Assembly: GCA_013151235.1 (NCBI GenBank)
Contig: JAADIO010000033.1
Coordinates: forward strand, 45,240 to 109,239
Direction: 5' to 3'
From: Deltaproteobacteria bacterium
Lineage (GTDB): Bacteria; CG2-30-53-67
Length of the DNA: 64,000 nucleotides
A program made the position numbers and the translations under genes. A model generated the notes under the pieces. The model was given only the letters and a program-made list of their open reading frames with translations. It was not told the DNA's origin and made no database searches. Shown in pieces: positions 1 to 64,000 of this stretch (its first letter is position 1; every line of letters starts with the position of its first letter).

Positions 1-375
1 GTGACCCGGCAGTGGCAGATCGAGATTGGCCACGATCCCCCCCCCGGCCGGGTTCCTCTCGAAAGGAAGGTTCCTGTCATAGCGGGATGTCGCCGGGCGG
101 CTCAGGTGAAGCATGATCACGGCACTGCTGTGATCCACCCCCTGACGGTCCTTGACGGAGAGGAGTGCCCGGTTCTTCCCCGTATCGAACCGACTTCCAT
201 CCACCATCAGCCGCCACCCCAGGGATCGAGCGGCCATGCGGTCGGCATCCCAACGGATTCCATCGGCATAGGGTGAATCCGTCACCGTTCCGTCAAAGCT
301 CCTGATTCCAACAACGATGGATACGGAAACTGAGGTCAGAACAAGAATTGTAACAAAAACAAGGAGTATCTTCAT
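1..375 (-). CDS. fixH: FixH-family protein, 3' end cut by window edge
   Basis: About 125 residues are visible, read leftward from an ATG at 375; the stop lies outside the window. One N-terminal membrane segment (roughly residues 3-23) is followed by a periplasmic part containing SPYADGIRWDADR, which fits the FixH pattern. FixH accompanies CcoG in assembly of cbb3 oxidase, probably through copper supply to CcoN (family knowledge). The ATG overlaps the ccoG stop by 4 bases (ATGA), so the two are translationally coupled. The identification is good but rests on the N-terminal part and the context. Confidence 0.75.
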   Translation of the reverse strand, partial: MKILLVFVTILVLTSVSVSIVVGIRSFDGTVTDSPYADGIRWDADRMAARSLGWRLMVDGSRFDTGKNRALLSVKDRQGVDHSSAVIMLHLSRPATSRYDRNLPFERNPAGGGIVANLDLPLPGH

Positions 376-1574
376 GGTGCCTCCGCCTTCCGGAAAGGGA
401 CCCCCTTTTCAATTCGGATAGAAAAGGGATCCGACTGCAGGACAAGATGAACGGAAAAACCGGCATGGTAACCGGCGATCGAAAGGAAAAGGGGAATCCG
501 CAAAGTTCCTCGTTCGGGTACGGATATCGGTCCGGCAGGTTTCAACCGGACGGACCTCCCCTCGGCCAAGACCTTGATTTTGAGCGGAACCGACCTCCGT
601 AGCCGATTCCGGATGGTCAGGTCAAATGCATTTACCGTCCAACCAGTCGCCGTTCGGCGGGGAGGAAACCCACTCTTCGCCATCAGGGTCACTTCGAGGG
701 GAGGGCGGTTCAAGATCATAAAAAGGACCAGAATCAGAAAAAAACACGTGAGAACTCCAAGGGGCAGGACATTCGGCCGGAAGGGGTGCATCCTTCCTCC
801 CGATTCCCCGAAACGATATTCCACGAGGGAAGGCGCTCCCTTCAGCTCCATCCGGCCGGCACAGGCATCAACACACTCCGAACACTGAATACAGCCCCGG
901 CTTCCCCCCTCTCGGATATCGATCCCCACAGGACAGGCGGCCACACAGGCACTGCACCGACCGCACTCCTCCTGTCGTTCTTTATCATAGACAATCCTGA
1001 GTGTCCGGGAATCGCAAATCGTATTCTGGATCATCGAATATGGACAAACTGTGGCACAGAAACGCTGCCGCAAGAAAAGGAGATCGCAGAAAACAAGGAG
1101 GGCCAACCCAGCCCAGATGCCGCCTGTCACCGGCCCTAAGTTCCCAGACACAAGACGGGCGGAAAACTCCTCCGGCGTCATAAAATACCAGATCAGGTCA
1201 GCCGCAACAAGGAGGCTTAAAAACACAACAATAATGATACCCGATACCCTGAAGATTAGCCGTCGGCCAGACGTAGGGGTGAGAAAGCGGGTTGCCTTCA
1301 GGAGGACCGTCTGGGGACAGGCCCATCCGCACCAAATCCGTCCGAAAAGAAGAGTCAGCAAAAGGAACAGCAGGATCAGGAAAATCAGCACCACCAGGAC
1401 GATAAAGAACTCATCCATCCAGATTGTCCTGCCAAAGAAATAGAGCCGTAGACGGGGGAGGTCGAAACGCAAGGCACTCTCGCCGCCCACCTTCAGAAAT
1501 GGAAGCCCCAGGAGGATGACCGGCTGGGCAAGAAGAACCCACCGTCTCAGCGTCTGAAATCGCTTATTCCTCAT
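372..1574 (-). CDS. ccoG: CcoG/FixG, cbb3 oxidase accessory ferredoxin
   Basis: This 400-residue polytopic membrane protein carries the CcoG signature GRIWCGWACPQTV and two 4Fe-4S motifs, CGRCSACVAACP and CIQCSECVDACA; in the second the final Pro is Ala. The C-terminal third after a last membrane helix is an immunoglobulin-like periplasmic domain. CcoG reduces copper for CcoN maturation in the studied family members. An upstream TTG at 1604 gives 10 extra residues, but the ATG at 1574 fits better because it overlaps the end of ccoQ by 11 bases, in keeping with the tight packing of this operon. Confidence 0.93.
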   Translation of the reverse strand: MRNKRFQTLRRWVLLAQPVILLGLPFLKVGGESALRFDLPRLRLYFFGRTIWMDEFFIVLVVLIFLILLFLLLTLLFGRIWCGWACPQTVLLKATRFLTPTSGRRLIFRVSGIIIVVFLSLLVAADLIWYFMTPEEFSARLVSGNLGPVTGGIWAGLALLVFCDLLFLRQRFCATVCPYSMIQNTICDSRTLRIVYDKERQEECGRCSACVAACPVGIDIREGGSRGCIQCSECVDACAGRMELKGAPSLVEYRFGESGGRMHPFRPNVLPLGVLTCFFLILVLFMILNRPPLEVTLMAKSGFPPRRTATGWTVNAFDLTIRNRLRRSVPLKIKVLAEGRSVRLKPAGPISVPERGTLRIPLFLSIAGYHAGFSVHLVLQSDPFSIRIEKGVPFRKAEAP

Positions 1575-1692
1575 CGTCCAGCATCTTGTATTTGGGTGCC
1601 TCAACTTTCCTGTGCCGTCCCCGTGAGTAGTAATAAAGTACGATTACTCCGTAGAGAATGACCAGAAAAAAACCATACCAGAAATAGGCCAT
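1564..1692 (-). CDS. ccoQ: CcoQ/FixQ-like small subunit of cbb3 oxidase
   Basis: This 42-residue protein was found by reading the gap between the CcoP anchor gene and ccoG. It starts MAYFWYGFFLVILYGVIVLY, a single membrane helix, followed by YYYSRGRHRKVEAPKYK and an acidic end DDEE. Size, one helix, a basic stretch after the helix and position between ccoP and ccoG all match CcoQ. The gene ends inside the first codons of ccoG. Function as a stabiliser of the oxidase is known for the family; the assignment here rests on architecture and location. Confidence 0.8.
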   Translation of the reverse strand: MAYFWYGFFLVILYGVIVLYYYSRGRHRKVEAPKYKMLDDEE

Positions 1693-1706
1693 CGAAAATT
1701 CACTCC

Positions 1707-1892
1707 CTACTTCTCCAGAGACTGCTCATAGGCCTTGACCTGCGTCCATCCGCTGAAGACCGGCGTATAGGATCCAACGTAATAGATTCCCCATAGAATT
1801 GTCCCGATGTAGAAGATCAGCCATCCGATCGGAAGCTTTTTCGCCGTCTTCGGGTTATCCATGGCTTCAATGCTTTCAAATTCTTCCGTCAT
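1707..1892 (-). CDS. Stand-alone CcoP N-terminal membrane anchor
   Basis: This 61-residue protein has one membrane helix (LPIGWLIFYIGTILWGIYYV) preceded by an acidic cytoplasmic start and a DNPKTAKKLP turn, the layout of the FixP_N domain that normally begins CcoP. No CXXCH heme motif is present. It begins one base after the stop of the ccoO-like gene, with AAGGAG 6-10 bases upstream; a longer reading from a TTG at 1919 would overlap that gene and is less likely. It appears that CcoP is split here: anchor alone in this gene, heme domain fused to CcoO. Confidence 0.82.
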   Translation of the reverse strand: MTEEFESIEAMDNPKTAKKLPIGWLIFYIGTILWGIYYVGSYTPVFSGWTQVKAYEQSLEK

Positions 1893-1893
1893 A

Positions 1894-2838
1894 TCACTTC
1901 TCCTTTTGATTTTTCTCAATCGACCGGATAAAGGCGACCAGATTCCAGATCTCCTTGTTGCTCAATGTAGAGCTGAAGGAAGGCATCCCGCCCTTTGCCT
2001 TCCGTCCGGCGATCTCCTGGTTCTCCTGTGTGCCGTTTTGAATGATGCTAAAAATCGTACCGTCCGCAATATCCCCTTCCGTGGAGAGCCAGACAAGGTC
2101 CACCAGGCTTGGACCGATTTCCCCTTGTCCCTTCTCTCCGTGGCAAAAGACACACTTCGCCTCGAATTCATCTTCTCCCGCCTCAATGGCTTTGTCGTTG
2201 CCGGCATAGGGATTGACCTCCGGGATGGTCGCTGCTTCCGCCTCCCCTTCTTTTCTTGCCTGTGCCCGAATCACAGCTCCAAGCGTCTGGACATAGGAAA
2301 CAAGGGCATCAAGTTCACTCTTTCCTTTAAGCGCCTTGATTTCTTCCGGGCGGTAAGGAAATCCGAGGACATCCATATGCCTGGCGATCTCCTCCGGAGA
2401 AAGAGGGCGATCCTTCAGCCACCCGTAGACAGGCATGTCCGATTCAGGGTACATGAACCGTGGATTCTTGAAATGCCTGTAATGCCAAGCGTCCGGATAT
2501 TTCCCCCCCACCCTCGCTAAATCGGGACCGGTCCGCTTCGATCCCCAAAGAAAGGGACGGTCATACGCAAATTCCCCCGCCTTGGAGTATTCCCCGTAAC
2601 GCATCACTTCGGTCTTGAGCGGCCGAACAGTCTGGGTATGACAGTTAACGCACCCCTCCCGCTGGTATATATCCCGACCGGCAAGCTGGAGCGGAGTATA
2701 GGGTTTCACCCCGTCCAGGACGGGGTGCATCTCGTCCATGAACATGGGGACAAACATGGTCACCGTAGTTCCGATCAGAATCACAATGGTGGCCAACAGA
2801 GCAAAAATAACGGGTGATCTGTAAAGTTTTCCAGTCAT
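1894..2838 (-). CDS. ccoO: CcoO fused to a CcoP-type cytochrome c domain
   Basis: Residues 1-185 are CcoO: an N-terminal membrane anchor, heme motif CVNCH (residues 63-67) followed by TQTVRP, and the typical GPDLARVGGKYP segment. A charged linker (about 192-215) leads to a second cytochrome c domain with CVFCH (229-233), GEIGPSL and a GMPSF methionine-ligand segment. That second half resembles one heme domain of CcoP. Total 314 residues, longer than plain CcoO (about 200). The ATG at 2838 has GGGGAGGTG just upstream; a GTG at 2844 is the alternative. It probably carries electrons to CcoN with two c-hemes in one chain. Confidence 0.9.
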   Translation of the reverse strand: MTGKLYRSPVIFALLATIVILIGTTVTMFVPMFMDEMHPVLDGVKPYTPLQLAGRDIYQREGCVNCHTQTVRPLKTEVMRYGEYSKAGEFAYDRPFLWGSKRTGPDLARVGGKYPDAWHYRHFKNPRFMYPESDMPVYGWLKDRPLSPEEIARHMDVLGFPYRPEEIKALKGKSELDALVSYVQTLGAVIRAQARKEGEAEAATIPEVNPYAGNDKAIEAGEDEFEAKCVFCHGEKGQGEIGPSLVDLVWLSTEGDIADGTIFSIIQNGTQENQEIAGRKAKGGMPSFSSTLSNKEIWNLVAFIRSIEKNQKEK

Positions 2839-2849
2839 CTTCACCTCCC

Positions 2850-4256
2850 CTATGCTGCCGCCACCGGAACATTTTTAGCCCGGCGGACAGTCATGAAAAT
2901 ATTATAGAGAAAAAAGAACATGCCCAAGGTAAAGATAATTCCTCCGACGGTTCGCATCTCCCAGTAGGGATAGTTTCGGGCCAGCGTCTCCACGAAGGTG
3001 TACTGGAGGTTTCCTTCGGGAGTCGTTGCCTTCCAGAGCGCGCCCTGCTGTATTCCGGTGATCCACATGGTTATGGAAAAGATCAATTGCCCCACGAGAA
3101 CCAGCCAGAAGTGGATGTTCGCGATCCCTTCGCTGTAGATCTCGGTATTATAGATCTTGGGAAGGACATAGTAGATCGAGGCCACAGCGGTCAGGGTTAC
3201 CCATCCCATGGTTCCCATGTGGACATGACCGGGAACCCAGTCGGTAAAGTGGACGAGGGAACTCACCACGCGGATTGCTTGGGTCGGTCCCTGGATCGTC
3301 TGGAGTCCGTAGAATGTGATGGCCAAGATAAAGAACTTTGTCAGGTAGTTTGTCCGCATCTTCGACCAGTCGGCCCCTACAGTGTAGTAACCGTTCACCA
3401 CTGATCCCCAAGAGGGAGCAATGAGAAAGATCGAAAAAGCAATGGCCACGGTCTGGAGCCAATCGGGAACAGGCGTATAGACAAGATGATGCGCACCGGT
3501 CCAGACATAGGCGAAGATGAGTGACCAGAAGGCAATGATTGACAGCCGGTGGCTGAAGATTGGGATGCCCGTCGATTTGGGGAGAAAATAGTAGAACATG
3601 GCCAGAAAAGGAGTGGTGAAGAGAAAACCGACGGCATTGTGGCCGTACCACCATTCGACATTGGCATCGTTCATCCCGGCAAAGAGGGAATAAGATTTAA
3701 ACCATCCAGCGGGGACAGCCAGATTGTTGACAATATAGAGGATGGCGATGGCGACAACCGTGGCGATAATATACCAGAGGGAGACGTACATCTGCTTTTC
3801 CTTGCGTTTGATGATGGTTCCAAAAATATTGATGGCCAGCATCACCCAGAGAATCACCACCCCGATATCAAGAGGCCACTCCAACTCGGCGTATTCCTTG
3901 GACTGGGTCATCCCCAGGAGAAGCGTCACCAGAGCAAGGGCAATCGCTGCATTAAAAAGATAGAGCTGGAAACGGGCCAGCCTAGGAAAGAGGAGCGGCC
4001 GTCTCGTCAGACGCATGGTGATATAATAGAAGAGAGCAAAGATCACCCCCACACCCAAGCCGAAAGCCATGATGTTGGTATGAACAGTCCGAATCCGGCC
4101 ATAGGTAAAAAGTGGCGGGACATTGAAGGCTGGATGCCAGAGCTGAATCGAGATCCAGAGACCGAAGACGATCCCCACGACCCCCCAGAAGATCGAGGAA
4201 TAGATAAACCCCGCAACTGTCTGGTGGTCATAATCATAGGTGTCGGAAAAAGCCAT
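2850..4256 (-). CDS. ccoN: CcoN, catalytic subunit I of cbb3 cytochrome oxidase
   Basis: This 468-residue heme-copper oxidase subunit I has about 12 membrane segments. Visible ligand motifs are TVHTNIMAFG (His59, low-spin heme), WWYGHNAVGF (CuB/cross-link region), GAHHLVY and the late VPGHVHMGTMGW with heme ligands. It reduces O2 at high affinity and pumps protons. It is the first gene of the cco operon; the ATG at 4256 follows AGGAGGG at good spacing. CcoO/P starts 11 bases after its stop. No clear sigma70 or FNR site was found in the 180 bases upstream. Confidence 0.96.
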   Translation of the reverse strand: MAFSDTYDYDHQTVAGFIYSSIFWGVVGIVFGLWISIQLWHPAFNVPPLFTYGRIRTVHTNIMAFGLGVGVIFALFYYITMRLTRRPLLFPRLARFQLYLFNAAIALALVTLLLGMTQSKEYAELEWPLDIGVVILWVMLAINIFGTIIKRKEKQMYVSLWYIIATVVAIAILYIVNNLAVPAGWFKSYSLFAGMNDANVEWWYGHNAVGFLFTTPFLAMFYYFLPKSTGIPIFSHRLSIIAFWSLIFAYVWTGAHHLVYTPVPDWLQTVAIAFSIFLIAPSWGSVVNGYYTVGADWSKMRTNYLTKFFILAITFYGLQTIQGPTQAIRVVSSLVHFTDWVPGHVHMGTMGWVTLTAVASIYYVLPKIYNTEIYSEGIANIHFWLVLVGQLIFSITMWITGIQQGALWKATTPEGNLQYTFVETLARNYPYWEMRTVGGIIFTLGMFFFLYNIFMTVRRAKNVPVAAA

Positions 4257-4709
4257 GATTTCCCTCCTCTTGAATGTAATGAAATTCCCCTGTCAAGTAC
4301 AGGGCCTCTAAAGTGGTGCCGGGTAAGCCCCGGTTCACTCTCCAACGGGTTTACTAAAAAGATTTACCAACGCTCGCTTTTGTTGTTTTCGGGTTTGTTG
4401 TAAATTGTTCAGCAATATTAATCAGTTGAGAGAGGGGTCCATGTTCTACTCCAAAGACCACAAAACCAGCTACTTATTCGATCCTTTCGAGTTCCTGAGG
4501 GAAGCAAAGACGCAAGTTGCTTACACAATCCTGGACACATCTCTTCCGGGAGGAGATCCTTCCCGATCTATCCGTAGAGAAACTTGCTCCTTATATCTTG
4601 ACCAAAAAGGTGTGAACCTCCAAACAACTTCTGTTGCCTGATACGCCATGGAGTATCAGGCCAAGCTTTGAAGTAAAAAACAAGAATACGGTGGCATTTG
4701 AGGGCCCCA
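4257..4709. other. Intergenic scar zone upstream of ccoN
   Basis: This stretch between ccoN and the Rrf2 gene has no intact gene. It holds the ccoN ribosome binding site and leader (to about 4440), a decayed transposase fragment (4441-4615) and an 8-bp perfect hairpin at 4637-4660 (CCTGATAC/GTATCAGG) of unknown role just after it. A dispersed repeat follows at 4710. Confidence 0.6.
4441..4615 (+). pseudogene. IS1182-like transposase remnant, frameshifted and truncated
   Basis: The first frame reads MFYSKDHKTSYLFDPFEFL from 4441. The frame then shifts near 4495-4502 and reading resumes as KQRRKLLTQSWTHLFREEIL, then PDLSVEKLAPY, ending at a TGA at 4613. Joined across the shift, this is the characteristic N-terminus of IS1182-family transposases (remembered pattern KDHKT..LFDP...L..KRR.LL..SW..LFREEILP.LPVEKLAPYF). 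Only about 57 of roughly 450 residues remain, so it is dead. The remainder and the IS ends are not visible. Confidence is limited because no alignment could be run. Confidence 0.6.
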
Positions 4710-4833
4710 GGGCGGCCTCGTCTTCGTTACGCTCCCTGCGCCGCACCACAGGGGGCACGCCTCAGTCCCATGCCTTGACGAGACCGCCCTGCAGCCCTCT
4801 CGGTACGTCACAGTATTTGCGAACAGGACCACT
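4710..4833. repeat. Dispersed intergenic repeat, copy A (~124 bp)
   Basis: Copy A matches copy B at 24626-24749 in the same orientation, by eye about three quarters identical over 115 bases. Shared blocks include CGCTCCCTGC/TGCTCCCTGC, CACAGGGGG, CATGCCTTGACGAGACCG/CACGCCTTGATGAGACCG and GCGAACAGGACCAC/ACGAACAGGACCAC. Inside copy A, 4710-4722 and 4777-4789 form a 13-base inverted repeat with one mismatch, so an RNA or single strand would fold. There is no coding frame conserved between copies. Confidence 0.75.
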
Positions 4834-4859
4834 TAGGCAATACCGCGCGTATTTGGTTC

Positions 4860-5300
4860 TCATTCAGGGAACGGGAAAGCATCCAGTCCTGTTGCTCTTG
4901 AAGAATGCAGCAGGTTGTCAAAGGTATAGGATTTCAGTTGTTCTTTCACCACTTCCTGAATTGCCAACCAGACGGGATGGACTGTACAGAACGGGCTTCG
5001 ATGGCATCCCCGCTCCTTAATGACACAGTCGTTGAGTCCCACGCCCCCATCTTCGATGCAGTTGATTACATCGTAGAGTGAGATCTCTGCCGGTTTTTTG
5101 AGGAGATGCACCCCACCACCCACGCCCCGGCTCGATTCTACCAGTTTTTCCCTCGCCAGTTTCTGGACAATCTTCGGGAGAAAACTGGAAGGAATTTCCA
5201 TCGTCCCGGCGATCTCTGCGACCGAGGCTTTGGTCTCCGGCCTGCCGGAAAGGAAAAGAACGCAACGAACTGCATAGTCTGTCTCACGTGTGATCCGCAT
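4860..5300 (-). CDS. Rrf2-family transcriptional regulator with Fe-S cysteines
   Basis: This 146-residue protein starts MRITRETDYAVRCVLFLSG, the canonical Rrf2 winged-helix N-terminus, with SSFLPKIVQKLAREKLVESSRGVGGG as the recognition region and wing. Three cysteines in NDCVIKERGCHRSPFC match the cluster-binding set of IscR/NsrR/RsrR-type members, so it probably senses redox, NO or iron-sulfur status. It sits upstream of and in the same direction as the cbb3 operon, which it could control, but no shared operator was found there. A perfect palindrome overlaps its own -10 box, suggesting autoregulation. Confidence 0.92.
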   Translation of the reverse strand: MRITRETDYAVRCVLFLSGRPETKASVAEIAGTMEIPSSFLPKIVQKLAREKLVESSRGVGGGVHLLKKPAEISLYDVINCIEDGGVGLNDCVIKERGCHRSPFCTVHPVWLAIQEVVKEQLKSYTFDNLLHSSRATGLDAFPFPE

Positions 5301-5307
5301 AATTAAA

Positions 5308-5320
5308 GAGTAAATTACTC
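5308..5320. promoter_or_regulatory. Perfect 13-bp palindrome, candidate Rrf2 operator
   Basis: GAGTAAATTACTC is a perfect palindrome around a central base, ending 8 bases upstream of the regulator's ATG and covering its predicted -10 box. Position and symmetry suggest autorepression. Confidence 0.55.
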
Positions 5321-5340
5321 CTGTTTGAGGGAGGTGTCAA
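5312..5340 (-). promoter_or_regulatory. Sigma70-type promoter of the Rrf2 gene
   Basis: On the minus strand TTGACA (5335-5340), a 17-base spacer and TAATTT (5312-5317). The start point would be near 5305, giving an almost leaderless mRNA for the ATG at 5300. Confidence 0.55.
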
Positions 5341-5728
5341 CCCTTTTTTCAGGCGATCGTAATAAAATCTTTAACAACAACCCAAGACCCTACGATTACA
5401 GGGAGAAAGAATATGCTTATGAAGCATACCATACGGAAAGCAGGCCTGACTCGGAGCACCGAAAGCCATTACTGCAACCGAGCACCATCATCTATTGGCC
5501 CGTATCTTTTTATAAGATGTTCAGAAGCAAAAAATGGACCTTCTGGATAATTTTAAATAGTTGAGGAATACTCGTCCAGCCATGCACAGACCTGTCGGGA
5601 TAATTTCTGCAGGGATATGGAAGGTTCTTTCCGGATCCGTGTGCCGATCCGGTGTTACGCGTGTGCCAAAATCAGCTGCCCAAAGGGGGGCATCAAAGCG
5701 ATGTTCTTTGGGCGTCGATTCTTTACTT
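5341..5728. other. Non-coding stretch with a hairpin downstream of the SAM hydrolase gene
   Basis: There is no convincing gene here. At 5678-5713 an 8-bp perfect stem (GCCCAAAG/CTTTGGGC) with an inner CATC/GATG stem follows the end of the gene at 5729 on the minus strand. It may be the terminator of the long rib-pur transcript, although the trailing T-run is poor. The first part (5405-5480) may hold a decayed recombinase fragment (see rejected items). Confidence 0.4.
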
Positions 5729-6526
5729 TCACCCGAAATAGAGGTGTACCCGGTCTCCCCGGAGGATTCCGGTCTTCTCCTGGGCGCTTCCCATGAAACA
5801 GAAGATCTCCATCAGATCAAAGCTGTTAAGGATGATTCCGGGAGCGTCGGTCCGGTTCTCCGCATAGGATTGATAGAACCCGCGAAACTTTTTGCCGCCG
5901 ATCTCGACAACAAAATCCTGATTCTCGAAGGCCTCCAGATGTTGCCGCTGAATATTGGTAATCAGGTTGCCGAAACGATCCACATGAATCACCTCTCCCC
6001 GCAACCGATCTTCGCTGATCAGCAACTGGGGGATGTTCAACTGTTTGTAGTCGGAGATTTCCGGCCCCATCTTTTCCCGGCTCACCCCTCGGGAGAGCCA
6101 GGCCGCAACGGGGGCGAAGATATCCCGGCCGTGGAACGTCCGGCTGACCGGCTTTCGCATATACCTGTCCGCTGTAATCTCCCGTACCGTACACCTTCCA
6201 GCGTCGGCAAAAAGGAGGGAAAGCGCTCCGTTATCCGGGGCCAGAAAAATGGAATTCTCCCATTCCACGAGAAGCGGCCGCCTTCCCGTTCCGACACCGG
6301 GATCGACCACAACGAGATGAATCGTCCCTTCGGGAAAGTATCGACAGGAACAGGAGAGTGTGTAAAGAGCCTCTTCCACATTGTGTCGCTCAATCTCATG
6401 GGTCAGGTCAACGATCCGGACCTCTGGATTGACGGCCAGGATCACTCCCTTCATGATGCCCACAAAGGGGTCCCGGTATCCGAAATCGGTAATCAGTGTA
6501 ATGGTTGGGATCGTCGTTTCCGTCAT
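5729..6526 (-). CDS. SAM hydroxide adenosyltransferase (DUF62 family)
   Basis: This 265-residue enzyme belongs to the family related to fluorinase and chlorinase that hydrolyses S-adenosylmethionine to adenosine and methionine. Visible marks are ITLITDFGYRDPFVG at the N-terminus, VVVDPGVGTGRR with the conserved Asp75 and an Arg (82/83), and FHGRDIFAP with His132, the Asp-Arg-His set of the hydrolases. The C-terminal beta domain has HVDRFGNLITNI. The ATG follows AGGAGGG. It is the last gene of the long run that begins at ribD, 50 bases after recO. Physiological role is not settled in the family. Confidence 0.92.
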   Translation of the reverse strand: MTETTIPTITLITDFGYRDPFVGIMKGVILAVNPEVRIVDLTHEIERHNVEEALYTLSCSCRYFPEGTIHLVVVDPGVGTGRRPLLVEWENSIFLAPDNGALSLLFADAGRCTVREITADRYMRKPVSRTFHGRDIFAPVAAWLSRGVSREKMGPEISDYKQLNIPQLLISEDRLRGEVIHVDRFGNLITNIQRQHLEAFENQDFVVEIGGKKFRGFYQSYAENRTDAPGIILNSFDLMEIFCFMGSAQEKTGILRGDRVHLYFG

Positions 6527-6576
6527 TCTTCCCTCCTGCGGTTTGGGGATCGAACTTACGGTGTACCATTCTCCCT

Positions 6577-7344
6577 CTACAGAGTCAAGCCGCCGATCTC
6601 TTTACGGAGTTTTTCGAGAAACACATAAGAGCGGATTTCCCGGCCGAGAAGGTTCCGGAAATAGAGATGGAGCAACTCCCGCAGCTCCCTGTTCAACTTC
6701 CGTTCCAGTCGTATATGTCCAAGACGTTCTTCCGTCAGAGTGAGGACCTCCTCCCAGAAGCGAAGGCACCCGCGGGAGAGCGCGGTTCCCTCGTCGGTGC
6801 GCCCCCGACACTTCCGGCAGAGAATTCCCCCCTGACGGAGGGAAAACCGAAAGGGCTCCGTCCCGCCGCCGCATTGCACACAGGCATTCATCTTTGGGGC
6901 GAAACCCGCCAGCACAAGCAGCCGGATTTCGAAAATCCGGAGAATCGGTTCCGTTTCAACGACTTCCTGCAGACGGTTCAGGGTCTGCAAAAGAAGCTGA
7001 AAAATTTCCGGTGCAGCCTCCCGTTCAGGTAAAAGGCCCAGTACAAGCTCCGCCAGATATTGACCGGAAGCAGAACGAAAAAGGTCCTCCCGGACCCTTC
7101 TGAAGGAATGGAGAATGTCGAAATGATTGATGTTGACCAGGTTTTTCTCTTCCCGGTCGAAGTAGATGAGCGTACCGTGCGTAAGCGTCTCCAGGGCGGG
7201 TCCGAAACGGCTTTTGAGGCGCCGGGCGCCCCGAGCCAGACCGGCCAGTTTGCCGTGGTCCGGTGTCAGGAAGGTTACGATCCGGTCGGCATCCCGGTAA
7301 TCAATCTTCCGAAGGACAATCGATTCCGAAGAGTAGAGGGGCAT
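6577..7344 (-). CDS. recO: DNA repair protein RecO
   Basis: This 255-residue protein loads RecA onto gaps together with RecR and RecF. The N-terminal OB fold is visible as SESIVLRKIDYRDADRIVTF...LTPDHGKLAGLARGARR, and a zinc-binding set CVQC...CRKC lies in the helical C-terminal part. Length matches the family. It starts 36 bases after mgtE ends, in the same direction; era-recO proximity is common in bacteria. Confidence 0.95.
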   Translation of the reverse strand: MPLYSSESIVLRKIDYRDADRIVTFLTPDHGKLAGLARGARRLKSRFGPALETLTHGTLIYFDREEKNLVNINHFDILHSFRRVREDLFRSASGQYLAELVLGLLPEREAAPEIFQLLLQTLNRLQEVVETEPILRIFEIRLLVLAGFAPKMNACVQCGGGTEPFRFSLRQGGILCRKCRGRTDEGTALSRGCLRFWEEVLTLTEERLGHIRLERKLNRELRELLHLYFRNLLGREIRSYVFLEKLRKEIGGLTL

Positions 7345-7380
7345 ATCTTCCTGTCCGTTGGGGGGGGCGATGCCGCTGTG

Positions 7381-8742
7381 CTATCCGATCGGCATCAGGG
7401 CCGTGGCAATCGAAAAATAGATCAGGATTCCCACCAGGTCGGTAGAGGTCGTCACAAAAGGATTCGTGGCCACCGCCGGATCGATCCCTAATTTTTTAAA
7501 AATCATCGGATAAAGAACACCAATGGTTACGGCGAAGAGCATGGAGGCGCAGATCGAAAGCCCGACCACCAGTCCCAGCAATGGGGACGAATGGTAGAAA
7601 ATATAGGTAAAGATCCCGAGGAGGTTGCCGTAAACAAACCCCAGAAGGAGCCCGACGCGGACCTCCTTGAAGATCACCGGCAGGAGATTATCGAGCCCGA
7701 TCCGACCGAGGGCCATTCCACGAACGACAATAACGGCGCTCTGCCCGCCGATGTTCCCTCCCATCCCGAGGATGACCGGGATAAATGCCGCCAGTGCAAT
7801 GACCTTGTTCATCGAATTCTGAAAAGAGGCGATCAGATAGGAATTCACAACCCCGGCAACCAGGGTCGCCGTCAGCCAGGGAAAGCGGAGACGGGCGATC
7901 TTGAAAGAAGACTTGCTCGTAATCTCTTCATCGTCGGTCCCGGCCATTTTGTAGAGATCTTCCGTCGCCTCTTCCCGGATAACGCCAATAACGTCGTCGA
8001 CGGTTACGACCCCCTGGAGCCGATGGGCCTCGTCCACCACGGGAATGGCCAGCAGATCGTATTTTTCCACCTCCCGGGCGACCTCTTCCTGGTCGGTGTC
8101 CACCGTCACATAGACGACATCGGAATTCATAATCTCCCGCACCGTCTGATCGGGAGTCCCGACAATCAACTGCCGAAGGGAGATGACACCCAACAGGTGC
8201 TGATGGCGGTCAACAACATAGAGGTAGAACACCATCTCGAAATCTTCCGCCCGGCGGACCTCTTCAACCGCATCGCCGACGGTCATATCTTCATAAACAT
8301 GAAAAACGTCGGTCGTCATGATCCCGCCGGCGGTATCCTCGTCGTAGTCGAGGAGCTTTTTGACGTCGGCGACCCCGTCCTCGTTCTTCATGAGGTCAAG
8401 AATTTCCTGGGCCTTCTCCTCTTCAAGGGACCCGAGCAGGTCGGCGGCATCGTCCGACTCCATCTCCTGGACAATCTCCGAAGTCTCCTGCGGATTGAGA
8501 TCGGCCACAAGTTCATCCCAGAGCGCTTCTCCCATTTCACTTACCACATCGGCCGCCAGGATCTCATTGGCCCGGACGATGTTAAAGAGCTTCTTCTTTT
8601 CCTCCAGCGAGATATGCCGGAAAAGATGGGCGATATCGGCCGGATGGGTCTGTTCAAGGATCCGGAGGATATTCAGATTTGCATTCCGTTCCAGATAGCG
8701 CCGGATCGACCGTAATGTAATTTCAAATTTCTTCGTATGCAT
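7381..8742 (-). CDS. mgtE: MgtE-family magnesium transporter
   Basis: At 453 residues it has the full MgtE layout: an N-terminal superhelical domain with the HPADIAHLF motif, two CBS domains (around TAGGIMTTD and VREIMNSDVVYV), a plug helix and five C-terminal membrane segments with GMGGNIGGQSA and DPAVATNPFVTT, which line the pore. The cytosolic domains gate the channel by binding Mg2+. The ATG at 8742 lies 27 bases after era. Confidence 0.96.
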   Translation of the reverse strand: MHTKKFEITLRSIRRYLERNANLNILRILEQTHPADIAHLFRHISLEEKKKLFNIVRANEILAADVVSEMGEALWDELVADLNPQETSEIVQEMESDDAADLLGSLEEEKAQEILDLMKNEDGVADVKKLLDYDEDTAGGIMTTDVFHVYEDMTVGDAVEEVRRAEDFEMVFYLYVVDRHQHLLGVISLRQLIVGTPDQTVREIMNSDVVYVTVDTDQEEVAREVEKYDLLAIPVVDEAHRLQGVVTVDDVIGVIREEATEDLYKMAGTDDEEITSKSSFKIARLRFPWLTATLVAGVVNSYLIASFQNSMNKVIALAAFIPVILGMGGNIGGQSAVIVVRGMALGRIGLDNLLPVIFKEVRVGLLLGFVYGNLLGIFTYIFYHSSPLLGLVVGLSICASMLFAVTIGVLYPMIFKKLGIDPAVATNPFVTTSTDLVGILIYFSIATALMPIG

Positions 8743-8769
8743 GCTCTACTCAAAAAAAAGAGATCGTCT

Positions 8770-9678
8770 CTACTCGTATCCCAGTTCCCGGAGCATCCTG
8801 ACCTGACTGCGCCAGTCTTTCCGGACCTTGACCCAGAGACGCAGAAAGACCTGGGAGCCCAGGAGCGATTCGACCTCCGGACGGACGAGGGAACCGATTG
8901 CCCGCAACATCCGCCCCCCCTTCCCGATCAGAATCCCTTTCTGTGAATCCTTTTCCACATAGATGACGGCATCCACATCGACCAGTTTTCCGGAAGGACG
9001 GGCCTTGACCTGTTCAACCCGGACGGCCACGGAATGCGGGATCTCCTTCTCGGTCCGGAAAATGATTTTCTCTCGAATCATCTCGGCGATCATAAAACGT
9101 TTGGAAACATCGGTCAGGCTCTCTTCCGGAAAATAGGGAGGTCCTTCCGGCAACGCATCCGCAATCACCTCTTCGAGACGATCGACGCCGTCCCCGGTCA
9201 GCGCCGAAATCGGCACAACCTCCTGGAAACTCAGTTTTTCCCGGTACGCGGAAATCAGGGGAAGAATCCGCTCCTTTTGTATCGTATCTATCTTGTTTAT
9301 AATCAAATAGATCGGCCTACTTACCTCATGTAATCTATGCAGTATGAAATCGCCCTGTTCAAGAAACCTGATCTCCGGTTCTACGAGAAAGAAAATCAAA
9401 TCCGCATCTTTCAGAGCGGCAAGAGCCGTCTGAACCATCCTCTCGTTTAAGCGACGTTTCGCCTTGTGAATTCCCGGCGTATCGAGAAAAAGAACCTGGT
9501 ACCGGTCCGTCGTCCTGATCCCCAGGATACTGTTCCGCGTGGTCTGGGGTTTGTCGGTCACGATGGAAATTTTCTCCCCGATAATCCGGTTCATCAGGGT
9601 CGATTTCCCCACATTCGGCCGCCCGATCAGGGCCACGTAGCCCGAACGGAACACATTTTTTGTTTCATACGACGCCAT
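8770..9678 (-). CDS. era: GTPase Era, 16S rRNA maturation factor
   Basis: From the ATG at 9678 this is 302 residues, the usual Era length. G1 GRPNVGKST (19-27), switch TTRN, G3 DTPG, G4 NKID and G5 SAL are followed by a KH domain with ILIGKGGRMLRAIG. It binds the 3' end of 16S rRNA during 30S assembly. An upstream start at 9825 would overlap purF by 50 bases. ATGs at 9681 and 9678 are adjacent and GGCGGGG lies just before them; 9678 has the better spacing. Confidence 0.95.
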   Translation of the reverse strand: MASYETKNVFRSGYVALIGRPNVGKSTLMNRIIGEKISIVTDKPQTTRNSILGIRTTDRYQVLFLDTPGIHKAKRRLNERMVQTALAALKDADLIFFLVEPEIRFLEQGDFILHRLHEVSRPIYLIINKIDTIQKERILPLISAYREKLSFQEVVPISALTGDGVDRLEEVIADALPEGPPYFPEESLTDVSKRFMIAEMIREKIIFRTEKEIPHSVAVRVEQVKARPSGKLVDVDAVIYVEKDSQKGILIGKGGRMLRAIGSLVRPEVESLLGSQVFLRLWVKVRKDWRSQVRMLRELGYE

Positions 9679-9775
9679 CATCACCCCGCCGTTCAGAATA
9701 ATCCCTTCAGACGCACCAAGTCCGACGTGCAACAATCTAACAGATGCATCGTAAGAGGTCAATCTCGCAAATTCT

Positions 9776-11170
9776 TCAGAAGAGTTCGAGCTGATTTCGC
9801 TGGATCTCGGGGAAGCGGATGGCATACTTCCCGGAGAAGCAGGCCAGGCAATATCCGTCCGCCTGATCAGGAACGGCCTCCATCATCTTTTCTACACTGA
9901 GGTAGCCCAGGGAATCGGCCGTAATATAGCGGCGGATGTCCTCCACGGTATGGGAGGAGGCGATCAACTCTTTCCGCGTGGGAGTGTCGATCCCGTAGAA
10001 GCAGGGATGAGTGGTCGGGGGGGAACTGACCCGCATGTGAACCTCCCGGGCCCCCGCATCCCGCACCATCTTGACGATCTTCCGGCTGGTGGTCCCCCGA
10101 ACGATGGAGTCATCCACAAGGATAACCCGTTTCCCTTGCAGGGCTTCCCGGACGGGGTTCAGCTTCAGTTTGACGCCGAAATGGCGGATGGCGTGCTCCG
10201 GTTCGATAAAGGTCCGACCGACATAGTGGTTCCGGATCAGGGCCGGTTCAAAGGGAATCCCCGATTCTTCGGCATAACCGAGGGAGGGGGGCATTCCGGA
10301 ATCGGGAACGGGAACCACCACGTCGGCCTCGACGGGATGTTCCCGGGCCAGCGCACGGCCGAAATTCATCCGGACGGTATTGACCGTATTTCCGAAGATT
10401 ACACTGTCGGGACGGGCAAAATAGACATGCTCGAAGATGCAGGCCTTCCGTTCCTTCCGGGGAAAGGGAAAACTGGAATGAGCTCCTTCGTTATTCACGA
10501 TCAGCATCTCCCCCGGTTTGATTTCCCGCAGATATTCCGCTTCGATCAGGTCGAAGGCACAGGTCTCCGAGGCAACCACATAGGCTTCATCCATCTTCCC
10601 CAGGACCAGGGGTCGAATCCCACGGGGATCCCGGACGGCGATCATCTCCTTTTCATTCATAAAAAGCATGGAATAGGCCCCTTTGACCCGGTTCAAGGCA
10701 TCAACGATCCGGTCCGCGAGGGTTGCATACTTGGAGACGGCAATGAGGTGAACGACCACCTCCGTGTCGCTGGTCGTATGAAAGATGGAGCCGTAGGCCT
10801 CCAACTGGTCCTTGATATACTGCGCATTCAGCAGGTTCCCGTTATGGGCGACACTCATCTGCCCCAGGGAGTAGTTGACCAGAAGGGGTTGGACATTCTT
10901 CAGTAGGCTCTCGCCTGCGGTGGAGTAACGATTGTGCCCCATGGCAGCTCTTCCCGAAAGCCGGTTCAGGCGCTCCCGGGTAAAGATCTCGGAAACCAAC
11001 CCCATCCCCCGTTCAATACGGATCTTCTTCCCATCGGAGGTGACGATGCCGGCGCCCTCCTGGCCGCGATGCTGCAGGGCATGCAGTCCAAGATAGGCCA
11101 GCTTCGAGGCTTCGGGATGATTAAAGATCCCGATGACACCGCATTCTTCGTGAAACTTGTCGAACGGCAT
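9776..11170 (-). CDS. purF: Amidophosphoribosyltransferase PurF
   Basis: Transfers glutamine nitrogen to PRPP, the first step of purine synthesis. The protein begins [14 protein letters not shown]: the catalytic Cys is residue 10 behind a short propeptide, as in the Bacillus-type enzyme. Cysteines in ACIFE, PCFYGID and YCLACFSG match the 4Fe-4S ligands of that type. The PRPP loop is [13 protein letters not shown]. The start at 11170 follows AAGGAACCC; an in-frame ATG at 11200 would overlap purL. It is 13 bases downstream of purL. Confidence 0.96.
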
Positions 11171-11183
11171 GGAGGGTTCCTTT

Positions 11184-13418
11184 TTATACGGTTGCATCAT
11201 GGATCATCTGATACCGGATGGCACTACGATGGATTTTTCGGAGGGTTTCAACCGGCCATTGGAAGGTCCGTCCCTGCAGGTCGATCGAAAGGTCCACCCC
11301 TCCGACCAGCCCCAGGAAGGTCACGGGGGCGCCGATCCGGTTGGCAATCTCCTTGAAGGTATCGAGGTACTTGTCTTCGATACTGACCACGATGCGGGAC
11401 TGGCTCTCCCCGAAGAGGAGGACATCGGGACGGAGATCGTCATCCAGGGAAACCCGGGCACCGATATGGGGTCCTGAGCCGGTCAGACAACATTCGGCCA
11501 GGGCCACGGCAAGCCCCCCTTCGGAACAGTCATGCGCGGAACGAAGCAGACCCGCTTCACAGGCCTTCAGCACCGTTTCCTGCACCGTTCGCTCTTTCTC
11601 CAGGTCGAGGACCGGCGGCGGCCCGCTGACTTGTCCATGCATGACTTCAAGATACTTCGAGCCGCCCAACTCCTCGAGGGTCTCGCCCACGAGCAGGATC
11701 GCATCTCCTTCTTGTTTGAACCATTGCGTCATGTGTCGATGCACATCCTCAATCAGCCCCACCATCCCGACGGTCGGCGTCGGCCAGATCGCCTCTCCCT
11801 TCGTTTCATTGTAGAAACTGACGTTCCCGCTCACCACCGGCGTCCCCAGTGCCCGGCAGGCGGCGCTCATCCCCTCCACGGCCTGCACAAACTGCCACAT
11901 GATCTCCGGCTTCTCGGGATTGCCGAAATTCAGGCAGTCCGTGATGGCCATCGGACGGGCCCCGGCGCAGACCACATTCCGGGCCGCTTCGGCCACGGCG
12001 GCCATCCCGCCGACATAGGGATCAAGATAGCAATAGCGACCGTTGCAGTCGGTGGAGACGGCGATCCCTTTCTTCGTCCCCTTCACCCGGATGACGGCGG
12101 CGTCGGAGCCGGGAAGGACGATGGTATTGGTCCGGACCATGTGATCGTACTGCTCGAAGACCCACTCCTTGTCGGCGATGTCGTGGTCGCCCAGGAGGAT
12201 CGGGAGGATTTCCTGAAGGTCCACGGGAACGGAGATCAAATCAAGATCGAGGATGCGCCGCTCACGCTGCGTCTCCGATTCTCCATGGGGCCGGTCGTAT
12301 ATCGGCGCCTGCTGCGCGATCTTAAGAGCCGGGATCTCGGCGACCTGTTTCCCGCCGTCGAGGATGCGCAGCATACCGTCATCCGTCACGCGGCCGATGG
12401 TGACGGCCTCTAGGTCCCACTTTTTGAAGATTTCATGGATCGCCTCTTCATTTTCTTTTTCGGCCACGAGGAGCATTCTCTCCTGCGATTCGGAGAGCAT
12501 GATCTCGTAGGGGATCATCCCCTCTTCCCGGCGGGGCACAAGCGACAGGTCGAGTTCCACCCCCGTCCCGGCCCGGCCGGCCATCTCGCAGGAGGAACTG
12601 GTCAGACCCGCTCCTCCCATGTCCTGGATACCGACGAGGAGATCCTTTTTCATGACCTCAAGACAGGCCTCAAGGAGCAGTTTCTCCATGAAGGGGTCGC
12701 CGACCTGGACGGTCGGTTTCTTCTGTTCCGAATCATCGACGAACTCCTCCGAGGCCATGGTCACCCCGTGGATGCCGTCCCGGCCGGTCCTGGATCCGAC
12801 GTAGATCACCACGTTCCCGGGTCCGGAGGCATACCCCCGGAAGATCCCGTCCGATGCGGCGATCCCCAGCGTAAAGGCGTTGACGAGGCAGTTGCCGTTA
12901 TAGCAGTCGGAGAAACAGATCTCCCCGCCGATCGTGGGAACCCCCATGCAGTTGCCATATCCGGCTATTCCGTCGACGACGCCGTCCAATAAATATTGGT
13001 TATGGGGTTCCGTCAGTTTTCCGAAACGGAGGGAATTCATGTTCGCCACGGGGCGCGCCCCCATGGTGAAGACGTCCCGCATGATCCCGCCGACACCGGT
13101 AGCGGCCCCCTGGTAAGGTTCAATGAAGGATGGGTGGTTATGGCTTTCCATTTTGAAGACCGCGGCGAGACCATCTCCGATATCGATGACGCCCGCATTC
13201 TCGCCCGGTCCTTCGATCACGTAAGGGGCTTCGGTCGGAAACTTCTTCAGGTGGAGACGGGAACTCTTGTAACTACAGTGTTCGCTCCACATCACGGAAA
13301 AAATCCCCAATTCCGTAAAGGTCGGCTTCCTTCCGAGGATCGACAGGATCCGCTCGTACTCCTCCGGAGAGAGTCCATGCTGCTGAACGATTTCTTCCGT
13401 GATGACAGGTTCCTGCAT
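11184..13418 (-). CDS. purL: FGAM synthase subunit PurL (small type)
   Basis: A 744-residue synthetase subunit that works with PurQ and PurS to aminate FGAR. Family marks are [12 protein letters not shown] near the N-terminus, VESHNHPS-like [12 protein letters not shown] with [11 protein letters not shown], and ALAECC with SEGGLAVA near the end. The ATG at 13418 follows AAAGGAAC; the frame stays open to 13535 but the extra 39 residues are Arg/Ser-rich and unlike PurL. A 44-base gap separates it from purQ. Confidence 0.96.
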
Positions 13419-13462
13419 GACCGTTCCTTTGTTCCGGCGTTGTAAAAAGTCCGCCTGCGATC

Positions 13463-14152
13463 TTACTGAACGTGATGGAGGATCGACTCGAAAATTCCTC
13501 TTCCGTCTTCGTTGCCGAGAATCGCTTCGGCGCACCGTTCCGGGTGCGGCATCATCCCGAGGACATTCCGCTTCTCATTAACGATCCCGGCGATGTTCTC
13601 CCTGGAACCGTTGGGGTTGGCCGATGCATCGGTTTTTCCGTACGGATCGCTGTAACGGAAAAGGACACGGTCCTCTTCGTTCAACCGGGCCAGGGTTTCC
13701 GCATCGGCGTAATAGTTGCCGTCGGCATGGGCAATGGGAATCCGGAGGACCTCACCCGCCTCAAGTTGATTCGTAAAAGGAGTTTCTGAGCTTTCCGTAC
13801 GTAACCATACGTCTTTACAGATAAATTTAAGGGATTCATTTCGCTTCATTGCGCCGGGAAGAAGGCCCGACTCCAGCAGGATCTGGAATCCGTTGCAGAT
13901 CCCGAAGACCAGCCCGCCCCCTTCCGCAAAGTCCCGGACCGCCTTCATGACCGGCGAAAACTTTGCAATCGCCCCGGTACGCAGATAGTCTCCGTAGGAG
14001 AACCCTCCGGGGAGGATCAGACAGTCGATTCCGGTGATCTTCTCCTCCTTGTGCCAGATGAATTCCGCTTCCCCGCCCAGGACGTGCCGGGTCACATGAT
14101 AGCAGTCGTGATCACAGTTGGAGCCGGGAAATACCACGATGCCGAATCTCAT
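13463..14152 (-). CDS. purQ: FGAM synthase glutaminase subunit PurQ
   Basis: A 229-residue class I glutamine amidotransferase that feeds ammonia to PurL. It begins [16 protein letters not shown], with the nucleophile in [10 protein letters not shown] (Cys) and the late MMPHPER His/Glu. The ATG overlaps the purS stop by 4 bases (ATGA), so the two are coupled. Confidence 0.96.
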
Positions 14153-14397
14153 GCCTCGATCTCCACCCGGTAATCTTCGATCACGGTATTGGCGAGAAGC
14201 TTCTCGCACATCGAGTGTACGGCCTTCTCCGCATCTGCTGCGGACATCTCCCCGAGAGAGACCTCCATGTATTTACCGATCCGGACCTCCTGCACCCCCT
14301 CAAATCCGAGATTATCGAGGGCGTGCTTGACGGTCTTCCCCTGGGGATCAAGAACCCCCTCTTTCAGTGTCACATAGACCCTGGCCTTCAGCATCAT
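14149..14397 (-). CDS. purS: FGAM synthase subunit PurS
   Basis: An 82-residue bridging subunit, [20 protein letters not shown] at the start and VEIEA at the end, as in the family. It holds PurL and PurQ together. Its ATG overlaps the purC stop by 4 bases and its stop overlaps purQ by 4, giving coupled synthesis of the complex. Confidence 0.95.
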
Positions 14398-15107
14398 TCG
14401 CCCCCTTCGCAGACAATCCCGCAGATCTCATTGTAGGCTTCTTCGACTCCGCCCAGGTCACGACGGAAACGGTCCTTGTCCATTTTCTTCAGGGTCTCCT
14501 TCTCCCAGAGCCGCATGGTATCCTGACAGATTTCATCGCCGAGGAGGATCTCTCCATGATGGCGCCCGAACTCAATCTTGAAATCAACGAGGATAAACCC
14601 CTTTTCATCGAAAAACCCGGAGAGCGTCGCATTCACCTTTTCCGTGTAACCGATGAGAAGGTCGATCTCCTCCCGTGCAGCCCAGCCGAGGGCCAGAACA
14701 TGTTCGACCGTGATCAGCGGATCCCCCAGGTCATCGTTTTTGTAGGAAAATTCGATGACCGGCTGTTTCAGGAGGGTCCCCTCCTCCAGGCCGTACCGCC
14801 TTGCCATCGTGCCGGCCACCCGGTTACGAACGATCACCTCCAGGGGGAGGATCTCGAGACGTTTGACCAGCATCTCTCGATCGTTCAGCCGTTTCACAAA
14901 GTGGGTTTTGACCCCGGCCGCCTCGACCCGGCGGAAAAGCGCCTCGGAAATTTTGTTGTTTACGACACCTTTGTTGACGATGGTGCCCCGTTTCTGATTA
15001 TTGAAGGCCGTGGCGTCATCCTTGAAATACTGGATCAGGTAATCGGGATCCTCCGTCTCGTAGAGGATCTTGGCCTTCCCTTCGTAGAGTTTCGCTCCCT
15101 TTTCCAT
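14394..15107 (-). CDS. purC: SAICAR synthase PurC
   Basis: A 237-residue ATP-dependent ligase that adds aspartate to CAIR. It shows KLYEGKAKILYET, LEVIVRNRVAGT and ILVDFKIEFGRH. The ATG at 15107 has GGGAG about 9 bases upstream; an earlier GTG/ATG pair at 15125/15122 would add six residues. It lies 41 bases after purB. Confidence 0.95.
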   Translation of the reverse strand: MEKGAKLYEGKAKILYETEDPDYLIQYFKDDATAFNNQKRGTIVNKGVVNNKISEALFRRVEAAGVKTHFVKRLNDREMLVKRLEILPLEVIVRNRVAGTMARRYGLEEGTLLKQPVIEFSYKNDDLGDPLITVEHVLALGWAAREEIDLLIGYTEKVNATLSGFFDEKGFILVDFKIEFGRHHGEILLGDEICQDTMRLWEKETLKKMDKDRFRRDLGGVEEAYNEICGIVCEGGE

Positions 15108-15148
15108 TTGGTCTGCTCCCATCACGGACGTCCCGGAGACCGCCTGTC

Positions 15149-16444
15149 TTACTCCCCGAAGACCCGCTGAAAGATCGTATCCACATGGCGCAGGTAGAAC
15201 TGCAGGTCGAAGCAGCCTTCGATCTCCTGCGCGTCAAGATGCTTCCTGACCCCCTCGTCGGAGAGAAGCAGGGCCTTGAAGTCCTCCCCTTCGTTCCAGG
15301 CCCGCATGGCGTTCCGCTGCACCAGGGCATAAGACTCCTCCCGCGAAACCCCCTTCGAGGCAAGGGCCAGAAGAACCCGCTGGGAAAAGACAAGCCCCCG
15401 TGTCCGCCCGATGTTCTCCTGCATCCGCTCCGGGTAGACGATCAGGTTTTCCACAACGCCGCAGAGCCGGTTCAGCATGTAATCGATCAGGATCGTACTG
15501 TCGGGGAAGATCACCCTCTCGACCGAAGAGTGGCTGATATCCCGCTCATGCCAGAGGGCGTTGTTCTCCATCGCAGCCAATGCATTGGAGCGGATCACAC
15601 GGGCCAGCCCGCAGAGATTTTCCGAGGCGATCGGATTTCTCTTGTGCGGCATGGCGGAGGACCCTTTCTGTCCCTTCGAGAAATACTCTTCCGCCTCTCC
15701 AACCTCCGTCCGCTGGAGATGCCGGATCTCGAGGGCGATTTTTTCGATCATGGTGGCGATCAGCGCAAGGGCGTTCATATATTCGGCATGACGGTCCCGC
15801 TGGATGACCTGCGTGCTGACCCCGGCCGGTTTCAGCCCCGCCTTCTCGCAGACGTAGGCCTCAACGTCCGGGTCGATCTGGGCGAAGTTCCCCACGGCGC
15901 CGGAGATCATTCCGTAGGAGATGTTTTCCACGGCATGGTCGAAACGGCGGAGATTCCGCCCCGCCTCTTCATACCAGAGCGCCGGCTTGAGGCCGAAGGA
16001 GGTCGGCTCCGCATGGATGCCGTGGGAACGTCCGATCTGGACCGTATCTTTGTGTTCCAGGGCGCGCCGCTTCAGGATGTCCCGAAGGCGTGTCAGATCC
16101 TGACGGATGATCTGCGATGCCTCCCGGATCTGAAGAGCAAACCCGGTGTCGAGGATATCCGACGAGGTCATCCCCATGTGCATGTAGGCCGAGTCATCGC
16201 CGATATACTCGGCCACGCTGGTCAGGAAGGCGATCACGTCATGCTTGACGGTCTTCTCGATCTCAAGGATCCGGTCGACGTCGAAGGAGGCCTTCTTCCG
16301 GATCCGTTCCATTGCCTCCTGCGGGATACGTCCCTGTTTTGCATGGGCCTCACAGGCCAGCAGCTCCACTTCCAGCCATTTGGCATATTTGTTCTGCAGT
16401 ACCCAGATTTTGCTCATTTCAGGTCGTGCATATCGGTCAATCAT
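15149..16444 (-). CDS. purB: Adenylosuccinate lyase PurB
   Basis: A 431-residue fumarase-superfamily enzyme acting twice in purine synthesis. The flexible signature loop GSSAMPHKRNP is intact, as are GRSHGIHAEP and MTSSDILDT. It starts 17 bases after the phosphoesterase gene and leads the pur cluster purB-C-S-Q-L-F. purD, purM, purN, purE and purH are not in the window. Confidence 0.96.
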   Translation of the reverse strand: MIDRYARPEMSKIWVLQNKYAKWLEVELLACEAHAKQGRIPQEAMERIRKKASFDVDRILEIEKTVKHDVIAFLTSVAEYIGDDSAYMHMGMTSSDILDTGFALQIREASQIIRQDLTRLRDILKRRALEHKDTVQIGRSHGIHAEPTSFGLKPALWYEEAGRNLRRFDHAVENISYGMISGAVGNFAQIDPDVEAYVCEKAGLKPAGVSTQVIQRDRHAEYMNALALIATMIEKIALEIRHLQRTEVGEAEEYFSKGQKGSSAMPHKRNPIASENLCGLARVIRSNALAAMENNALWHERDISHSSVERVIFPDSTILIDYMLNRLCGVVENLIVYPERMQENIGRTRGLVFSQRVLLALASKGVSREESYALVQRNAMRAWNEGEDFKALLLSDEGVRKHLDAQEIEGCFDLQFYLRHVDTIFQRVFGE

Positions 16445-16461
16445 CTCTTGCGTAATATCCT

Positions 16462-17235
16462 TTATCTGCCGTGAGTGAGTCGGTTAACGAAAAAAGAGGG
16501 CATATTCACTGCCCTCATCTTCTCCTGGGTGATCCGAAAGTTATATAAAACACGATGGAAGGAAAGACTCTTTTCCCGGTGATCGTAGAGTACATAGGCG
16601 GCATCGGGATTCCCGTCACGGGACTGCCCCACGCTTCCGACGTTGACAATATAGCGGAACGTTTCATGAAATGTCAACAACCTTTCTTGGGTGATCGTGA
16701 CTTTTTCCCCGTCCCATACGAAAGTCATCGGCCGGTGCGTGTGACCGCAAAGACAGATCGGAGTATCGAAGAAACCGAACTGTTCCGCAGCCCCGGTTTC
16801 CTCGACAACATAGTCCCAATCCGGTGGGGTACGGGGCGCTGCATGAACGAGGAAGAGGTCCTCCTCCCGCACGGTCATCGGCATGACGGAGAGCTTTTCC
16901 CGATTCGCAGCGGTCAGGACCGATCGGGTCCACCGGATTGCCTCCTGCGCCAGGGGATTGAAGGAGGAGAGATCACTCTCATTAAGCACCCCGGAATCGT
17001 GATTCCCCATGACAACAACATCCGCCGCTTCAAAGATTCGTTCCACACACGCATTCGGATCGGGACCATACCCGACGGCATCCCCGGCAAAAAGGATCCG
17101 GTCCGGCGCCTCCCGCCGGATTGCATCCAAAACGACGGTCAGGGCTTCAAGATTGCTGTGAACATCTGAAAAAACGGCGACACGCAACGATTCTGTTTCC
17201 TTCCGCTTTGTAATGATTTTTCGGCCTGCCTGCAT
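16462..17235 (-). CDS. Metallophosphoesterase (YfcE/ApaH-like)
   Basis: This 257-residue calcineurin-fold phosphoesterase has all dinuclear-metal motifs: DVHSNLEAL, GDAVGYGPDP, GNHDSG and CGHTHRP, with NVGSVGQSRDG near the end. The pattern is that of small phosphodiesterase/diadenosine-type hydrolases; the substrate cannot be told. It sits between nusB and purB. The visible ATG at 17235 gives an Arg/Lys-rich N-terminus before SLRVAVFSDVHSN, so the true start might be a few codons later. Confidence 0.85.
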   Translation of the reverse strand: MQAGRKIITKRKETESLRVAVFSDVHSNLEALTVVLDAIRREAPDRILFAGDAVGYGPDPNACVERIFEAADVVVMGNHDSGVLNESDLSSFNPLAQEAIRWTRSVLTAANREKLSVMPMTVREEDLFLVHAAPRTPPDWDYVVEETGAAEQFGFFDTPICLCGHTHRPMTFVWDGEKVTITQERLLTFHETFRYIVNVGSVGQSRDGNPDAAYVLYDHREKSLSFHRVLYNFRITQEKMRAVNMPSFFVNRLTHGR

Positions 17236-17309
17236 ACATGCGTCAGCGGAAATGCCGCCGGGGGCCTGCCGGTTTCAATCGGGGCAGAACCCTTTCGGCG
17301 TGGGTGCCG

Positions 17310-17735
17310 TCACCCCCTTCGGGTCGTACCCGCCGACTTCCGAATCAGGCGGTCCAGGAGCCCGTTGACAAAGGCACCTGAATCCTCCCCGCCGTACTGT
17401 TTGGCCATCTCAATCGCCTCGTCGACGGCGACCTTGTCGGGGATGTCGTCGCGGAAAAGGATTTCACAGACGGCAATCCGGAGAATCGACTTGTCGACCA
17501 GAGAAAGCCTGTTGATCTTCCAGTGAAGGGCCAGTTCCTCGATCGTCCCGTCGATCTCCTTTAAATGATTCAGCGTCTCCTTGAAAATCGACTCGGCATA
17601 ATCGAGAATGTCGGGGTGAAGCTTCGGATGTTCCCCGCAAAACTCGGTCAAAAGTTCCGCCGCAGGCTCTTTCCGGATTTCGTACTGGTACAGCAGTTGC
17701 AGCACCAGAATGCGGCTCTTGCGTCGTTTTCCCAT
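17310..17735 (-). CDS. nusB: Transcription antitermination factor NusB
   Basis: A 141-residue helical protein that binds boxA RNA with NusE for antitermination in rRNA operons. It shows RRKSRILVLQLLYQYEI and VAVDEAIEMAKQYGGEDSGAFVNGLLD. It follows ribH by 64 bases; the ribH-nusB pair is a very common bacterial arrangement. Confidence 0.96.
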   Translation of the reverse strand: MGKRRKSRILVLQLLYQYEIRKEPAAELLTEFCGEHPKLHPDILDYAESIFKETLNHLKEIDGTIEELALHWKINRLSLVDKSILRIAVCEILFRDDIPDKVAVDEAIEMAKQYGGEDSGAFVNGLLDRLIRKSAGTTRRG

Positions 17736-17799
17736 GATGTTTTCCGTTTCCGCACGTTAATAGATTGATCGACGGTTTTGCAGGAATTCCGACGGTTCT

Positions 17800-18270
17800 T
17801 TATTGGGTCATCCGTCGATAGAGATTCACCATCTCGATGGCACCGAGGGTCACGTCCGCCCCCTTGTTCCCGGCCTTGGTCCCGGCCCGTTCGATCGCCT
17901 GTTCAATGGAGTCGGTCGTGAGGATCCCGAACATGACCGGAATCGATGCCGACAGAGCCACCGCTGCAACCCCTTTGCTTGCCTCCGCTGCAACATAGTC
18001 AAAATGAGGGGTCGCACCCCGGATCACCGCACCGAGACAGATCACCGCATCGTAGCGCTTTTTTTTCGCCATAATCTTCGCTGCAAAGGGGATCTCGAAG
18101 GCCCCCGGGACCTTGACGATGTCGATATCCCCATCGGCGGCACCGTGCCGTTTCAGGACATCGAGCGCCCCCTCGACCAGTTTGGATGTAATGAAATCAT
18201 TGAATCGACTGACGACGATCCCGAATTTGAACCCCTCGGCCTGCAAGGCCCCTTCAATAATGTTCGGCAT
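17800..18270 (-). CDS. ribH: 6,7-dimethyl-8-ribityllumazine synthase RibH
   Basis: A 156-residue icosahedral-forming synthase for the penultimate step of riboflavin synthesis. Active-site segments [32 protein letters not shown] and FGILTTD are intact. AGGAGG lies just before the ATG. Confidence 0.97.
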
Positions 18271-18324
18271 GGTTCCTCCTATTGTTTTGACTGAATGCCG
18301 CCGGCGGCTGCTGAGAGCCGATCT

Positions 18325-19536
18325 TCATATCTGTTCCAGGAAATGGCCCATCTTCTCTTTCTTCGTTTTCAGATATTCAACATTGCATTTCCTCGACTTC
18401 ATTTCAATGGGAACACGTTCCTGAATCTCCAGGTCATACCCTTTGAGACCGATGATTTTCTTCGGGTTGTTGGTTAACAGCCGGATTTTATGGACGCCTA
18501 AATCTACGAGAATCTGGGCTCCGATTCCATAGTCCCTGAGGTCGGCTTTGAATCCGAGCTTTTCGTTGGCCTCCACCGTATCGAGTCCTTCATCCTGCAG
18601 GGCATAGGCGCGGATCTTGTTGGCCAGCCCGATCCCCCTCCCCTCCTGCCGCATATAAAGGAGCACCCCCTTCCCTTCCTCGTCGATCCGCTCCATTGCG
18701 GCATGGAGCTGATCCCCGCAGTCGCAGCGTTTAGACCCGAGCACATCGCCGGTAAGACACTCCGAGTGGACCCGGACCAGGACCGCTTCGTCGGGTCTGA
18801 TCTCCCCCTTCACGAGAGCAATATGTTCCTTGTTGTCGACATCGTTTTCGTAGACGATGACCCGGAAATCACCGCCGTAAACGGAGGGGAGAGCAGCCTC
18901 CGCTGCGCGACGTACGAAAGATTCATTCTGCATCCGGTAGGCGATCAGGTCCCGGATCGTGACGATCTTCAAATCATGTTCCCGTGCGAATTCGATCAGT
19001 TCCGGCATACGGGACATGGTGCCGTCCTCGTTCATGATTTCGCAGATCACCCCGGCCGGTTCCAGGCCGGCCAGCCTCGACAGATCGACGGAGCCCTCCG
19101 TCTGCCCGGCCCGCTGCAGAACACCGCCGGAGCGTGCCCGGAGGGGAAAGATATGACCGGGGCGGACCAGGTCGCAGGACCGGGCGTCCGGACTCGCCGC
19201 CGCCAGAATGGTCGTTGCCCGGTCGGCGGCGGAGATCCCCGTGGTTACGCCGTGCCGGGCCTCAATCGATACGGTAAAGGCCGTCCCGAAAGATGCCTCG
19301 TTTTCCCGTGTCATCTGCGGCAGATCAAGGGTCTCCACCTTCTCCGGCGTCAGCGAAAGACAGATCAGCCCCCGGCCGTATTTTGCCATGAAGTTGATCG
19401 CCTCGGGAGTCACCTTCCCGGCGGCCATCGTGAGATCCCCTTCGTTTTCCCGGTCTTCATCGTCCACGAGAATCACCATTTTTCCCTGGCGGATATCCTC
19501 GATCGCCTCTTCGATGGTATGGATATTCTTCTTCAT
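18325..19536 (-). CDS. ribBA: Bifunctional RibBA (DHBP synthase / GTP cyclohydrolase II)
   Basis: A 403-residue fusion. Residues 1-200 are DHBP synthase ([31 protein letters not shown]); the rest is GTP cyclohydrolase II with the zinc set in [11 protein letters not shown] and RQEGRGIGL. The ATG follows AAAGGAAAGGAAC. A transposable element sits directly upstream, between this gene and ribE, so its transcription from the riboswitch must pass through the element. Confidence 0.97.
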
Positions 19537-19557
19537 CTCTGTTCCTTTCCTTTACAT

Positions 19558-19689
19558 GATGGTCTCGTAAAAAGTCACAAAGCCCTTCGACAGGCTCAGG
19601 GCGAACGGTGTAAGTGATTGATGTTCCGTTCGTGGTGAGCTTGTCGAACCATGAACGGAATCCGGAAAACGACTTTTTACGACTTCATC
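19558..19689. mobile_element. MITE-like element, copy 1 (132 bp) with 6-bp target duplication
   Basis: The ends are GATGGTCTCGTAAAAAGTC and the complement of GATGAAGTCGTAAAAAGTC: 19-bp terminal inverted repeats with three mismatches. Both flanks read TTACAT (19552-19557 and 19690-19695), a perfect 6-bp duplication. The interior carries CCCTTCGACAGGCTCAGGG and TTCGTGGTGAGCTTGTCGAA type motifs. No coding capacity. It lies between ribE and ribBA; the right duplication overlaps the ribE stop codon. Confidence 0.88.
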
Positions 19690-20346
19690 TTACATAAACC
19701 CGTGTTCCGCAAGAAATCCCGAATCGATCCCCCGGCCCGCATCTTTGCTCCCTTCTTCCCGCAGATCCAGAAAACGGTAAACATATTTCCCGATCAGGTC
19801 CCCTTCGAGATTGACGCGGCTTCCAACCAATTTCTTCTCCAGTGTGGTTTTTCGAAGGGTGTGGGGAATAATCGAGACCGTAAACGTTTTTGCCTTGAGT
19901 TCATTCAACGTCAGGCTGACGCCGTCGATGGCGATCGATCCCTTCGGAATGGAAGAACGGAGGATCTCCTCCGGCGCCTGAAAGGTCATGATCACGGCAT
20001 TGCCCACCGGCCTGCGGTCGGTCAGTCTTCCGATCCCGTCCACATGACCGCTGACCAGATGTCCACCAAACCGTCCGACGGCCGGTATGGCACGCTCCAG
20101 ATTGACCCGATCCCCCGGCCGGAAATCCCCTAGGATCGTCGCAGAAAGGGTCTCCGGAGAAACATCCACAGTGAAAGAGGTTTTGTTGAACTGTACAACC
20201 GTCAGACAGGCCCCGCTCACGGCAATGCTGTCTCCCGGCCGCACGTCCTTCAGGACGGTTTTTGCCTTCACCGTCATACGGGCGCTCTCAGCACCAGTAT
20301 GCAGCTCGGCGATCTCTCCGATCTCTTCGATGATGCCTGTAAACAT
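19690..20346 (-). CDS. ribE: Riboflavin synthase alpha chain
   Basis: A 218-residue enzyme made of two lumazine-binding repeats, starting MFTGIIEEIG, with SGACLTV and GHLVSGHVDG in repeat 1/linker and DGVSLTLN in repeat 2. It converts lumazine to riboflavin. The gene ends exactly in the target duplication of the mobile element, and the last residues EHGFM lie at the insertion point, so the natural C-terminus may have been altered slightly. Confidence 0.96.
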   Translation of the reverse strand: MFTGIIEEIGEIAELHTGAESARMTVKAKTVLKDVRPGDSIAVSGACLTVVQFNKTSFTVDVSPETLSATILGDFRPGDRVNLERAIPAVGRFGGHLVSGHVDGIGRLTDRRPVGNAVIMTFQAPEEILRSSIPKGSIAIDGVSLTLNELKAKTFTVSIIPHTLRKTTLEKKLVGSRVNLEGDLIGKYVYRFLDLREEGSKDAGRGIDSGFLAEHGFM

Positions 20347-20349
20347 TTC

Positions 20350-21513
20350 TCAGATCCGTTCCGATTTTTCCGTTTCCAGACCGACCGCCCGAAAAGGCGG
20401 GTCCGATACGGACGGGCGGAGATCCCCTTCCATCAAAAGATCTTCCCCGACCTTTTCAGTACGGACATTCCGGAGACGGATGACATCCTCCATCCGCTCG
20501 ATCCCGATATCCCCGATGGCCTCCCGGCTCTCCCCACCCCCCATGATCTTCGGGGCGATAAAGAAGAGGAGATGATCGACAACCCCTTCCCGCAGGGCGG
20601 CGGCATGGATCGTTGCTCCCCCCTCGATGAGGAGACTGCTAAACTCCATCCGCCCCAGATCCTCCAGAACCTGGCCAAAGGAGATTCCGCCCGTCCCTTT
20701 ACGGGCCACCATGACGGTCACATTCTTCTCCTGGTAGGCCCGCACCCGTTCCGGCGCCACATCGCTCCCCGCAAAGATGTAGGTCGGGGCCGCAGATTCA
20801 TTGACGATGACCTTCGCATTCAACGGGGTTCGCAGATGGGTATCCAGGATAATCCGGACCGGGTCCTTCCCCTCTTCTCCCGGCAGCCGGGTTGTCAAAC
20901 CCGGGTTGTCCGTGAGGACCGTATTGACACCGACGAGGATGGCATCTACACGGTCACGGATCTCATGCCCCCGGCGACGGGCGGGTTCACCGGTAATCCA
21001 CCGGGAGGCCCCGGTCCGGGTGGCAATCCGTCCGTCGAGGGTAACGGCCGCCTTGAGAATCACATAAGGGGTCTTCGTCGAGATATATTTGATGAAAAAT
21101 GTGTTCAGCTCACGGGCTTCCCGCTCCAGCAGACCGACCTCGACTCGGATCCCGGCCTCACGAAGTTTTTGAACCCCCTTGCCGTTCACGAGCGGATTGG
21201 GATCAAGCATGGCCACGACCACACGGGCAACGCGACTCCGGATAATGAAATCGGCGCAGGGAAGGGTCCGGCCCCGGTGACAGCAGGGTTCCAGCGTCAC
21301 ATAGAGGGTACTCCCGCGGGCCGCCATCCCGGCGTCGTTCAAGGCATGGATTTCGGCATGGGGGGTCCCGGCCTTCCGGTGATAGCCCCGGCCGATGATT
21401 TCTCCCTTCCGGACAACAACGGCGCCGACCATCGGATTGGGAGAAGTACGTCCCCTCCCTTTTGCAGCCAGTTCCAACGCCTGTTTCATAAAGGTGTGAT
21501 CAAGCAGATCCAT
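20350..21513 (-). CDS. ribD: Bifunctional deaminase/reductase RibD
   Basis: A 387-residue fusion of a pyrimidine deaminase (HAEIHAL, EPCCHRGRTLPC zinc site) and an HTP reductase (KAAVTLDGRIATRTGASRWITG, EGGATIHAA). First gene after the FMN riboswitch. I chose the ATG at 21513, with ACGGA upstream; a GTG at 21543 is in frame but only 38 bases from the terminator hairpin. ribE begins 3 bases after its stop. Confidence 0.96.
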   Translation of the reverse strand: MDLLDHTFMKQALELAAKGRGRTSPNPMVGAVVVRKGEIIGRGYHRKAGTPHAEIHALNDAGMAARGSTLYVTLEPCCHRGRTLPCADFIIRSRVARVVVAMLDPNPLVNGKGVQKLREAGIRVEVGLLEREARELNTFFIKYISTKTPYVILKAAVTLDGRIATRTGASRWITGEPARRRGHEIRDRVDAILVGVNTVLTDNPGLTTRLPGEEGKDPVRIILDTHLRTPLNAKVIVNESAAPTYIFAGSDVAPERVRAYQEKNVTVMVARKGTGGISFGQVLEDLGRMEFSSLLIEGGATIHAAALREGVVDHLLFFIAPKIMGGGESREAIGDIGIERMEDVIRLRNVRTEKVGEDLLMEGDLRPSVSDPPFRAVGLETEKSERI

Positions 21514-21580
21514 GACAAATTCCGTCAAACAGGTTTTCTGCACCTCAATGTGCCAAGGTATTCAATGAACTATGAATAAC

Positions 21581-21610
21581 AAAAAACCCGAAGCACGGAA
21601 GCACTTCGGG
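21581..21610 (-). terminator. Rho-independent terminator of the FMN riboswitch
   Basis: On the minus strand CCCGAAGTGC-TTCC-GTGCTTCGGG (10 pairs, two of them G-U) is followed by six T. It lies between the aptamer and ribD, so FMN binding most likely stops transcription here. Just upstream, ACACTT/AAGTGT segments at 21612-21643 could form the competing structure. Confidence 0.85.
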
Positions 21611-21646
21611 CACACTTAACACAGAGAGATACACTCCAAGTGTAAA

Positions 21647-21765
21647 CCTTCTCTCATCCAGACTTTCACTGTCGGCTCCTGATTTTCACAGGATCAGTCC
21701 CCGGCGGAACACCGGGGAGTCGCGGGCTTTGACCGCCGGTCGGGATTTTCACCCGGCCCCGAAGG
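21647..21765 (-). ncRNA. FMN riboswitch (RFN element)
   Basis: Read on the minus strand it contains the conserved RFN blocks in order: CTTCGGGGCCGGGTG, AAATCCCGACCGGCGGT, AGCCCGCGA, then GATCCTGTGAAAATCAGGAG, CCGACAGTGAAAGTCTGGAT and GAGAGAAGG. The closing helix pairs CCTTC with GAAGG. It senses FMN and controls the rib genes downstream; what share of the 16-gene run it governs is unknown. Confidence 0.97.
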
Positions 21766-21790
21766 TTTAACGATATTCAAATGCGTTTAC

Positions 21791-21819
21791 AGGGTAATTT
21801 CCCACCCCGCAAAAGTCAA
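21791..21819 (-). promoter_or_regulatory. Possible promoter of the riboswitch transcript
   Basis: TTGACT (21814-21819), 17-base spacer, TACCCT (21791-21796). The -35 is good, the -10 weak, but the position just upstream of the aptamer is right. Confidence 0.4.
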
Positions 21820-21859
21820 GCATTTTTTCCAACACGGATCCTGTGATGGAAATTAATCT

Positions 21860-21888
21860 TTGACGCCCTTTCGGGAATCCCCTATGAT
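21860..21888 (+). promoter_or_regulatory. Strong sigma70-type promoter of the SH3 protein gene
   Basis: TTGACG (21860-21865), exactly 17 bases, TATGAT (21883-21888). The transcript should start near 21895, leaving a 110-base leader. It is divergent from the riboswitch promoter. Confidence 0.75.
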
Positions 21889-21894
21889 AGGCGC

Positions 21895-22004
21895 AAACTC
21901 GTCGCGGCTCAGGGATCTTCTCCAACTCCCGCAGGGCAGGAAGGGAGGAACGTCAAACCGGAGCCGTTACGAATCTCCAACCAAAAACGAGAAAACGGAA
22001 ACTA
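21895..22004 (+). ncRNA. Structured leader of unknown class
   Basis: CGGCTC (21905-21910) pairs with GAGCCG (21961-21966), and inside that loop CTCCC (21926-21930) pairs with GGGAG (21943-21947) around a purine-rich loop. A single-stranded GAACGTCAAACC follows the inner stem. It does not match any riboswitch class I can recall. No T-run terminator is seen before the ATG at 22005. Confidence 0.4.
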
Positions 22005-22589
22005 ATGCTGAATAAAAGAAAAGGATTTCTCTGCGCTCTTTTTGCGGTGAGCCTGGTATGGGCCGGGTCGGCTTCCGCAGACCGGGTCCGGGTCACGGTT
22101 CGCCAGGCGAATGTGCGCTCCGAACCGGGGAGCCGTCACCGGATCGTTGCCACCACAAAAGAGGGGGACCTGCTCTTTGTGGTCGATTCCGGAAAACGCT
22201 GGTGGAAGGTAAAGCTCCTCAATGGTAAGGAAGGATGGATCTACAAAAAAGCCGTCCACTATGAAAAAGACACCTATCAGACCCGAATCGAGTCCATGGT
22301 TGAATCGGTGCTTGGCCCCTATCTGAAATGGGCATCTCTCAACGAGGTTTATCTGGAACAAGAACAAACGATCCGTCTCGACATCATGGTTACATCGCAA
22401 TGGAAACGGCTTTCACATGAGGAGCGAAAAGCGATGATGATCAAAACAGCGAAAGCACTGACGAAGCTCTGCCGGAAGGACGAACTCTTAAAAAAATACA
22501 TCCGGAAGGCTCCTTACGCGGTCTTCTTCGACCGCTACAACACTCCCATCGGTCAGGCAAACGAAGTGGATGCAAGAATCATCCCGTGA
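22005..22589 (+). CDS. Secreted SH3-domain protein
   Basis: 194 residues. A Sec signal peptide ends near SAS-ADRV (about residue 25). A bacterial SH3 domain follows (RVTVRQANVRSEPGSRHRIV, then WWKVKLLNGKEGWIYKKAV). The C-terminal 100 residues are helical, with EEQ/ERK-rich patches, and I recognise no domain there. SH3b domains often bind peptidoglycan or peptides, so it probably acts in the periplasm. Only a weak GGAAA precedes the ATG, and a long, possibly folded leader lies upstream. Confidence 0.85.
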   Translation: MLNKRKGFLCALFAVSLVWAGSASADRVRVTVRQANVRSEPGSRHRIVATTKEGDLLFVVDSGKRWWKVKLLNGKEGWIYKKAVHYEKDTYQTRIESMVESVLGPYLKWASLNEVYLEQEQTIRLDIMVTSQWKRLSHEERKAMMIKTAKALTKLCRKDELLKKYIRKAPYAVFFDRYNTPIGQANEVDARIIP

Positions 22590-22632
22590 TCCGGAGACAA
22601 TCCGTCCGGCTCTGGAAATTGTATATTACTCC

Positions 22633-22661
22633 TTGTCCGCCGGAATGTTCCATGCTATAAG
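22633..22661 (+). promoter_or_regulatory. Promoter of the LTA-synthase-like gene
   Basis: TTGTCC (22633-22638), 17-base spacer, TATAAG (22656-22661), 45 bases before the ATG. Confidence 0.55.
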
Positions 22662-22706
22662 TATCCGCTGAATCCATCCCGGAATCCATGGCAGGACAAT
22701 CTTTAC

Positions 22707-24620
22707 ATGAAATCTTTCAGAAAAATTTTCTTTTCCTCCCCCTTTCCAGCCATAGCAGCGGTTTATCTTACGGTTTCTCTTCTCCTGCGCCTGGTCCTTT
22801 GGTGGTCCTTCGGACGGCCTTCGGGCATCGTTCCCGAACGCCTGCCGGTCATTCTCGGTCTCGGTGCCGTAAACGACCTCGCGGAACTTATCCGGCTCCT
22901 CGCACCGCTTGCTTTCTATCTCTTTCTGGTTCCCTCCCGTATTGTACGCACCAAATGGCACCACCGCCTGCTGGCCGGCGTCACCTATCTTTCCCTGGTG
23001 GGGATGCTTTACATTTCCGCTTCCGAATATTTCTTTTTCCAGGAGTTTGATTCCCGCTTTAACCTGGTGGCCGTCGATTATCTTGTCTATCCCCATGAGG
23101 TCTGGGGCAATATCCGGGCTTCCTATCCCGTGTTTCCCTTCCTGCTGGCCGCCTTTCTCCTGGCCTTGGCCTTCTATCAAACGGTCCGGCCGGGTTTGCG
23201 GGAATGGTTTCTCCACCCTCCCCGCTTCGCCAAGAGAAGCAAGGCTTTCCTCGCCTACCTTCTGGTAACGGCCCTGTTCTTTACGGGGTACTCCGACGAT
23301 ACTTTCGCTCGGTCCTCGAACCGGGTGGAAAACGAATTGACGGCAAACGGCATCAGCAGTTTTTTCCGGGCATTTGAAACCCATGAACTCGATTACCATC
23401 TTTACTATTCGACACTGAAACACGACCGGGCCTTCCGCATGATCCGGCGGCAGCTGGCCGGAGAGGGGGGAACTTTCACATCTACTACGGAAGAAAACCT
23501 CAACCGGGCCTTTCCCCCCGATCCCGCCGGACTCGGAAAAATGAACGTCGTCGTTATCGTGGAAGAGTCTTTCGGTGCGGGTTTCATCGGGGCTTACGGC
23601 GACCGACGGGGACTGACACCCGCGTTCGACAAACTGGCGGGAGAGGGTCTTCTCTTCCAAAACACCTATGCCACGGGGACCCGGACCGTGCGGGGACTGG
23701 AGGCGATCACGGCGTCCTTTCCCCCGATTCCGAGCGTTTCCATCCTCCGCAGGCCGGGAAATGAACGGATCGCAACCTGGGGAAAGGTGATGGCGGACAA
23801 CGGTTATATCACGTCCTTCCTTTACGGCGGGTACGGCTATTTCGACAACATGAATCATTTCTACCGAAGCAACGGTTTCGCCATCAGCGATCGAAGGGAA
23901 ATCCGGGAAGTTACATTTGCCAATATCTGGGGTGTCTGCGACGAGGACCTTTTTAACCATGCGCTCAAATATTTCGATGGGCCGGCACAACAAGGACGCC
24001 CCTTCTTCTCCATCATTATGACGACCTCCAACCATAAGCCGTTTACCTTTCCAAAAGGGATCCCCGGCATCCCCCCGAGTGGAGGGGGAAGAAAATCCGG
24101 TGTCCGCTATGCCGATTACGCACTGGGAAACTTTATCCGGAGAGCCTCGCAGCATCCCTGGTTCGGAAACACCCTCTTCGTCATCGTGGCGGACCACGAT
24201 GCCCGTGTTTACGGACGGCTTCTGATCCCCGTCCGGCATTACCGGATCCCCCTGCTGATGTATGCCCCGGGGAAGCTCAAACCGAAAAGGATTCCCACCC
24301 CGACCAGTCAGATTGATATCGCTCCGACGGTACTGGGATTGCTTGGTCTGCCGTACAATGCTCCCTTCTACGGATGTAATATACTGAAGCTCCCTGCCGG
24401 GGAATCCCACCCCGTTTTCCTCAGCCATAATCTCGATGTCTCCCTCTTTGAAAACAACCGTCTGACCGTCTTGGGGATCGGAGCAAAACGGACGACCTTC
24501 CGCTATCTTCCCGAAAAACACCGCCTTCTTCCGGAACGAGGAAACCGGAAAATGGAGGAACTGACCACCGCCTATTACCAGACTGCGTTTGAACTCTTCA
24601 AGTCCCGCCGCTACCGGTAA
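22707..24620 (+). CDS. LTA-synthase-family sulfatase-fold phosphotransferase
   Basis: 637 residues. Five membrane segments occupy about residues 12-200 and an extracytoplasmic alkaline-phosphatase-fold domain follows. Catalytic landmarks are VVIVEESFGAGFIG (metal-binding Glu), TYATGTRTVRGLEA (nucleophile Thr near residue 330), TTSNHKPFTFP and VADHDAR (metal ligands). In Gram-negatives such proteins transfer glycerol phosphate or phosphoethanolamine to glycans or lipids; the acceptor here is unknown. A 631-residue frame on the opposite strand is a shadow. Confidence 0.9.
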   Translation: MKSFRKIFFSSPFPAIAAVYLTVSLLLRLVLWWSFGRPSGIVPERLPVILGLGAVNDLAELIRLLAPLAFYLFLVPSRIVRTKWHHRLLAGVTYLSLVGMLYISASEYFFFQEFDSRFNLVAVDYLVYPHEVWGNIRASYPVFPFLLAAFLLALAFYQTVRPGLREWFLHPPRFAKRSKAFLAYLLVTALFFTGYSDDTFARSSNRVENELTANGISSFFRAFETHELDYHLYYSTLKHDRAFRMIRRQLAGEGGTFTSTTEENLNRAFPPDPAGLGKMNVVVIVEESFGAGFIGAYGDRRGLTPAFDKLAGEGLLFQNTYATGTRTVRGLEAITASFPPIPSVSILRRPGNERIATWGKVMADNGYITSFLYGGYGYFDNMNHFYRSNGFAISDRREIREVTFANIWGVCDEDLFNHALKYFDGPAQQGRPFFSIIMTTSNHKPFTFPKGIPGIPPSGGGRKSGVRYADYALGNFIRRASQHPWFGNTLFVIVADHDARVYGRLLIPVRHYRIPLLMYAPGKLKPKRIPTPTSQIDIAPTVLGLLGLPYNAPFYGCNILKLPAGESHPVFLSHNLDVSLFENNRLTVLGIGAKRTTFRYLPEKHRLLPERGNRKMEELTTAYYQTAFELFKSRRYR

Positions 24621-24625
24621 GTAGA

Positions 24626-24749
24626 ACAGCCTCCTCTACGTTGTGCTCCCTGCACCATCCCACAGGGGGTACGTCTCTCCGTCGCACGCCTTGATGAGAC
24701 CGTCCTGCAACGCCTCGACGCGTCACGGCATTTACGAACAGGACCACGA
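24626..24749. repeat. Dispersed intergenic repeat, copy B (~124 bp)
   Basis: Same-orientation partner of 4710-4833. Shared blocks include GCTCCCTGC, CACAGGGGG, CGCCTTGATGAGACCG and ACGAACAGGACCAC. The 13-base inverted repeat of copy A is degraded here. It sits between the LTA-synthase-like gene and the glutamate synthase promoter. Confidence 0.75.
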
Positions 24750-24776
24750 AGACGGATCTGTAAAAGCATTTTCTTA

Positions 24777-24805
24777 TTGACATATTCGGGATTGATCATT
24801 AGGAT
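24777..24805 (+). promoter_or_regulatory. Promoter of the glutamate synthase genes
   Basis: TTGACA (24777-24782), 17-base spacer, TAGGAT (24800-24805). The transcript would have a leader of about 145 bases before the ATG at 24957, with a GGGTTGT/ACAACCC pairing possible. I see no known riboswitch in it. Confidence 0.6.
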
Positions 24806-24956
24806 TACAGACCGGCTCCGGAAAAAGGGTGCCATGGACAGTCGGGTTGTTTGTCTCATTATTTCAAGTGGTTCACCGTATCGTACAACCCCACTTCGGA
24901 TCTGCCCGTCTGCAAAAAAATCCCGCCGGGACAATTCAGAGACCAGAGGGTTTACT

Positions 24957-26072
24957 ATGTGTCGATTAAGCGCAATCACGTCCGATCAATACTTTTCTCC
25001 CATGGAGAATATCCTTGCCCTGGAGACAATGAAGGAAGGGCACGACGGTTCCGGCCTCGGTCTCGTTCTGAAAGACCTGGGCGGAGAATTCGAGCATCTC
25101 AAGGAATATCCGATCCTTTCCGGAATCTGCTCAAACCGGGGGATGGAGACCCTGAATCGCTACATGGAAGAAGCGGGGTTCGTGGAAAAGTTCATGTGGG
25201 AACCTCATATCCGGGAGATCCCCGGTTCGGAGATCACCCGCCGGGATCACTACTTCGCCAAGGCCTATAAATATCCGGCAGACTTCCTGAATCGGGACCA
25301 GGAAGCAAAAGAGCAACTTCTTATGGAGACGCGGCTCGCTCTCCGGGACCTGGGAGAAGCCGACGAGTCGATCTTCGTCTTCTCCTTCTATCCTGATGTC
25401 CTGACGCTGAAATCGGTGGGTGACCCCCTGCAGGTAGGAGAATTCTTCGGCCTTGACAAGGGAACGCTCAAGGCGAAGATCGTTTTTGCACAGGGGCGGC
25501 AGAACACGAACTATGCCATCTATCTTTATGCCTGCCACCCCTTCTTTATCGAAGGCTATTGCACCATGACGAACGGGGAGAATACGGCCTTCGTCCCGAT
25601 CCGGGAATTCCTGACAAGCCGCGGATTTCCGGGCTACCGGGGATACAACAGCGACAGCGAAGTTCTGACGCACATCCTTCATTATTGTCACAGGCAGCTC
25701 AAATACCCCCTCCCCTACTATAAGGATGTAATCACCCCGTTGAAGGAATCCGAGATCGAGAGACGTTCGGATGGGGACGCCATCCGCCTGATGAAAAAAT
25801 CGCTGCGCCCCCTCTGCATTGACGGCCCGAACTGCATCATCGGGTTTACTCCCGACGGTAGGGTTTTCATGACCCAGGACGCCAAGAAACTCCGGCCCGG
25901 GATTGTCGGCGGCCTGCCCGGAAAATTTGCTCTCATGTCCGAGGAGTGCGGACTTGACCGGGCCGTCCCGGAACGAGACAGGACGCAGGACATCTGTCCG
26001 ATGAAATATGACATGGTAGTGGTTTCTCCGGGAGCCACGGAGGTCACAAAATGGAATCAGCTGAACGGTTAG
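24957..26072 (+). CDS. Glutamate synthase glutaminase subunit (class II amidotransferase)
   Basis: 371 residues beginning MCRLSAITS; the Cys2 is the nucleophile exposed after Met removal, as in class II glutamine amidotransferases. Further marks are YLYACHPFFIEGYCTMTNGEN and GYNSDSEVLTH, which line the glutamine site. This is the free-standing amidotransferase module of a split glutamate synthase. The frame is open to 24777, but MCRL at 24957 with AGAGGG upstream is clearly the start. Its end overlaps the next gene by 22 bases. Confidence 0.9.
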   Translation: MCRLSAITSDQYFSPMENILALETMKEGHDGSGLGLVLKDLGGEFEHLKEYPILSGICSNRGMETLNRYMEEAGFVEKFMWEPHIREIPGSEITRRDHYFAKAYKYPADFLNRDQEAKEQLLMETRLALRDLGEADESIFVFSFYPDVLTLKSVGDPLQVGEFFGLDKGTLKAKIVFAQGRQNTNYAIYLYACHPFFIEGYCTMTNGENTAFVPIREFLTSRGFPGYRGYNSDSEVLTHILHYCHRQLKYPLPYYKDVITPLKESEIERRSDGDAIRLMKKSLRPLCIDGPNCIIGFTPDGRVFMTQDAKKLRPGIVGGLPGKFALMSEECGLDRAVPERDRTQDICPMKYDMVVVSPGATEVTKWNQLNG

Positions 26073-27709
26073 ATCAAAATCATGAACTAACGCTCCATGA
26101 GTTTCCCTATATCATCCGCTGGAGGGAGGACCGTTGCACACGGTGCGGACGCTGTACCGCCGTCTGTCCGGTCCATGCCATTGAACCGACGGTCTTCTCT
26201 CGGCGGGTCGTAAAATCCGAAGGGAGCACCCCCACACCGAAAACGGAACGGCGTGTCCTGGAGGGGATCAGGCAGGTCACGGAGATCGACCGCTACTGTA
26301 CCGGCTGCTCCACCTGCGCCCTCGTCTGCCCGAACGTGGCGATCGAGCCGGAATACAATCCCCGGCACAAGTTTCTCTTTTACAAGAACCGGGGAGGCGT
26401 TCCCTATAAGCGGGGCGGGCGGCGGAATGACCCGACCCCCTCGACGGTCGACCAGTTGAAATTCACCCGGATCTCCATGCTCACCGACCCGGCCCTTGAT
26501 GCCGGACGTCATGAATTCCGCATCCGGACCCTCCTGGGCCGGAACCTTCCTCCGGAAAAACTCCCGCTGGAGACACGGGACGGCAAACTCTCGGTCCGAA
26601 AAGAAACCGGTTTCATCCCGCCGGTGCGGGAGATCTTTCCGATCCGGATCGGGAGCATGTCGATCGGAGCGCTCTCTCCCCATATGTGGGAGGGGCTGGC
26701 GATGGGGGTTGCCTATCTCAACGAGGTGGAAGGCCTCCCGGTCGTCATGTGCACCGGAGAAGGGGGGATCCCGCCGCGCCTTTTGAAGTCCCGGTTCGCC
26801 AAATATATGATTCTTCAGATTGCCTCGGGCTACTTCGGTTGGGACGAAATCGTCCATGCCATTCCGGAGATGACGGAAGACCCGGCGGCCATCGAAATCA
26901 AGTACGGACAGGGAGCCAAGCCCGGCGACGGCGGTCTCCTCATGGCCTACAAGGTCCTGAAACTGATCGCCAAAATCCGGGGTGTGCCGATGTACATTGA
27001 TCTGGCCTCTCCCCCGACGCATCAGACGAAATATTCCATCGAGGAGGCCGTCGCGAAGATGATCCAGTCCATGTCGATGGCCTGGGGGTTCCGGGTTCCC
27101 GTTTACCCGAAGATCTCAGGAACCAAAACGGCCCAGGCGGTCCTGAATAATCTGGCCCGGAACCCTTATGCGGCGGCCCTCTGCATTGATGGTGAAGACG
27201 GCGGGACCGGTGCGGCCTACAACGTCTCCATGGACAAGATGGGACACCCCATCGCCTCCAATATCCGGGACTGCTACCTGGACCTGGTGAAGCAGGGGAA
27301 GCAGAACGAACTCCCCCTGATTGCCGCCGGCGGGATCGGCAAGGGAGGCAACCTCGCCGCCAATGCCGCTGCCATGATCATGTTAGGCGCCTCGGCGGTA
27401 GATATTGGGAAATATATTATGCAGGCAACCGCCGACTGCCTCGGCAACGAATACAACCGGTGCAATCTCTGTAACACGGGCCGCTGTCCGCGGGGGATCA
27501 CTACCCAGGATCCCCGTCTCTACCGACGTCTCGATCCGGACCGTGTAGCGGAACGGGTCGTCGATGTCTTCAAGTCAGCCGATGTGGAACTGCGGAAAGT
27601 CTTCGCCCCCCTGGGAAGAAGCACGGAACTGCCCATTGGGATGTCCGACGCCTTGGGCGTAGCCAACAAGGAGATCGCCGACCGCTTGAAGATCAGCTAT
27701 GTCTGTTAG
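26051..27709 (+). CDS. Glutamate synthase FMN-binding subunit with ferredoxin domain
   Basis: 552 residues. An N-terminal two-cluster ferredoxin (CTRCGRCTAVCPVHAI about residues 30-45; CTGCSTCALVCPNVAI about 82-97) precedes a TIM-barrel glutamate synthase core (MCTGEGGIP, KYGQGAKPGDGGLL, SGTKTAQAVLNNLARNPYA, IDGEDGGTGAA). CNLCNTGRCPRGI resembles the 3Fe-4S region. It makes glutamate from 2-oxoglutarate and ammonia channelled from the partner subunit. GGAGG lies 7 bases before the ATG, inside the preceding gene. Confidence 0.93.
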   Translation: MESAERLDQNHELTLHEFPYIIRWREDRCTRCGRCTAVCPVHAIEPTVFSRRVVKSEGSTPTPKTERRVLEGIRQVTEIDRYCTGCSTCALVCPNVAIEPEYNPRHKFLFYKNRGGVPYKRGGRRNDPTPSTVDQLKFTRISMLTDPALDAGRHEFRIRTLLGRNLPPEKLPLETRDGKLSVRKETGFIPPVREIFPIRIGSMSIGALSPHMWEGLAMGVAYLNEVEGLPVVMCTGEGGIPPRLLKSRFAKYMILQIASGYFGWDEIVHAIPEMTEDPAAIEIKYGQGAKPGDGGLLMAYKVLKLIAKIRGVPMYIDLASPPTHQTKYSIEEAVAKMIQSMSMAWGFRVPVYPKISGTKTAQAVLNNLARNPYAAALCIDGEDGGTGAAYNVSMDKMGHPIASNIRDCYLDLVKQGKQNELPLIAAGGIGKGGNLAANAAAMIMLGASAVDIGKYIMQATADCLGNEYNRCNLCNTGRCPRGITTQDPRLYRRLDPDRVAERVVDVFKSADVELRKVFAPLGRSTELPIGMSDALGVANKEIADRLKISYVC

Positions 27710-27814
27710 ACTGTAGCACCGGGGTTGATCCCAGGTGCGGACGAGACGACCGAGGGAAGGAAGCGGGAAACAGAATTAGGCACAACCGATCAACTGATAT
27801 CGAGGATGAAATAG

Positions 27815-30133
27815 ATGGTCATCAAAGGGAATATTAAAGGCAAACGGGTCCCCTCCCGCGAATTGGAAGAACAGATCCAACAGGCCGTCCGGGATGGGAA
27901 AAGAACCTTGTCCATCCAGGCCGACGGTCAGCACGGGATCGGCGGCCGGATCTGGCCGATGGGAAAAAAGGTTAAGATTACCGTTACCGGTCCCACGGGA
28001 CAGCGACTCGGCAGCATGGGAATGGGAGGCACGGAGATCGTCGTCAAGGGAAATGCATCCGACGACGTCGGCTGGATCAATTGCGGTGCAAAGATCACGG
28101 TCTTGGGCGACGTCACGAACGGTGCCCACAACGCCGGCGCCCAGGGAATCCTCTACGTGCAGGGTGGCGGCGGCGCCCGTTGTGATACCATGACCAAGCA
28201 TAATCCCCGTTTCGAACCGCTTCAGTCCTGGTACTTCCGGGATGTAGGTGACTCCTTTGCGGAATTCAAAGCGGGGGGAATTGCTGTTGTCTGCGGGGTC
28301 AACCCCCGAAACCCGGAGAACATCCTGGGTTATCGTCCCTGTGTCGGAATGGTGGGTGGAACCATCTATTTTAACGGGCCCATCCAGGGATTCAGCGACA
28401 AAGACGTCCGGCTGGCCGATCTGACTCCCCGGGACTGGGAGTGGTTGACGCTGAACATCAAACCTTATCTCAAGGCGATCGACCGGATGGAATATCTTGA
28501 GGAATTGACCCGATCGCCGGATGACTGGAAAAAACTGATCGCCTATACCCCGGCGGAAAAGACCGAACGCCGCGGCCGCAAGATCCCGATGACGGAGTTC
28601 CGCGAAGCGGTTTGGGAAAAAGGGACCGGAAAGGGGGGAATCTTTGGGGAATATCTCGAACATGAAGCGACGATTCTTCCCTATATCACGACCGGGCCGG
28701 ACCGTCGGTTCCGGCCGGTCTGGAGTAACGACCGGTATCTTCCTCCCTGCGCCTACGCCTGTCCGTCCCGGATCCCATCACACAAACGAGCGAATCTGAT
28801 CCGGCAGAACCGTCTGGAAGACGCCCTGGCCCTGGTCCTGCAGTACAGCCCCTTCCCGGCCTCCGTCTGCGGCCAGGTCTGTCCGAATCTCTGCATGGAC
28901 GCCTGTACCCGGGGCCGGATCGACCAGCCGCTCGACATCAAGAGCCTCGGAAGTCTCAGCCTAGAACTACCGGCCCCGGAAAAGGCCCGTTCCACCGGCA
29001 ATACCGTGGCGATTATCGGTGCCGGACCAGCGGGACTCTCCGCCGCCTGGCAGCTGGCCCTTCGGGGTCACACCGTGGATCTGTATGAGTCCACAGGGAA
29101 ATTAGGCGGCAAGCTGGAGCTCTGTATTCCCAGGGAACGGCTCCCCCAGGAGATCCTGGCGAAAGAAATTTCACGGTTTGAGGAGATGGGCATCAATGTA
29201 CACCTGAACCGGAAGATCACCCGGAACCTCTTCAAAAAACTCTATAAGGAACATGAAGTCGTCATCGTCGCCTGCGGCGCCCATGAGCCCAGAGTCCTCC
29301 GTTTTGAAGGGATGGAGGATGTCACTCCCGGAATCGAATTTCTCAAGGAGATTAACTACGGGGAGACGAAGAACCTGAAAGGAAAAGAGGTCGTCGTCAT
29401 CGGCGCCGGCAACGTCGGCATGGACATCGCCTGCCAAGCCTATGCCTGCGGGGCGAAATCGGTAACGGCCGTCGATATCCAGCCCCCGGCCAGTTTCGGT
29501 AAGGAACAGGAGATGGCCCGGGAACGCGGGACAAAGATCCTCTATCCCAAAGTGACTAAAAAATACAGCAAACGGGCAAAGAAGATCACCTTCGATGACG
29601 GGACCTCTATTCACGCCGACGAGGTGATTATCTCCATCGGAGAAGTGCCGGTCCTTGATTTTCTCCCCCCAGAGATTCACACGGAGCGGGGTTATATCGT
29701 AGCCAACAAACTCGGTCAGAGTTCCGATGTCAAGGTCTTTGCCGTAGGAGATGCCACACAGCCGGGTCTCATTACCCACGCCATCGGCCAGGGGCGGATC
29801 GCCGCCGATGTGATTCATCATCAAATGATGAGCTATGATTATGTTCCCGAGGAGGAACAGGTCATTCCCTATGAACGGATCCGGACCGTTTACTACGAGA
29901 ACTCCCATCCCGGGGAATTCGTCCCGGAAGAAGAAGCCAACCGCTGCATGTCCTGCGGTTCCTGCCGGGACTGCGGGATGTGTGAAACGAGCTGTTACTA
30001 TAACGCCATTTCACGAGTGCAAGGGGAAGAAGGAAGTTTCGAGTACGTTGTAGATGACCGTCTTTGTATCGGCTGCGGTTTCTGTGCGGGAATCTGCCCA
30101 TGTGGGGTCTGGGAGATGAAAGAAAACGTCTGA
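27815..30133 (+). CDS. Glutamate synthase GXGXG domain fused to NAD(P)H oxidoreductase
   Basis: 772 residues joining three parts. Residues 1-250 are the right-handed helix GXGXG domain of the large subunit. Residues 305-370 hold the cysteine region CAYACPSRIP and CGQVCPNLCMDAC that binds 4Fe-4S clusters in GltD-like proteins. Residues 395-690 have FAD (VAIIGAGPAGLSAAW) and NAD(P)H (VVVIGAGNVGMD) folds. The end (about 705-765) is another two-cluster ferredoxin (CMSCGSCRDCGMC, CIGCGFCAGICPCG). It likely brings electrons from NAD(P)H or ferredoxin to the FMN subunit. GAGG precedes the ATG; 105 bases separate it from the FMN-subunit gene. Confidence 0.93.
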   Translation: MVIKGNIKGKRVPSRELEEQIQQAVRDGKRTLSIQADGQHGIGGRIWPMGKKVKITVTGPTGQRLGSMGMGGTEIVVKGNASDDVGWINCGAKITVLGDVTNGAHNAGAQGILYVQGGGGARCDTMTKHNPRFEPLQSWYFRDVGDSFAEFKAGGIAVVCGVNPRNPENILGYRPCVGMVGGTIYFNGPIQGFSDKDVRLADLTPRDWEWLTLNIKPYLKAIDRMEYLEELTRSPDDWKKLIAYTPAEKTERRGRKIPMTEFREAVWEKGTGKGGIFGEYLEHEATILPYITTGPDRRFRPVWSNDRYLPPCAYACPSRIPSHKRANLIRQNRLEDALALVLQYSPFPASVCGQVCPNLCMDACTRGRIDQPLDIKSLGSLSLELPAPEKARSTGNTVAIIGAGPAGLSAAWQLALRGHTVDLYESTGKLGGKLELCIPRERLPQEILAKEISRFEEMGINVHLNRKITRNLFKKLYKEHEVVIVACGAHEPRVLRFEGMEDVTPGIEFLKEINYGETKNLKGKEVVVIGAGNVGMDIACQAYACGAKSVTAVDIQPPASFGKEQEMARERGTKILYPKVTKKYSKRAKKITFDDGTSIHADEVIISIGEVPVLDFLPPEIHTERGYIVANKLGQSSDVKVFAVGDATQPGLITHAIGQGRIAADVIHHQMMSYDYVPEEEQVIPYERIRTVYYENSHPGEFVPEEEANRCMSCGSCRDCGMCETSCYYNAISRVQGEEGSFEYVVDDRLCIGCGFCAGICPCGVWEMKENV

Positions 30134-30232
30134 TGGTTCGACAACCTCACCATGCACGGTCTGTTTTTATATAACGGACTTTTTTCATTTACTCCAAAGC
30201 CGGTCGGAGAAAAAATGGAAAGCCCCGGAACT

Positions 30233-31444
30233 CTACATTCCTAAACCGGCGAGCAGATCATCCACATCCTGTTGACTGCCAACACCTGCCCGGCAAACGC
30301 TTTCGCTTGATTCCTGGTCCTGCGCATAGAACTCCACGGCTAATTCCGGGTTCATCACACAAAGGATTTCTCGCAGGGTCCCCGTCAATGTGTTGATCTG
30401 CTGACTGACCTTGTCGGCAAACTGTAAACTCATCTCCGCTTCATCAATCCAGGGGAGGGCCTCTTCGGGAACCTGGTTCCGAAGCTTGTCCAGAATTTTC
30501 ACAATCGTTTCGGTATTGCCGGCGATCCCCTCCCGGACATGCTGCGTCTTCTGGTTGAAATCCGAGGCATCGACGATCTCTTCCAGTTTCTCCAGAACGG
30601 AATTGTAGAGTCCCAGGGTTTTTTCCCGTTCCTCGATCCTGTGATAGCGATCGAGAAAGGCAACCAACTGGTTTTTGAAAAAGTGCACCAGATCAACGAT
30701 CCGTCCGTCATCGATCGGTATCTTTTTTGTCGGCCGCACCTCTATGGAACCCACATAGTCGGCCTTGCTGAAAAAGACCCGGACCGAACCATTCTCACAG
30801 GTAAAATTTTTTTCGGCATTGCGGATTTCTTCCCGGAGTTTATTCCGTTTTTCCGGATCTTCCTCAAAATCGATCATGCACTCCATCCCCAGGTCACGGA
30901 AGGTATCGACGACCCGGTGGCAGGCCATTTCAAGATCGAGGGTCTCCTGAAGGTACTGACCGCAATGGACGAGCCCTGCCAGATCTTCATGCAACCGGGT
31001 CAGTGCCTCGGCATATTCTTCCGCAAGTTTTTTGGATACTTCCAGCGCATGATACTCCTCCCGTTTTTTCCACTGGGCCCGGCCCGATCTCGCCATCTGA
31101 AAAAGCATCAAGTCCGAGGCCTCTTTCGATCGAGGTTTCTCCATAAGCATGGCATCATCGGGCACCGTGAATCCATTGGTGATGGCCGGAATCATTTCGT
31201 CATCAACAACCACTGCACAGAGAATCCCCGGAAAGCGCCTGACGAGCCCGTCGAAGATCCAGAAGGCATCCCGGGTCGGAGGATCATGCAAAATGAGTAT
31301 CGACGCCCTGGAACAGGTGGAGAGCAACTCCACCGCCTCCTCTTCCGTCTCCACAAAATGGGTCAAAACATTCTCAGCGATTCTCTCCTTCGAATGAGAA
31401 AAGGGGATCGCGCCCAGAGCAATCACATGCCATTCCCGGTCCAT
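30233..31444 (-). CDS. Pseudo-receiver protein with a CheZ-like CheY-binding tail
   Basis: 403 residues from the ATG at 31444 (a GTG at 31561 would add 39). Residues 1-125 look like a receiver-type alpha/beta domain (HVIALGAIPFS, ASILILHDPP, ILCAVVVDDEM). The middle is helical. Near the end LQFADKVSQQINTLTGTLREIL resembles the CheZ phosphatase helix, and the last 14 residues SQQDVDDLLAGLGM closely match the CheZ C-terminal CheY-binding peptide as I recall it (SQDQVDDLLDSLGF). I infer a protein that docks on a phosphorylated CheY-like regulator. No chemotaxis gene is nearby. It is not a standard CheZ in length or N-terminus. Confidence 0.6.
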   Translation of the reverse strand: MDREWHVIALGAIPFSHSKERIAENVLTHFVETEEEAVELLSTCSRASILILHDPPTRDAFWIFDGLVRRFPGILCAVVVDDEMIPAITNGFTVPDDAMLMEKPRSKEASDLMLFQMARSGRAQWKKREEYHALEVSKKLAEEYAEALTRLHEDLAGLVHCGQYLQETLDLEMACHRVVDTFRDLGMECMIDFEEDPEKRNKLREEIRNAEKNFTCENGSVRVFFSKADYVGSIEVRPTKKIPIDDGRIVDLVHFFKNQLVAFLDRYHRIEEREKTLGLYNSVLEKLEEIVDASDFNQKTQHVREGIAGNTETIVKILDKLRNQVPEEALPWIDEAEMSLQFADKVSQQINTLTGTLREILCVMNPELAVEFYAQDQESSESVCRAGVGSQQDVDDLLAGLGM

Positions 31445-31578
31445 TAACACACTCACTTTTTTTATGGATTGAAGAAGAATATTATGTACACCAGAACTTT
31501 TCGGATATTGGAGAAAAATACTTGAGGATTTTTTTGTGGATTTTTCCTCCGCACGCTTCACCGGCCTGGAAAAAGGGG

Positions 31579-31607
31579 TTTACATCCGCCCCTGTTCAGG
31601 TTACTAT
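31579..31607 (+). promoter_or_regulatory. Promoter of lptFG
   Basis: TTTACA (31579-31584), 17-base spacer, TACTAT (31602-31607), 38 bases before the lptF ATG. Confidence 0.6.
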
Positions 31608-31645
31608 TTTCTCAATTTGCATTCGGATTTCTCTGAAAAGACTTT

Positions 31646-32842
31646 ATGAAAAGAATCCTGCCTCGTTATATTCAAAAAGAGATCCTGCCGCCTTTCGTTC
31701 TCTCTTTGGGTATCTTCACTCTTGTGCTTTTCATGCAGAATGCTCTGGAGCTTTCCAACCTGATCATCACAAAAGGCGTCGCCCTTTCGAACATCGCCCG
31801 GATCGTCCTCTATACGCTTCCCCCAACTCTCTGGTTCACCCTTCCGATTTCCTTTCTCACGGCAAATCTGACGGCCCTCAGCCGCCTTTCCGCCGACAAT
31901 GAAGTTGTGGCCATGAATTCCCTCGGGATCGGAATGGGAAGCTTCGTCCGTCCGGTCATGACATTGGGAATTCTCTTGTTCTGCCTTACCTTTGCCGTCG
32001 GTGCCCTGGCCGTTCCCTGGGGACGTATATCCCTAAACCAACTCGTCTACCGGATCTTTCAGGAGAGCGCAACCGCCGGGATCGAACCCAGGGTCTTCAA
32101 TGACAGTTTTACAGACCTGGTGATCTTTGCCGACGGGGTTGACCGGGAAAAGGATCAACTGCAACACGTCCTGATCACCGATTACCGGGGAGCACTGCCG
32201 GAGACCATCTATGCCCAATCCGGAATCATCCATTCCAACCCGGGCAAACTCACCCATACCTTAACGTTGCACAACGGTGCCGTACACCAATACGATGCAC
32301 GAAAAGGGCGGTATCGGCTGATTCATTTCGAGGAGTACCAACTCTCCCTGGTCACTGATGTCGCACCGGTCGTCTATTCCATGAGCCTGGGGGAGAAGAC
32401 CTACCATGAAATGTCGTTGGCGGAGCTCCGCCAGGCATCCCGGGCAGGGAACCCGGCAGAGAGGCGAGACTTCCAGCTCCACTACTATGAAAAATTTGCT
32501 CTCCCTTTTTCCTGTATCATTTTCGGGCTGGTCGCCCTTCCCTTCGGAACCCGTTTCCGGCGTTCGGGAAAGATGATCGGTTTTTCCTGGAGTCTGGTGA
32601 TTGTCTTTGGTTACTACCTCCTCCTGGGCGCAGGACGTCATTTTGAAACAACCAATATGCTTTCTCCCATGATTGCGGTCTGGCTTCCCAACGTTGTTTT
32701 CGGGGGGATCGGGATCACCGCACTGATCCGGACCTCGCGCAGGATCCCGGAGGACCGGGGCTTCCTGGATGAAACGAACGGCCTGTGGCATACCTTCCTG
32801 CACACGACAAGAAGGATCTTGCGAAAACCGTCCGGGAAGTAA
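31646..32842 (+). CDS. lptF: LPS export permease LptF
   Basis: 398 residues with six membrane helices, three on each side of a periplasmic beta-jellyroll (about residues 130-270), the YjgP/YjgQ architecture. It starts MKRILPRYIQKEILPPF. Family segments include SADNEVVAMNSLGIG and YYEKFALPFSCIIFGLVALPFG. LptF with LptG and LptB extracts lipopolysaccharide from the inner membrane. It is followed 11 bases later by lptG. Confidence 0.93.
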   Translation: MKRILPRYIQKEILPPFVLSLGIFTLVLFMQNALELSNLIITKGVALSNIARIVLYTLPPTLWFTLPISFLTANLTALSRLSADNEVVAMNSLGIGMGSFVRPVMTLGILLFCLTFAVGALAVPWGRISLNQLVYRIFQESATAGIEPRVFNDSFTDLVIFADGVDREKDQLQHVLITDYRGALPETIYAQSGIIHSNPGKLTHTLTLHNGAVHQYDARKGRYRLIHFEEYQLSLVTDVAPVVYSMSLGEKTYHEMSLAELRQASRAGNPAERRDFQLHYYEKFALPFSCIIFGLVALPFGTRFRRSGKMIGFSWSLVIVFGYYLLLGAGRHFETTNMLSPMIAVWLPNVVFGGIGITALIRTSRRIPEDRGFLDETNGLWHTFLHTTRRILRKPSGK

Positions 32843-32853
32843 CTGGAAACGAG

Positions 32854-33936
32854 ATGAAAACCCTTTCAAAATATGTTGCCCGAGAATATATCAAGGTCCT
32901 GCTGATCTGCTTCAGCGCCGTTACGACCGTTTACCTGCTGGTCCATTTCCTCGGAAAACTGGATGAGTTTATTGAATTCAAGGCCTCCCTGTCGCTGATC
33001 CTCCGAATGATGCTGCTGAAAATCCCCCGGATTTTCTATGAGGTCCTGCCCATCGTTTCCCTCCTGTCCACCCTGATTACCCTGAGTCTTCTTTCCCGGC
33101 ACAATGAAATCATCGCCATGCGTTCCTGCGGAATCCATCTGAGCAAGCTCCTCATGCCGATCCTCTTCGTCACCTTCCTCCTCTCCATGATGGCGCTGGC
33201 CGACGGGGAATGGCTCGTCCCCTACGCCAATCAGCGCCTCAGTTGGCTTGATGACGTCGCCCTCAAAAAAAAGCCCCACCTCCTGGCCCTGAAGAATAAT
33301 CGGATCTGGTTCCGCACCGGCGCCCACGGATTTTGCAACATCCGAAAAGTCGATCCGGATCGTCGGATCCTGCATAACGTCACACTCTATGATTTCGATA
33401 ATGACTTTAAATTAAGACACCGCCTCGATGCTCAGGTGGTCATCTGGAAGAATTCCGGCTGGATCACACGTAAAGGAACGGAATGGATTTTCTCGGGCGC
33501 CGGGGAAATTCTTAAGGAACGTGCCTTCCATGGGGCCTTCCCATTAAAGGAACCGCTCAAAGAAATCATCAAGGTGGAAAAACCCTCCGGTGCGATGGGC
33601 TATAAGGAACTCCGAACATATATCACCCTCCTGAAAAAGGACGGTTATCCCACGGCCGGCTACGAGGTTGACCTTTATGCCAAGATCTCCTATACCATGA
33701 TCAGCTTCATTATGGTTCTTCTGGGAATCCCCTTCGCGCTGCACACCAACCGCAAGGGGGGCCTTGCTTTCAGTATCGGAATCAGCCTGGTGGTGGGATT
33801 CATCTATTGGCTGGCCTTTTCGGTCGGGCTCTCCTTCGGGCATGGGAGCCTGATGCCCCCCCTTCTTGCAGCGTGGATCGCCAACCTTTTCTTCGGAACG
33901 GCAGCGGGCTACCGGCTTGCCAGGGTACGATTCTGA
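32854..33936 (+). CDS. lptG: LPS export permease LptG
   Basis: 360 residues, same six-helix and jellyroll layout as LptF (MKTLSKYVAREYIKVLL; SRHNEIIAMRSCGIH; DLYAKISYTMISFIMVLLGIP). The frame is open upstream to 32785, inside lptF, but the ATG at 32854 follows CTGGAAACGAG. Which of the pair is F and which G is assigned by order and by the typical start motif. Confidence 0.92.
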   Translation: MKTLSKYVAREYIKVLLICFSAVTTVYLLVHFLGKLDEFIEFKASLSLILRMMLLKIPRIFYEVLPIVSLLSTLITLSLLSRHNEIIAMRSCGIHLSKLLMPILFVTFLLSMMALADGEWLVPYANQRLSWLDDVALKKKPHLLALKNNRIWFRTGAHGFCNIRKVDPDRRILHNVTLYDFDNDFKLRHRLDAQVVIWKNSGWITRKGTEWIFSGAGEILKERAFHGAFPLKEPLKEIIKVEKPSGAMGYKELRTYITLLKKDGYPTAGYEVDLYAKISYTMISFIMVLLGIPFALHTNRKGGLAFSIGISLVVGFIYWLAFSVGLSFGHGSLMPPLLAAWIANLFFGTAAGYRLARVRF

Positions 33937-33970
33937 CCCCGGAGAAACCGATATACGACGGGAAAAAGGA

Positions 33971-35002
33971 TCAGGAAGACGATTCAGGGGTCTCTTCTTC
34001 CCCGCCGGCAAGGCGGGCCAATTCCACCAACTGTTCCGGTTTCCCTACACAGATCAGACGGTCCCCCGCCTCCAGAATGGTCGAGGGAGCCAGGCTGGTA
34101 TTCATGGTACCATCCTCCTTCTTAACGGCCACAATCAGGAGCCCTAATTCTTCCCGAATCCGGGAGTCTACGATTCGGACACCGTTGAAAGAAGAAGAAC
34201 CGGAAATACGGATGGCATCAAGACGGAAGCCCATCTTGCCGTCTCGGCTGACCGCAGTCTCCAGAAAACTTGCGACATGGGGCCGGAAGATCGATTGGGC
34301 GATTTTGGAGGCCCCGATCAGGTAGGGAGAAACCACCATATCGGCCCCGGCCCGTTTGAACTTCTTTTCCGCCCCCTCCCCGCCGGCACGGGTAATAATC
34401 TTCAACTTTGCCTTGATTTCACGGGCGCTCAAAACCACATAGAGGTTTTCCGCATCGGAAGTCAAAACCGAGATTAGTCCTGTGGCCCGTTCAATCCCCG
34501 CCGACAGAAGGGTCTCATCCTGTGTTGCATCTCCCTGAATGACGACATGTCCCTTCTCATGAATCTCCGTAACCACCTCGGGGTCTTTCTCAATCACGAC
34601 AAAGGGAAACATCGCCGCAGCAAATTCCGAGCAGATATGTTTCCCCATTCGGCCGTACCCGCAGATAATATAGTGTTCCTTTAACCGTTTAATTTTCTCG
34701 TTCACCTTCTTCCTCCCAAGCACTTCCCGGATCTCCCCTTCGAGGAGGATCCCGATGGCCGTTTTGAAAACATAGGCAACCGTCCCGACCCCAACGAGAA
34801 TCAGGACAACCGTAAAGATTCTTCCTGCCGTATCCATCCGATGCACTTCCATAAAACCGATCGTGGAAAGGGTGATCACCGTCATGTAGAGTGCATCGGT
34901 TACTCCCCACCCCTCAATCATCATGTACCCCACGATTCCAAAGGCCATGATCCCTGCAAGGATCAGCAGTGAAACTTTCAGCTTTTTGATCGGATTGACC
35001 AA
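33971..35002 (-). CDS. Two-helix potassium channel with RCK (TrkA-N/TrkA-C) domains
   Basis: 343 residues. Two membrane helices flank a pore loop (TVITLSTIGFMEV, filter residues 47-52), then a Rossmann RCK domain (YIICGYGRMGKHICSEFA, then GDATQDETLL) and a TrkA-C domain. The filter reads TIGFME instead of TVGYGD, so the last filter Gly is Met. The start is a TTG, supported by GGGAGG five bases upstream. It probably mediates gated K+ flux. It is convergent with lptG, 34 bases apart. Confidence 0.88.
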   Translation of the reverse strand: MVNPIKKLKVSLLILAGIMAFGIVGYMMIEGWGVTDALYMTVITLSTIGFMEVHRMDTAGRIFTVVLILVGVGTVAYVFKTAIGILLEGEIREVLGRKKVNEKIKRLKEHYIICGYGRMGKHICSEFAAAMFPFVVIEKDPEVVTEIHEKGHVVIQGDATQDETLLSAGIERATGLISVLTSDAENLYVVLSAREIKAKLKIITRAGGEGAEKKFKRAGADMVVSPYLIGASKIAQSIFRPHVASFLETAVSRDGKMGFRLDAIRISGSSSFNGVRIVDSRIREELGLLIVAVKKEDGTMNTSLAPSTILEAGDRLICVGKPEQLVELARLAGGEEETPESSS

Positions 35003-35076
35003 TCGATCCTCCCGGACATGAAATTCAGATGCACAATCTCGAAAACTCTTAAGATATCAAACGCCTCGGAGAAAAG

Positions 35077-36027
35077 TTACGGAGTTGGAGAGCCCGCTGC
35101 CCCGGGCTGTATCGCCCTTTCTCTCTCTTCGGGCTCTCCATTGACTTCCGGGAAACGAAGAGGGAGCGTCACCAGGGAGAAGGGGTCAATTCGCACACCA
35201 TTGAGCCGCGCCCCCCAGTGGAGATGGGGCCCCGTCACCCGTCCCGTGGCACCCACATGCCCCAGGACCGAACCTTGACGGACGATCTGCCCTTTCCGAA
35301 CGGCAAAGTCTTCTAAATGCGCATAGAGGGTATAGAGCCCGCCTCCGTGATCGAGGATCACCGTGTTGCCGCTGAAGAAGAGATTGTCAGCCATGACCAC
35401 CCGTCCGGCATCCGGGGCCTTCACCGGGGTTCCGGCGCCGGCAAGAAGGTCGGCTCCCGAATGGGGGCTCCGGGGTTCACCGTTGAAGATGCGGCGCAAT
35501 CCGAAGGAACTCCCCCGTGCCGCCTCAACGGGAGCAGTGAATCCCCGCAACCAGAAGGCCTTCCGGCTGCGGATTTTGTAAAGCGCCGCCAGTCCCTTCT
35601 TCTCCCCGTGCACACGGGCAAGATCCTTGCGGGAAAGATCAACATACTTCTTCCGGACGGTAATCCGCTCCAGGGGAAAAATCTTCGGCAGAACGGTAAT
35701 GTGAAAGACCCCTTCCGTTTTTTTGCCGTCCGGAAAATCGGCCCGGTACGTCAGGGAATGACTGCGAGGTGAAACGGTCAACCCCACGGCCGCCAAGGCA
35801 GACCATCGTCTCCCCTTCTCATTCGAAGTGAAGAGAAGTTTCTGTCCCAGAAAACTTCCTTTCACCCTGTCCAGTCTCGTGGCCGACACAATTCGTACCC
35901 AGACCGCCTGACCGGGGTAGATCTTTTTCGGAAGAACCCGGACCTGTATCTTGGTGGCCCACGCGCTGCCCGCACAGAGAAACCACACCATTAAAATCCA
36001 CGACACGCGACAGATACCTTTCAGCAC
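35077..36027 (-). CDS. Secreted M23 (LytM) peptidase
   Basis: 316 residues from a GTG at 36027, preceded by GGAGG and overlapping the previous gene. A signal peptide ends near GSAWA. The catalytic LytM domain is intact: HSGADLLAG (zinc His and Asp), LYTLYAHLED and GPHLHWG. An N-terminal beta domain (KIQVRVLPKKIYPGQAVWVRI) precedes it. It likely cuts peptidoglycan cross-bridges or regulates another hydrolase in the periplasm. An upstream frame to 36063 lacks a signal peptide at its start. Confidence 0.92.
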   Translation of the reverse strand: MLKGICRVSWILMVWFLCAGSAWATKIQVRVLPKKIYPGQAVWVRIVSATRLDRVKGSFLGQKLLFTSNEKGRRWSALAAVGLTVSPRSHSLTYRADFPDGKKTEGVFHITVLPKIFPLERITVRKKYVDLSRKDLARVHGEKKGLAALYKIRSRKAFWLRGFTAPVEAARGSSFGLRRIFNGEPRSPHSGADLLAGAGTPVKAPDAGRVVMADNLFFSGNTVILDHGGGLYTLYAHLEDFAVRKGQIVRQGSVLGHVGATGRVTGPHLHWGARLNGVRIDPFSLVTLPLRFPEVNGEPEERERAIQPGAAGSPTP

Positions 36028-36449
36028 GAATCCTCCTCTCCCGGCCGCTTCCCCTGACGACAACGCATATATTCGATTTTGATGCAGCGGCCCATGACCA
36101 CTTCCACCCCGGCCTCGTTCAATCTTTTCATCGCCTCATCATTCCGGATGCCCAACTGCATCCAGAAGACCCTGGCCCCGGATTGCACCGCTTCTTCCGC
36201 AATCGGCAGGATTGCATCGGAGCGCCGGAAGACATCGACGATTTCCAACGGTTCCGGAATGGAGCTCAGTGAGGGATAACAAATCTCCCCCAGGATCTTC
36301 CGTTGTCCCGGGTTGACGGGGATGATGCGGAAACCCTGTTCCTGCAGGTACCGTGCAACCCGATGGCTGTCCCGTTCCGGTTTCGGGGAGAGCCCCACGA
36401 CGGCCACGGTACGGTATCGTTGCAGGAGATTACAAATCCGATCCGCCAT
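36021..36449 (-). CDS. CoA-binding domain protein (YccU-like)
   Basis: A 142-residue Rossmann CoA-binding domain: VAVVGLSPKPERDSHRVARYL, IIPVNPGQ, WMQLGIRNDEA and GRCIKIEY near the end. No ligase domain is attached. Its molecular role is unknown in the family. It overlaps the M23 peptidase gene by 7 bases. Confidence 0.88.
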   Translation of the reverse strand: MADRICNLLQRYRTVAVVGLSPKPERDSHRVARYLQEQGFRIIPVNPGQRKILGEICYPSLSSIPEPLEIVDVFRRSDAILPIAEEAVQSGARVFWMQLGIRNDEAMKRLNEAGVEVVMGRCIKIEYMRCRQGKRPGEEDSC

Positions 36450-36576
36450 GAGGGCTGTTCCTTTCCATGTTCTTCTCCACCCGGGGTGCAGGGATCATCG
36501 TCCCCCCGTCACTTCAATCCTGCCTGCCGTGCTGTGACGCAGGTGGAGCCCCGGCGGGAGAGAAGGTTGCGGAAGA

Positions 36577-37191
36577 TTATACAAAATCCTGAAGATCGCC
36601 TGATCCTTCACGCAGGATTTCCACTTCATCCTCCAGCAGGGAGATCACACTGGAGGGTTGCACAGGAAGCAGACCGCACTCCAGGATCAGATCCACTTCC
36701 TTTCCGAAACATTTCTGCAGATCATCCGGATCCGTCATCACTTCCTCGTCACTCCGGTTTGCACTGGTACTGACAATCGGATTCCCCAGCGCCTCCACCA
36801 GGGCCTGAGGCACGGGGTGATTCGGGACCCGGATCCCTACGGTACGGCTTTTGCTCCGAAGGGTGCGGGGGGTCTCCCGGCCGGCCGGAAGGACAAAGGT
36901 ATAGGCACCGGGGAGGTACCGTCTCAGGATGCGATAAGCAAAATTGGACACCATGGCATACCGGCTGATATGGGTCAGGTCGGCACAGACGAAGGAGAGC
37001 GGCTTCTTGGGGTCCCGTCCCTTGATACGAATGATCCGGTTCACCGCCTGAAGGCTGGTGATATCACAACCGAAACCGTAGATCGTGTCGGTGGGATAGA
37101 TCATCACCCCGCCGGACTGCAGGACCGCCACGGCCTTCGCAATATGACGTCCCTGGGGGTTCTCCGGATGTATGGAAAGCATGGTGGCCAT
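36577..37191 (-). CDS. YciO/Sua5/YrdC-family protein
   Basis: 204 residues with the YrdC fold: VMIYPTDTIYGFGCD, IKGRDPKKPLSFVCAD, the LPGAYTFVLPA segment and NPIVSTSANRSDEE. Members make threonylcarbamoyl-AMP for tRNA t6A; the YciO subgroup is of unclear function, and this protein's KGRDPKKPLS and length fit either. About 130 bases to the CoA-binding gene hold nothing recognisable. Confidence 0.85.
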   Translation of the reverse strand: MATMLSIHPENPQGRHIAKAVAVLQSGGVMIYPTDTIYGFGCDITSLQAVNRIIRIKGRDPKKPLSFVCADLTHISRYAMVSNFAYRILRRYLPGAYTFVLPAGRETPRTLRSKSRTVGIRVPNHPVPQALVEALGNPIVSTSANRSDEEVMTDPDDLQKCFGKEVDLILECGLLPVQPSSVISLLEDEVEILREGSGDLQDFV

Positions 37192-37343
37192 GGTTTTTCC
37201 TCCTTCCGAAAGAGGAGTATAACCGATGACGCAACGATTGGAAAGCTGAAATAAAGGTCCGTAGCGGGTGGGGTGCGGGAGTGGAATTCGTTCTCATTCT
37301 CTTTGCAACAACTTTTCTCGAAGAACTTGCAGCGGGGAAAGAA

Positions 37344-38597
37344 TCAGGCCACTCCTTCGGAATGTGCTTCCACCGGCTGCAACACCCCCTGACGAACCAT
37401 CCGGCATAGAAAGTTGCAAACCTCGAAATCGACGAGCGGCGTCCGGGCACAGATTTCGCTCACCGAATGTTCTCCGTCGATCAGACCGAGGATCAGCCCC
37501 TGGTCTTCCGTCAGCTGGGCACCCTCCACCGGGATCGTACCTTCTGAGGCATAATCCAGAACCACATCCAGCGAAGGAAGAACCGCACGCATATTCGCCC
37601 ATTCATCTTCACGATGAGCTCCCTCCATTACAAGACTCATGACATCAAGCGAGAGCGTTTCATTCGGATCGACCGGAGGGGCTTCATTTACGAACTCGAA
37701 ATGCCCTTCGGGAAAGGCCATCAGGGAATAGACGATCTCCTCCGCCTGGATCCGAAGTGCCTCCTGGAGTCCCCGGCGGTCAATGGCACCGATCTCGATC
37801 AAGGCCTGTCCTAAACGCATGGAAGGATTCTGCGCGCAGAGTACCAGCGCACGTCTTCGTTCACTTTTCGTGATCTTTCCGAGTTTGTAAAGCAGATAGC
37901 CCAGTTTGTTCTTCTTGTCCCTGTCTCTGCATGAGGCGGAACAAATCTTCCCCTCCCGGATAAAGAGAGATTTCTGTTCATGTTTGTTCTGCACCACAAG
38001 GGTCCCCGTATTCTCGCAGGAGGCGAGCAATTGAAGCAGGTCGGGGAAACGAATCTTTTTGAGTTCCCCCCGTATCTCCACCTGATCGCAGTCCGGAGAA
38101 GATCCTGCCGAGCGGTTCCCTCCGCCGCATTTTTTTTGAGGGTCGGATCTCCCGAAGTCAACAGCATGGGGGACGGAGGAACCCCCCATCCAGCCATAAA
38201 GTGTACGGCGAAAAACAATCGGCAAAAAAAGGAGAAAGAGGGCCAAAAGGAAGACGACCGCACCGAGAGAGAAGATACCGTAATAAAGTTGACTGCCGAA
38301 GAGGAACGCCACCCCGACCTTCATCGGCTCTCTTACATGAAACGTTCCGGCCTTAGGACTTTTCAAAGGGTTCCGCAGCAGCGTCTCTTCATACTCTGCA
38401 GCAAAATCGTTTAAGCGGCTCCCCGACTGCAGGAATTCGGTGATCCCTTGAACGGGCTTCTTCCGGCCCGCAACGCGCGCCGTAATGACGGGGTGCAAAG
38501 CAGAGTGTGATGGGAGCCGTCCTTGAGAAGATGCCGCAGGAAGACCGATGAAGAAACAAAGAAGAACCGCAACCAGGATGTTAACCCGCTTGACCAT
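37344..38597 (-). CDS. Membrane-anchored DUF4388 (PATAN) protein
   Basis: 417 residues from an ATG at 38597 (ATG 38612 and TTG 38672 are alternatives). An N-terminal hydrophobic segment ending near AASS looks like a signal or anchor, and a second helix (GIFSLGAVVFLLALFLLFLP) follows at about 110-130. The cytoplasmic part has GELKKIRFPDLLQLLAS...GTLVVQ...IREGKICSA, the DUF4388 pattern, and a winged-helix-like end with LTEDQGLILGLIDGEHSVSEI. DUF4388 proteins occur with two-component and GTPase regulators; the role here is not known. Confidence 0.8.
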   Translation of the reverse strand: MVKRVNILVAVLLCFFIGLPAASSQGRLPSHSALHPVITARVAGRKKPVQGITEFLQSGSRLNDFAAEYEETLLRNPLKSPKAGTFHVREPMKVGVAFLFGSQLYYGIFSLGAVVFLLALFLLFLPIVFRRTLYGWMGGSSVPHAVDFGRSDPQKKCGGGNRSAGSSPDCDQVEIRGELKKIRFPDLLQLLASCENTGTLVVQNKHEQKSLFIREGKICSASCRDRDKKNKLGYLLYKLGKITKSERRRALVLCAQNPSMRLGQALIEIGAIDRRGLQEALRIQAEEIVYSLMAFPEGHFEFVNEAPPVDPNETLSLDVMSLVMEGAHREDEWANMRAVLPSLDVVLDYASEGTIPVEGAQLTEDQGLILGLIDGEHSVSEICARTPLVDFEVCNFLCRMVRQGVLQPVEAHSEGVA

Positions 38598-38762
38598 AAC
38601 TGAACCGTCCATTTCCGGGAGTTCTGCCGGTTGATCCAGACAAGAATACACACTCCCGGTACTTTTCTCCAATCATTGGGCGAAAAAACGGTAAATCGGC
38701 TCAGTTTTCAGACGGCCTGCCCCGGACGGAAACAGGCACTTTCCAGTCCCCCTGATAATTTC

Positions 38763-38792
38763 AGTATCCCTTGAATAAGTCGGCCCTGTCAA
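38763..38792 (-). promoter_or_regulatory. Promoter of the DUF4388 gene
   Basis: TTGACA (38787-38792), 18-base spacer, GATACT (38763-38768), with a start near 38756. Confidence 0.5.
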
Positions 38793-38886
38793 TCAGAAAA
38801 ACATTATTTGCCGATGAAAGATCACAAGAGATTCATCATACAGAAAGACGGCAGACAAGATCCTGTTTCTGCGATGAGAATGGAAG

Positions 38887-38931
38887 AAAAAACCGGATGC
38901 CCAGACAAGACGGATTTGCCTGGACATCCGG
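38887..38931 (-). terminator. Terminator of the H1-like gene
   Basis: On the minus strand a long stem CCGGATG...CATCCGG with inner CCAG/CTGG and CAA/TTG pairs is followed by six T. It begins 15 bases after the stop at 38947. Confidence 0.85.
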
Positions 38932-38946
38932 AAGATATTGAGAGGA

Positions 38947-39234
38947 TTATTTCTTTTTCTGGTGGGCCTTGCAGAACTTTGAGGGAGCCTTTGCCATATT
39001 CTTGCAGCGTTTCCCTGCTTTGGTCTTCGCCGCGCACCGCTTGGCGACCTTTTTCTTGACGACTTTCTTCTTTGCCACCTTCTTTTTGACGACTTTCTTG
39101 GCGACCTTCTTCGCGACTTTTTTCTTGACGACTTTCTTGTTTGCCACTTTCTTCTTCGAAGCGACCTTCTTTGTGACGGTCTTTTTCGTCGTTTTTTTGA
39201 CCGCCTTCTTCGCCTTCTTCTTCACTGTTGCCAT
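38947..39234 (-). CDS. Histone H1-like Lys/Ala-rich protein with Cys/His tail
   Basis: 95 residues. Residues 4-66 are built of KKVAKK, KKKVVKKKV type units (Lys, Ala, Val only, with a few Thr/Ser), as in bacterial histone H1-like proteins that coat DNA. The tail differs: CAAKTKAGKRC (67-77), then KNMAKAPSKFCKAH (C88, H91), a C-x9-C-x10-C-x2-H pattern that resembles small DUF5763-type zinc motifs. The ATG at 39234 follows AAAGGAGG; an upstream frame to 39297 is not needed. Both a promoter and a strong terminator flank it, so it is a single-gene unit. Confidence 0.87.
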   Translation of the reverse strand: MATVKKKAKKAVKKTTKKTVTKKVASKKKVANKKVVKKKVAKKVAKKVVKKKVAKKKVVKKKVAKRCAAKTKAGKRCKNMAKAPSKFCKAHQKKK

Positions 39235-39308
39235 TTTTAGTCCTCCTTTGTGTGGTTGGTAAAAATGACCTTCTCCTAAAAACAGAGGGTTAATCACTGA
39301 CCCCTCTT

Positions 39309-39338
39309 ATAATAGCTTAAATAAAATCTCTAACTCAA
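39309..39338 (-). promoter_or_regulatory. Promoter of the H1-like gene
   Basis: TTGAGT (39333-39338), 18-base spacer, TATTAT (39309-39314). The whole area is AT-rich compared with the genes around it. Confidence 0.55.
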
Positions 39339-39359
39339 AATAGCATAACGAAAAATAGA

Positions 39360-39390
39360 TTGCAAGTAAAATAAGTCAACTTATTTGCAA
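39360..39390. promoter_or_regulatory. 31-bp AT-rich palindrome upstream of the H1-like promoter
   Basis: AAATAAGT and ACTTATTT are exact arms around CA (39369-39386), framed by TTGCAA at 39360-39365 and TTGCAA at 39385-39390. It lies 22 bases upstream of the -35 box, a place for an activator or a nucleoid protein. Confidence 0.5.
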
Positions 39391-39450
39391 ATTAATCTGT
39401 CATTCCCATCTTTGAGCAATATACAAAATGAAAATTCAAAAGCAAAAACC

Positions 39451-39481
39451 TTTTGTCACAGGACCTCTTTTTGTGACAAAA
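39451..39481 (-). terminator. Terminator at the end of the pyrimidine operon
   Basis: TTTTGTCACA/TGTGACAAAA, a 10-bp perfect stem with T-runs on both sides, about 75 bases after the stop of the phosphatase-cytochrome gene. Its symmetry would let it work in both directions. Confidence 0.7.
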
Positions 39482-39557
39482 AAACAGGACTGCACAAATC
39501 TACCTGGAGTTGAAAGAAAAGAAAATCGATCTGATTCCCAGCGGAAAAGTAGATCCT

Positions 39558-40901
39558 TCAGGGGAGCGTGCACTGATTGGCTATCGAGAGATAGGCGGGA
39601 TAATCGAAGGCCGGACTGTGCTTGTCGTTATGGCATTTCCGACATACATCCTCGGGAACCCTTGCGGTCATTGCTCTTCTCCCAGGGTGCCCCTCTCCGG
39701 CCCCGTGACAGGACTCGCACTGCACGTTTTTAAACCCGGGGGTTTTTTCTGTATCGATGAATCCGCTGCGGGTTCCATAACCCAGAACATGGCAGACCAC
39801 GCACTCCGGATCATACTCCTCACCCTTTTCCACAAGCGACCTGTATGCGTAGGCATGCGGGGTGTTTGACCATCGCTGATAGATCACGGGATGGCAGGGG
39901 GCGCAAGTTCCGGCGCCGACGTAGACAGGTCCATTTTTTTTCTTTGGAAGGAAAGAGACATCCTCGGAGAACCTTCCCTCACGCACCTGCCGTTGGAACC
40001 GGTCAACCTCTTTTTGCACACCGGGGTCAACCTGCACCCCTTCGTCTACCGGGATCATGGAGGAGACAAAGGAGAGAACCCTTCCCTTCACGTCCAGGTT
40101 CAGGGTAAGCCGGCCAAGCTTCTCACCGAGCGTACCGTCGGACACAATAACCGTATTCCCGACCTTCCGCGCCGATCCGGCGCCGACGTGGTGGCCGATG
40201 ATCGCGACACCGATCTCCGGATTTGCCTTGAGGAATGCATCGGGATCGGTGAGGTTGAAGTGGAGCAGAGCGACGATCAGGTCACACCGTTTCCGGAGTC
40301 CCGGCAATACCTTCGCCGCCGCCTCAAAAGGGTCGGAGATCCGAAGGTTGTGAAGAGCGTTTCGGTATTGATTCGTCACGACGTGGTCATCCAGGAGGGC
40401 AACGACCCCGACGCGAAGTCCCGCCCGATGGAAGACACGAAACGGTTCAAAAACCGGTTTCCCCTGCGGTTTAAAAATATTGGCACAGAGGAAGGGAAAG
40501 TTCGCCTTCTTCACCGCCCGCAGAAGAAAATCCGCGCCCTCGGCGAAATCGTAGTCCCCGACGGCGCAGCCGTCATAACCGATCAGGTTCATGGCACGGA
40601 TCATGGCCGCCGTCTTGACGGCATAGAAGGCGGGACTGCCCTCGAGTCCTTCAAAGGAGCCGAAGAAAACATCCCCGCTGTCCACCAGCAGGGTATTTCC
40701 GGAGCGGTATCTGTCGTACAGGGTCTTGCGCCGGGCCACGCCGCCCAACTGCTTTTCGGAACAGCCGCAACGCTTGAGCTCACCGGCCACGTTTCCGGTA
40801 TGAAAGATCGAGATGGTGATCTGCCTGCTTGTTACCGCTGGTGAGGAACAAGCAAGGCAGAGCAGGACAGTCCCAGCGGCAATTATCATCTTGGCCATCA
40901 T
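39558..40901 (-). CDS. Metallophosphatase-like lipoprotein fused to a tetraheme cytochrome c
   Basis: 447 residues. A lipoprotein signal ends at LLCLAC (Cys18). Residues 28-280 resemble UshA/5'-nucleotidase N-domains (FHTGNVAGEL, LLVDSGDVFF, GDYDF, IGHHVGAG), but the first metal motif D-x-H is missing, replaced by HTGN, with a CGC pair (45-47) and LGGVARR after it. Residues 325-430 hold four CXXCH motifs (333, 367, 395, 420), like cytochrome c554. It starts directly at the pyrD stop. Probably a surface or periplasmic electron carrier; phosphatase activity is doubtful. Confidence 0.85.
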   Translation of the reverse strand: MMAKMIIAAGTVLLCLACSSPAVTSRQITISIFHTGNVAGELKRCGCSEKQLGGVARRKTLYDRYRSGNTLLVDSGDVFFGSFEGLEGSPAFYAVKTAAMIRAMNLIGYDGCAVGDYDFAEGADFLLRAVKKANFPFLCANIFKPQGKPVFEPFRVFHRAGLRVGVVALLDDHVVTNQYRNALHNLRISDPFEAAAKVLPGLRKRCDLIVALLHFNLTDPDAFLKANPEIGVAIIGHHVGAGSARKVGNTVIVSDGTLGEKLGRLTLNLDVKGRVLSFVSSMIPVDEGVQVDPGVQKEVDRFQRQVREGRFSEDVSFLPKKKNGPVYVGAGTCAPCHPVIYQRWSNTPHAYAYRSLVEKGEEYDPECVVCHVLGYGTRSGFIDTEKTPGFKNVQCESCHGAGEGHPGRRAMTARVPEDVCRKCHNDKHSPAFDYPAYLSIANQCTLP

Positions 40902-41837
40902 TCAGGCATCCTTCTCCATTGCGCCCACAAGATCCGCAATCACAGCAAACCCTTCATCGCGCATGTATTCCCTGATCCCTTCCACGATACGGACCGGGGC
41001 CATGGGATCCACGAAGTTCGCGGTCCCCAGGGCAACGGCGGAGGCGCCGGCAAGAAGAAAAGCAATCGCGTCCGAAGGATTCATGATCCCCCCCATACCG
41101 ATGACCGGTACCTTCACGACCTGCGCCACCTGATAGACCATCCGCAAGGCAACGGGCAGGATGGCCGGACCGGAGAGACCTCCCGTCACGTTGGCCAGCC
41201 TGGGCCGGCGGGTCTTCACGTCAATCGCCATTCCGAGCAGCGTGTTGATGAGAGAGAGAACATCGGCCCCCTCCCCTTCGGCGATGCGAGCGAACTCCGT
41301 AATGTCCGTCACGTTCGGAGAAAGCTTGACGATCAAAGGCAGATGCGTGGTCCCGCGCACCAGGCCGACGACCTCTTTCGTCGCGGAAGGATCAGTCCCG
41401 AAGGCCATCCCCCCTTTCCGGACGTTGGGACAGGAGATGTTCAACTCGATACCGTCGACCCCTCCGGACTCGGTAAGCAGACGGGCCACCTCGGCATAGT
41501 CTTCCGCCCGATGGCCGTAGATGTTGGCGATAACCGCCACATCGAGTGTACGCAAACGCGGGAGTTTCCGGTCAATGAAAGCACGGACGCCGATATTCTG
41601 GAGCCCGATGGCATTGAGCATGCCGGCCGGAGTTTCGCAGACCCTCGGCGGGGGATTGCCCTCCTGCGGACCGATGGAAAGGCCCTTGACGGTCAACGCG
41701 CCCAGCTTCGACAGGTCGTAGATCTCGGCGATCTCTTCACCGTAGCCGGACGTCCCCGATGCCGTCATCACGGGGTTCTTCATCACAATCCCGCCGATAT
41801 TGACCGACAGATCCGGTGTGACGTTCTTCGATTTCAT
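40902..41837 (-). CDS. pyrD: Dihydroorotate dehydrogenase PyrD, class 1B
   Basis: 311 residues, FMN barrel: [26 protein letters not shown] with Cys as the catalytic base, VKLSPNVTD and [12 protein letters not shown]. Class 1B enzymes pair with PyrK and use NAD+; PyrK is present but separated here by kup. It oxidises dihydroorotate to orotate. Confidence 0.96.
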
Positions 41838-41880
41838 AGAAGCTCCATCCTGTGCAGACTGCGGTGAATCGTCAGGCGCC

Positions 41881-43767
41881 TCACAATTTCATCTGTATCC
41901 CCAGTTCGAATACCTGCTCCGGTGAAATCCGGAAATACTTTGTCGCATCCCTTGCCGAACGGGAGAGATAAACGAAGAGGTGTTTCCGCCAGACGGGCAT
42001 GGTTTCATCTTTCGTGACCAGCAGGTTTTCACGCCCCAGGAAAAAGATCGTATCTTCCACGCTGAAATTTTCCGTGCCGAAATCAATCTTTCCAAGCGCC
42101 CTCGGTATATCGGGATGTTCACTGAAACCGTAGTGTAAAGTCACGCGGAAGAATCCGTTTCCAAGTTCCCGGACGGACAGGCGTTCCGACGGCGAAACGT
42201 AGGGAATCTCTTCGGTCGTCACATGGAGAATCAATATCCTTTCGTGGAGGATTTTGTTATGCATGAAGTTGCTGACCAACGCCGTCGGCGTACCGACCGG
42301 GTTTCCGGTGAGAAAGGCCGCCGTCCCCGGGACACGGGTGATCCTACGGCTTGAGACTTCTTCAAGAAAGTCCTTCAGGGGGATCGTGACGGCATCGAGT
42401 TTGCGTTTGAGTATCTTGCGCCCCTGTCTCCAGGTAATCATGACGGAAAAAACCGCTGCAGCGACCAGCAGGGGCACCCAGCCTCCGGAGGTTACCTTGG
42501 TGATGTTCGAACTGAAAAAGGCCGCATCAATGCAAAGAAGAACGGAACATGCCGGAAGTACGGCAAAGAGCCTCCATTTCCAGCGGCGGCGGGCGACAAA
42601 GAACATGAGGATCGTCGTAATGACCATGGTCGCCGACACGGCGATCCCGTATGCCGCGGCCAGATTACCTGAATGACGAAACCCGATCACCAGGCAGACG
42701 GTGCCGGCCATCAGGATCCAGTTGATGAAGGGCACATAAATCTGTCCGATCTGTTCCGTGGATGTATGCAGGACCGCCAGGCGCGGAAAGTACCCCAACT
42801 GAACCGCCTGACGTGTCAGGGAAAAGGCGCCGGAGATCACCGCCTGAGAGGCAATCACCGTGGCGGCCGTCGCAAGCAGGATCAGGGGATACAGTGCCCA
42901 TGCAGGTGCGAGTCTGTAAAACAGGTTGTCCACGGCACCGGGGTCTCCGATCAGCAGGGCTCCCTGACCGAAGTAGTTCAGGAGCAGTGAAGGAAAAACG
43001 ATTGCAAACCAACCGGCCTGAATCGGGCCTTTGCCGAAGTGCCCCATATCCGCATACAACGCCTCCCCTCCGGTCACGACGAGGAAAACCGTTCCCAGTA
43101 CCAGAAATGCTCTTAATCCGTTATGGGACATGACTTCCACGGCGTAGACGGGATTCAGAGCCGCCATCACCCCGGGATGATGCAGAATCGCCGCCAGGCC
43201 CATAAACCCCATCACTGCAAACCAGAGGAGCATGACCGGTCCGAAGACGGAACCGATACCGGAAGTGCCATGGTGCTGAAATGAAAAAAGCACGATCAGA
43301 ATGAAAATTGCGATGGGAACCACAAAAGGCTTCAGGAGCGGAGTCGCCGCATTCAGCCCTTCAATCGCGCTCAAGACCGAGATGGCAGGGGTGATCATGC
43401 CGTCGCCGTAAAGCAGGGCCGCACCGAACAGGCCCAGCGTTCCAAGGACCAGAAACAGTACCGGGTTGATCCTGCGTATCTTTACAACAAGGGTTGTCAA
43501 TGCCAGGATGCCGCCCTCCCCTTTGTTGTCGGCCTTCATGACAAAAAGAAGATATTTGAGCGAAATCACCAGGACAAGAGACCAGAAGATCAGGGAGAGG
43601 ATCCCCAGTACATTCACGGCATTGACGGGAATTCCATCTTTCCGCCGGAAGCATTCTCTCATGGCATAAAGCGGACTCGTTCCGATGTCGCCATAGACAA
43701 TGCCGAGCGCCGCGATAATTGAGCCGACAGGTCTTCGTATCAATTCAGAGGAGTTGTTTTTATTCAT
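41881..43767 (-). CDS. kup: Kup-family potassium transporter
   Basis: 628 residues with about 12 membrane helices and a cytoplasmic tail. It begins with the KUP start [19 protein letters not shown], and shows [24 protein letters not shown]-like [17 protein letters not shown] and [13 protein letters not shown]. It takes up K+ with protons. Its ATG overlaps the pyrK stop by 4 bases, so it is truly inside the pyrimidine operon between pyrK and pyrD. Confidence 0.95.
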
Positions 43768-44564
43768 CGGATGTCGTGCAGCAGAAGCTCTCCGGCATCA
43801 AAGACCGGCCCTTCACGGCAGACCCGCCGGTAACCGCCGGTTGTCCTTATCACACACCCCATACAGGTCCCCAGCCCGCATGCCATCACAGACTCAAGGG
43901 AAACCTCACAGTCGATTCCGGCGCCGCGGGTCATTCGGGCGACTTCCAGGAGCATGGGGCGGGGACCACAGGCATAGACCTTCACGGATTCGGAAGGCGA
44001 TGTCTTGCGTAAATGTTCCCGAAAGAGTTCCGTCACGGTCCCCGGTTCTCCGAGACTTCCGTCATCGGTCGCCGTCAGTACGGTCATGCCCGACGCGGCA
44101 AATTCGTCCAGGGGGACCAGCTCAGCCGCCGTCCGGGCGCCGTAGAAGAGGATTACCTTCACCCCGCGATCCCGTAATGTCCGGGCCAGGAACCGGAAGG
44201 GAGCGACCCCGACGCCGCCGGCGATCAGTACCGCCTTGCGTACGGGAGAGGTCACGTCGAATCCGGTACCGAGAGGGCCGGTCAGATTCAACCGCTCACC
44301 CGGTTTCCGTCTTGAAATCCATTCCGTGCCGCGCCCGGCCACACGATAGAGAATACTTAAACGTTGCGCCGCATAATCATGGACCGAAAAGGCCCGGCCG
44401 AGAAGAGGATCGAGGGACGAGGAGGCCCGAACCATGACAAAGCGTCCGGGAGCGCAGGAATAAAGATCCCCATCAAGAGAGAGGGTCAGCCGACGAATAC
44501 CAAGAGCAACCTCCTCATTTTTAATAAGCTCGGAACTCAGGTTCCGGATCAGGAGCCGGGACAT
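43764..44564 (-). CDS. pyrK: Dihydroorotate dehydrogenase electron-transfer subunit PyrK
   Basis: 266 residues: an FAD domain (GRAFSVHDY, GPLGTGF), an NAD-binding part (AVLIAGGVGVAPFRFLA) and the 2Fe-2S set CGLGTCMGC with a later Cys (RRVC). It passes electrons from PyrD to NAD+. It overlaps greA by 16 bases. Confidence 0.96.
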   Translation of the reverse strand: MSRLLIRNLSSELIKNEEVALGIRRLTLSLDGDLYSCAPGRFVMVRASSSLDPLLGRAFSVHDYAAQRLSILYRVAGRGTEWISRRKPGERLNLTGPLGTGFDVTSPVRKAVLIAGGVGVAPFRFLARTLRDRGVKVILFYGARTAAELVPLDEFAASGMTVLTATDDGSLGEPGTVTELFREHLRKTSPSESVKVYACGPRPMLLEVARMTRGAGIDCEVSLESVMACGLGTCMGCVIRTTGGYRRVCREGPVFDAGELLLHDIR

Positions 44565-45031
44565 TGGATATCCAGTATTTCATAACCGATAATACCGCCG
44601 GGCGCCCGCACCTCAATCTCGTCTCCGACCTCCTTGCCGATCATGGCACGCGCGACCGGCGAAAAGACCGAGATTTTACCGGACTTGATGTCGGCTTCGT
44701 CTTCCCCGACGATTTGGTAGGTCACTTCTTCTTCCGTGGCCAGATTGACCAGCGTCACTTGCAGGCCGAAGCTGACCCGGTCCGTCTTGATCTTCGCAGG
44801 ATCAATCACCTCGGCCCGCGCGAGTTTGGAATTCAGCTCGGCGATCTTCCCTTCGATGAAACCCTGCCGCTCCTTTGCCGCATGGTACTCCGCATTCTCA
44901 CTCAGGTCACCATGAGCACGTGCCTCGGCGATATCACGGACATTCTTCGGACGTTCCACGGTTTTGAGATTTTTCAATTGCATTTGCAGTTGTTTATGCC
45001 CCTCGGGGGTCATGGGAACCTTCGTGTTCAT
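44549..45031 (-). CDS. greA: Transcript cleavage factor GreA
   Basis: 160 residues: N-terminal coiled coil with the acidic tip ARAHGDLSENAEY, C-terminal FKBP-like domain with VSFGLQVTLVN and VGDEIEVRAPGG. It rescues backtracked RNA polymerase. A carB-greA link is common. Confidence 0.96.
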   Translation of the reverse strand: MNTKVPMTPEGHKQLQMQLKNLKTVERPKNVRDIAEARAHGDLSENAEYHAAKERQGFIEGKIAELNSKLARAEVIDPAKIKTDRVSFGLQVTLVNLATEEEVTYQIVGEDEADIKSGKISVFSPVARAMIGKEVGDEIEVRAPGGIIGYEILDIQCPGS

Positions 45032-45048
45032 GAAACTTTTTTCTCCTC

Positions 45049-48243
<3,195 letters not shown>

Positions 48244-48322
48244 TGGTTCTCCCCATTTTCTTTCTTATTCTTAATCGATCTTTTGTGACATTGAATATGA
48301 TTAAGATTTAAGATGAAAAAGA

Positions 48323-49252
48323 CTATTCCAACTCCTGTACCCACCCCTGCGTCAGTCCGTAACGTTCCATAATCGTCTTCGCCTCGTCATACTCTTCGGG
48401 CGTAATCCTTCGAGCGATCTCCGGAATCCCCGTCGCTTTGTAGGCGGGAAAATACTGGCTCATGAGACTGACATAGGTGCATGGAGAAAGATCCGCCGCC
48501 AGAAACCGCATGATCGCCTCCGTACCGGAGATTCCGCCGGGAAGCACAAGATGACGTATCAATAATCCCGTCCGGGCGATCCCCGCTTCGTCAAGTTTCA
48601 GATCCCCCACCTGCCGGTGCATCTCGATGACGGCCCGGCGGTTTACCTCCGGGTAATCGGACGCTCCGGAGTATCGCCGGGCATTGCCGCCGTCGCTGTA
48701 ACGCATGTCCGTCAGGTAGATGTCGACGATCCCTTCCAATAGCTGAAGGGTCTCCACGTCATCATAGCCGCTGCTGTTATAGACAATGGGGATTGTAAGC
48801 CCCCCGGCCCTTGCCGGTCTGAGCCCGGCCAACAGGTGCGGGACTGCATGCGTGGGGGTCACCCAGTTAATATTGTGGGCGCCCTGCTCCTGCAGCCGAA
48901 GCATTATCTCCGCCAGGGCCGCCGGGTTTGTCTCCACACCGTTTCCGCTCTGGCTGATCGGATAATTCTGGCAATAGACACAGGCAAGATTGCAGTGCGT
49001 GACAAAGATCGTCCCCGAACCCCGCCGACCGGAGATCGGAGGTTCCTCACCAAAATGAAGATCGGCGCTTGCAATTCGTAACTGATCATCCGCTCCGCAG
49101 GCACCCGTTTCACCCGCCCGTCGGTCCACGCCGCATTTTTCAGGACAAAGACGACAGGCAGGCCCCATCAGCGCCCGGGCCTTTTCGATCCGTTCCAAAA
49201 AATCGGTTTCACTCAGCTCGCAATATCGGGCAGGGCTTTTTGTCATCGTCAT
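48323..49252 (-). CDS. PflX-family radical SAM protein
   Basis: 309 residues. The radical SAM cluster motif CNLACVYC is preceded by an N-terminal Cys set CRLCPEKCGVDR...CGA, and family segments FGEEPPISG, GSGTIFVTHCN, GAHNINWVTPTHAVP and RHLVLPGGI are all present, the COG1313/PflX pattern. The reaction is not known; relatives activate glycyl radical enzymes, but none is near. It lies between carA and carB in the pyrimidine operon. Confidence 0.88.
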   Translation of the reverse strand: MTMTKSPARYCELSETDFLERIEKARALMGPACRLCPEKCGVDRRAGETGACGADDQLRIASADLHFGEEPPISGRRGSGTIFVTHCNLACVYCQNYPISQSGNGVETNPAALAEIMLRLQEQGAHNINWVTPTHAVPHLLAGLRPARAGGLTIPIVYNSSGYDDVETLQLLEGIVDIYLTDMRYSDGGNARRYSGASDYPEVNRRAVIEMHRQVGDLKLDEAGIARTGLLIRHLVLPGGISGTEAIMRFLAADLSPCTYVSLMSQYFPAYKATGIPEIARRITPEEYDEAKTIMERYGLTQGWVQELE

Positions 49253-49265
49253 GAGCCGGCCCCTT

Positions 49266-50386
<1,121 letters not shown>

Positions 50387-50390
<4 letters not shown>

Positions 50391-51670
50391 CGCCGCCCCT
50401 TCATGAGAGGATCCGAGTAAACTACCTTCCCCCGTACCAGCGTACAGACCGCTTTGCCTTTCAGCTTCCGGCCCGCAAAGGGGGTGTTGAAACTGAGCGA
50501 ACGGAATCGGGCCGCATCCACGGTAAAGAGAAGATCGGGATCGATCAGGGTGACATCCGCAGCCCTCCCTTCACTCAGGGAACCTCCCTGCAGTTTGAGA
50601 ATCCGGGCCGGTGCGACGGACATTCGGTCTACAAGTTGCGCCGGAGTCAACCACCCCTCATGAACCAGTTGCAACAAGAGCGGGAGAGAGGTTTCCAGAC
50701 CGACCATACCAAAGGCCGCCCGGTCGAATTCCACTTCCTTTTCGGCGATATTATGGGGGGCGTGATCGGACGCAACGGCATCGATCGTTCCGTCCGCCAG
50801 ACCTGCGATCAGCGCCTGCCGGTCTTTCTCACGGCGCAACGGCGGATTAACCTTCAGGTTCGTATCATAACCGGTGAGCGACTCATGGGTAAGACTCAGA
50901 TGATGCGGCGTTACTTCAGCCGTCACCTTAACCCCCCGCGACTTGGCCTCACGGATCCTTTTCACCGTTCCCTCTGCACTGACGTGAGCCACATGAAGGA
51001 CGGCGCCGGTCAACTCCGCCAGCAGGATATCCCGTTCCACCATACTCTCTTCCGACGCAGAAGGGATCCCCCGAAGTCCGAGACGGGTCGAGACCGCCCC
51101 CTCGTGCATCACACCGTCGGTGCAGATCGTAAGGTCCTCCGCATGGGTAATCACGGGGAGACCGAATGTGCCGGCATACTCCATGGCACAGCGCATGACC
51201 CGACCGTTCATCACCGGCCGGCCATCATCACTGAGCGCCACAATTCCCATCTCCGCCATGTCACCGATCTCGGCAAGTTCTTCCCCGTCCGACCTTCGAG
51301 TGATCGCACCCACTGGATGGACGGAAACAGCGGCGGATCGGGCACGGGTCAGTATAAAATCGGTGACCGATCCATTATCGTTGACCGGGTCAGTATTCGG
51401 CATACAGGCCACGGCCGTGAACCCGCCTGCAGCGGCGGAGCGACAACCCGTTTCAATCGTTTCCTTGTATTCGTATCCCGGCTCCCGAAAGTGGACATGC
51501 ATATCAATCAGTCCCGGCACCACCCACAACCCTTCCGCGTCGATCGCATGATTCCCGGCAAGATCTTTCCCGATTTGCAGGATGCGGCCTTTGTCGATGA
51601 CAAGATCGCCTTTTCCGTCTCTCCCGTTTGCCGGGTCGATAATTCTTCCACCCTTGATGATCAGACTCAC
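50387..51670 (-). CDS. pyrC: Dihydroorotase PyrC (type I)
   Basis: 427 residues from a GTG that overlaps the pyrB stop (GTGA), with GGAG upstream; the longer frame to 51952 runs inside pyrB. Zinc motif [15 protein letters not shown], later HAEDL and SDHAPH, are intact. It closes carbamoyl aspartate to dihydroorotate. The pyrB-pyrC overlap suggests the paired complex known in other bacteria. Confidence 0.96.
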
Positions 51671-52593
51671 CGTTTCGCTCCGGAATAGAGATAGAGGGTT
51701 GCCATCCGGACGGCAACTCCGTTGGTTACCTGGTCGAGGATGATTGAATAGGGTCCGTCGGCCACATCGGGGGCGATCTCCACCCCCCGGTTGATCGGTC
51801 CCGGGTGCATGATAATGAGGTCTTTCTTCGCCCCCCGGAGGCGCTGCCGGGTCAGGCCGAAGAACCGGGCGTACTCCCGGTCCGAAGGAAACAGGCTCTT
51901 CTCCTGCCGCTCCTTTTGGATTCGAAGCATCATGATCACGTCCACCCCGCAAATCGCCTCATCAAGGCTTCGGCAGACCTCCACATCCATCGACTCGATC
52001 CCCACGGGAATCATGGTCCCCGGCCCGGCGATCCGGACGGAGGCCCCTAATTTACGTAGGGCCAGAATGTTGGAACGGGCAACACGGCTGTGGGTAATAT
52101 CTCCGACAATGGCGATCGTGAGACCGTCGAACTTCTTCTTCCGTTCCCGAATCGAAAAAAGATCCAACAGGGCCTGCGTCGGGTGTTCGTGGGCTCCGTC
52201 ACCGGCATTGATCACGGAACAGTCGAGCATCCGGGAGAGGAAATGGGCCGTCCCGGCCGCTCCGTGGCGTACGATCAGGATATCGGCGTTCATCGCTTCG
52301 ATATTCCAGGCCGTATCCTTGAGGCTCTCTCCTTTCAGAATACTGCTGCTCGAAGCGGAGATATTGATTACATCGGCGGAGAGCCTTTTGCCGGCAAGCT
52401 CAAAGGAGGTCCGGGTACGGGTGGAGGGTTCCAGAAAAAGATTGACCACGGTCACCCCCCGCAGGGCGGGGACCTTTTTGATCTCCCGGAGAGAGACATC
52501 CTTGAAGGACTCGGCCGTATCAAGGAGGGTCTCAATCTCTTCCCGGCTCAGGTCCTCTATGCCCAGCAGATCCTTTCGTTTACCCCAGGCCAT
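51667..52593 (-). CDS. pyrB: Aspartate carbamoyltransferase catalytic subunit PyrB
   Basis: 308 residues: [12 protein letters not shown] for carbamoyl phosphate binding, [10 protein letters not shown] and [11 protein letters not shown]. No pyrI regulatory subunit is nearby, consistent with PyrR-type control. It starts 84 bases after pyrR. Confidence 0.97.
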
Positions 52594-52677
52594 CAGCGCC
52601 GCCTCTTCGTGCCCGGCCGGAACCTGCCGTCCCGGCCCGGAAACCCTTGAACCTCGTCCTCTTCCCGTTGCATCATA

Positions 52678-53241
52678 TTACTTTCCGAGTTCCCGGAGGA
52701 TCACACCATCCTCCTCCCCGTCCTCGGAAAAACGGACACGGATCGTCTGCTCCAGGGAGGTGGGAATATACTGCCCCGTATAGTTTGCCCGAATCGGGAG
52801 TTCCCGGTGTCCCCGGTCCACAAGGACGGCCAACTGGATCTTCCGGGCCCGTCCCAGATCCATGATCCCGTCAAGCGCCGCCCGAATCGTCCTCCCGGTG
52901 AAGAGAACATCGTCCACCAGAATAATATTGTGATCCTCCAGCGGACCGGGAATTTCCGTCCGGATCAGCTCCGGTTGGTCGATCCGGGATCTCAGGTCAT
53001 CCCGGTACAGGCTGATATCGAGGATCCCGACGGGAAGAACCACCCCTGTCGTTTCCCGGATTCTCACGGCGATTCTGCCGGCCAGATGAGCGCCGCGGCT
53101 TCGGATCCCGACAAGTGTCACATCGGTGAGATCCGGGTTTTCCCGGACGATCCGTGCCGCCAGGTCCCGGATTAATTCGGCCATCCCCGCAGCATCGATG
53201 ACCCGGGTTTCCGCCTGTTGATGTTTCCGTGAACCGGACAT
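52678..53241 (-). CDS. pyrR: PyrR bifunctional regulator / uracil phosphoribosyltransferase
   Basis: 187 residues from an ATG at 53241 (a GTG at 53247 is the alternative). PRPP loop ILVDDVLFTGRTIRAALD, GIRSRGAHLAGR and the late VDRGHRELPIRANYTG match PyrR. In Bacilli, PyrR with UMP binds the mRNA leader and favours termination. It heads the operon and follows an attenuator-like hairpin. Confidence 0.95.
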   Translation of the reverse strand: MSGSRKHQQAETRVIDAAGMAELIRDLAARIVRENPDLTDVTLVGIRSRGAHLAGRIAVRIRETTGVVLPVGILDISLYRDDLRSRIDQPELIRTEIPGPLEDHNIILVDDVLFTGRTIRAALDGIMDLGRARKIQLAVLVDRGHRELPIRANYTGQYIPTSLEQTIRVRFSEDGEEDGVILRELGK

Positions 53242-53254
53242 GGTCACAAACCAT

Positions 53255-53288
53255 AAAAAAGGCCTCTTGCCCGATCAGCAAGAAGGCC
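53255..53288 (-). terminator. Attenuator-type terminator in the pyrR leader
   Basis: On the minus strand GGCCTTCTTGC/GCAAGAGGCC with one bulge, followed by six T, 14 bases before the pyrR ATG. An upstream AGGAG/CTCCT stem (53307-53311 with 53337-53341) encloses a loop that could bind PyrR. The known PyrR loop consensus is not obvious. Confidence 0.7.
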
Positions 53289-53358
53289 GTAAATCCCCAA
53301 CATCAAAGGAGTGCCTGAAAAGTACCCGCATATCCGCTCCTGAAACTAAATCTTGAGA

Positions 53359-53386
53359 ATTGTAGCACAACAGAAGGCGTTGTCAA
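53359..53386 (-). promoter_or_regulatory. Promoter of the pyrimidine operon
   Basis: TTGACA (53381-53386), 16-base spacer, TACAAT (53359-53364). The leader is about 110 bases and includes the attenuator. Confidence 0.75.
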
Positions 53387-53459
53387 GAAAATAAAGGGAC
53401 AAAACAAGAGCGGGACTTCCAGCGGAAGAGATCACGGCGAAAAATCCATCGGGGCCCCC

Positions 53460-54095
53460 TCAACGGAGGATCTTTCCGATACGGCCGAGACGGGGCCGCT
53501 TCGTCTCACGGTCCCAGGACCAGTAGATGATGAGGGCCTTGCCCAGGATCTCATCCTGTTTTACAAATCCCCAGAAGCGGCTGTCGTAGCTGCCGTCGCG
53601 GTTGTCCCCCATCATGAAATAGGAATGGGGCGGCACGGTAACGGGACCGAAGTTGTCCCGGTTGCCGGGGATAATTCTGCTGTTACGGTGTCGGTGTGCC
53701 ACGTAAGGGTCCGGCAGCGGCTTCCCGTTGATATAAACGATCTTGTTGCGGACCTCAATGGTATCCCCCGGCACCCCGATCAACCGTTTGATAAAGTCCC
53801 GGCTTTCATCTCTTGGATACTTGAAAACAACAATATCCCCCCGTTGCGGTTTGCGTACCGGAAGGACGGAAATATCCGTAAAGGGAATATGGGTCCCGTA
53901 GATAAACTTGTTCACCAGAATATGATCGCCGATTTGCAGGGTTTCCAGCATGGACCCCGACGGGATCTTGAAAGCCTGAACGACAAAGGTCCGGATAAAG
54001 AGAGCCAGCACCACGGCAATAAGAATGGCCTCGATATTCTCACGCCAGAAGGATTTCGGCCGTACGTTCTTCTCTGCAACTTTTCTTTTCGACAT
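53460..54095 (-). CDS. lepB: Signal peptidase I LepB
   Basis: 211 residues: one membrane anchor (about 22-42), catalytic Ser48 in IPSGSMLETL, Lys103 in FIKRLIGVPGD, and MGDNRDGSYDSR. It cuts Sec/Tat signal peptides outside the inner membrane. The ATG at 54095 follows AGGAAGGAAA; a start at 54128 would add 11 residues. lepA lies 94 bases upstream. Confidence 0.96.
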   Translation of the reverse strand: MSKRKVAEKNVRPKSFWRENIEAILIAVVLALFIRTFVVQAFKIPSGSMLETLQIGDHILVNKFIYGTHIPFTDISVLPVRKPQRGDIVVFKYPRDESRDFIKRLIGVPGDTIEVRNKIVYINGKPLPDPYVAHRHRNSRIIPGNRDNFGPVTVPPHSYFMMGDNRDGSYDSRFWGFVKQDEILGKALIIYWSWDRETKRPRLGRIGKILR

Positions 54096-54140
54096 GATTT
54101 CCTTCCTGTTTGAATAGGATTTCAACAAGCAAGCGGATTT

Positions 54141-54169
54141 ATCATACGACTCCCATACAAGAAAAACAA
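54141..54169 (-). promoter_or_regulatory. Promoter of lepB
   Basis: TTGTTT (54164-54169), 17-base spacer, TATGAT (54141-54146). Confidence 0.55.
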
Positions 54170-54189
54170 GACGAAACCGGCGAACACAG

Positions 54190-55998
54190 CTATCCGTCCT
54201 TCTCCATTCTCAGAACGGACATGAAGGCCTCCTGGGGGATCTCCACCTTCCCCACGCTCTTCATCCGCTTCTTGCCTTCTTTCTGTTTTTCCAGGAGCTT
54301 CCGCTTGCGGGAGATGTCCCCGCCGTAACACTTGGCGGTCACATTCTTCCGGAGGGCCTTGATCGTTTCCCGGGCAATCACCTTGTTGCCGACGGCCGCC
54401 TGAATCACGACTTCATATAACTGGCGGTGAATAATTCGTTTCAGTTTCAGGGCCAGGTTCCGCCCGCGGTAGTAGGCCCGCTCCGTATGCACAATGACCG
54501 AAAGGGCGTCAACAAGTTCTCCGTTTATGAGGATGTCGAGACGGACCATCTTCGCCTCCCGATAACCGGAAAACTCGTAATCAAAAGAAGCATACCCGCG
54601 GGTCGCCGATTTCAGCCGGTCATAGAAATCGACGACGATCTCGTTGAGGGGCAACTCATATTGAATCGAGGCCCGGTGTGTACCGTGATATTCAATCCCC
54701 TTCTGGGTCCCCCGCCGTTCCTGGGCCAATGTGATGACGGCCCCCACATACTCCTTCGGCACCATAATCGTTGACAGAATCACCGGCTCCATGATCTTTT
54801 CAATCTTCTGAACGGGCGGAAGCTTCGAGGGATTTTCAATCAACAGCTCTTCTCCCGTGACCTCAATCACCCGGTAGATCACCGTGGGGGAGGTGGTAAT
54901 CAGGGGGATCTCGAACTCCCGTTCCAGCCGCTCCTGAACGATCTCCATATGGAGAAGCCCCAAGAACCCGCAGCGGAACCCAAACCCCAGCGCGTTGGAT
55001 GTCTCCGGATCATAGGAAAAGGAGGAGTCATTCAACTGCAGTTTGTCCATGGCATCGTTCAGCAATCGGTAATCCTTGCTATCGACCGGGTAGAGTCCGG
55101 CGAAGACCATCGGCTTCACCTGCTGGAAACCGGGGAGGGGCAGGGACGCCTGCCGTGCGGCATCGGTCACGGTATCCCCCACCTGGGTGTCCCGGACGTT
55201 CTTGATTCCGGCCATGAAGAAGCCGACATCTCCCACGGAGAGTTTTTTCATCGGCGTCGGACGGGGAGTGAAGACGCCCACCTGCTGCACCTCATACTCT
55301 TTGCCGGTGGCCATCATCCGGATCCGCATTCCCGGTGTGATCGAACCATCAATGATCCGGATCAGAGAGACCGTCCCGAGGTAGGGATCAAACCAGGAGT
55401 CAAAGAGGAGCGCTTTCAGGGGAGCCGCCGGATCTCCCGTGGGGGGCGGCACGTAATGAATGATCGCCTCCAGGACCTCGCCGATCCCCTGCCCGGTCTT
55501 GGCACTCACCGGGATGGACTGGGAGGCATCCAGTCCGATTACTTCCTCGATCTCCGCTTTGGTTCTCTCGATATCTGCACTGGGCAGATCGATTTTGTTC
55601 AGCACGGGGACCAATTCGAGATCGTGATCCAGGGCCAGGTAGACATTCCCCACCGTCTGGGCTTCGACCCCCTGGGCGGCATCCACAACTAAAAGCGCCC
55701 CCTCGCAGGCCGTCAGGCTTCGGGAGACCTCGTAGTTGAAATCGACATGCCCCGGAGTATCAATCAGGTTCAGACAATACTCCCGACCATCCTGCGCGCA
55801 ATAGAGAAGACGGACCGTCTGTGCCTTGATGGTAATCCCCCGTTCACGCTCGATCTCCATCTGATCGAGGAACTGGTCTTTTTTCTCCCGGTCGCTCAAG
55901 GCCCCCGTAGCCTCCAGGATCCTGTCGGCCAGGGTCGATTTACCATGATCGATGTGGGCAATAATGGAAAAATTTCGAATCCGTTCAACCGCCGGCAT
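54190..55998 (-). CDS. lepA: Elongation factor 4 LepA
   Basis: 602 residues, usual length. GTPase motifs [17 protein letters not shown] and NKIDLP, then EF-G-like domains and the LepA C-terminal domain ([39 protein letters not shown]). It acts on stalled or misassembled ribosomes. The start at 55998 is supported by the promoter at 56050-56079, which would be inside the gene if it began at 56079. Confidence 0.97.
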
Positions 55999-56049
55999 GG
56001 TCGGGTCTGCTTTCCAAGGTCCACTGCATGAGAATCTGCTGAATTTGGA

Positions 56050-56079
56050 ATAATAGGACAAGCATCCGTTCTTTGTCAA
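56050..56079 (-). promoter_or_regulatory. Promoter of lepA
   Basis: TTGACA (56074-56079), 18-base spacer, TATTAT (56050-56055). Confidence 0.7.
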
Positions 56080-56121
56080 AAGAAATCGGATTCCGGTTCC
56101 GATCCGGAAAGATTGAAAGGA

Positions 56122-57618
56122 TCAGGAGGCGGGAAGCGTCAGGGAAGGGAGGGCGACTTCCTGCCCTGCGGTCGGAGCTTCGTCCAGGACAGGAAGAACA
56201 ACATGGAAGGTGACCCCTCCCCCGGGCCGGTTTTCAGCCCGAATCCGTCCGGCATGACCGTCAATGATCTCCTTGCAGATGGAAAGTCCCAGACCGGATC
56301 CGGTCACTTCATAGATTTCACCTTCGTGAAGCTGTGCATACTTTTCAAAAATATCTTCCAGATGCTCTTTTGGAATCCCGGGACCCGAATCCGATATCGC
56401 AACGGTCCATGCGGGAGGTTCCTCCGAATAAGATGCTTCGATCTTAATCTTCCCCCTGTCGGGAGTAAACTTGACTGCATTGCTCAACAGGTTGCTGATT
56501 ACCTGAATCAGACGTCTTTTGTCACCCCGGAGAGAGATCTGTGACGGGACATTTTCTATGGAGATCTCAATATTCTTCTTCCGGCAGGCTCCCGAATAGA
56601 CGGAGACGGAATGATCAATGATCTTCCGCAGATCGATGGGAAGAAAACGGTACTCCATCCGGCCCGATTCGATCCTGGAAAGGTCAAGGTAGTCGCTGAT
56701 CAGATCGGAAAGACGCTGACTCTCATGAACGATCGTCTGCAGAAACTCGTTCCGGGTCTCTTCCGGTTCATCCTTGTACCGGAGGAGGAGATCAGCATAG
56801 GAGAGAATCGAGGTCAAAGGAGTCCGCAGGTCATGGGCCACGATTTCAAGAAACTTCGTCTTCCGAAGGTCCTCTTCCCGGAGCTTCTCATTCGCTTTTT
56901 GCAACTGGCCCGCCTGTTTCTCCAGGATAAACATCATGTCGTTGAAACTTTCCCCGAGCCGCTGCACCGGATCCCGGTGAGCAATCCGATAAATCTCGCA
57001 TGCCTCACAGCCACAGTTATCCATCGTTTCCGGGAAGCGGCTGCAACAGTAGTCCCGGCCGAAATGCCAGCATCTCAGATGCGGCGACAGATAAGCCGGG
57101 CAGGCATGAAGGGCGCAATCCTTGATCTCCCAGCAGTTAATCAGATCGGGATTATCATACCGGACGGAGAGATCCCCGCCGGGCCGAACCTGGTCGATCA
57201 GACGGACGATCTCCCCATGTGCCTCCTCCAGCCGCATCTCTGCGATCATGATCCGGTCCCGTTCTTCCCGGAGTGCCCGATAGCTCTGCTTCACCCGTCC
57301 GTAATAGCAGATCAGGGTTCCCACAATCACCAGGACCACGGAATTCACGGCGCCGCTGACGGGCGAGATTACCTTCCAGAGAGTGCGATCCCCCATAAAA
57401 AGGAGCAGAGGCTGTATTAGATGCCCGAAAGATCGTGAAAGGGAAAAAACGGCGATCGCCAGGGAAACCCAGTAAAGATAGGCAAAAAGGGGATGATCCG
57501 GATGCTTTCGGGTCAACTTTTTCGAAGCGGATACGCAGGCAACCGCTATAATCAGAGAAAGGAGAGAACCGATAACATCGGTAACATAGATAGGCCACAT
57601 GGGGAGAGTAAAATTCAC
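56122..57618 (-). CDS. Membrane histidine kinase with a two-CW cysteine domain
   Basis: 498 residues from a GTG preceded by GGGGAG and overlapping the previous stop by 4. Three membrane helices (to about 110), a short coiled coil, then a Cys-rich domain at about 162-210 with NCWEIKDC, CPAY, RCWHFGRDYC and CGCEAC, the two-CW pattern. A helical linker leads to HisKA (FLEIVAHDLRTPLTSILS, phospho-His) and HATPase (NLLSNAVKF, DSGPGIP, GSGLGLSI). The cysteines suggest redox or metal sensing. No response regulator is adjacent. Confidence 0.92.
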   Translation of the reverse strand: MNFTLPMWPIYVTDVIGSLLSLIIAVACVSASKKLTRKHPDHPLFAYLYWVSLAIAVFSLSRSFGHLIQPLLLFMGDRTLWKVISPVSGAVNSVVLVIVGTLICYYGRVKQSYRALREERDRIMIAEMRLEEAHGEIVRLIDQVRPGGDLSVRYDNPDLINCWEIKDCALHACPAYLSPHLRCWHFGRDYCCSRFPETMDNCGCEACEIYRIAHRDPVQRLGESFNDMMFILEKQAGQLQKANEKLREEDLRKTKFLEIVAHDLRTPLTSILSYADLLLRYKDEPEETRNEFLQTIVHESQRLSDLISDYLDLSRIESGRMEYRFLPIDLRKIIDHSVSVYSGACRKKNIEISIENVPSQISLRGDKRRLIQVISNLLSNAVKFTPDRGKIKIEASYSEEPPAWTVAISDSGPGIPKEHLEDIFEKYAQLHEGEIYEVTGSGLGLSICKEIIDGHAGRIRAENRPGGGVTFHVVLPVLDEAPTAGQEVALPSLTLPAS

Positions 57619-58073
57619 GACAACTCCCCGTCATTATGGAGCATGAAACGGATTCCATAGAGAAGGCACAACAGCGCCGACAGAAAAAGAACATGATCGA
57701 AGCGACCGAAATAATAAAGAAGGGCCGGTAAGGAATGAACCTGAAAGCCGACGGCAAGGTTGTGTTCCAGCCCGGTAAACGCATAGGGGGACAAATATTC
57801 CCGGTAGACATGTACGTAAAAAGTCTGCACATTCCAGACGGCAAAGAGAAATGCGGACAGGAAGATCCAGGACCAGCCGGAATGGACGGAAGTCCTTCCC
57901 TGGTAAAGACGGAGACAGAGATAAATGAGAGATGCAAAAAAGATCAAATGGGCAATCAGGTGGGAGGTCAACCCCTCCCAGTTGCCGTGTACCTGTGTTG
58001 CTTCGGCCGATCCGGAGAGACAGAGAAAGAAGAGAACGGAGAAAGCAATTTTCCAATCAAGGTTTTTCATCAT
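57615..58073 (-). CDS. Small polytopic membrane protein, partner of the kinase
   Basis: 152 residues (ATG 58073 or 58070). A signal-like segment ends near SGSAEA, then about four membrane helices with several buried His (HLIAHLIFF, FYVHVYREY, LEHNLAVGF, VHSL, RFDHVLF). I do not recognise the family. It overlaps mtaB at its start and the kinase at its end, so the three are co-translated. Scattered membrane His could bind heme or metal; this is inference. Confidence 0.7.
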   Translation of the reverse strand: MMKNLDWKIAFSVLFFLCLSGSAEATQVHGNWEGLTSHLIAHLIFFASLIYLCLRLYQGRTSVHSGWSWIFLSAFLFAVWNVQTFYVHVYREYLSPYAFTGLEHNLAVGFQVHSLPALLYYFGRFDHVLFLSALLCLLYGIRFMLHNDGELS

Positions 58074-59361
58074 GATATGCCGTTTCCACAAGAAGCATAT
58101 CGTCAGAAACCTGCAAGACCTTTACCGAAAAAATCAGGGGAAGTGACTTTTGAGGATGCGGGAGCAAAACTTTGAGATAATTGTTCGTCAGAAAGACCGG
58201 AGCACTCTTCCGGGATATTGCCGTTCCGGTGGCCACTGCCTGCAGGGTCCGGCCGACCATCCGTTCACGGAAACGTCGGTTCTTCGCACATCCCAGCTCA
58301 CGGAGAAACTGGCAGCGTTCCTTTTTTACATCGCCGGGCACCCCCCCGTTCAGGTCCGCGGCAACAGTCCCCGACCGAACGGAATAGGGAAAAACATGAA
58401 AATGAGTTAGCGGCAGGGTCTCAAGAAATTGAAAGGACCGCTCGAAGGAGGCATCATCCTCCCCCGGAAAACCGGCGATCAAGTCGGTGCCGATGGCCAT
58501 TGCCGGATCCCGTTCCCGGAGGCGCAAAACGAGATCTGCATATCGTTCCGTCCGGTAGGGCCGTTTCATTCGCGCCAGAATGGCGTCATCGCCGCATTGC
58601 AGGGGAATATGGAGGTGATTGCAGACCTTCTCCTCCCCCGTAACCAGATCGATCAGCGCGTCATCAACCTCCATCGGCTCCAGAGAAGAGAGGCGAATCC
58701 GGAAATCCCCCGGAATGCGGATCAACCGTGCCAGGAGTTTTGACAAACCACCCGGTTCCCGCCGGTCCACTCCGTAGGCCCCTAAATGAATGCCGGAAAG
58801 GACGATCTCCGGGTATCCGTTTTGCACAAAGGTCTCCACCTGGCGGATGACCTGCTCCGGGTCCTCACTTCGATACCGGCCCCGGGCGTAAGGAACAATG
58901 CAGTAGGAGCAGAAGGCTTCGCAACCGTCCTGAATCTTTACGAAGGCCCGCGACCGGTTTCCGAAACGTTCCAGGAGGGCCGATGGACGCGGAACGGAAA
59001 CCTTTTCTTCCCGTTCCGCCCGGAGGGAAGCATCAATGAGAATCTCCGAAAGCCCCCCATTCCGCCCCTTCCCCACAACCCGGTCGATGCCGGGAACGGC
59101 CTTGATCGCCTCCGGATCGGTCTCGGCATAACAGCCGGTCACCACAATCCGGGCACCGGGATTCTCCCGGACAAGACGCCGAATCACCCGTCGGCATTCG
59201 GCGTCGGTGCGTGCCGTCACCGTACAGGTATTCAGGATACACAGATCGGCTTTTTCACCCTCCGATGCGGGGCAATACCCTTCTCTTTCGAGGTTTTCCG
59301 CAAGCTGTGCCGACTCGATCTGATTGACCTTGCAGCCAAGGGTTTTTATGAGATAACGCAT
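58057..59361 (-). CDS. mtaB: tRNA t6A37 methylthiotransferase MtaB
   Basis: 434 residues: UPF0004 domain with three Cys (TLGCKVNQ, LNTCTVT, TGCYAE), radical SAM CEAFCSYC and a TRAM domain. It adds methylthio to t6A at tRNA position 37. The ATG at 59361 starts the canonical MRYLIKTLGCKVNQ; a TTG at 59373 is in frame. ATG 59361 has only a weak ribosome site. Confidence 0.94.
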   Translation of the reverse strand: MRYLIKTLGCKVNQIESAQLAENLEREGYCPASEGEKADLCILNTCTVTARTDAECRRVIRRLVRENPGARIVVTGCYAETDPEAIKAVPGIDRVVGKGRNGGLSEILIDASLRAEREEKVSVPRPSALLERFGNRSRAFVKIQDGCEAFCSYCIVPYARGRYRSEDPEQVIRQVETFVQNGYPEIVLSGIHLGAYGVDRREPGGLSKLLARLIRIPGDFRIRLSSLEPMEVDDALIDLVTGEEKVCNHLHIPLQCGDDAILARMKRPYRTERYADLVLRLRERDPAMAIGTDLIAGFPGEDDASFERSFQFLETLPLTHFHVFPYSVRSGTVAADLNGGVPGDVKKERCQFLRELGCAKNRRFRERMVGRTLQAVATGTAISRKSAPVFLTNNYLKVLLPHPQKSLPLIFSVKVLQVSDDMLLVETAYHDEKP

Positions 59362-59407
59362 GTTATTGACCAATTTTCACTTCAAGTAATTCATTATCCT
59401 CAACCAA

Positions 59408-59566
59408 GATGAAGTCGTAAAAAGTCGTTTTCCGGATTCCGTTCATGGTTCGACAGGCTCACCACGAACGGAATATCAATCACTTACACCGTTCGCTCGC
59501 CCTGAGCACGCCTGTCCTGAGCCGGTCGAAGGGTCGAAGGGCTTTGTGACTTTTTACGAGACCATC
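59408..59566. mobile_element. MITE-like element, copy 2 (159 bp), inverted relative to copy 1
   Basis: Ends GATGAAGTCGTAAAAAGTC and the complement of GATGGTCTCGTAAAAAGTC. Both flanks read AACCAA (59402-59407 and 59567-59572), a perfect 6-bp duplication. The core matches copy 1 except for about 27 extra bases where a CCTGAGC...GTCGAAGGG piece is partly repeated. It lies between mtaB and the fabG-like gene, whose stop codon overlaps its end. Confidence 0.88.
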
Positions 59567-60305
59567 AACCAATACGGCTGTCGACACAAAAAACCTGTCC
59601 CGTAACCCCCTCCAATCGTACCAGGTTCCCGACAAAAAGGAAAACCTCCCGGGGATCACAGAACCGGTGCAGACAGCTCTCCCGCAATGCCCTCGCACGA
59701 ACCTGATCGGGGAGCCGCTTTGTCATGTCGGTCTCCATGAAACCGGGGCTGACGGCGTTCACCCGGATATTCATCGGTCCTAATTCACGGGCCGCAGCGC
59801 GGGTCAGGCCGACCAATCCCGCCTTGGCGGCTGCATAATTCGCCTGACCGGTGCTCCCCCGCACCCCGGCAATGGAGACGATATTCACGATCCGGCCACC
59901 CCCCTGCTTTTCCATGACCGGCGTCACCCGGCGGATCAGGCGGAAGGGGGCGGAAAGGCAGGTTTCCATCACCGACGACCAGGCCCCCTCGGAGAGTGAG
60001 ACCAACGGTCCGTCATGGATTTCTCCGGCATTGTTGATCAGGACATGCAGGCCGCCCCAGATATCGAGAACCCGGTCGACCATTCGTGCTGCACTTTCCG
60101 GCACCGAAAGATCGGCCGCCACGGAAACAGCTTTCCCGCCATTCTCCCGGATCCGGCGGACCGTCTCCTCCGCTGCATCACGATCCGACCGGAAATGAAC
60201 CGCCACGCGATATCCGGAACGGGCGAAACCGATGGACAGAGTACGACCCAGTCCACGGGAACCGCCGGTAACCAGAACGACTTCCTTTTCTTCCCCTGCC
60301 GTCAT
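59565..60305 (-). CDS. SDR-family 3-oxoacyl-ACP reductase-like protein
   Basis: 246 residues: TGGSRGLGR (13-21), NNAG (91-94), Ser144, Tyr157 and Lys161 in YAAAK, and NAVSPGFMETDM, all FabG-like. The ATG follows GAGG; bioF ends 7 bases upstream. Being the last gene of the biotin operon, it may help supply pimelate or another acyl chain, but general fatty acid reduction is possible too. Its stop is in the transposable-element junction. Confidence 0.85.
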   Translation of the reverse strand: MTAGEEKEVVLVTGGSRGLGRTLSIGFARSGYRVAVHFRSDRDAAEETVRRIRENGGKAVSVAADLSVPESAARMVDRVLDIWGGLHVLINNAGEIHDGPLVSLSEGAWSSVMETCLSAPFRLIRRVTPVMEKQGGGRIVNIVSIAGVRGSTGQANYAAAKAGLVGLTRAAARELGPMNIRVNAVSPGFMETDMTKRLPDQVRARALRESCLHRFCDPREVFLFVGNLVRLEGVTGQVFCVDSRIG

Positions 60306-60312
60306 CCGATCC

Positions 60313-61482
60313 TCACGCTCCCCTCCCGACCCGGTCAAGCGCTTTCTGCAGGGAGGAGACCACCCATGCCATTTCCTCCGGGGTGTGGGTCGCCATCACC
60401 GAAAAGCGGAGCCTCGACCTCCCTTCGGGAACGGTCGGAGGACGAATGGCCGGCGCAAAAATCCCCCGATCGAAAAGATCTCCGGCCACCCGAACCGCCT
60501 TTTCCGCCGGTCCGAGGATCACGGGAAAGATCGGCGTCTCCCGCGATACGGAGGAAAAACCTATCGATTCAAGCCCTTCCGCCAGAAACTCAATGTTCCG
60601 CCTGAGCCTCGCCCGAAGCTTTTCTCCCTCTTCTCCCTGAACGAGGGCAAGAGCCGCCGAGGAGGCCGCCAGGACCGCGGGGGGCAGGGCCGTGGAATAG
60701 ATCAGCGGACGGGCCCTGTTGATCAGCATTTTGATCAGGTCCCTGCTTCCGGCAACGTAGGCGCCGAAGGAACCGAAGGCCTTGCCGAGTGTCCCCATAC
60801 GGAGGGTAATGCCGCTCTCCAGATCGAAATAATCGACCGCTCCCCTCCCCTTCTTCCCCAACCAACCCGTGGCATGGGCCTCATCAAGATAGATGTGGGC
60901 ATCATACCGTCCGGCGAGTTTCTCGATCGCGGGAAGCGGAGCAATATCGCCATCCATACTGAAGACACTCTCTGTGGCAATCCATCGAGCCCCACCACAA
61001 GTATTTGCTTTAAGTTTATTCTCCAACTCTTTGATATGTATATGTTTATACACAACGATACCGGATCGTGAAAGACGACACCCGTCGATGATAGAGGCAT
61101 GATTCAGCGCATCGCTGAAGATCCGACCCCCCTCCCGGGTAAGAGCGGAGAGTACACCGGTATTTGCCGCATAACCGGAATTAAAGAGAAGGACCGCCTC
61201 ACATCCCAAAAAGTCGGCGATCTCTTCCTCTAATTTCGCATGGAGCCGGGAGGTACCGGAAAGAAGACGCGAGGAACCACTGCCGGTCCCCCATTCGGCA
61301 ATAGCCTCAGACGCTGCGGCTTTCAACACAGGATGCCCGGCCAGTCCCAGGTAATCATTGGAGGCGAGACAGATCAGGTCCCTCCCCCCGATCCGGATGC
61401 GGGAACCCTGGGGAGAATCGACCCTCTGCAGCCTTCGATAAAGCCCCTCGGTCTTCAACCAGGCAAGCGATTCTTTAAACAC
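60313..61482 (-). CDS. bioF: 8-amino-7-oxononanoate synthase BioF
   Basis: 389 residues, PLP enzyme: SNDYLGLAGHP, GTGSGSSRLLSGT, DEAHATGWLG and the Lys in TLGKAFGSFGAYV. It condenses pimeloyl-CoA with alanine. The start is a GTG with GGAGG six bases upstream, overlapping bioW by 8 bases. Confidence 0.95.
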   Translation of the reverse strand: MFKESLAWLKTEGLYRRLQRVDSPQGSRIRIGGRDLICLASNDYLGLAGHPVLKAAASEAIAEWGTGSGSSRLLSGTSRLHAKLEEEIADFLGCEAVLLFNSGYAANTGVLSALTREGGRIFSDALNHASIIDGCRLSRSGIVVYKHIHIKELENKLKANTCGGARWIATESVFSMDGDIAPLPAIEKLAGRYDAHIYLDEAHATGWLGKKGRGAVDYFDLESGITLRMGTLGKAFGSFGAYVAGSRDLIKMLINRARPLIYSTALPPAVLAASSAALALVQGEEGEKLRARLRRNIEFLAEGLESIGFSSVSRETPIFPVILGPAEKAVRVAGDLFDRGIFAPAIRPPTVPEGRSRLRFSVMATHTPEEMAWVVSSLQKALDRVGRGA

Positions 61483-62254
61483 CGGGAACCTCCGTAATCA
61501 AACAGGGGACCGATTCCAGCTCCGTCACGATCGCCTTGATGGAAGCCGAGTCCTCAACAAAAAAAACCCGGCCGCCGAAAGTCTCCCCTTTTTCCTTAAT
61601 TCGGGTGAGTCGAACATAGCCGACAGACCGGGAGGCGACATAACCCGTAGTGTAGTCAGGATCATCGGAACAGCAAAGCTCAGCCACTATGCCGGGGGCG
61701 GCGGCCACCTTGGAGGCCAGGACCGACGCTTCCATGACCCGGGGATGATAGATTTTCAGATTCCGCAACAGTCTTTCCAGATCATCCCTCGCCTTTTCCG
61801 TCAAGTCCATCCGGGTCACCCGGACCCCCCGTTCCCGGTCCGGTTCCAGACGGCGGCCGTTTCCGGCATGCATCAACATTGCCCCCCGCATGTTTCCGCC
61901 CGAAGGTGCGGCTCCCCGAGTAAGCTCATAAAAGGCCTGACTCACGGCTTCATGCGACACACCGCACTTACGGAGCAAACCGGAAACATTCATCGCCGCC
62001 TCCCGGGGGCCTTGATGTTTCAGGGTCCGTACAGGAAGCAGTGGAATCTTCCGGATTGATGATCGTTTGAGACGGTCCGCACCGAAGACAATGGAGGTCG
62101 GCTCTCCTCCCTTGTGCAACAGCGCACGCTCCGCCATCTTTGCCAACACCTGCGGAATGACTTCCCTTGCTACGATCCGTTCAGCGCCACAGAGATGCTC
62201 TTCCCCGATGGAAGCGTGCATCCGGAGGCTGAAGAGTTCTTCTCTACGCTTCAT
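61475..62254 (-). CDS. bioW: 6-carboxyhexanoate-CoA ligase BioW
   Basis: 259 residues with the BioW start LFSLRMHASIGEEHLCGAERIV and later HPRVMEASVLASKVA and GGRVFFV. It activates free pimelate to pimeloyl-CoA. Its ATG shares one base with the bioB stop (TAATG). Thus biotin synthesis here starts from pimelate, not from the BioC/BioH route. bioA and bioD are not in the window. Confidence 0.93.
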   Translation of the reverse strand: MKRREELFSLRMHASIGEEHLCGAERIVAREVIPQVLAKMAERALLHKGGEPTSIVFGADRLKRSSIRKIPLLPVRTLKHQGPREAAMNVSGLLRKCGVSHEAVSQAFYELTRGAAPSGGNMRGAMLMHAGNGRRLEPDRERGVRVTRMDLTEKARDDLERLLRNLKIYHPRVMEASVLASKVAAAPGIVAELCCSDDPDYTTGYVASRSVGYVRLTRIKEKGETFGGRVFFVEDSASIKAIVTELESVPCLITEVPGV

Positions 62255-63249
62255 TATTCTCCCCCCTTCCCCGCCGCCGGACCTCCGGCAACCCGGAGCC
62301 CATGGGACGCAACCAGGACCCGGTCCTTTTCAGGCGCCGTCCCGGGCGTGGTCAGGTAATCCCCGGTCAGGAGTCCATCAATCCCGGCATCGAGCAATCT
62401 CCCCTGCTCTTTTCCGAGCTGGATTTCCCGTCCCGCACAGGCACGGATTTCGACTCCGGGATGGATCAGGCGGAAGAGGGCAACGGTTTTCAGGATCTCC
62501 TCCCGCCCCATCGACTGCACGTCGGCCAGGGGGGTGCCGGGGATGGGATGGAGAAAATTAAGGGGGATGGAATCAACCTTCAGGTCCCGGAGGGTCAGGG
62601 CCATCTCCATCCGCTGTGCCATCGTCTCTCCCATGCCGAGGATCCCGCCGCAGCAGACCTCAAGACCCGCAGCCTTGGCATTCCGGACCGTCTTCAAACG
62701 GCGGTCGAAGGAGTGGGTCGTGCAAACAGCTGCATAAAAGCTGCGGGCCGTCTCGATGTTGTGATGATACCGGAGCAGACCGGCCTCCTTCAATGCCTTC
62801 AGTTCCGGGAGGTCCAGCGTCCCCAGTGAGGCACAGGGACGGATCCGCCCCGCCGCCCGCATCTTCCGGAGCATGGCCTCGATCTTGCTCAGGTCCTCTC
62901 TCGTTGCCCTCCGACCACTGGTGACGATACAAAACAAATGCACCCCGTCACCTGCGGAACGATCGGCCCCTTCGAGGATTTGTTCTTCCGGAATCAGGGG
63001 ATAGGTTGAAACCCCGGTTTTGTGATGAGCCGACTGTGCACAAAAGCGGCAATCCTCACCGCAGCGGCCCGACTTGGCATTGATGATGGCACAAAGGCTC
63101 ACCGCATCCCCCCGGAACCGTTCCCGAACCCGGCAGGCCGCCGCCATCAGCTCGGGAAGATCCACCTGCACGAGGGCATTTGCCTCTTCCCAATTCAGGG
63201 AACCCCCCTCCTCGGCCTGTTGTATGAGTGTTCTGTATTTTTTCTGCAT
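62254..63249 (-). CDS. bioB: Biotin synthase BioB
   Basis: 331 residues from the ATG at 63249 (GGAG upstream). Radical SAM CGEDCRFC and 2Fe-2S ligands are visible (AKSGRCGEDCRFCAQS, HHNIETARSF, VCCGGILGMGET). It inserts sulfur into dethiobiotin. The frame stays open to a GTG at 63300, but that codon lies between the -35 and -10 of the promoter, which rules it out if the promoter is right. Confidence 0.95.
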   Translation of the reverse strand: MQKKYRTLIQQAEEGGSLNWEEANALVQVDLPELMAAACRVRERFRGDAVSLCAIINAKSGRCGEDCRFCAQSAHHKTGVSTYPLIPEEQILEGADRSAGDGVHLFCIVTSGRRATREDLSKIEAMLRKMRAAGRIRPCASLGTLDLPELKALKEAGLLRYHHNIETARSFYAAVCTTHSFDRRLKTVRNAKAAGLEVCCGGILGMGETMAQRMEMALTLRDLKVDSIPLNFLHPIPGTPLADVQSMGREEILKTVALFRLIHPGVEIRACAGREIQLGKEQGRLLDAGIDGLLTGDYLTTPGTAPEKDRVLVASHGLRVAGGPAAGKGGE

Positions 63250-63281
63250 CAGGGTTTTCTCCGCTTCGATGGAATGAGGGA

Positions 63282-63310
63282 AGTGTATGACCTCTCCCAC
63301 CGCTTGTCAA
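63282..63310 (-). promoter_or_regulatory. Promoter of the biotin operon
   Basis: TTGACA (63305-63310), 17-base spacer, TACACT (63282-63287), start near 63275. It fixes bioB to the ATG at 63249. Confidence 0.7.
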
Positions 63311-63327
63311 TACGGAAGGAAAGCCGC

Positions 63328-63355
63328 TTGACAGAAATGGAAGGTACGGTAAACT
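63328..63355 (+). promoter_or_regulatory. Promoter of sodB
   Basis: TTGACA (63328-63333), 16-base spacer, TAAACT (63350-63355), divergent from the biotin promoter. Confidence 0.5.
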
Positions 63356-63446
63356 GTGAACCAATCCTTTCACACGACCGGGAAGGACGCAAGCAGACGG
63401 ACTTTTCAGGAAGCCGCCGAACCGAACCATTTCCAAAGGAGGCAAC

Positions 63447-64000
63447 ATGTCCATCACACTACCGGAACTACCCTATGCAAAAGATGCCCTGGAACCCCAT
63501 ATCAGTGCAAGGACCCTGGAGTTCCACTACGGAAAACACCACAATGCCTATGTGACGAATGCAAATAAGCTACTGGAAGGAACGGAGCTGGCCTCGGCAT
63601 CCATCAAGGAGATCCTGCAGAAAACGGCCGGGGACAACTCCAAGGCAGGGATCTTCAACAATGTCGCCCAGGTCTTCAATCACTCCTTCTACTGGCAGTG
63701 CATGAAACCGGGCGGCGGCGGGACTCCCTCAGGCCCGATCGCGGACAGGATCCATGCCGCCTTTGGCAGCACCGAAAAATTCGTCGAGGAATTCAAAACC
63801 GCCGGGGCCACGCAGTTCGGCAGCGGCTGGGCCTGGCTGGTACTGAAAGAAGGGGAGCTTGCCGTCATTAAGACAGCCAATGCCGACACCCCCATTGCAC
63901 ACGGCATCACGCCCCTTCTGACGGTCGACGTCTGGGAACATGCCTATTATCTCGACTACCAGAACCGCAGGCCCGACTACCTGAGTACTTTTGTGGACAA
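63447..64000 (+). CDS. sodB: Superoxide dismutase, Fe-type; 3' end cut by window edge
   Basis: About 184 residues are visible (MSITLPELPYAKDALEPHIS). Metal ligands lie in FHYGKHHNAYV, NHSFYW and DVWEHAYYLDY. AQVFNHSFYWQCM and FGSGWAWL favour the iron form over manganese. No signal peptide, so cytoplasmic. AAAGGAGG precedes the ATG at 63447. It dismutates superoxide, fitting an organism with a high-affinity oxidase. Confidence 0.95.
   Translation, partial: MSITLPELPYAKDALEPHISARTLEFHYGKHHNAYVTNANKLLEGTELASASIKEILQKTAGDNSKAGIFNNVAQVFNHSFYWQCMKPGGGGTPSGPIADRIHAAFGSTEKFVEEFKTAGATQFGSGWAWLVLKEGELAVIKTANADTPIAHGITPLLTVDVWEHAYYLDYQNRRPDYLSTFVD

Follow-up and report, generated by a model that had tools for sequence, protein, structure and literature searches.

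Chunjie, a MITE of Geobacter uraniireducens (Chen et al. 2008, as described in the review PMC10969869), is the nearest described case to the element reported here. It is 178-235 bp long and occurs in dozens of copies, some of them partial. As far as the review describes it, Chunjie is a close parallel, since both are short non-coding MITEs with conserved ends, direct repeats and size-variable copies, one of which lies inside an operon. The two differ in host and in length (104-227 bp for the present family), and the likeness is one of published description rather than of end sequence. The Correia elements of Neisseria resemble the element in being high-copy MITEs that can be transcribed within operons, and RNase III cleaves the hairpins that they form in mRNA (PMC10969869). 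They belong to an unrelated host and, as far as is known, are unrelated in sequence. The GTAG- and CGTC-tagged REPs, of which those linked to RAYTs carry the GTAG tag, are short palindromic repeats broadly similar in kind to the interior of the element (PMC3733652). In contrast to these REPs, the palindromes described here are enclosed by transposon ends and target duplications. Neither TTCGAC nor GCTCA appears in the main text of PMC3733652, and literature searches with the end and interior sequences returned nothing relevant. The element represents a new MITE family of an already known kind.

The window, which is the whole stretch of 64,000 nucleotides that was analysed (positions 45240-109239 of contig C33, in a genome of 2.62 Mb and 73 contigs), contains a non-coding insertion of 132 bp that is abutted on both sides by TTACAT, as read directly from the sequence. 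We interpret this insertion, with a probability of about 0.93, as a MITE, that is, a non-autonomous DNA transposon that contains no gene and whose ends would be recognised by a DDE transposase. Its most likely mobiliser would be an IS1182-related clade that has ends of approximately GAYGnnnnnGYAAAAAGTC and duplicates 6-7 bp of AT-rich target. The features are as follows.

19552-19557, no strand: target duplication, left copy, TTACAT (sequence read)
19558-19689, no strand: putative MITE, 132 bp (sequence, genome copies, empty site in G001)
19558-19576, plus strand: left terminal inverted repeat, GATGGTCTCGTAAAAAGTC (sequence and end-motif search)
19583-19608, plus strand: interior module 1, CCCTTCGACAGGCTCAGGGCGAACGG (sequence, predicted fold, copy comparison)
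19626-19658, plus strand: interior palindrome 2, CCGTTCGTGGTGAGCTTGTCGAACCATGAACGG (sequence, predicted fold, copy comparison)
19671-19689, minus strand: right terminal inverted repeat, reading GATGAAGTCGTAAAAAGTC on the minus strand (sequence and end-motif search)
19690-19695, no strand: target duplication, right copy, TTACAT (holds the ribE stop codon)
19690-20346, minus strand: ribE, riboflavin synthase (NCBIfam TIGR00187, above cut-off)
18325-19536, minus strand: ribBA (NCBIfam NF006803, above cut-off)
4376-4633, plus strand: broken N-terminal fragment of a candidate transposase gene, with a frameshift and a stop (79% identical in DNA over 4376-4594, and traced to 4633 by tblastn in two frames)
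59408-59566, no strand: second complete copy of the element in the window, 159 bp (AACCAA on both sides)

On the minus strand the order is FMN riboswitch, ribD, ribE, the element, ribBA, ribH and nusB (gene names checked against NCBIfam), and this order and the gene spacing suggest that the riboflavin genes form one operon. The FMN riboswitch was located by an Rfam search at 21642-21770 on the minus strand, upstream of ribD. The ribE open reading frame terminates at 19690, with its TAA stop codon (19690-19692) inside the right-hand TTACAT. A first-pass annotation had described a 132-bp element between ribE and ribBA with TTACAT on both sides and a duplication covering the ribE stop codon, and the sequence bears out both statements. 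It had also described 19-bp inverted repeats starting with GATG. Such ends, of the GATGnnnTCGTAAAAAGTC type, are present, but GATGGTCTCGTAAAAAGTC and GATGAAGTCGTAAAAAGTC are identical at only 16 of 19 positions, with mismatches at positions 5-7, and the inverted repeat is thus imperfect.

In G001, a genome of the same genus, ribBA is 84% and ribE 81% identical to the genes in the window, and the two matches meet at one point. The G001 junction reads TTCCTTATCCTT-TCACAT-AAAACCGTG, with a single TCACAT and no element. Aligned against this empty site, the window reads TTTCCT-TTACAT-element-TTACAT-AAACCCGTG. The empty site, together with the duplications around other copies, the matching IS ends and the lack of an Rfam match over the element, agrees with the earlier proposal of a true insertion. 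Most simply, the insertion would postdate the separation of the two species.

Using the element as a query, 55 full or partial matches were found in the window's genome. The half-site TCGTAAAAAGTC is present in 76 exact forward and 71 exact reverse copies (147 in all; reversed-pattern control, 0 and 0), and with up to one mismatch it occurs 6 times in the window compared to 0.24 expected. From the 147 half-sites we estimate roughly 75 copies in the genome, a count that depends on these searches. Thirty-two distinct complete copies from fetched loci, 104-227 bp in length, were compared. Checking the other copies in the manner suggested by the first-pass annotation revealed exact target duplications outside the GATG/CATC ends in 26 of the 32, with 23 of 6 bp and 3 of 7 bp, whereas left flanks paired with the right flanks of other copies gave an exact 6-bp match in 0.8% of cases. 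The duplications are AT-rich with a consensus of approximately WWNNWT, and the final base is T in 20 of 23. The family shows the features by which a MITE is recognised: short copies, inside the usual range of about 50-500 bp, without a transposase gene (132 bp being too small for one), terminal inverted repeats whose motif recurs in the other copies, a target duplication of constant length, dispersed copies with an empty site in a relative and, through the G001 insertion sequence described below, ends common to an autonomous element. Open frames of at least 150 codons extend across 71% of insertion sites compared to 96% of random flank positions; the shorter frames at insertion sites are a weak hint of intergenic preference, which stop-to-stop frames cannot settle. 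MITE ends lie within about 140 bases of a contig edge in many contigs of G001 (C2, C6, C9, C13, C16, C27, C48 and others) and in contigs C4, C10, C39 and C45 of G000. The repeats therefore seem to break assemblies, and copy numbers may be underestimates.

Eight DDE_Tnp_1 loci were examined across the genomes G000, G001, G002 and G004. One of them, in G001, lies between GATGAACTCGTAACAAGTC and GATGGCTTCGTAAGAAGTC, each of which is one base off the consensus at its specified positions. This insertion sequence (L113, 667-2604) is 1.94 kb long and encodes an IS1182-related DDE transposase with Pfam matches to DDE_Tnp_1_6, DDE_Tnp_1 and DUF772. The frame has 605 residues from a TTG codon, and its stop reaches the terminal repeat. 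The GATGGCTTCGTAAGAAGTC end, with its unusual G, recurs unchanged over 19 bases as one of the ends of a 153-bp G001 MITE, two copies of which (L184 and L186) have 6-bp duplications. The full-length IS with matching ends that the first-pass annotation had proposed looking for was thus found in G001, and homologues elsewhere share the end motif and the duplication length. No target duplication can be recognised around the G001 IS itself, and for this reason, and because each end is one base off, the copy may be old or dead. On these sequence comparisons, its clade is a strong candidate for the mobiliser of the MITE. Another insertion sequence, in G004, had been suggested as the autonomous partner by the TCGTAAAAAGTC-like ends that bracket it, and was rejected because it is a distinct IS that has AGAGACTGTGTCA ends of its own. 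This IS (L115, contig C150, 583-2494) is inserted within the palindrome of a MITE with GACGGCTTCGTAAAAAGTC ends.

In the window's genome no intact transposase of the clade was found. The copies look like orphans because the fragment at 4376-4633 is all that is recognisable there, unless the assembly has missed an intact IS. A transposase scan of genome contigs returned only G001's own contig (JAJRUP010000066.1), and a scan of viral contigs found no relative. In the mechanism that we propose, a transposase of the IS1182-related clade, supplied in trans, would have moved the elements into AT-rich 6-bp targets. It would have come from an IS copy since reduced to a fragment in the window's genome, and the nested palindromes of the interior would be cargo whose form was altered by hairpin slippage. 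Because this bacterial MITE family has well-defined boundaries, and both an empty site and a candidate transposase are available from a sister species, mobilisation in trans is directly testable.

The explanation that survives best beside this one, although we consider it unlikely, is that the MITE was moved by an unrelated transposase and shares its ends with the IS1182-related clade by coincidence or convergence. The window's genome has a fragment of the clade and no intact member, and other transposases do exist there, for example on contigs C20 and C28. However, no such ends flank the transposases on C20 and C28. Coincidence also accords poorly with the full 19-base identity of IS end and MITE end in G001, and with the finding that GAYG...AAAAAGT ends and 6-7-bp duplications accompany even transposases that are just 34-40% identical.

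A transposase search over 386 genomes gave 10 with matches at E values of 1e-20 or lower. Three IS copies in G142 have GACGGGGCGGCAAAAAG ends and the duplications AGCTTT, AAATCTA and ATAAATT, and an IS in G126 has GATTCCGGCGCAAAAA ends and the duplication AAACATT. In G377 an IS adjoins a MITE with a GATGACTTCGCAAAAAGTC end, and the genome holds 176 end motifs. An IS on a Microvirga plasmid has GACGGGGCGGTAAAAAGT ends and no clear duplication. Overall, the ends of the homologous ISs resemble GAYG...GYAAAAAGTC and are accompanied by 6-7-bp duplications. The exact end motif is present in 6 of the 10 genomes with a homologue (and absent from the other 4) compared to 0 of 26 without one (Fisher p 1e-4, with controls unmatched for kinship). 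In the transposase tree, four IS1182-type transposases without these ends stand apart with 100/98 support, and the end-bearing transposases form a single branch in only half of the bootstraps.

The curated model nearest to the candidate transposase is the NCBIfam model for IS1182 (NF033551), to which it is homologous over most of its length. Its score of 159.2 bits lies under the cut-off of 270. The four IS1182-type transposases, two of which are annotated as such, are about 25-26% identical to the candidate and lack GAYG ends in their fetched flanks, and the candidate falls on the opposite side of the 100/98 branch from the annotated ones. These comparisons suggest a transposase that is related to IS1182, yet not one to be filed as a member of that family. 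The ISDol1 group of ISNCY is of similar length and also generates 6-7-bp duplications.

The interior of the element consists of nested palindromes of the TTCGACAAGCTCA type. As single-stranded DNA the element folds much better than shuffled sequences (z -4.9), and in the basic 132-bp form the modules CCCTTCGACAGGCTCAGGGCGAACGG and CCGTTCGTGGTGAGCTTGTCGAACCATGAACGG pair mutually in the predicted fold. Longer copies carry extra palindromic segments in the module loops and shorter copies lack parts of the modules; hairpin slippage, by deletion and growth, would explain this variation in length. Elements with the same GATG ends and unrelated interiors occur in G001 (153 bp) and, at about 154 bp, in G002 and G004. 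In G004 and on Sphingobium, Moraxella and Comamonas plasmids, the TTCGACAAGCTCA core is found with no GATG ends around it. Since the ends are found with other interiors and the interiors without these ends, ends and interiors appear to act as separable parts.

The palindromes without GATG ends look like free-standing extragenic palindromes and would suit a second explanation, that the element is a REP/BIME-type palindrome with a REP-like interior, moved by a tyrosine (Y1, RAYT) transposase. We regard this as very improbable. IS200/IS605-type transposition gives no target duplication and does not need inverted ends. The copies of the element, unlike the products of such transposition, have both. 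Their ends are GATG, compared to the GTAG-tagged hairpin of RAYT-linked REPs (PMC3733652).

For the element as a MITE moved by an IS1182-related transposase, the interchange of palindromic interiors between constant ends is the point of greatest interest. We tentatively suggest, as a possibility that we would not yet call probable, that the clade with ends of this kind and 6-7-bp duplications repeatedly yields MITEs in unrelated bacteria, taking differing pre-existing extragenic palindromes as cargo that is then resized by hairpin slippage. If true, cargo uptake would be one means by which orphan TTCGACAAGCTCA-type repeats travel. Constant ends with species-specific interiors make it possible to study the spread of palindromic repeats. 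At four loci in G004 (L143, L155, L163 and L171), paired TTCGACARGCTCA motifs about 31 bp apart lie in larger palindromes that are bounded by GTCATT...AATGAC and lack GATG ends. On viral contigs the end motif was matched mostly at lone sites without a partner, with a few MITE-like copies. On one IMG/VR contig (L097, 5664-5796) a similar end motif surrounds a palindrome of the GTCATTCCGGCGAAAGCCGGAATCCAG type, together with a 6-bp repeat that is nearly perfect, and on another (L094, 1-116) a similar end motif adjoins a TTCGACGGGCTCAGG palindrome.

Least probable of all is that the element is a functional RNA of the riboflavin operon (an attenuator, processing site or regulatory RNA) and not a transposon, because the strong predicted fold of the transcribed strand of the spacer (-49 kcal/mol, z -2.8) and the one weak terminator-like match inside the element are set against target duplications, roughly 75 copies elsewhere in the genome, the absence of any Rfam family over the element and an empty site at the same place in G001. 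The last two results led us to reject an RNA gene, a reading that the first-pass annotation had named among those that could overturn its own. A later effect of the inserted MITE on the mRNA is nevertheless conceivable. The ribE-ribBA spacer, which is 15 nt without the element and duplication, is now 153 nt, as calculated from the coordinates. The ribE reading frame and the sequence immediately upstream of ribBA are both intact, and with the ribE stop and this upstream sequence preserved, the insertion was probably near neutral for the riboflavin genes. Given the strong fold and the terminator-like match, a small polar effect on these genes is possible.

Most junctions of the copies in the window's genome read TGATG, in which a stop and a start codon overlap, because the duplications mostly end in T and the element begins with GATG. 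The second complete copy in the window lies at the exact 3' end (window 59560-59572) of a fabG-like gene (59565-60338, minus strand), whose TGA stop is made up jointly by the duplication and the element's first two bases. Without the insertion, the left flank would supply the same TGA.
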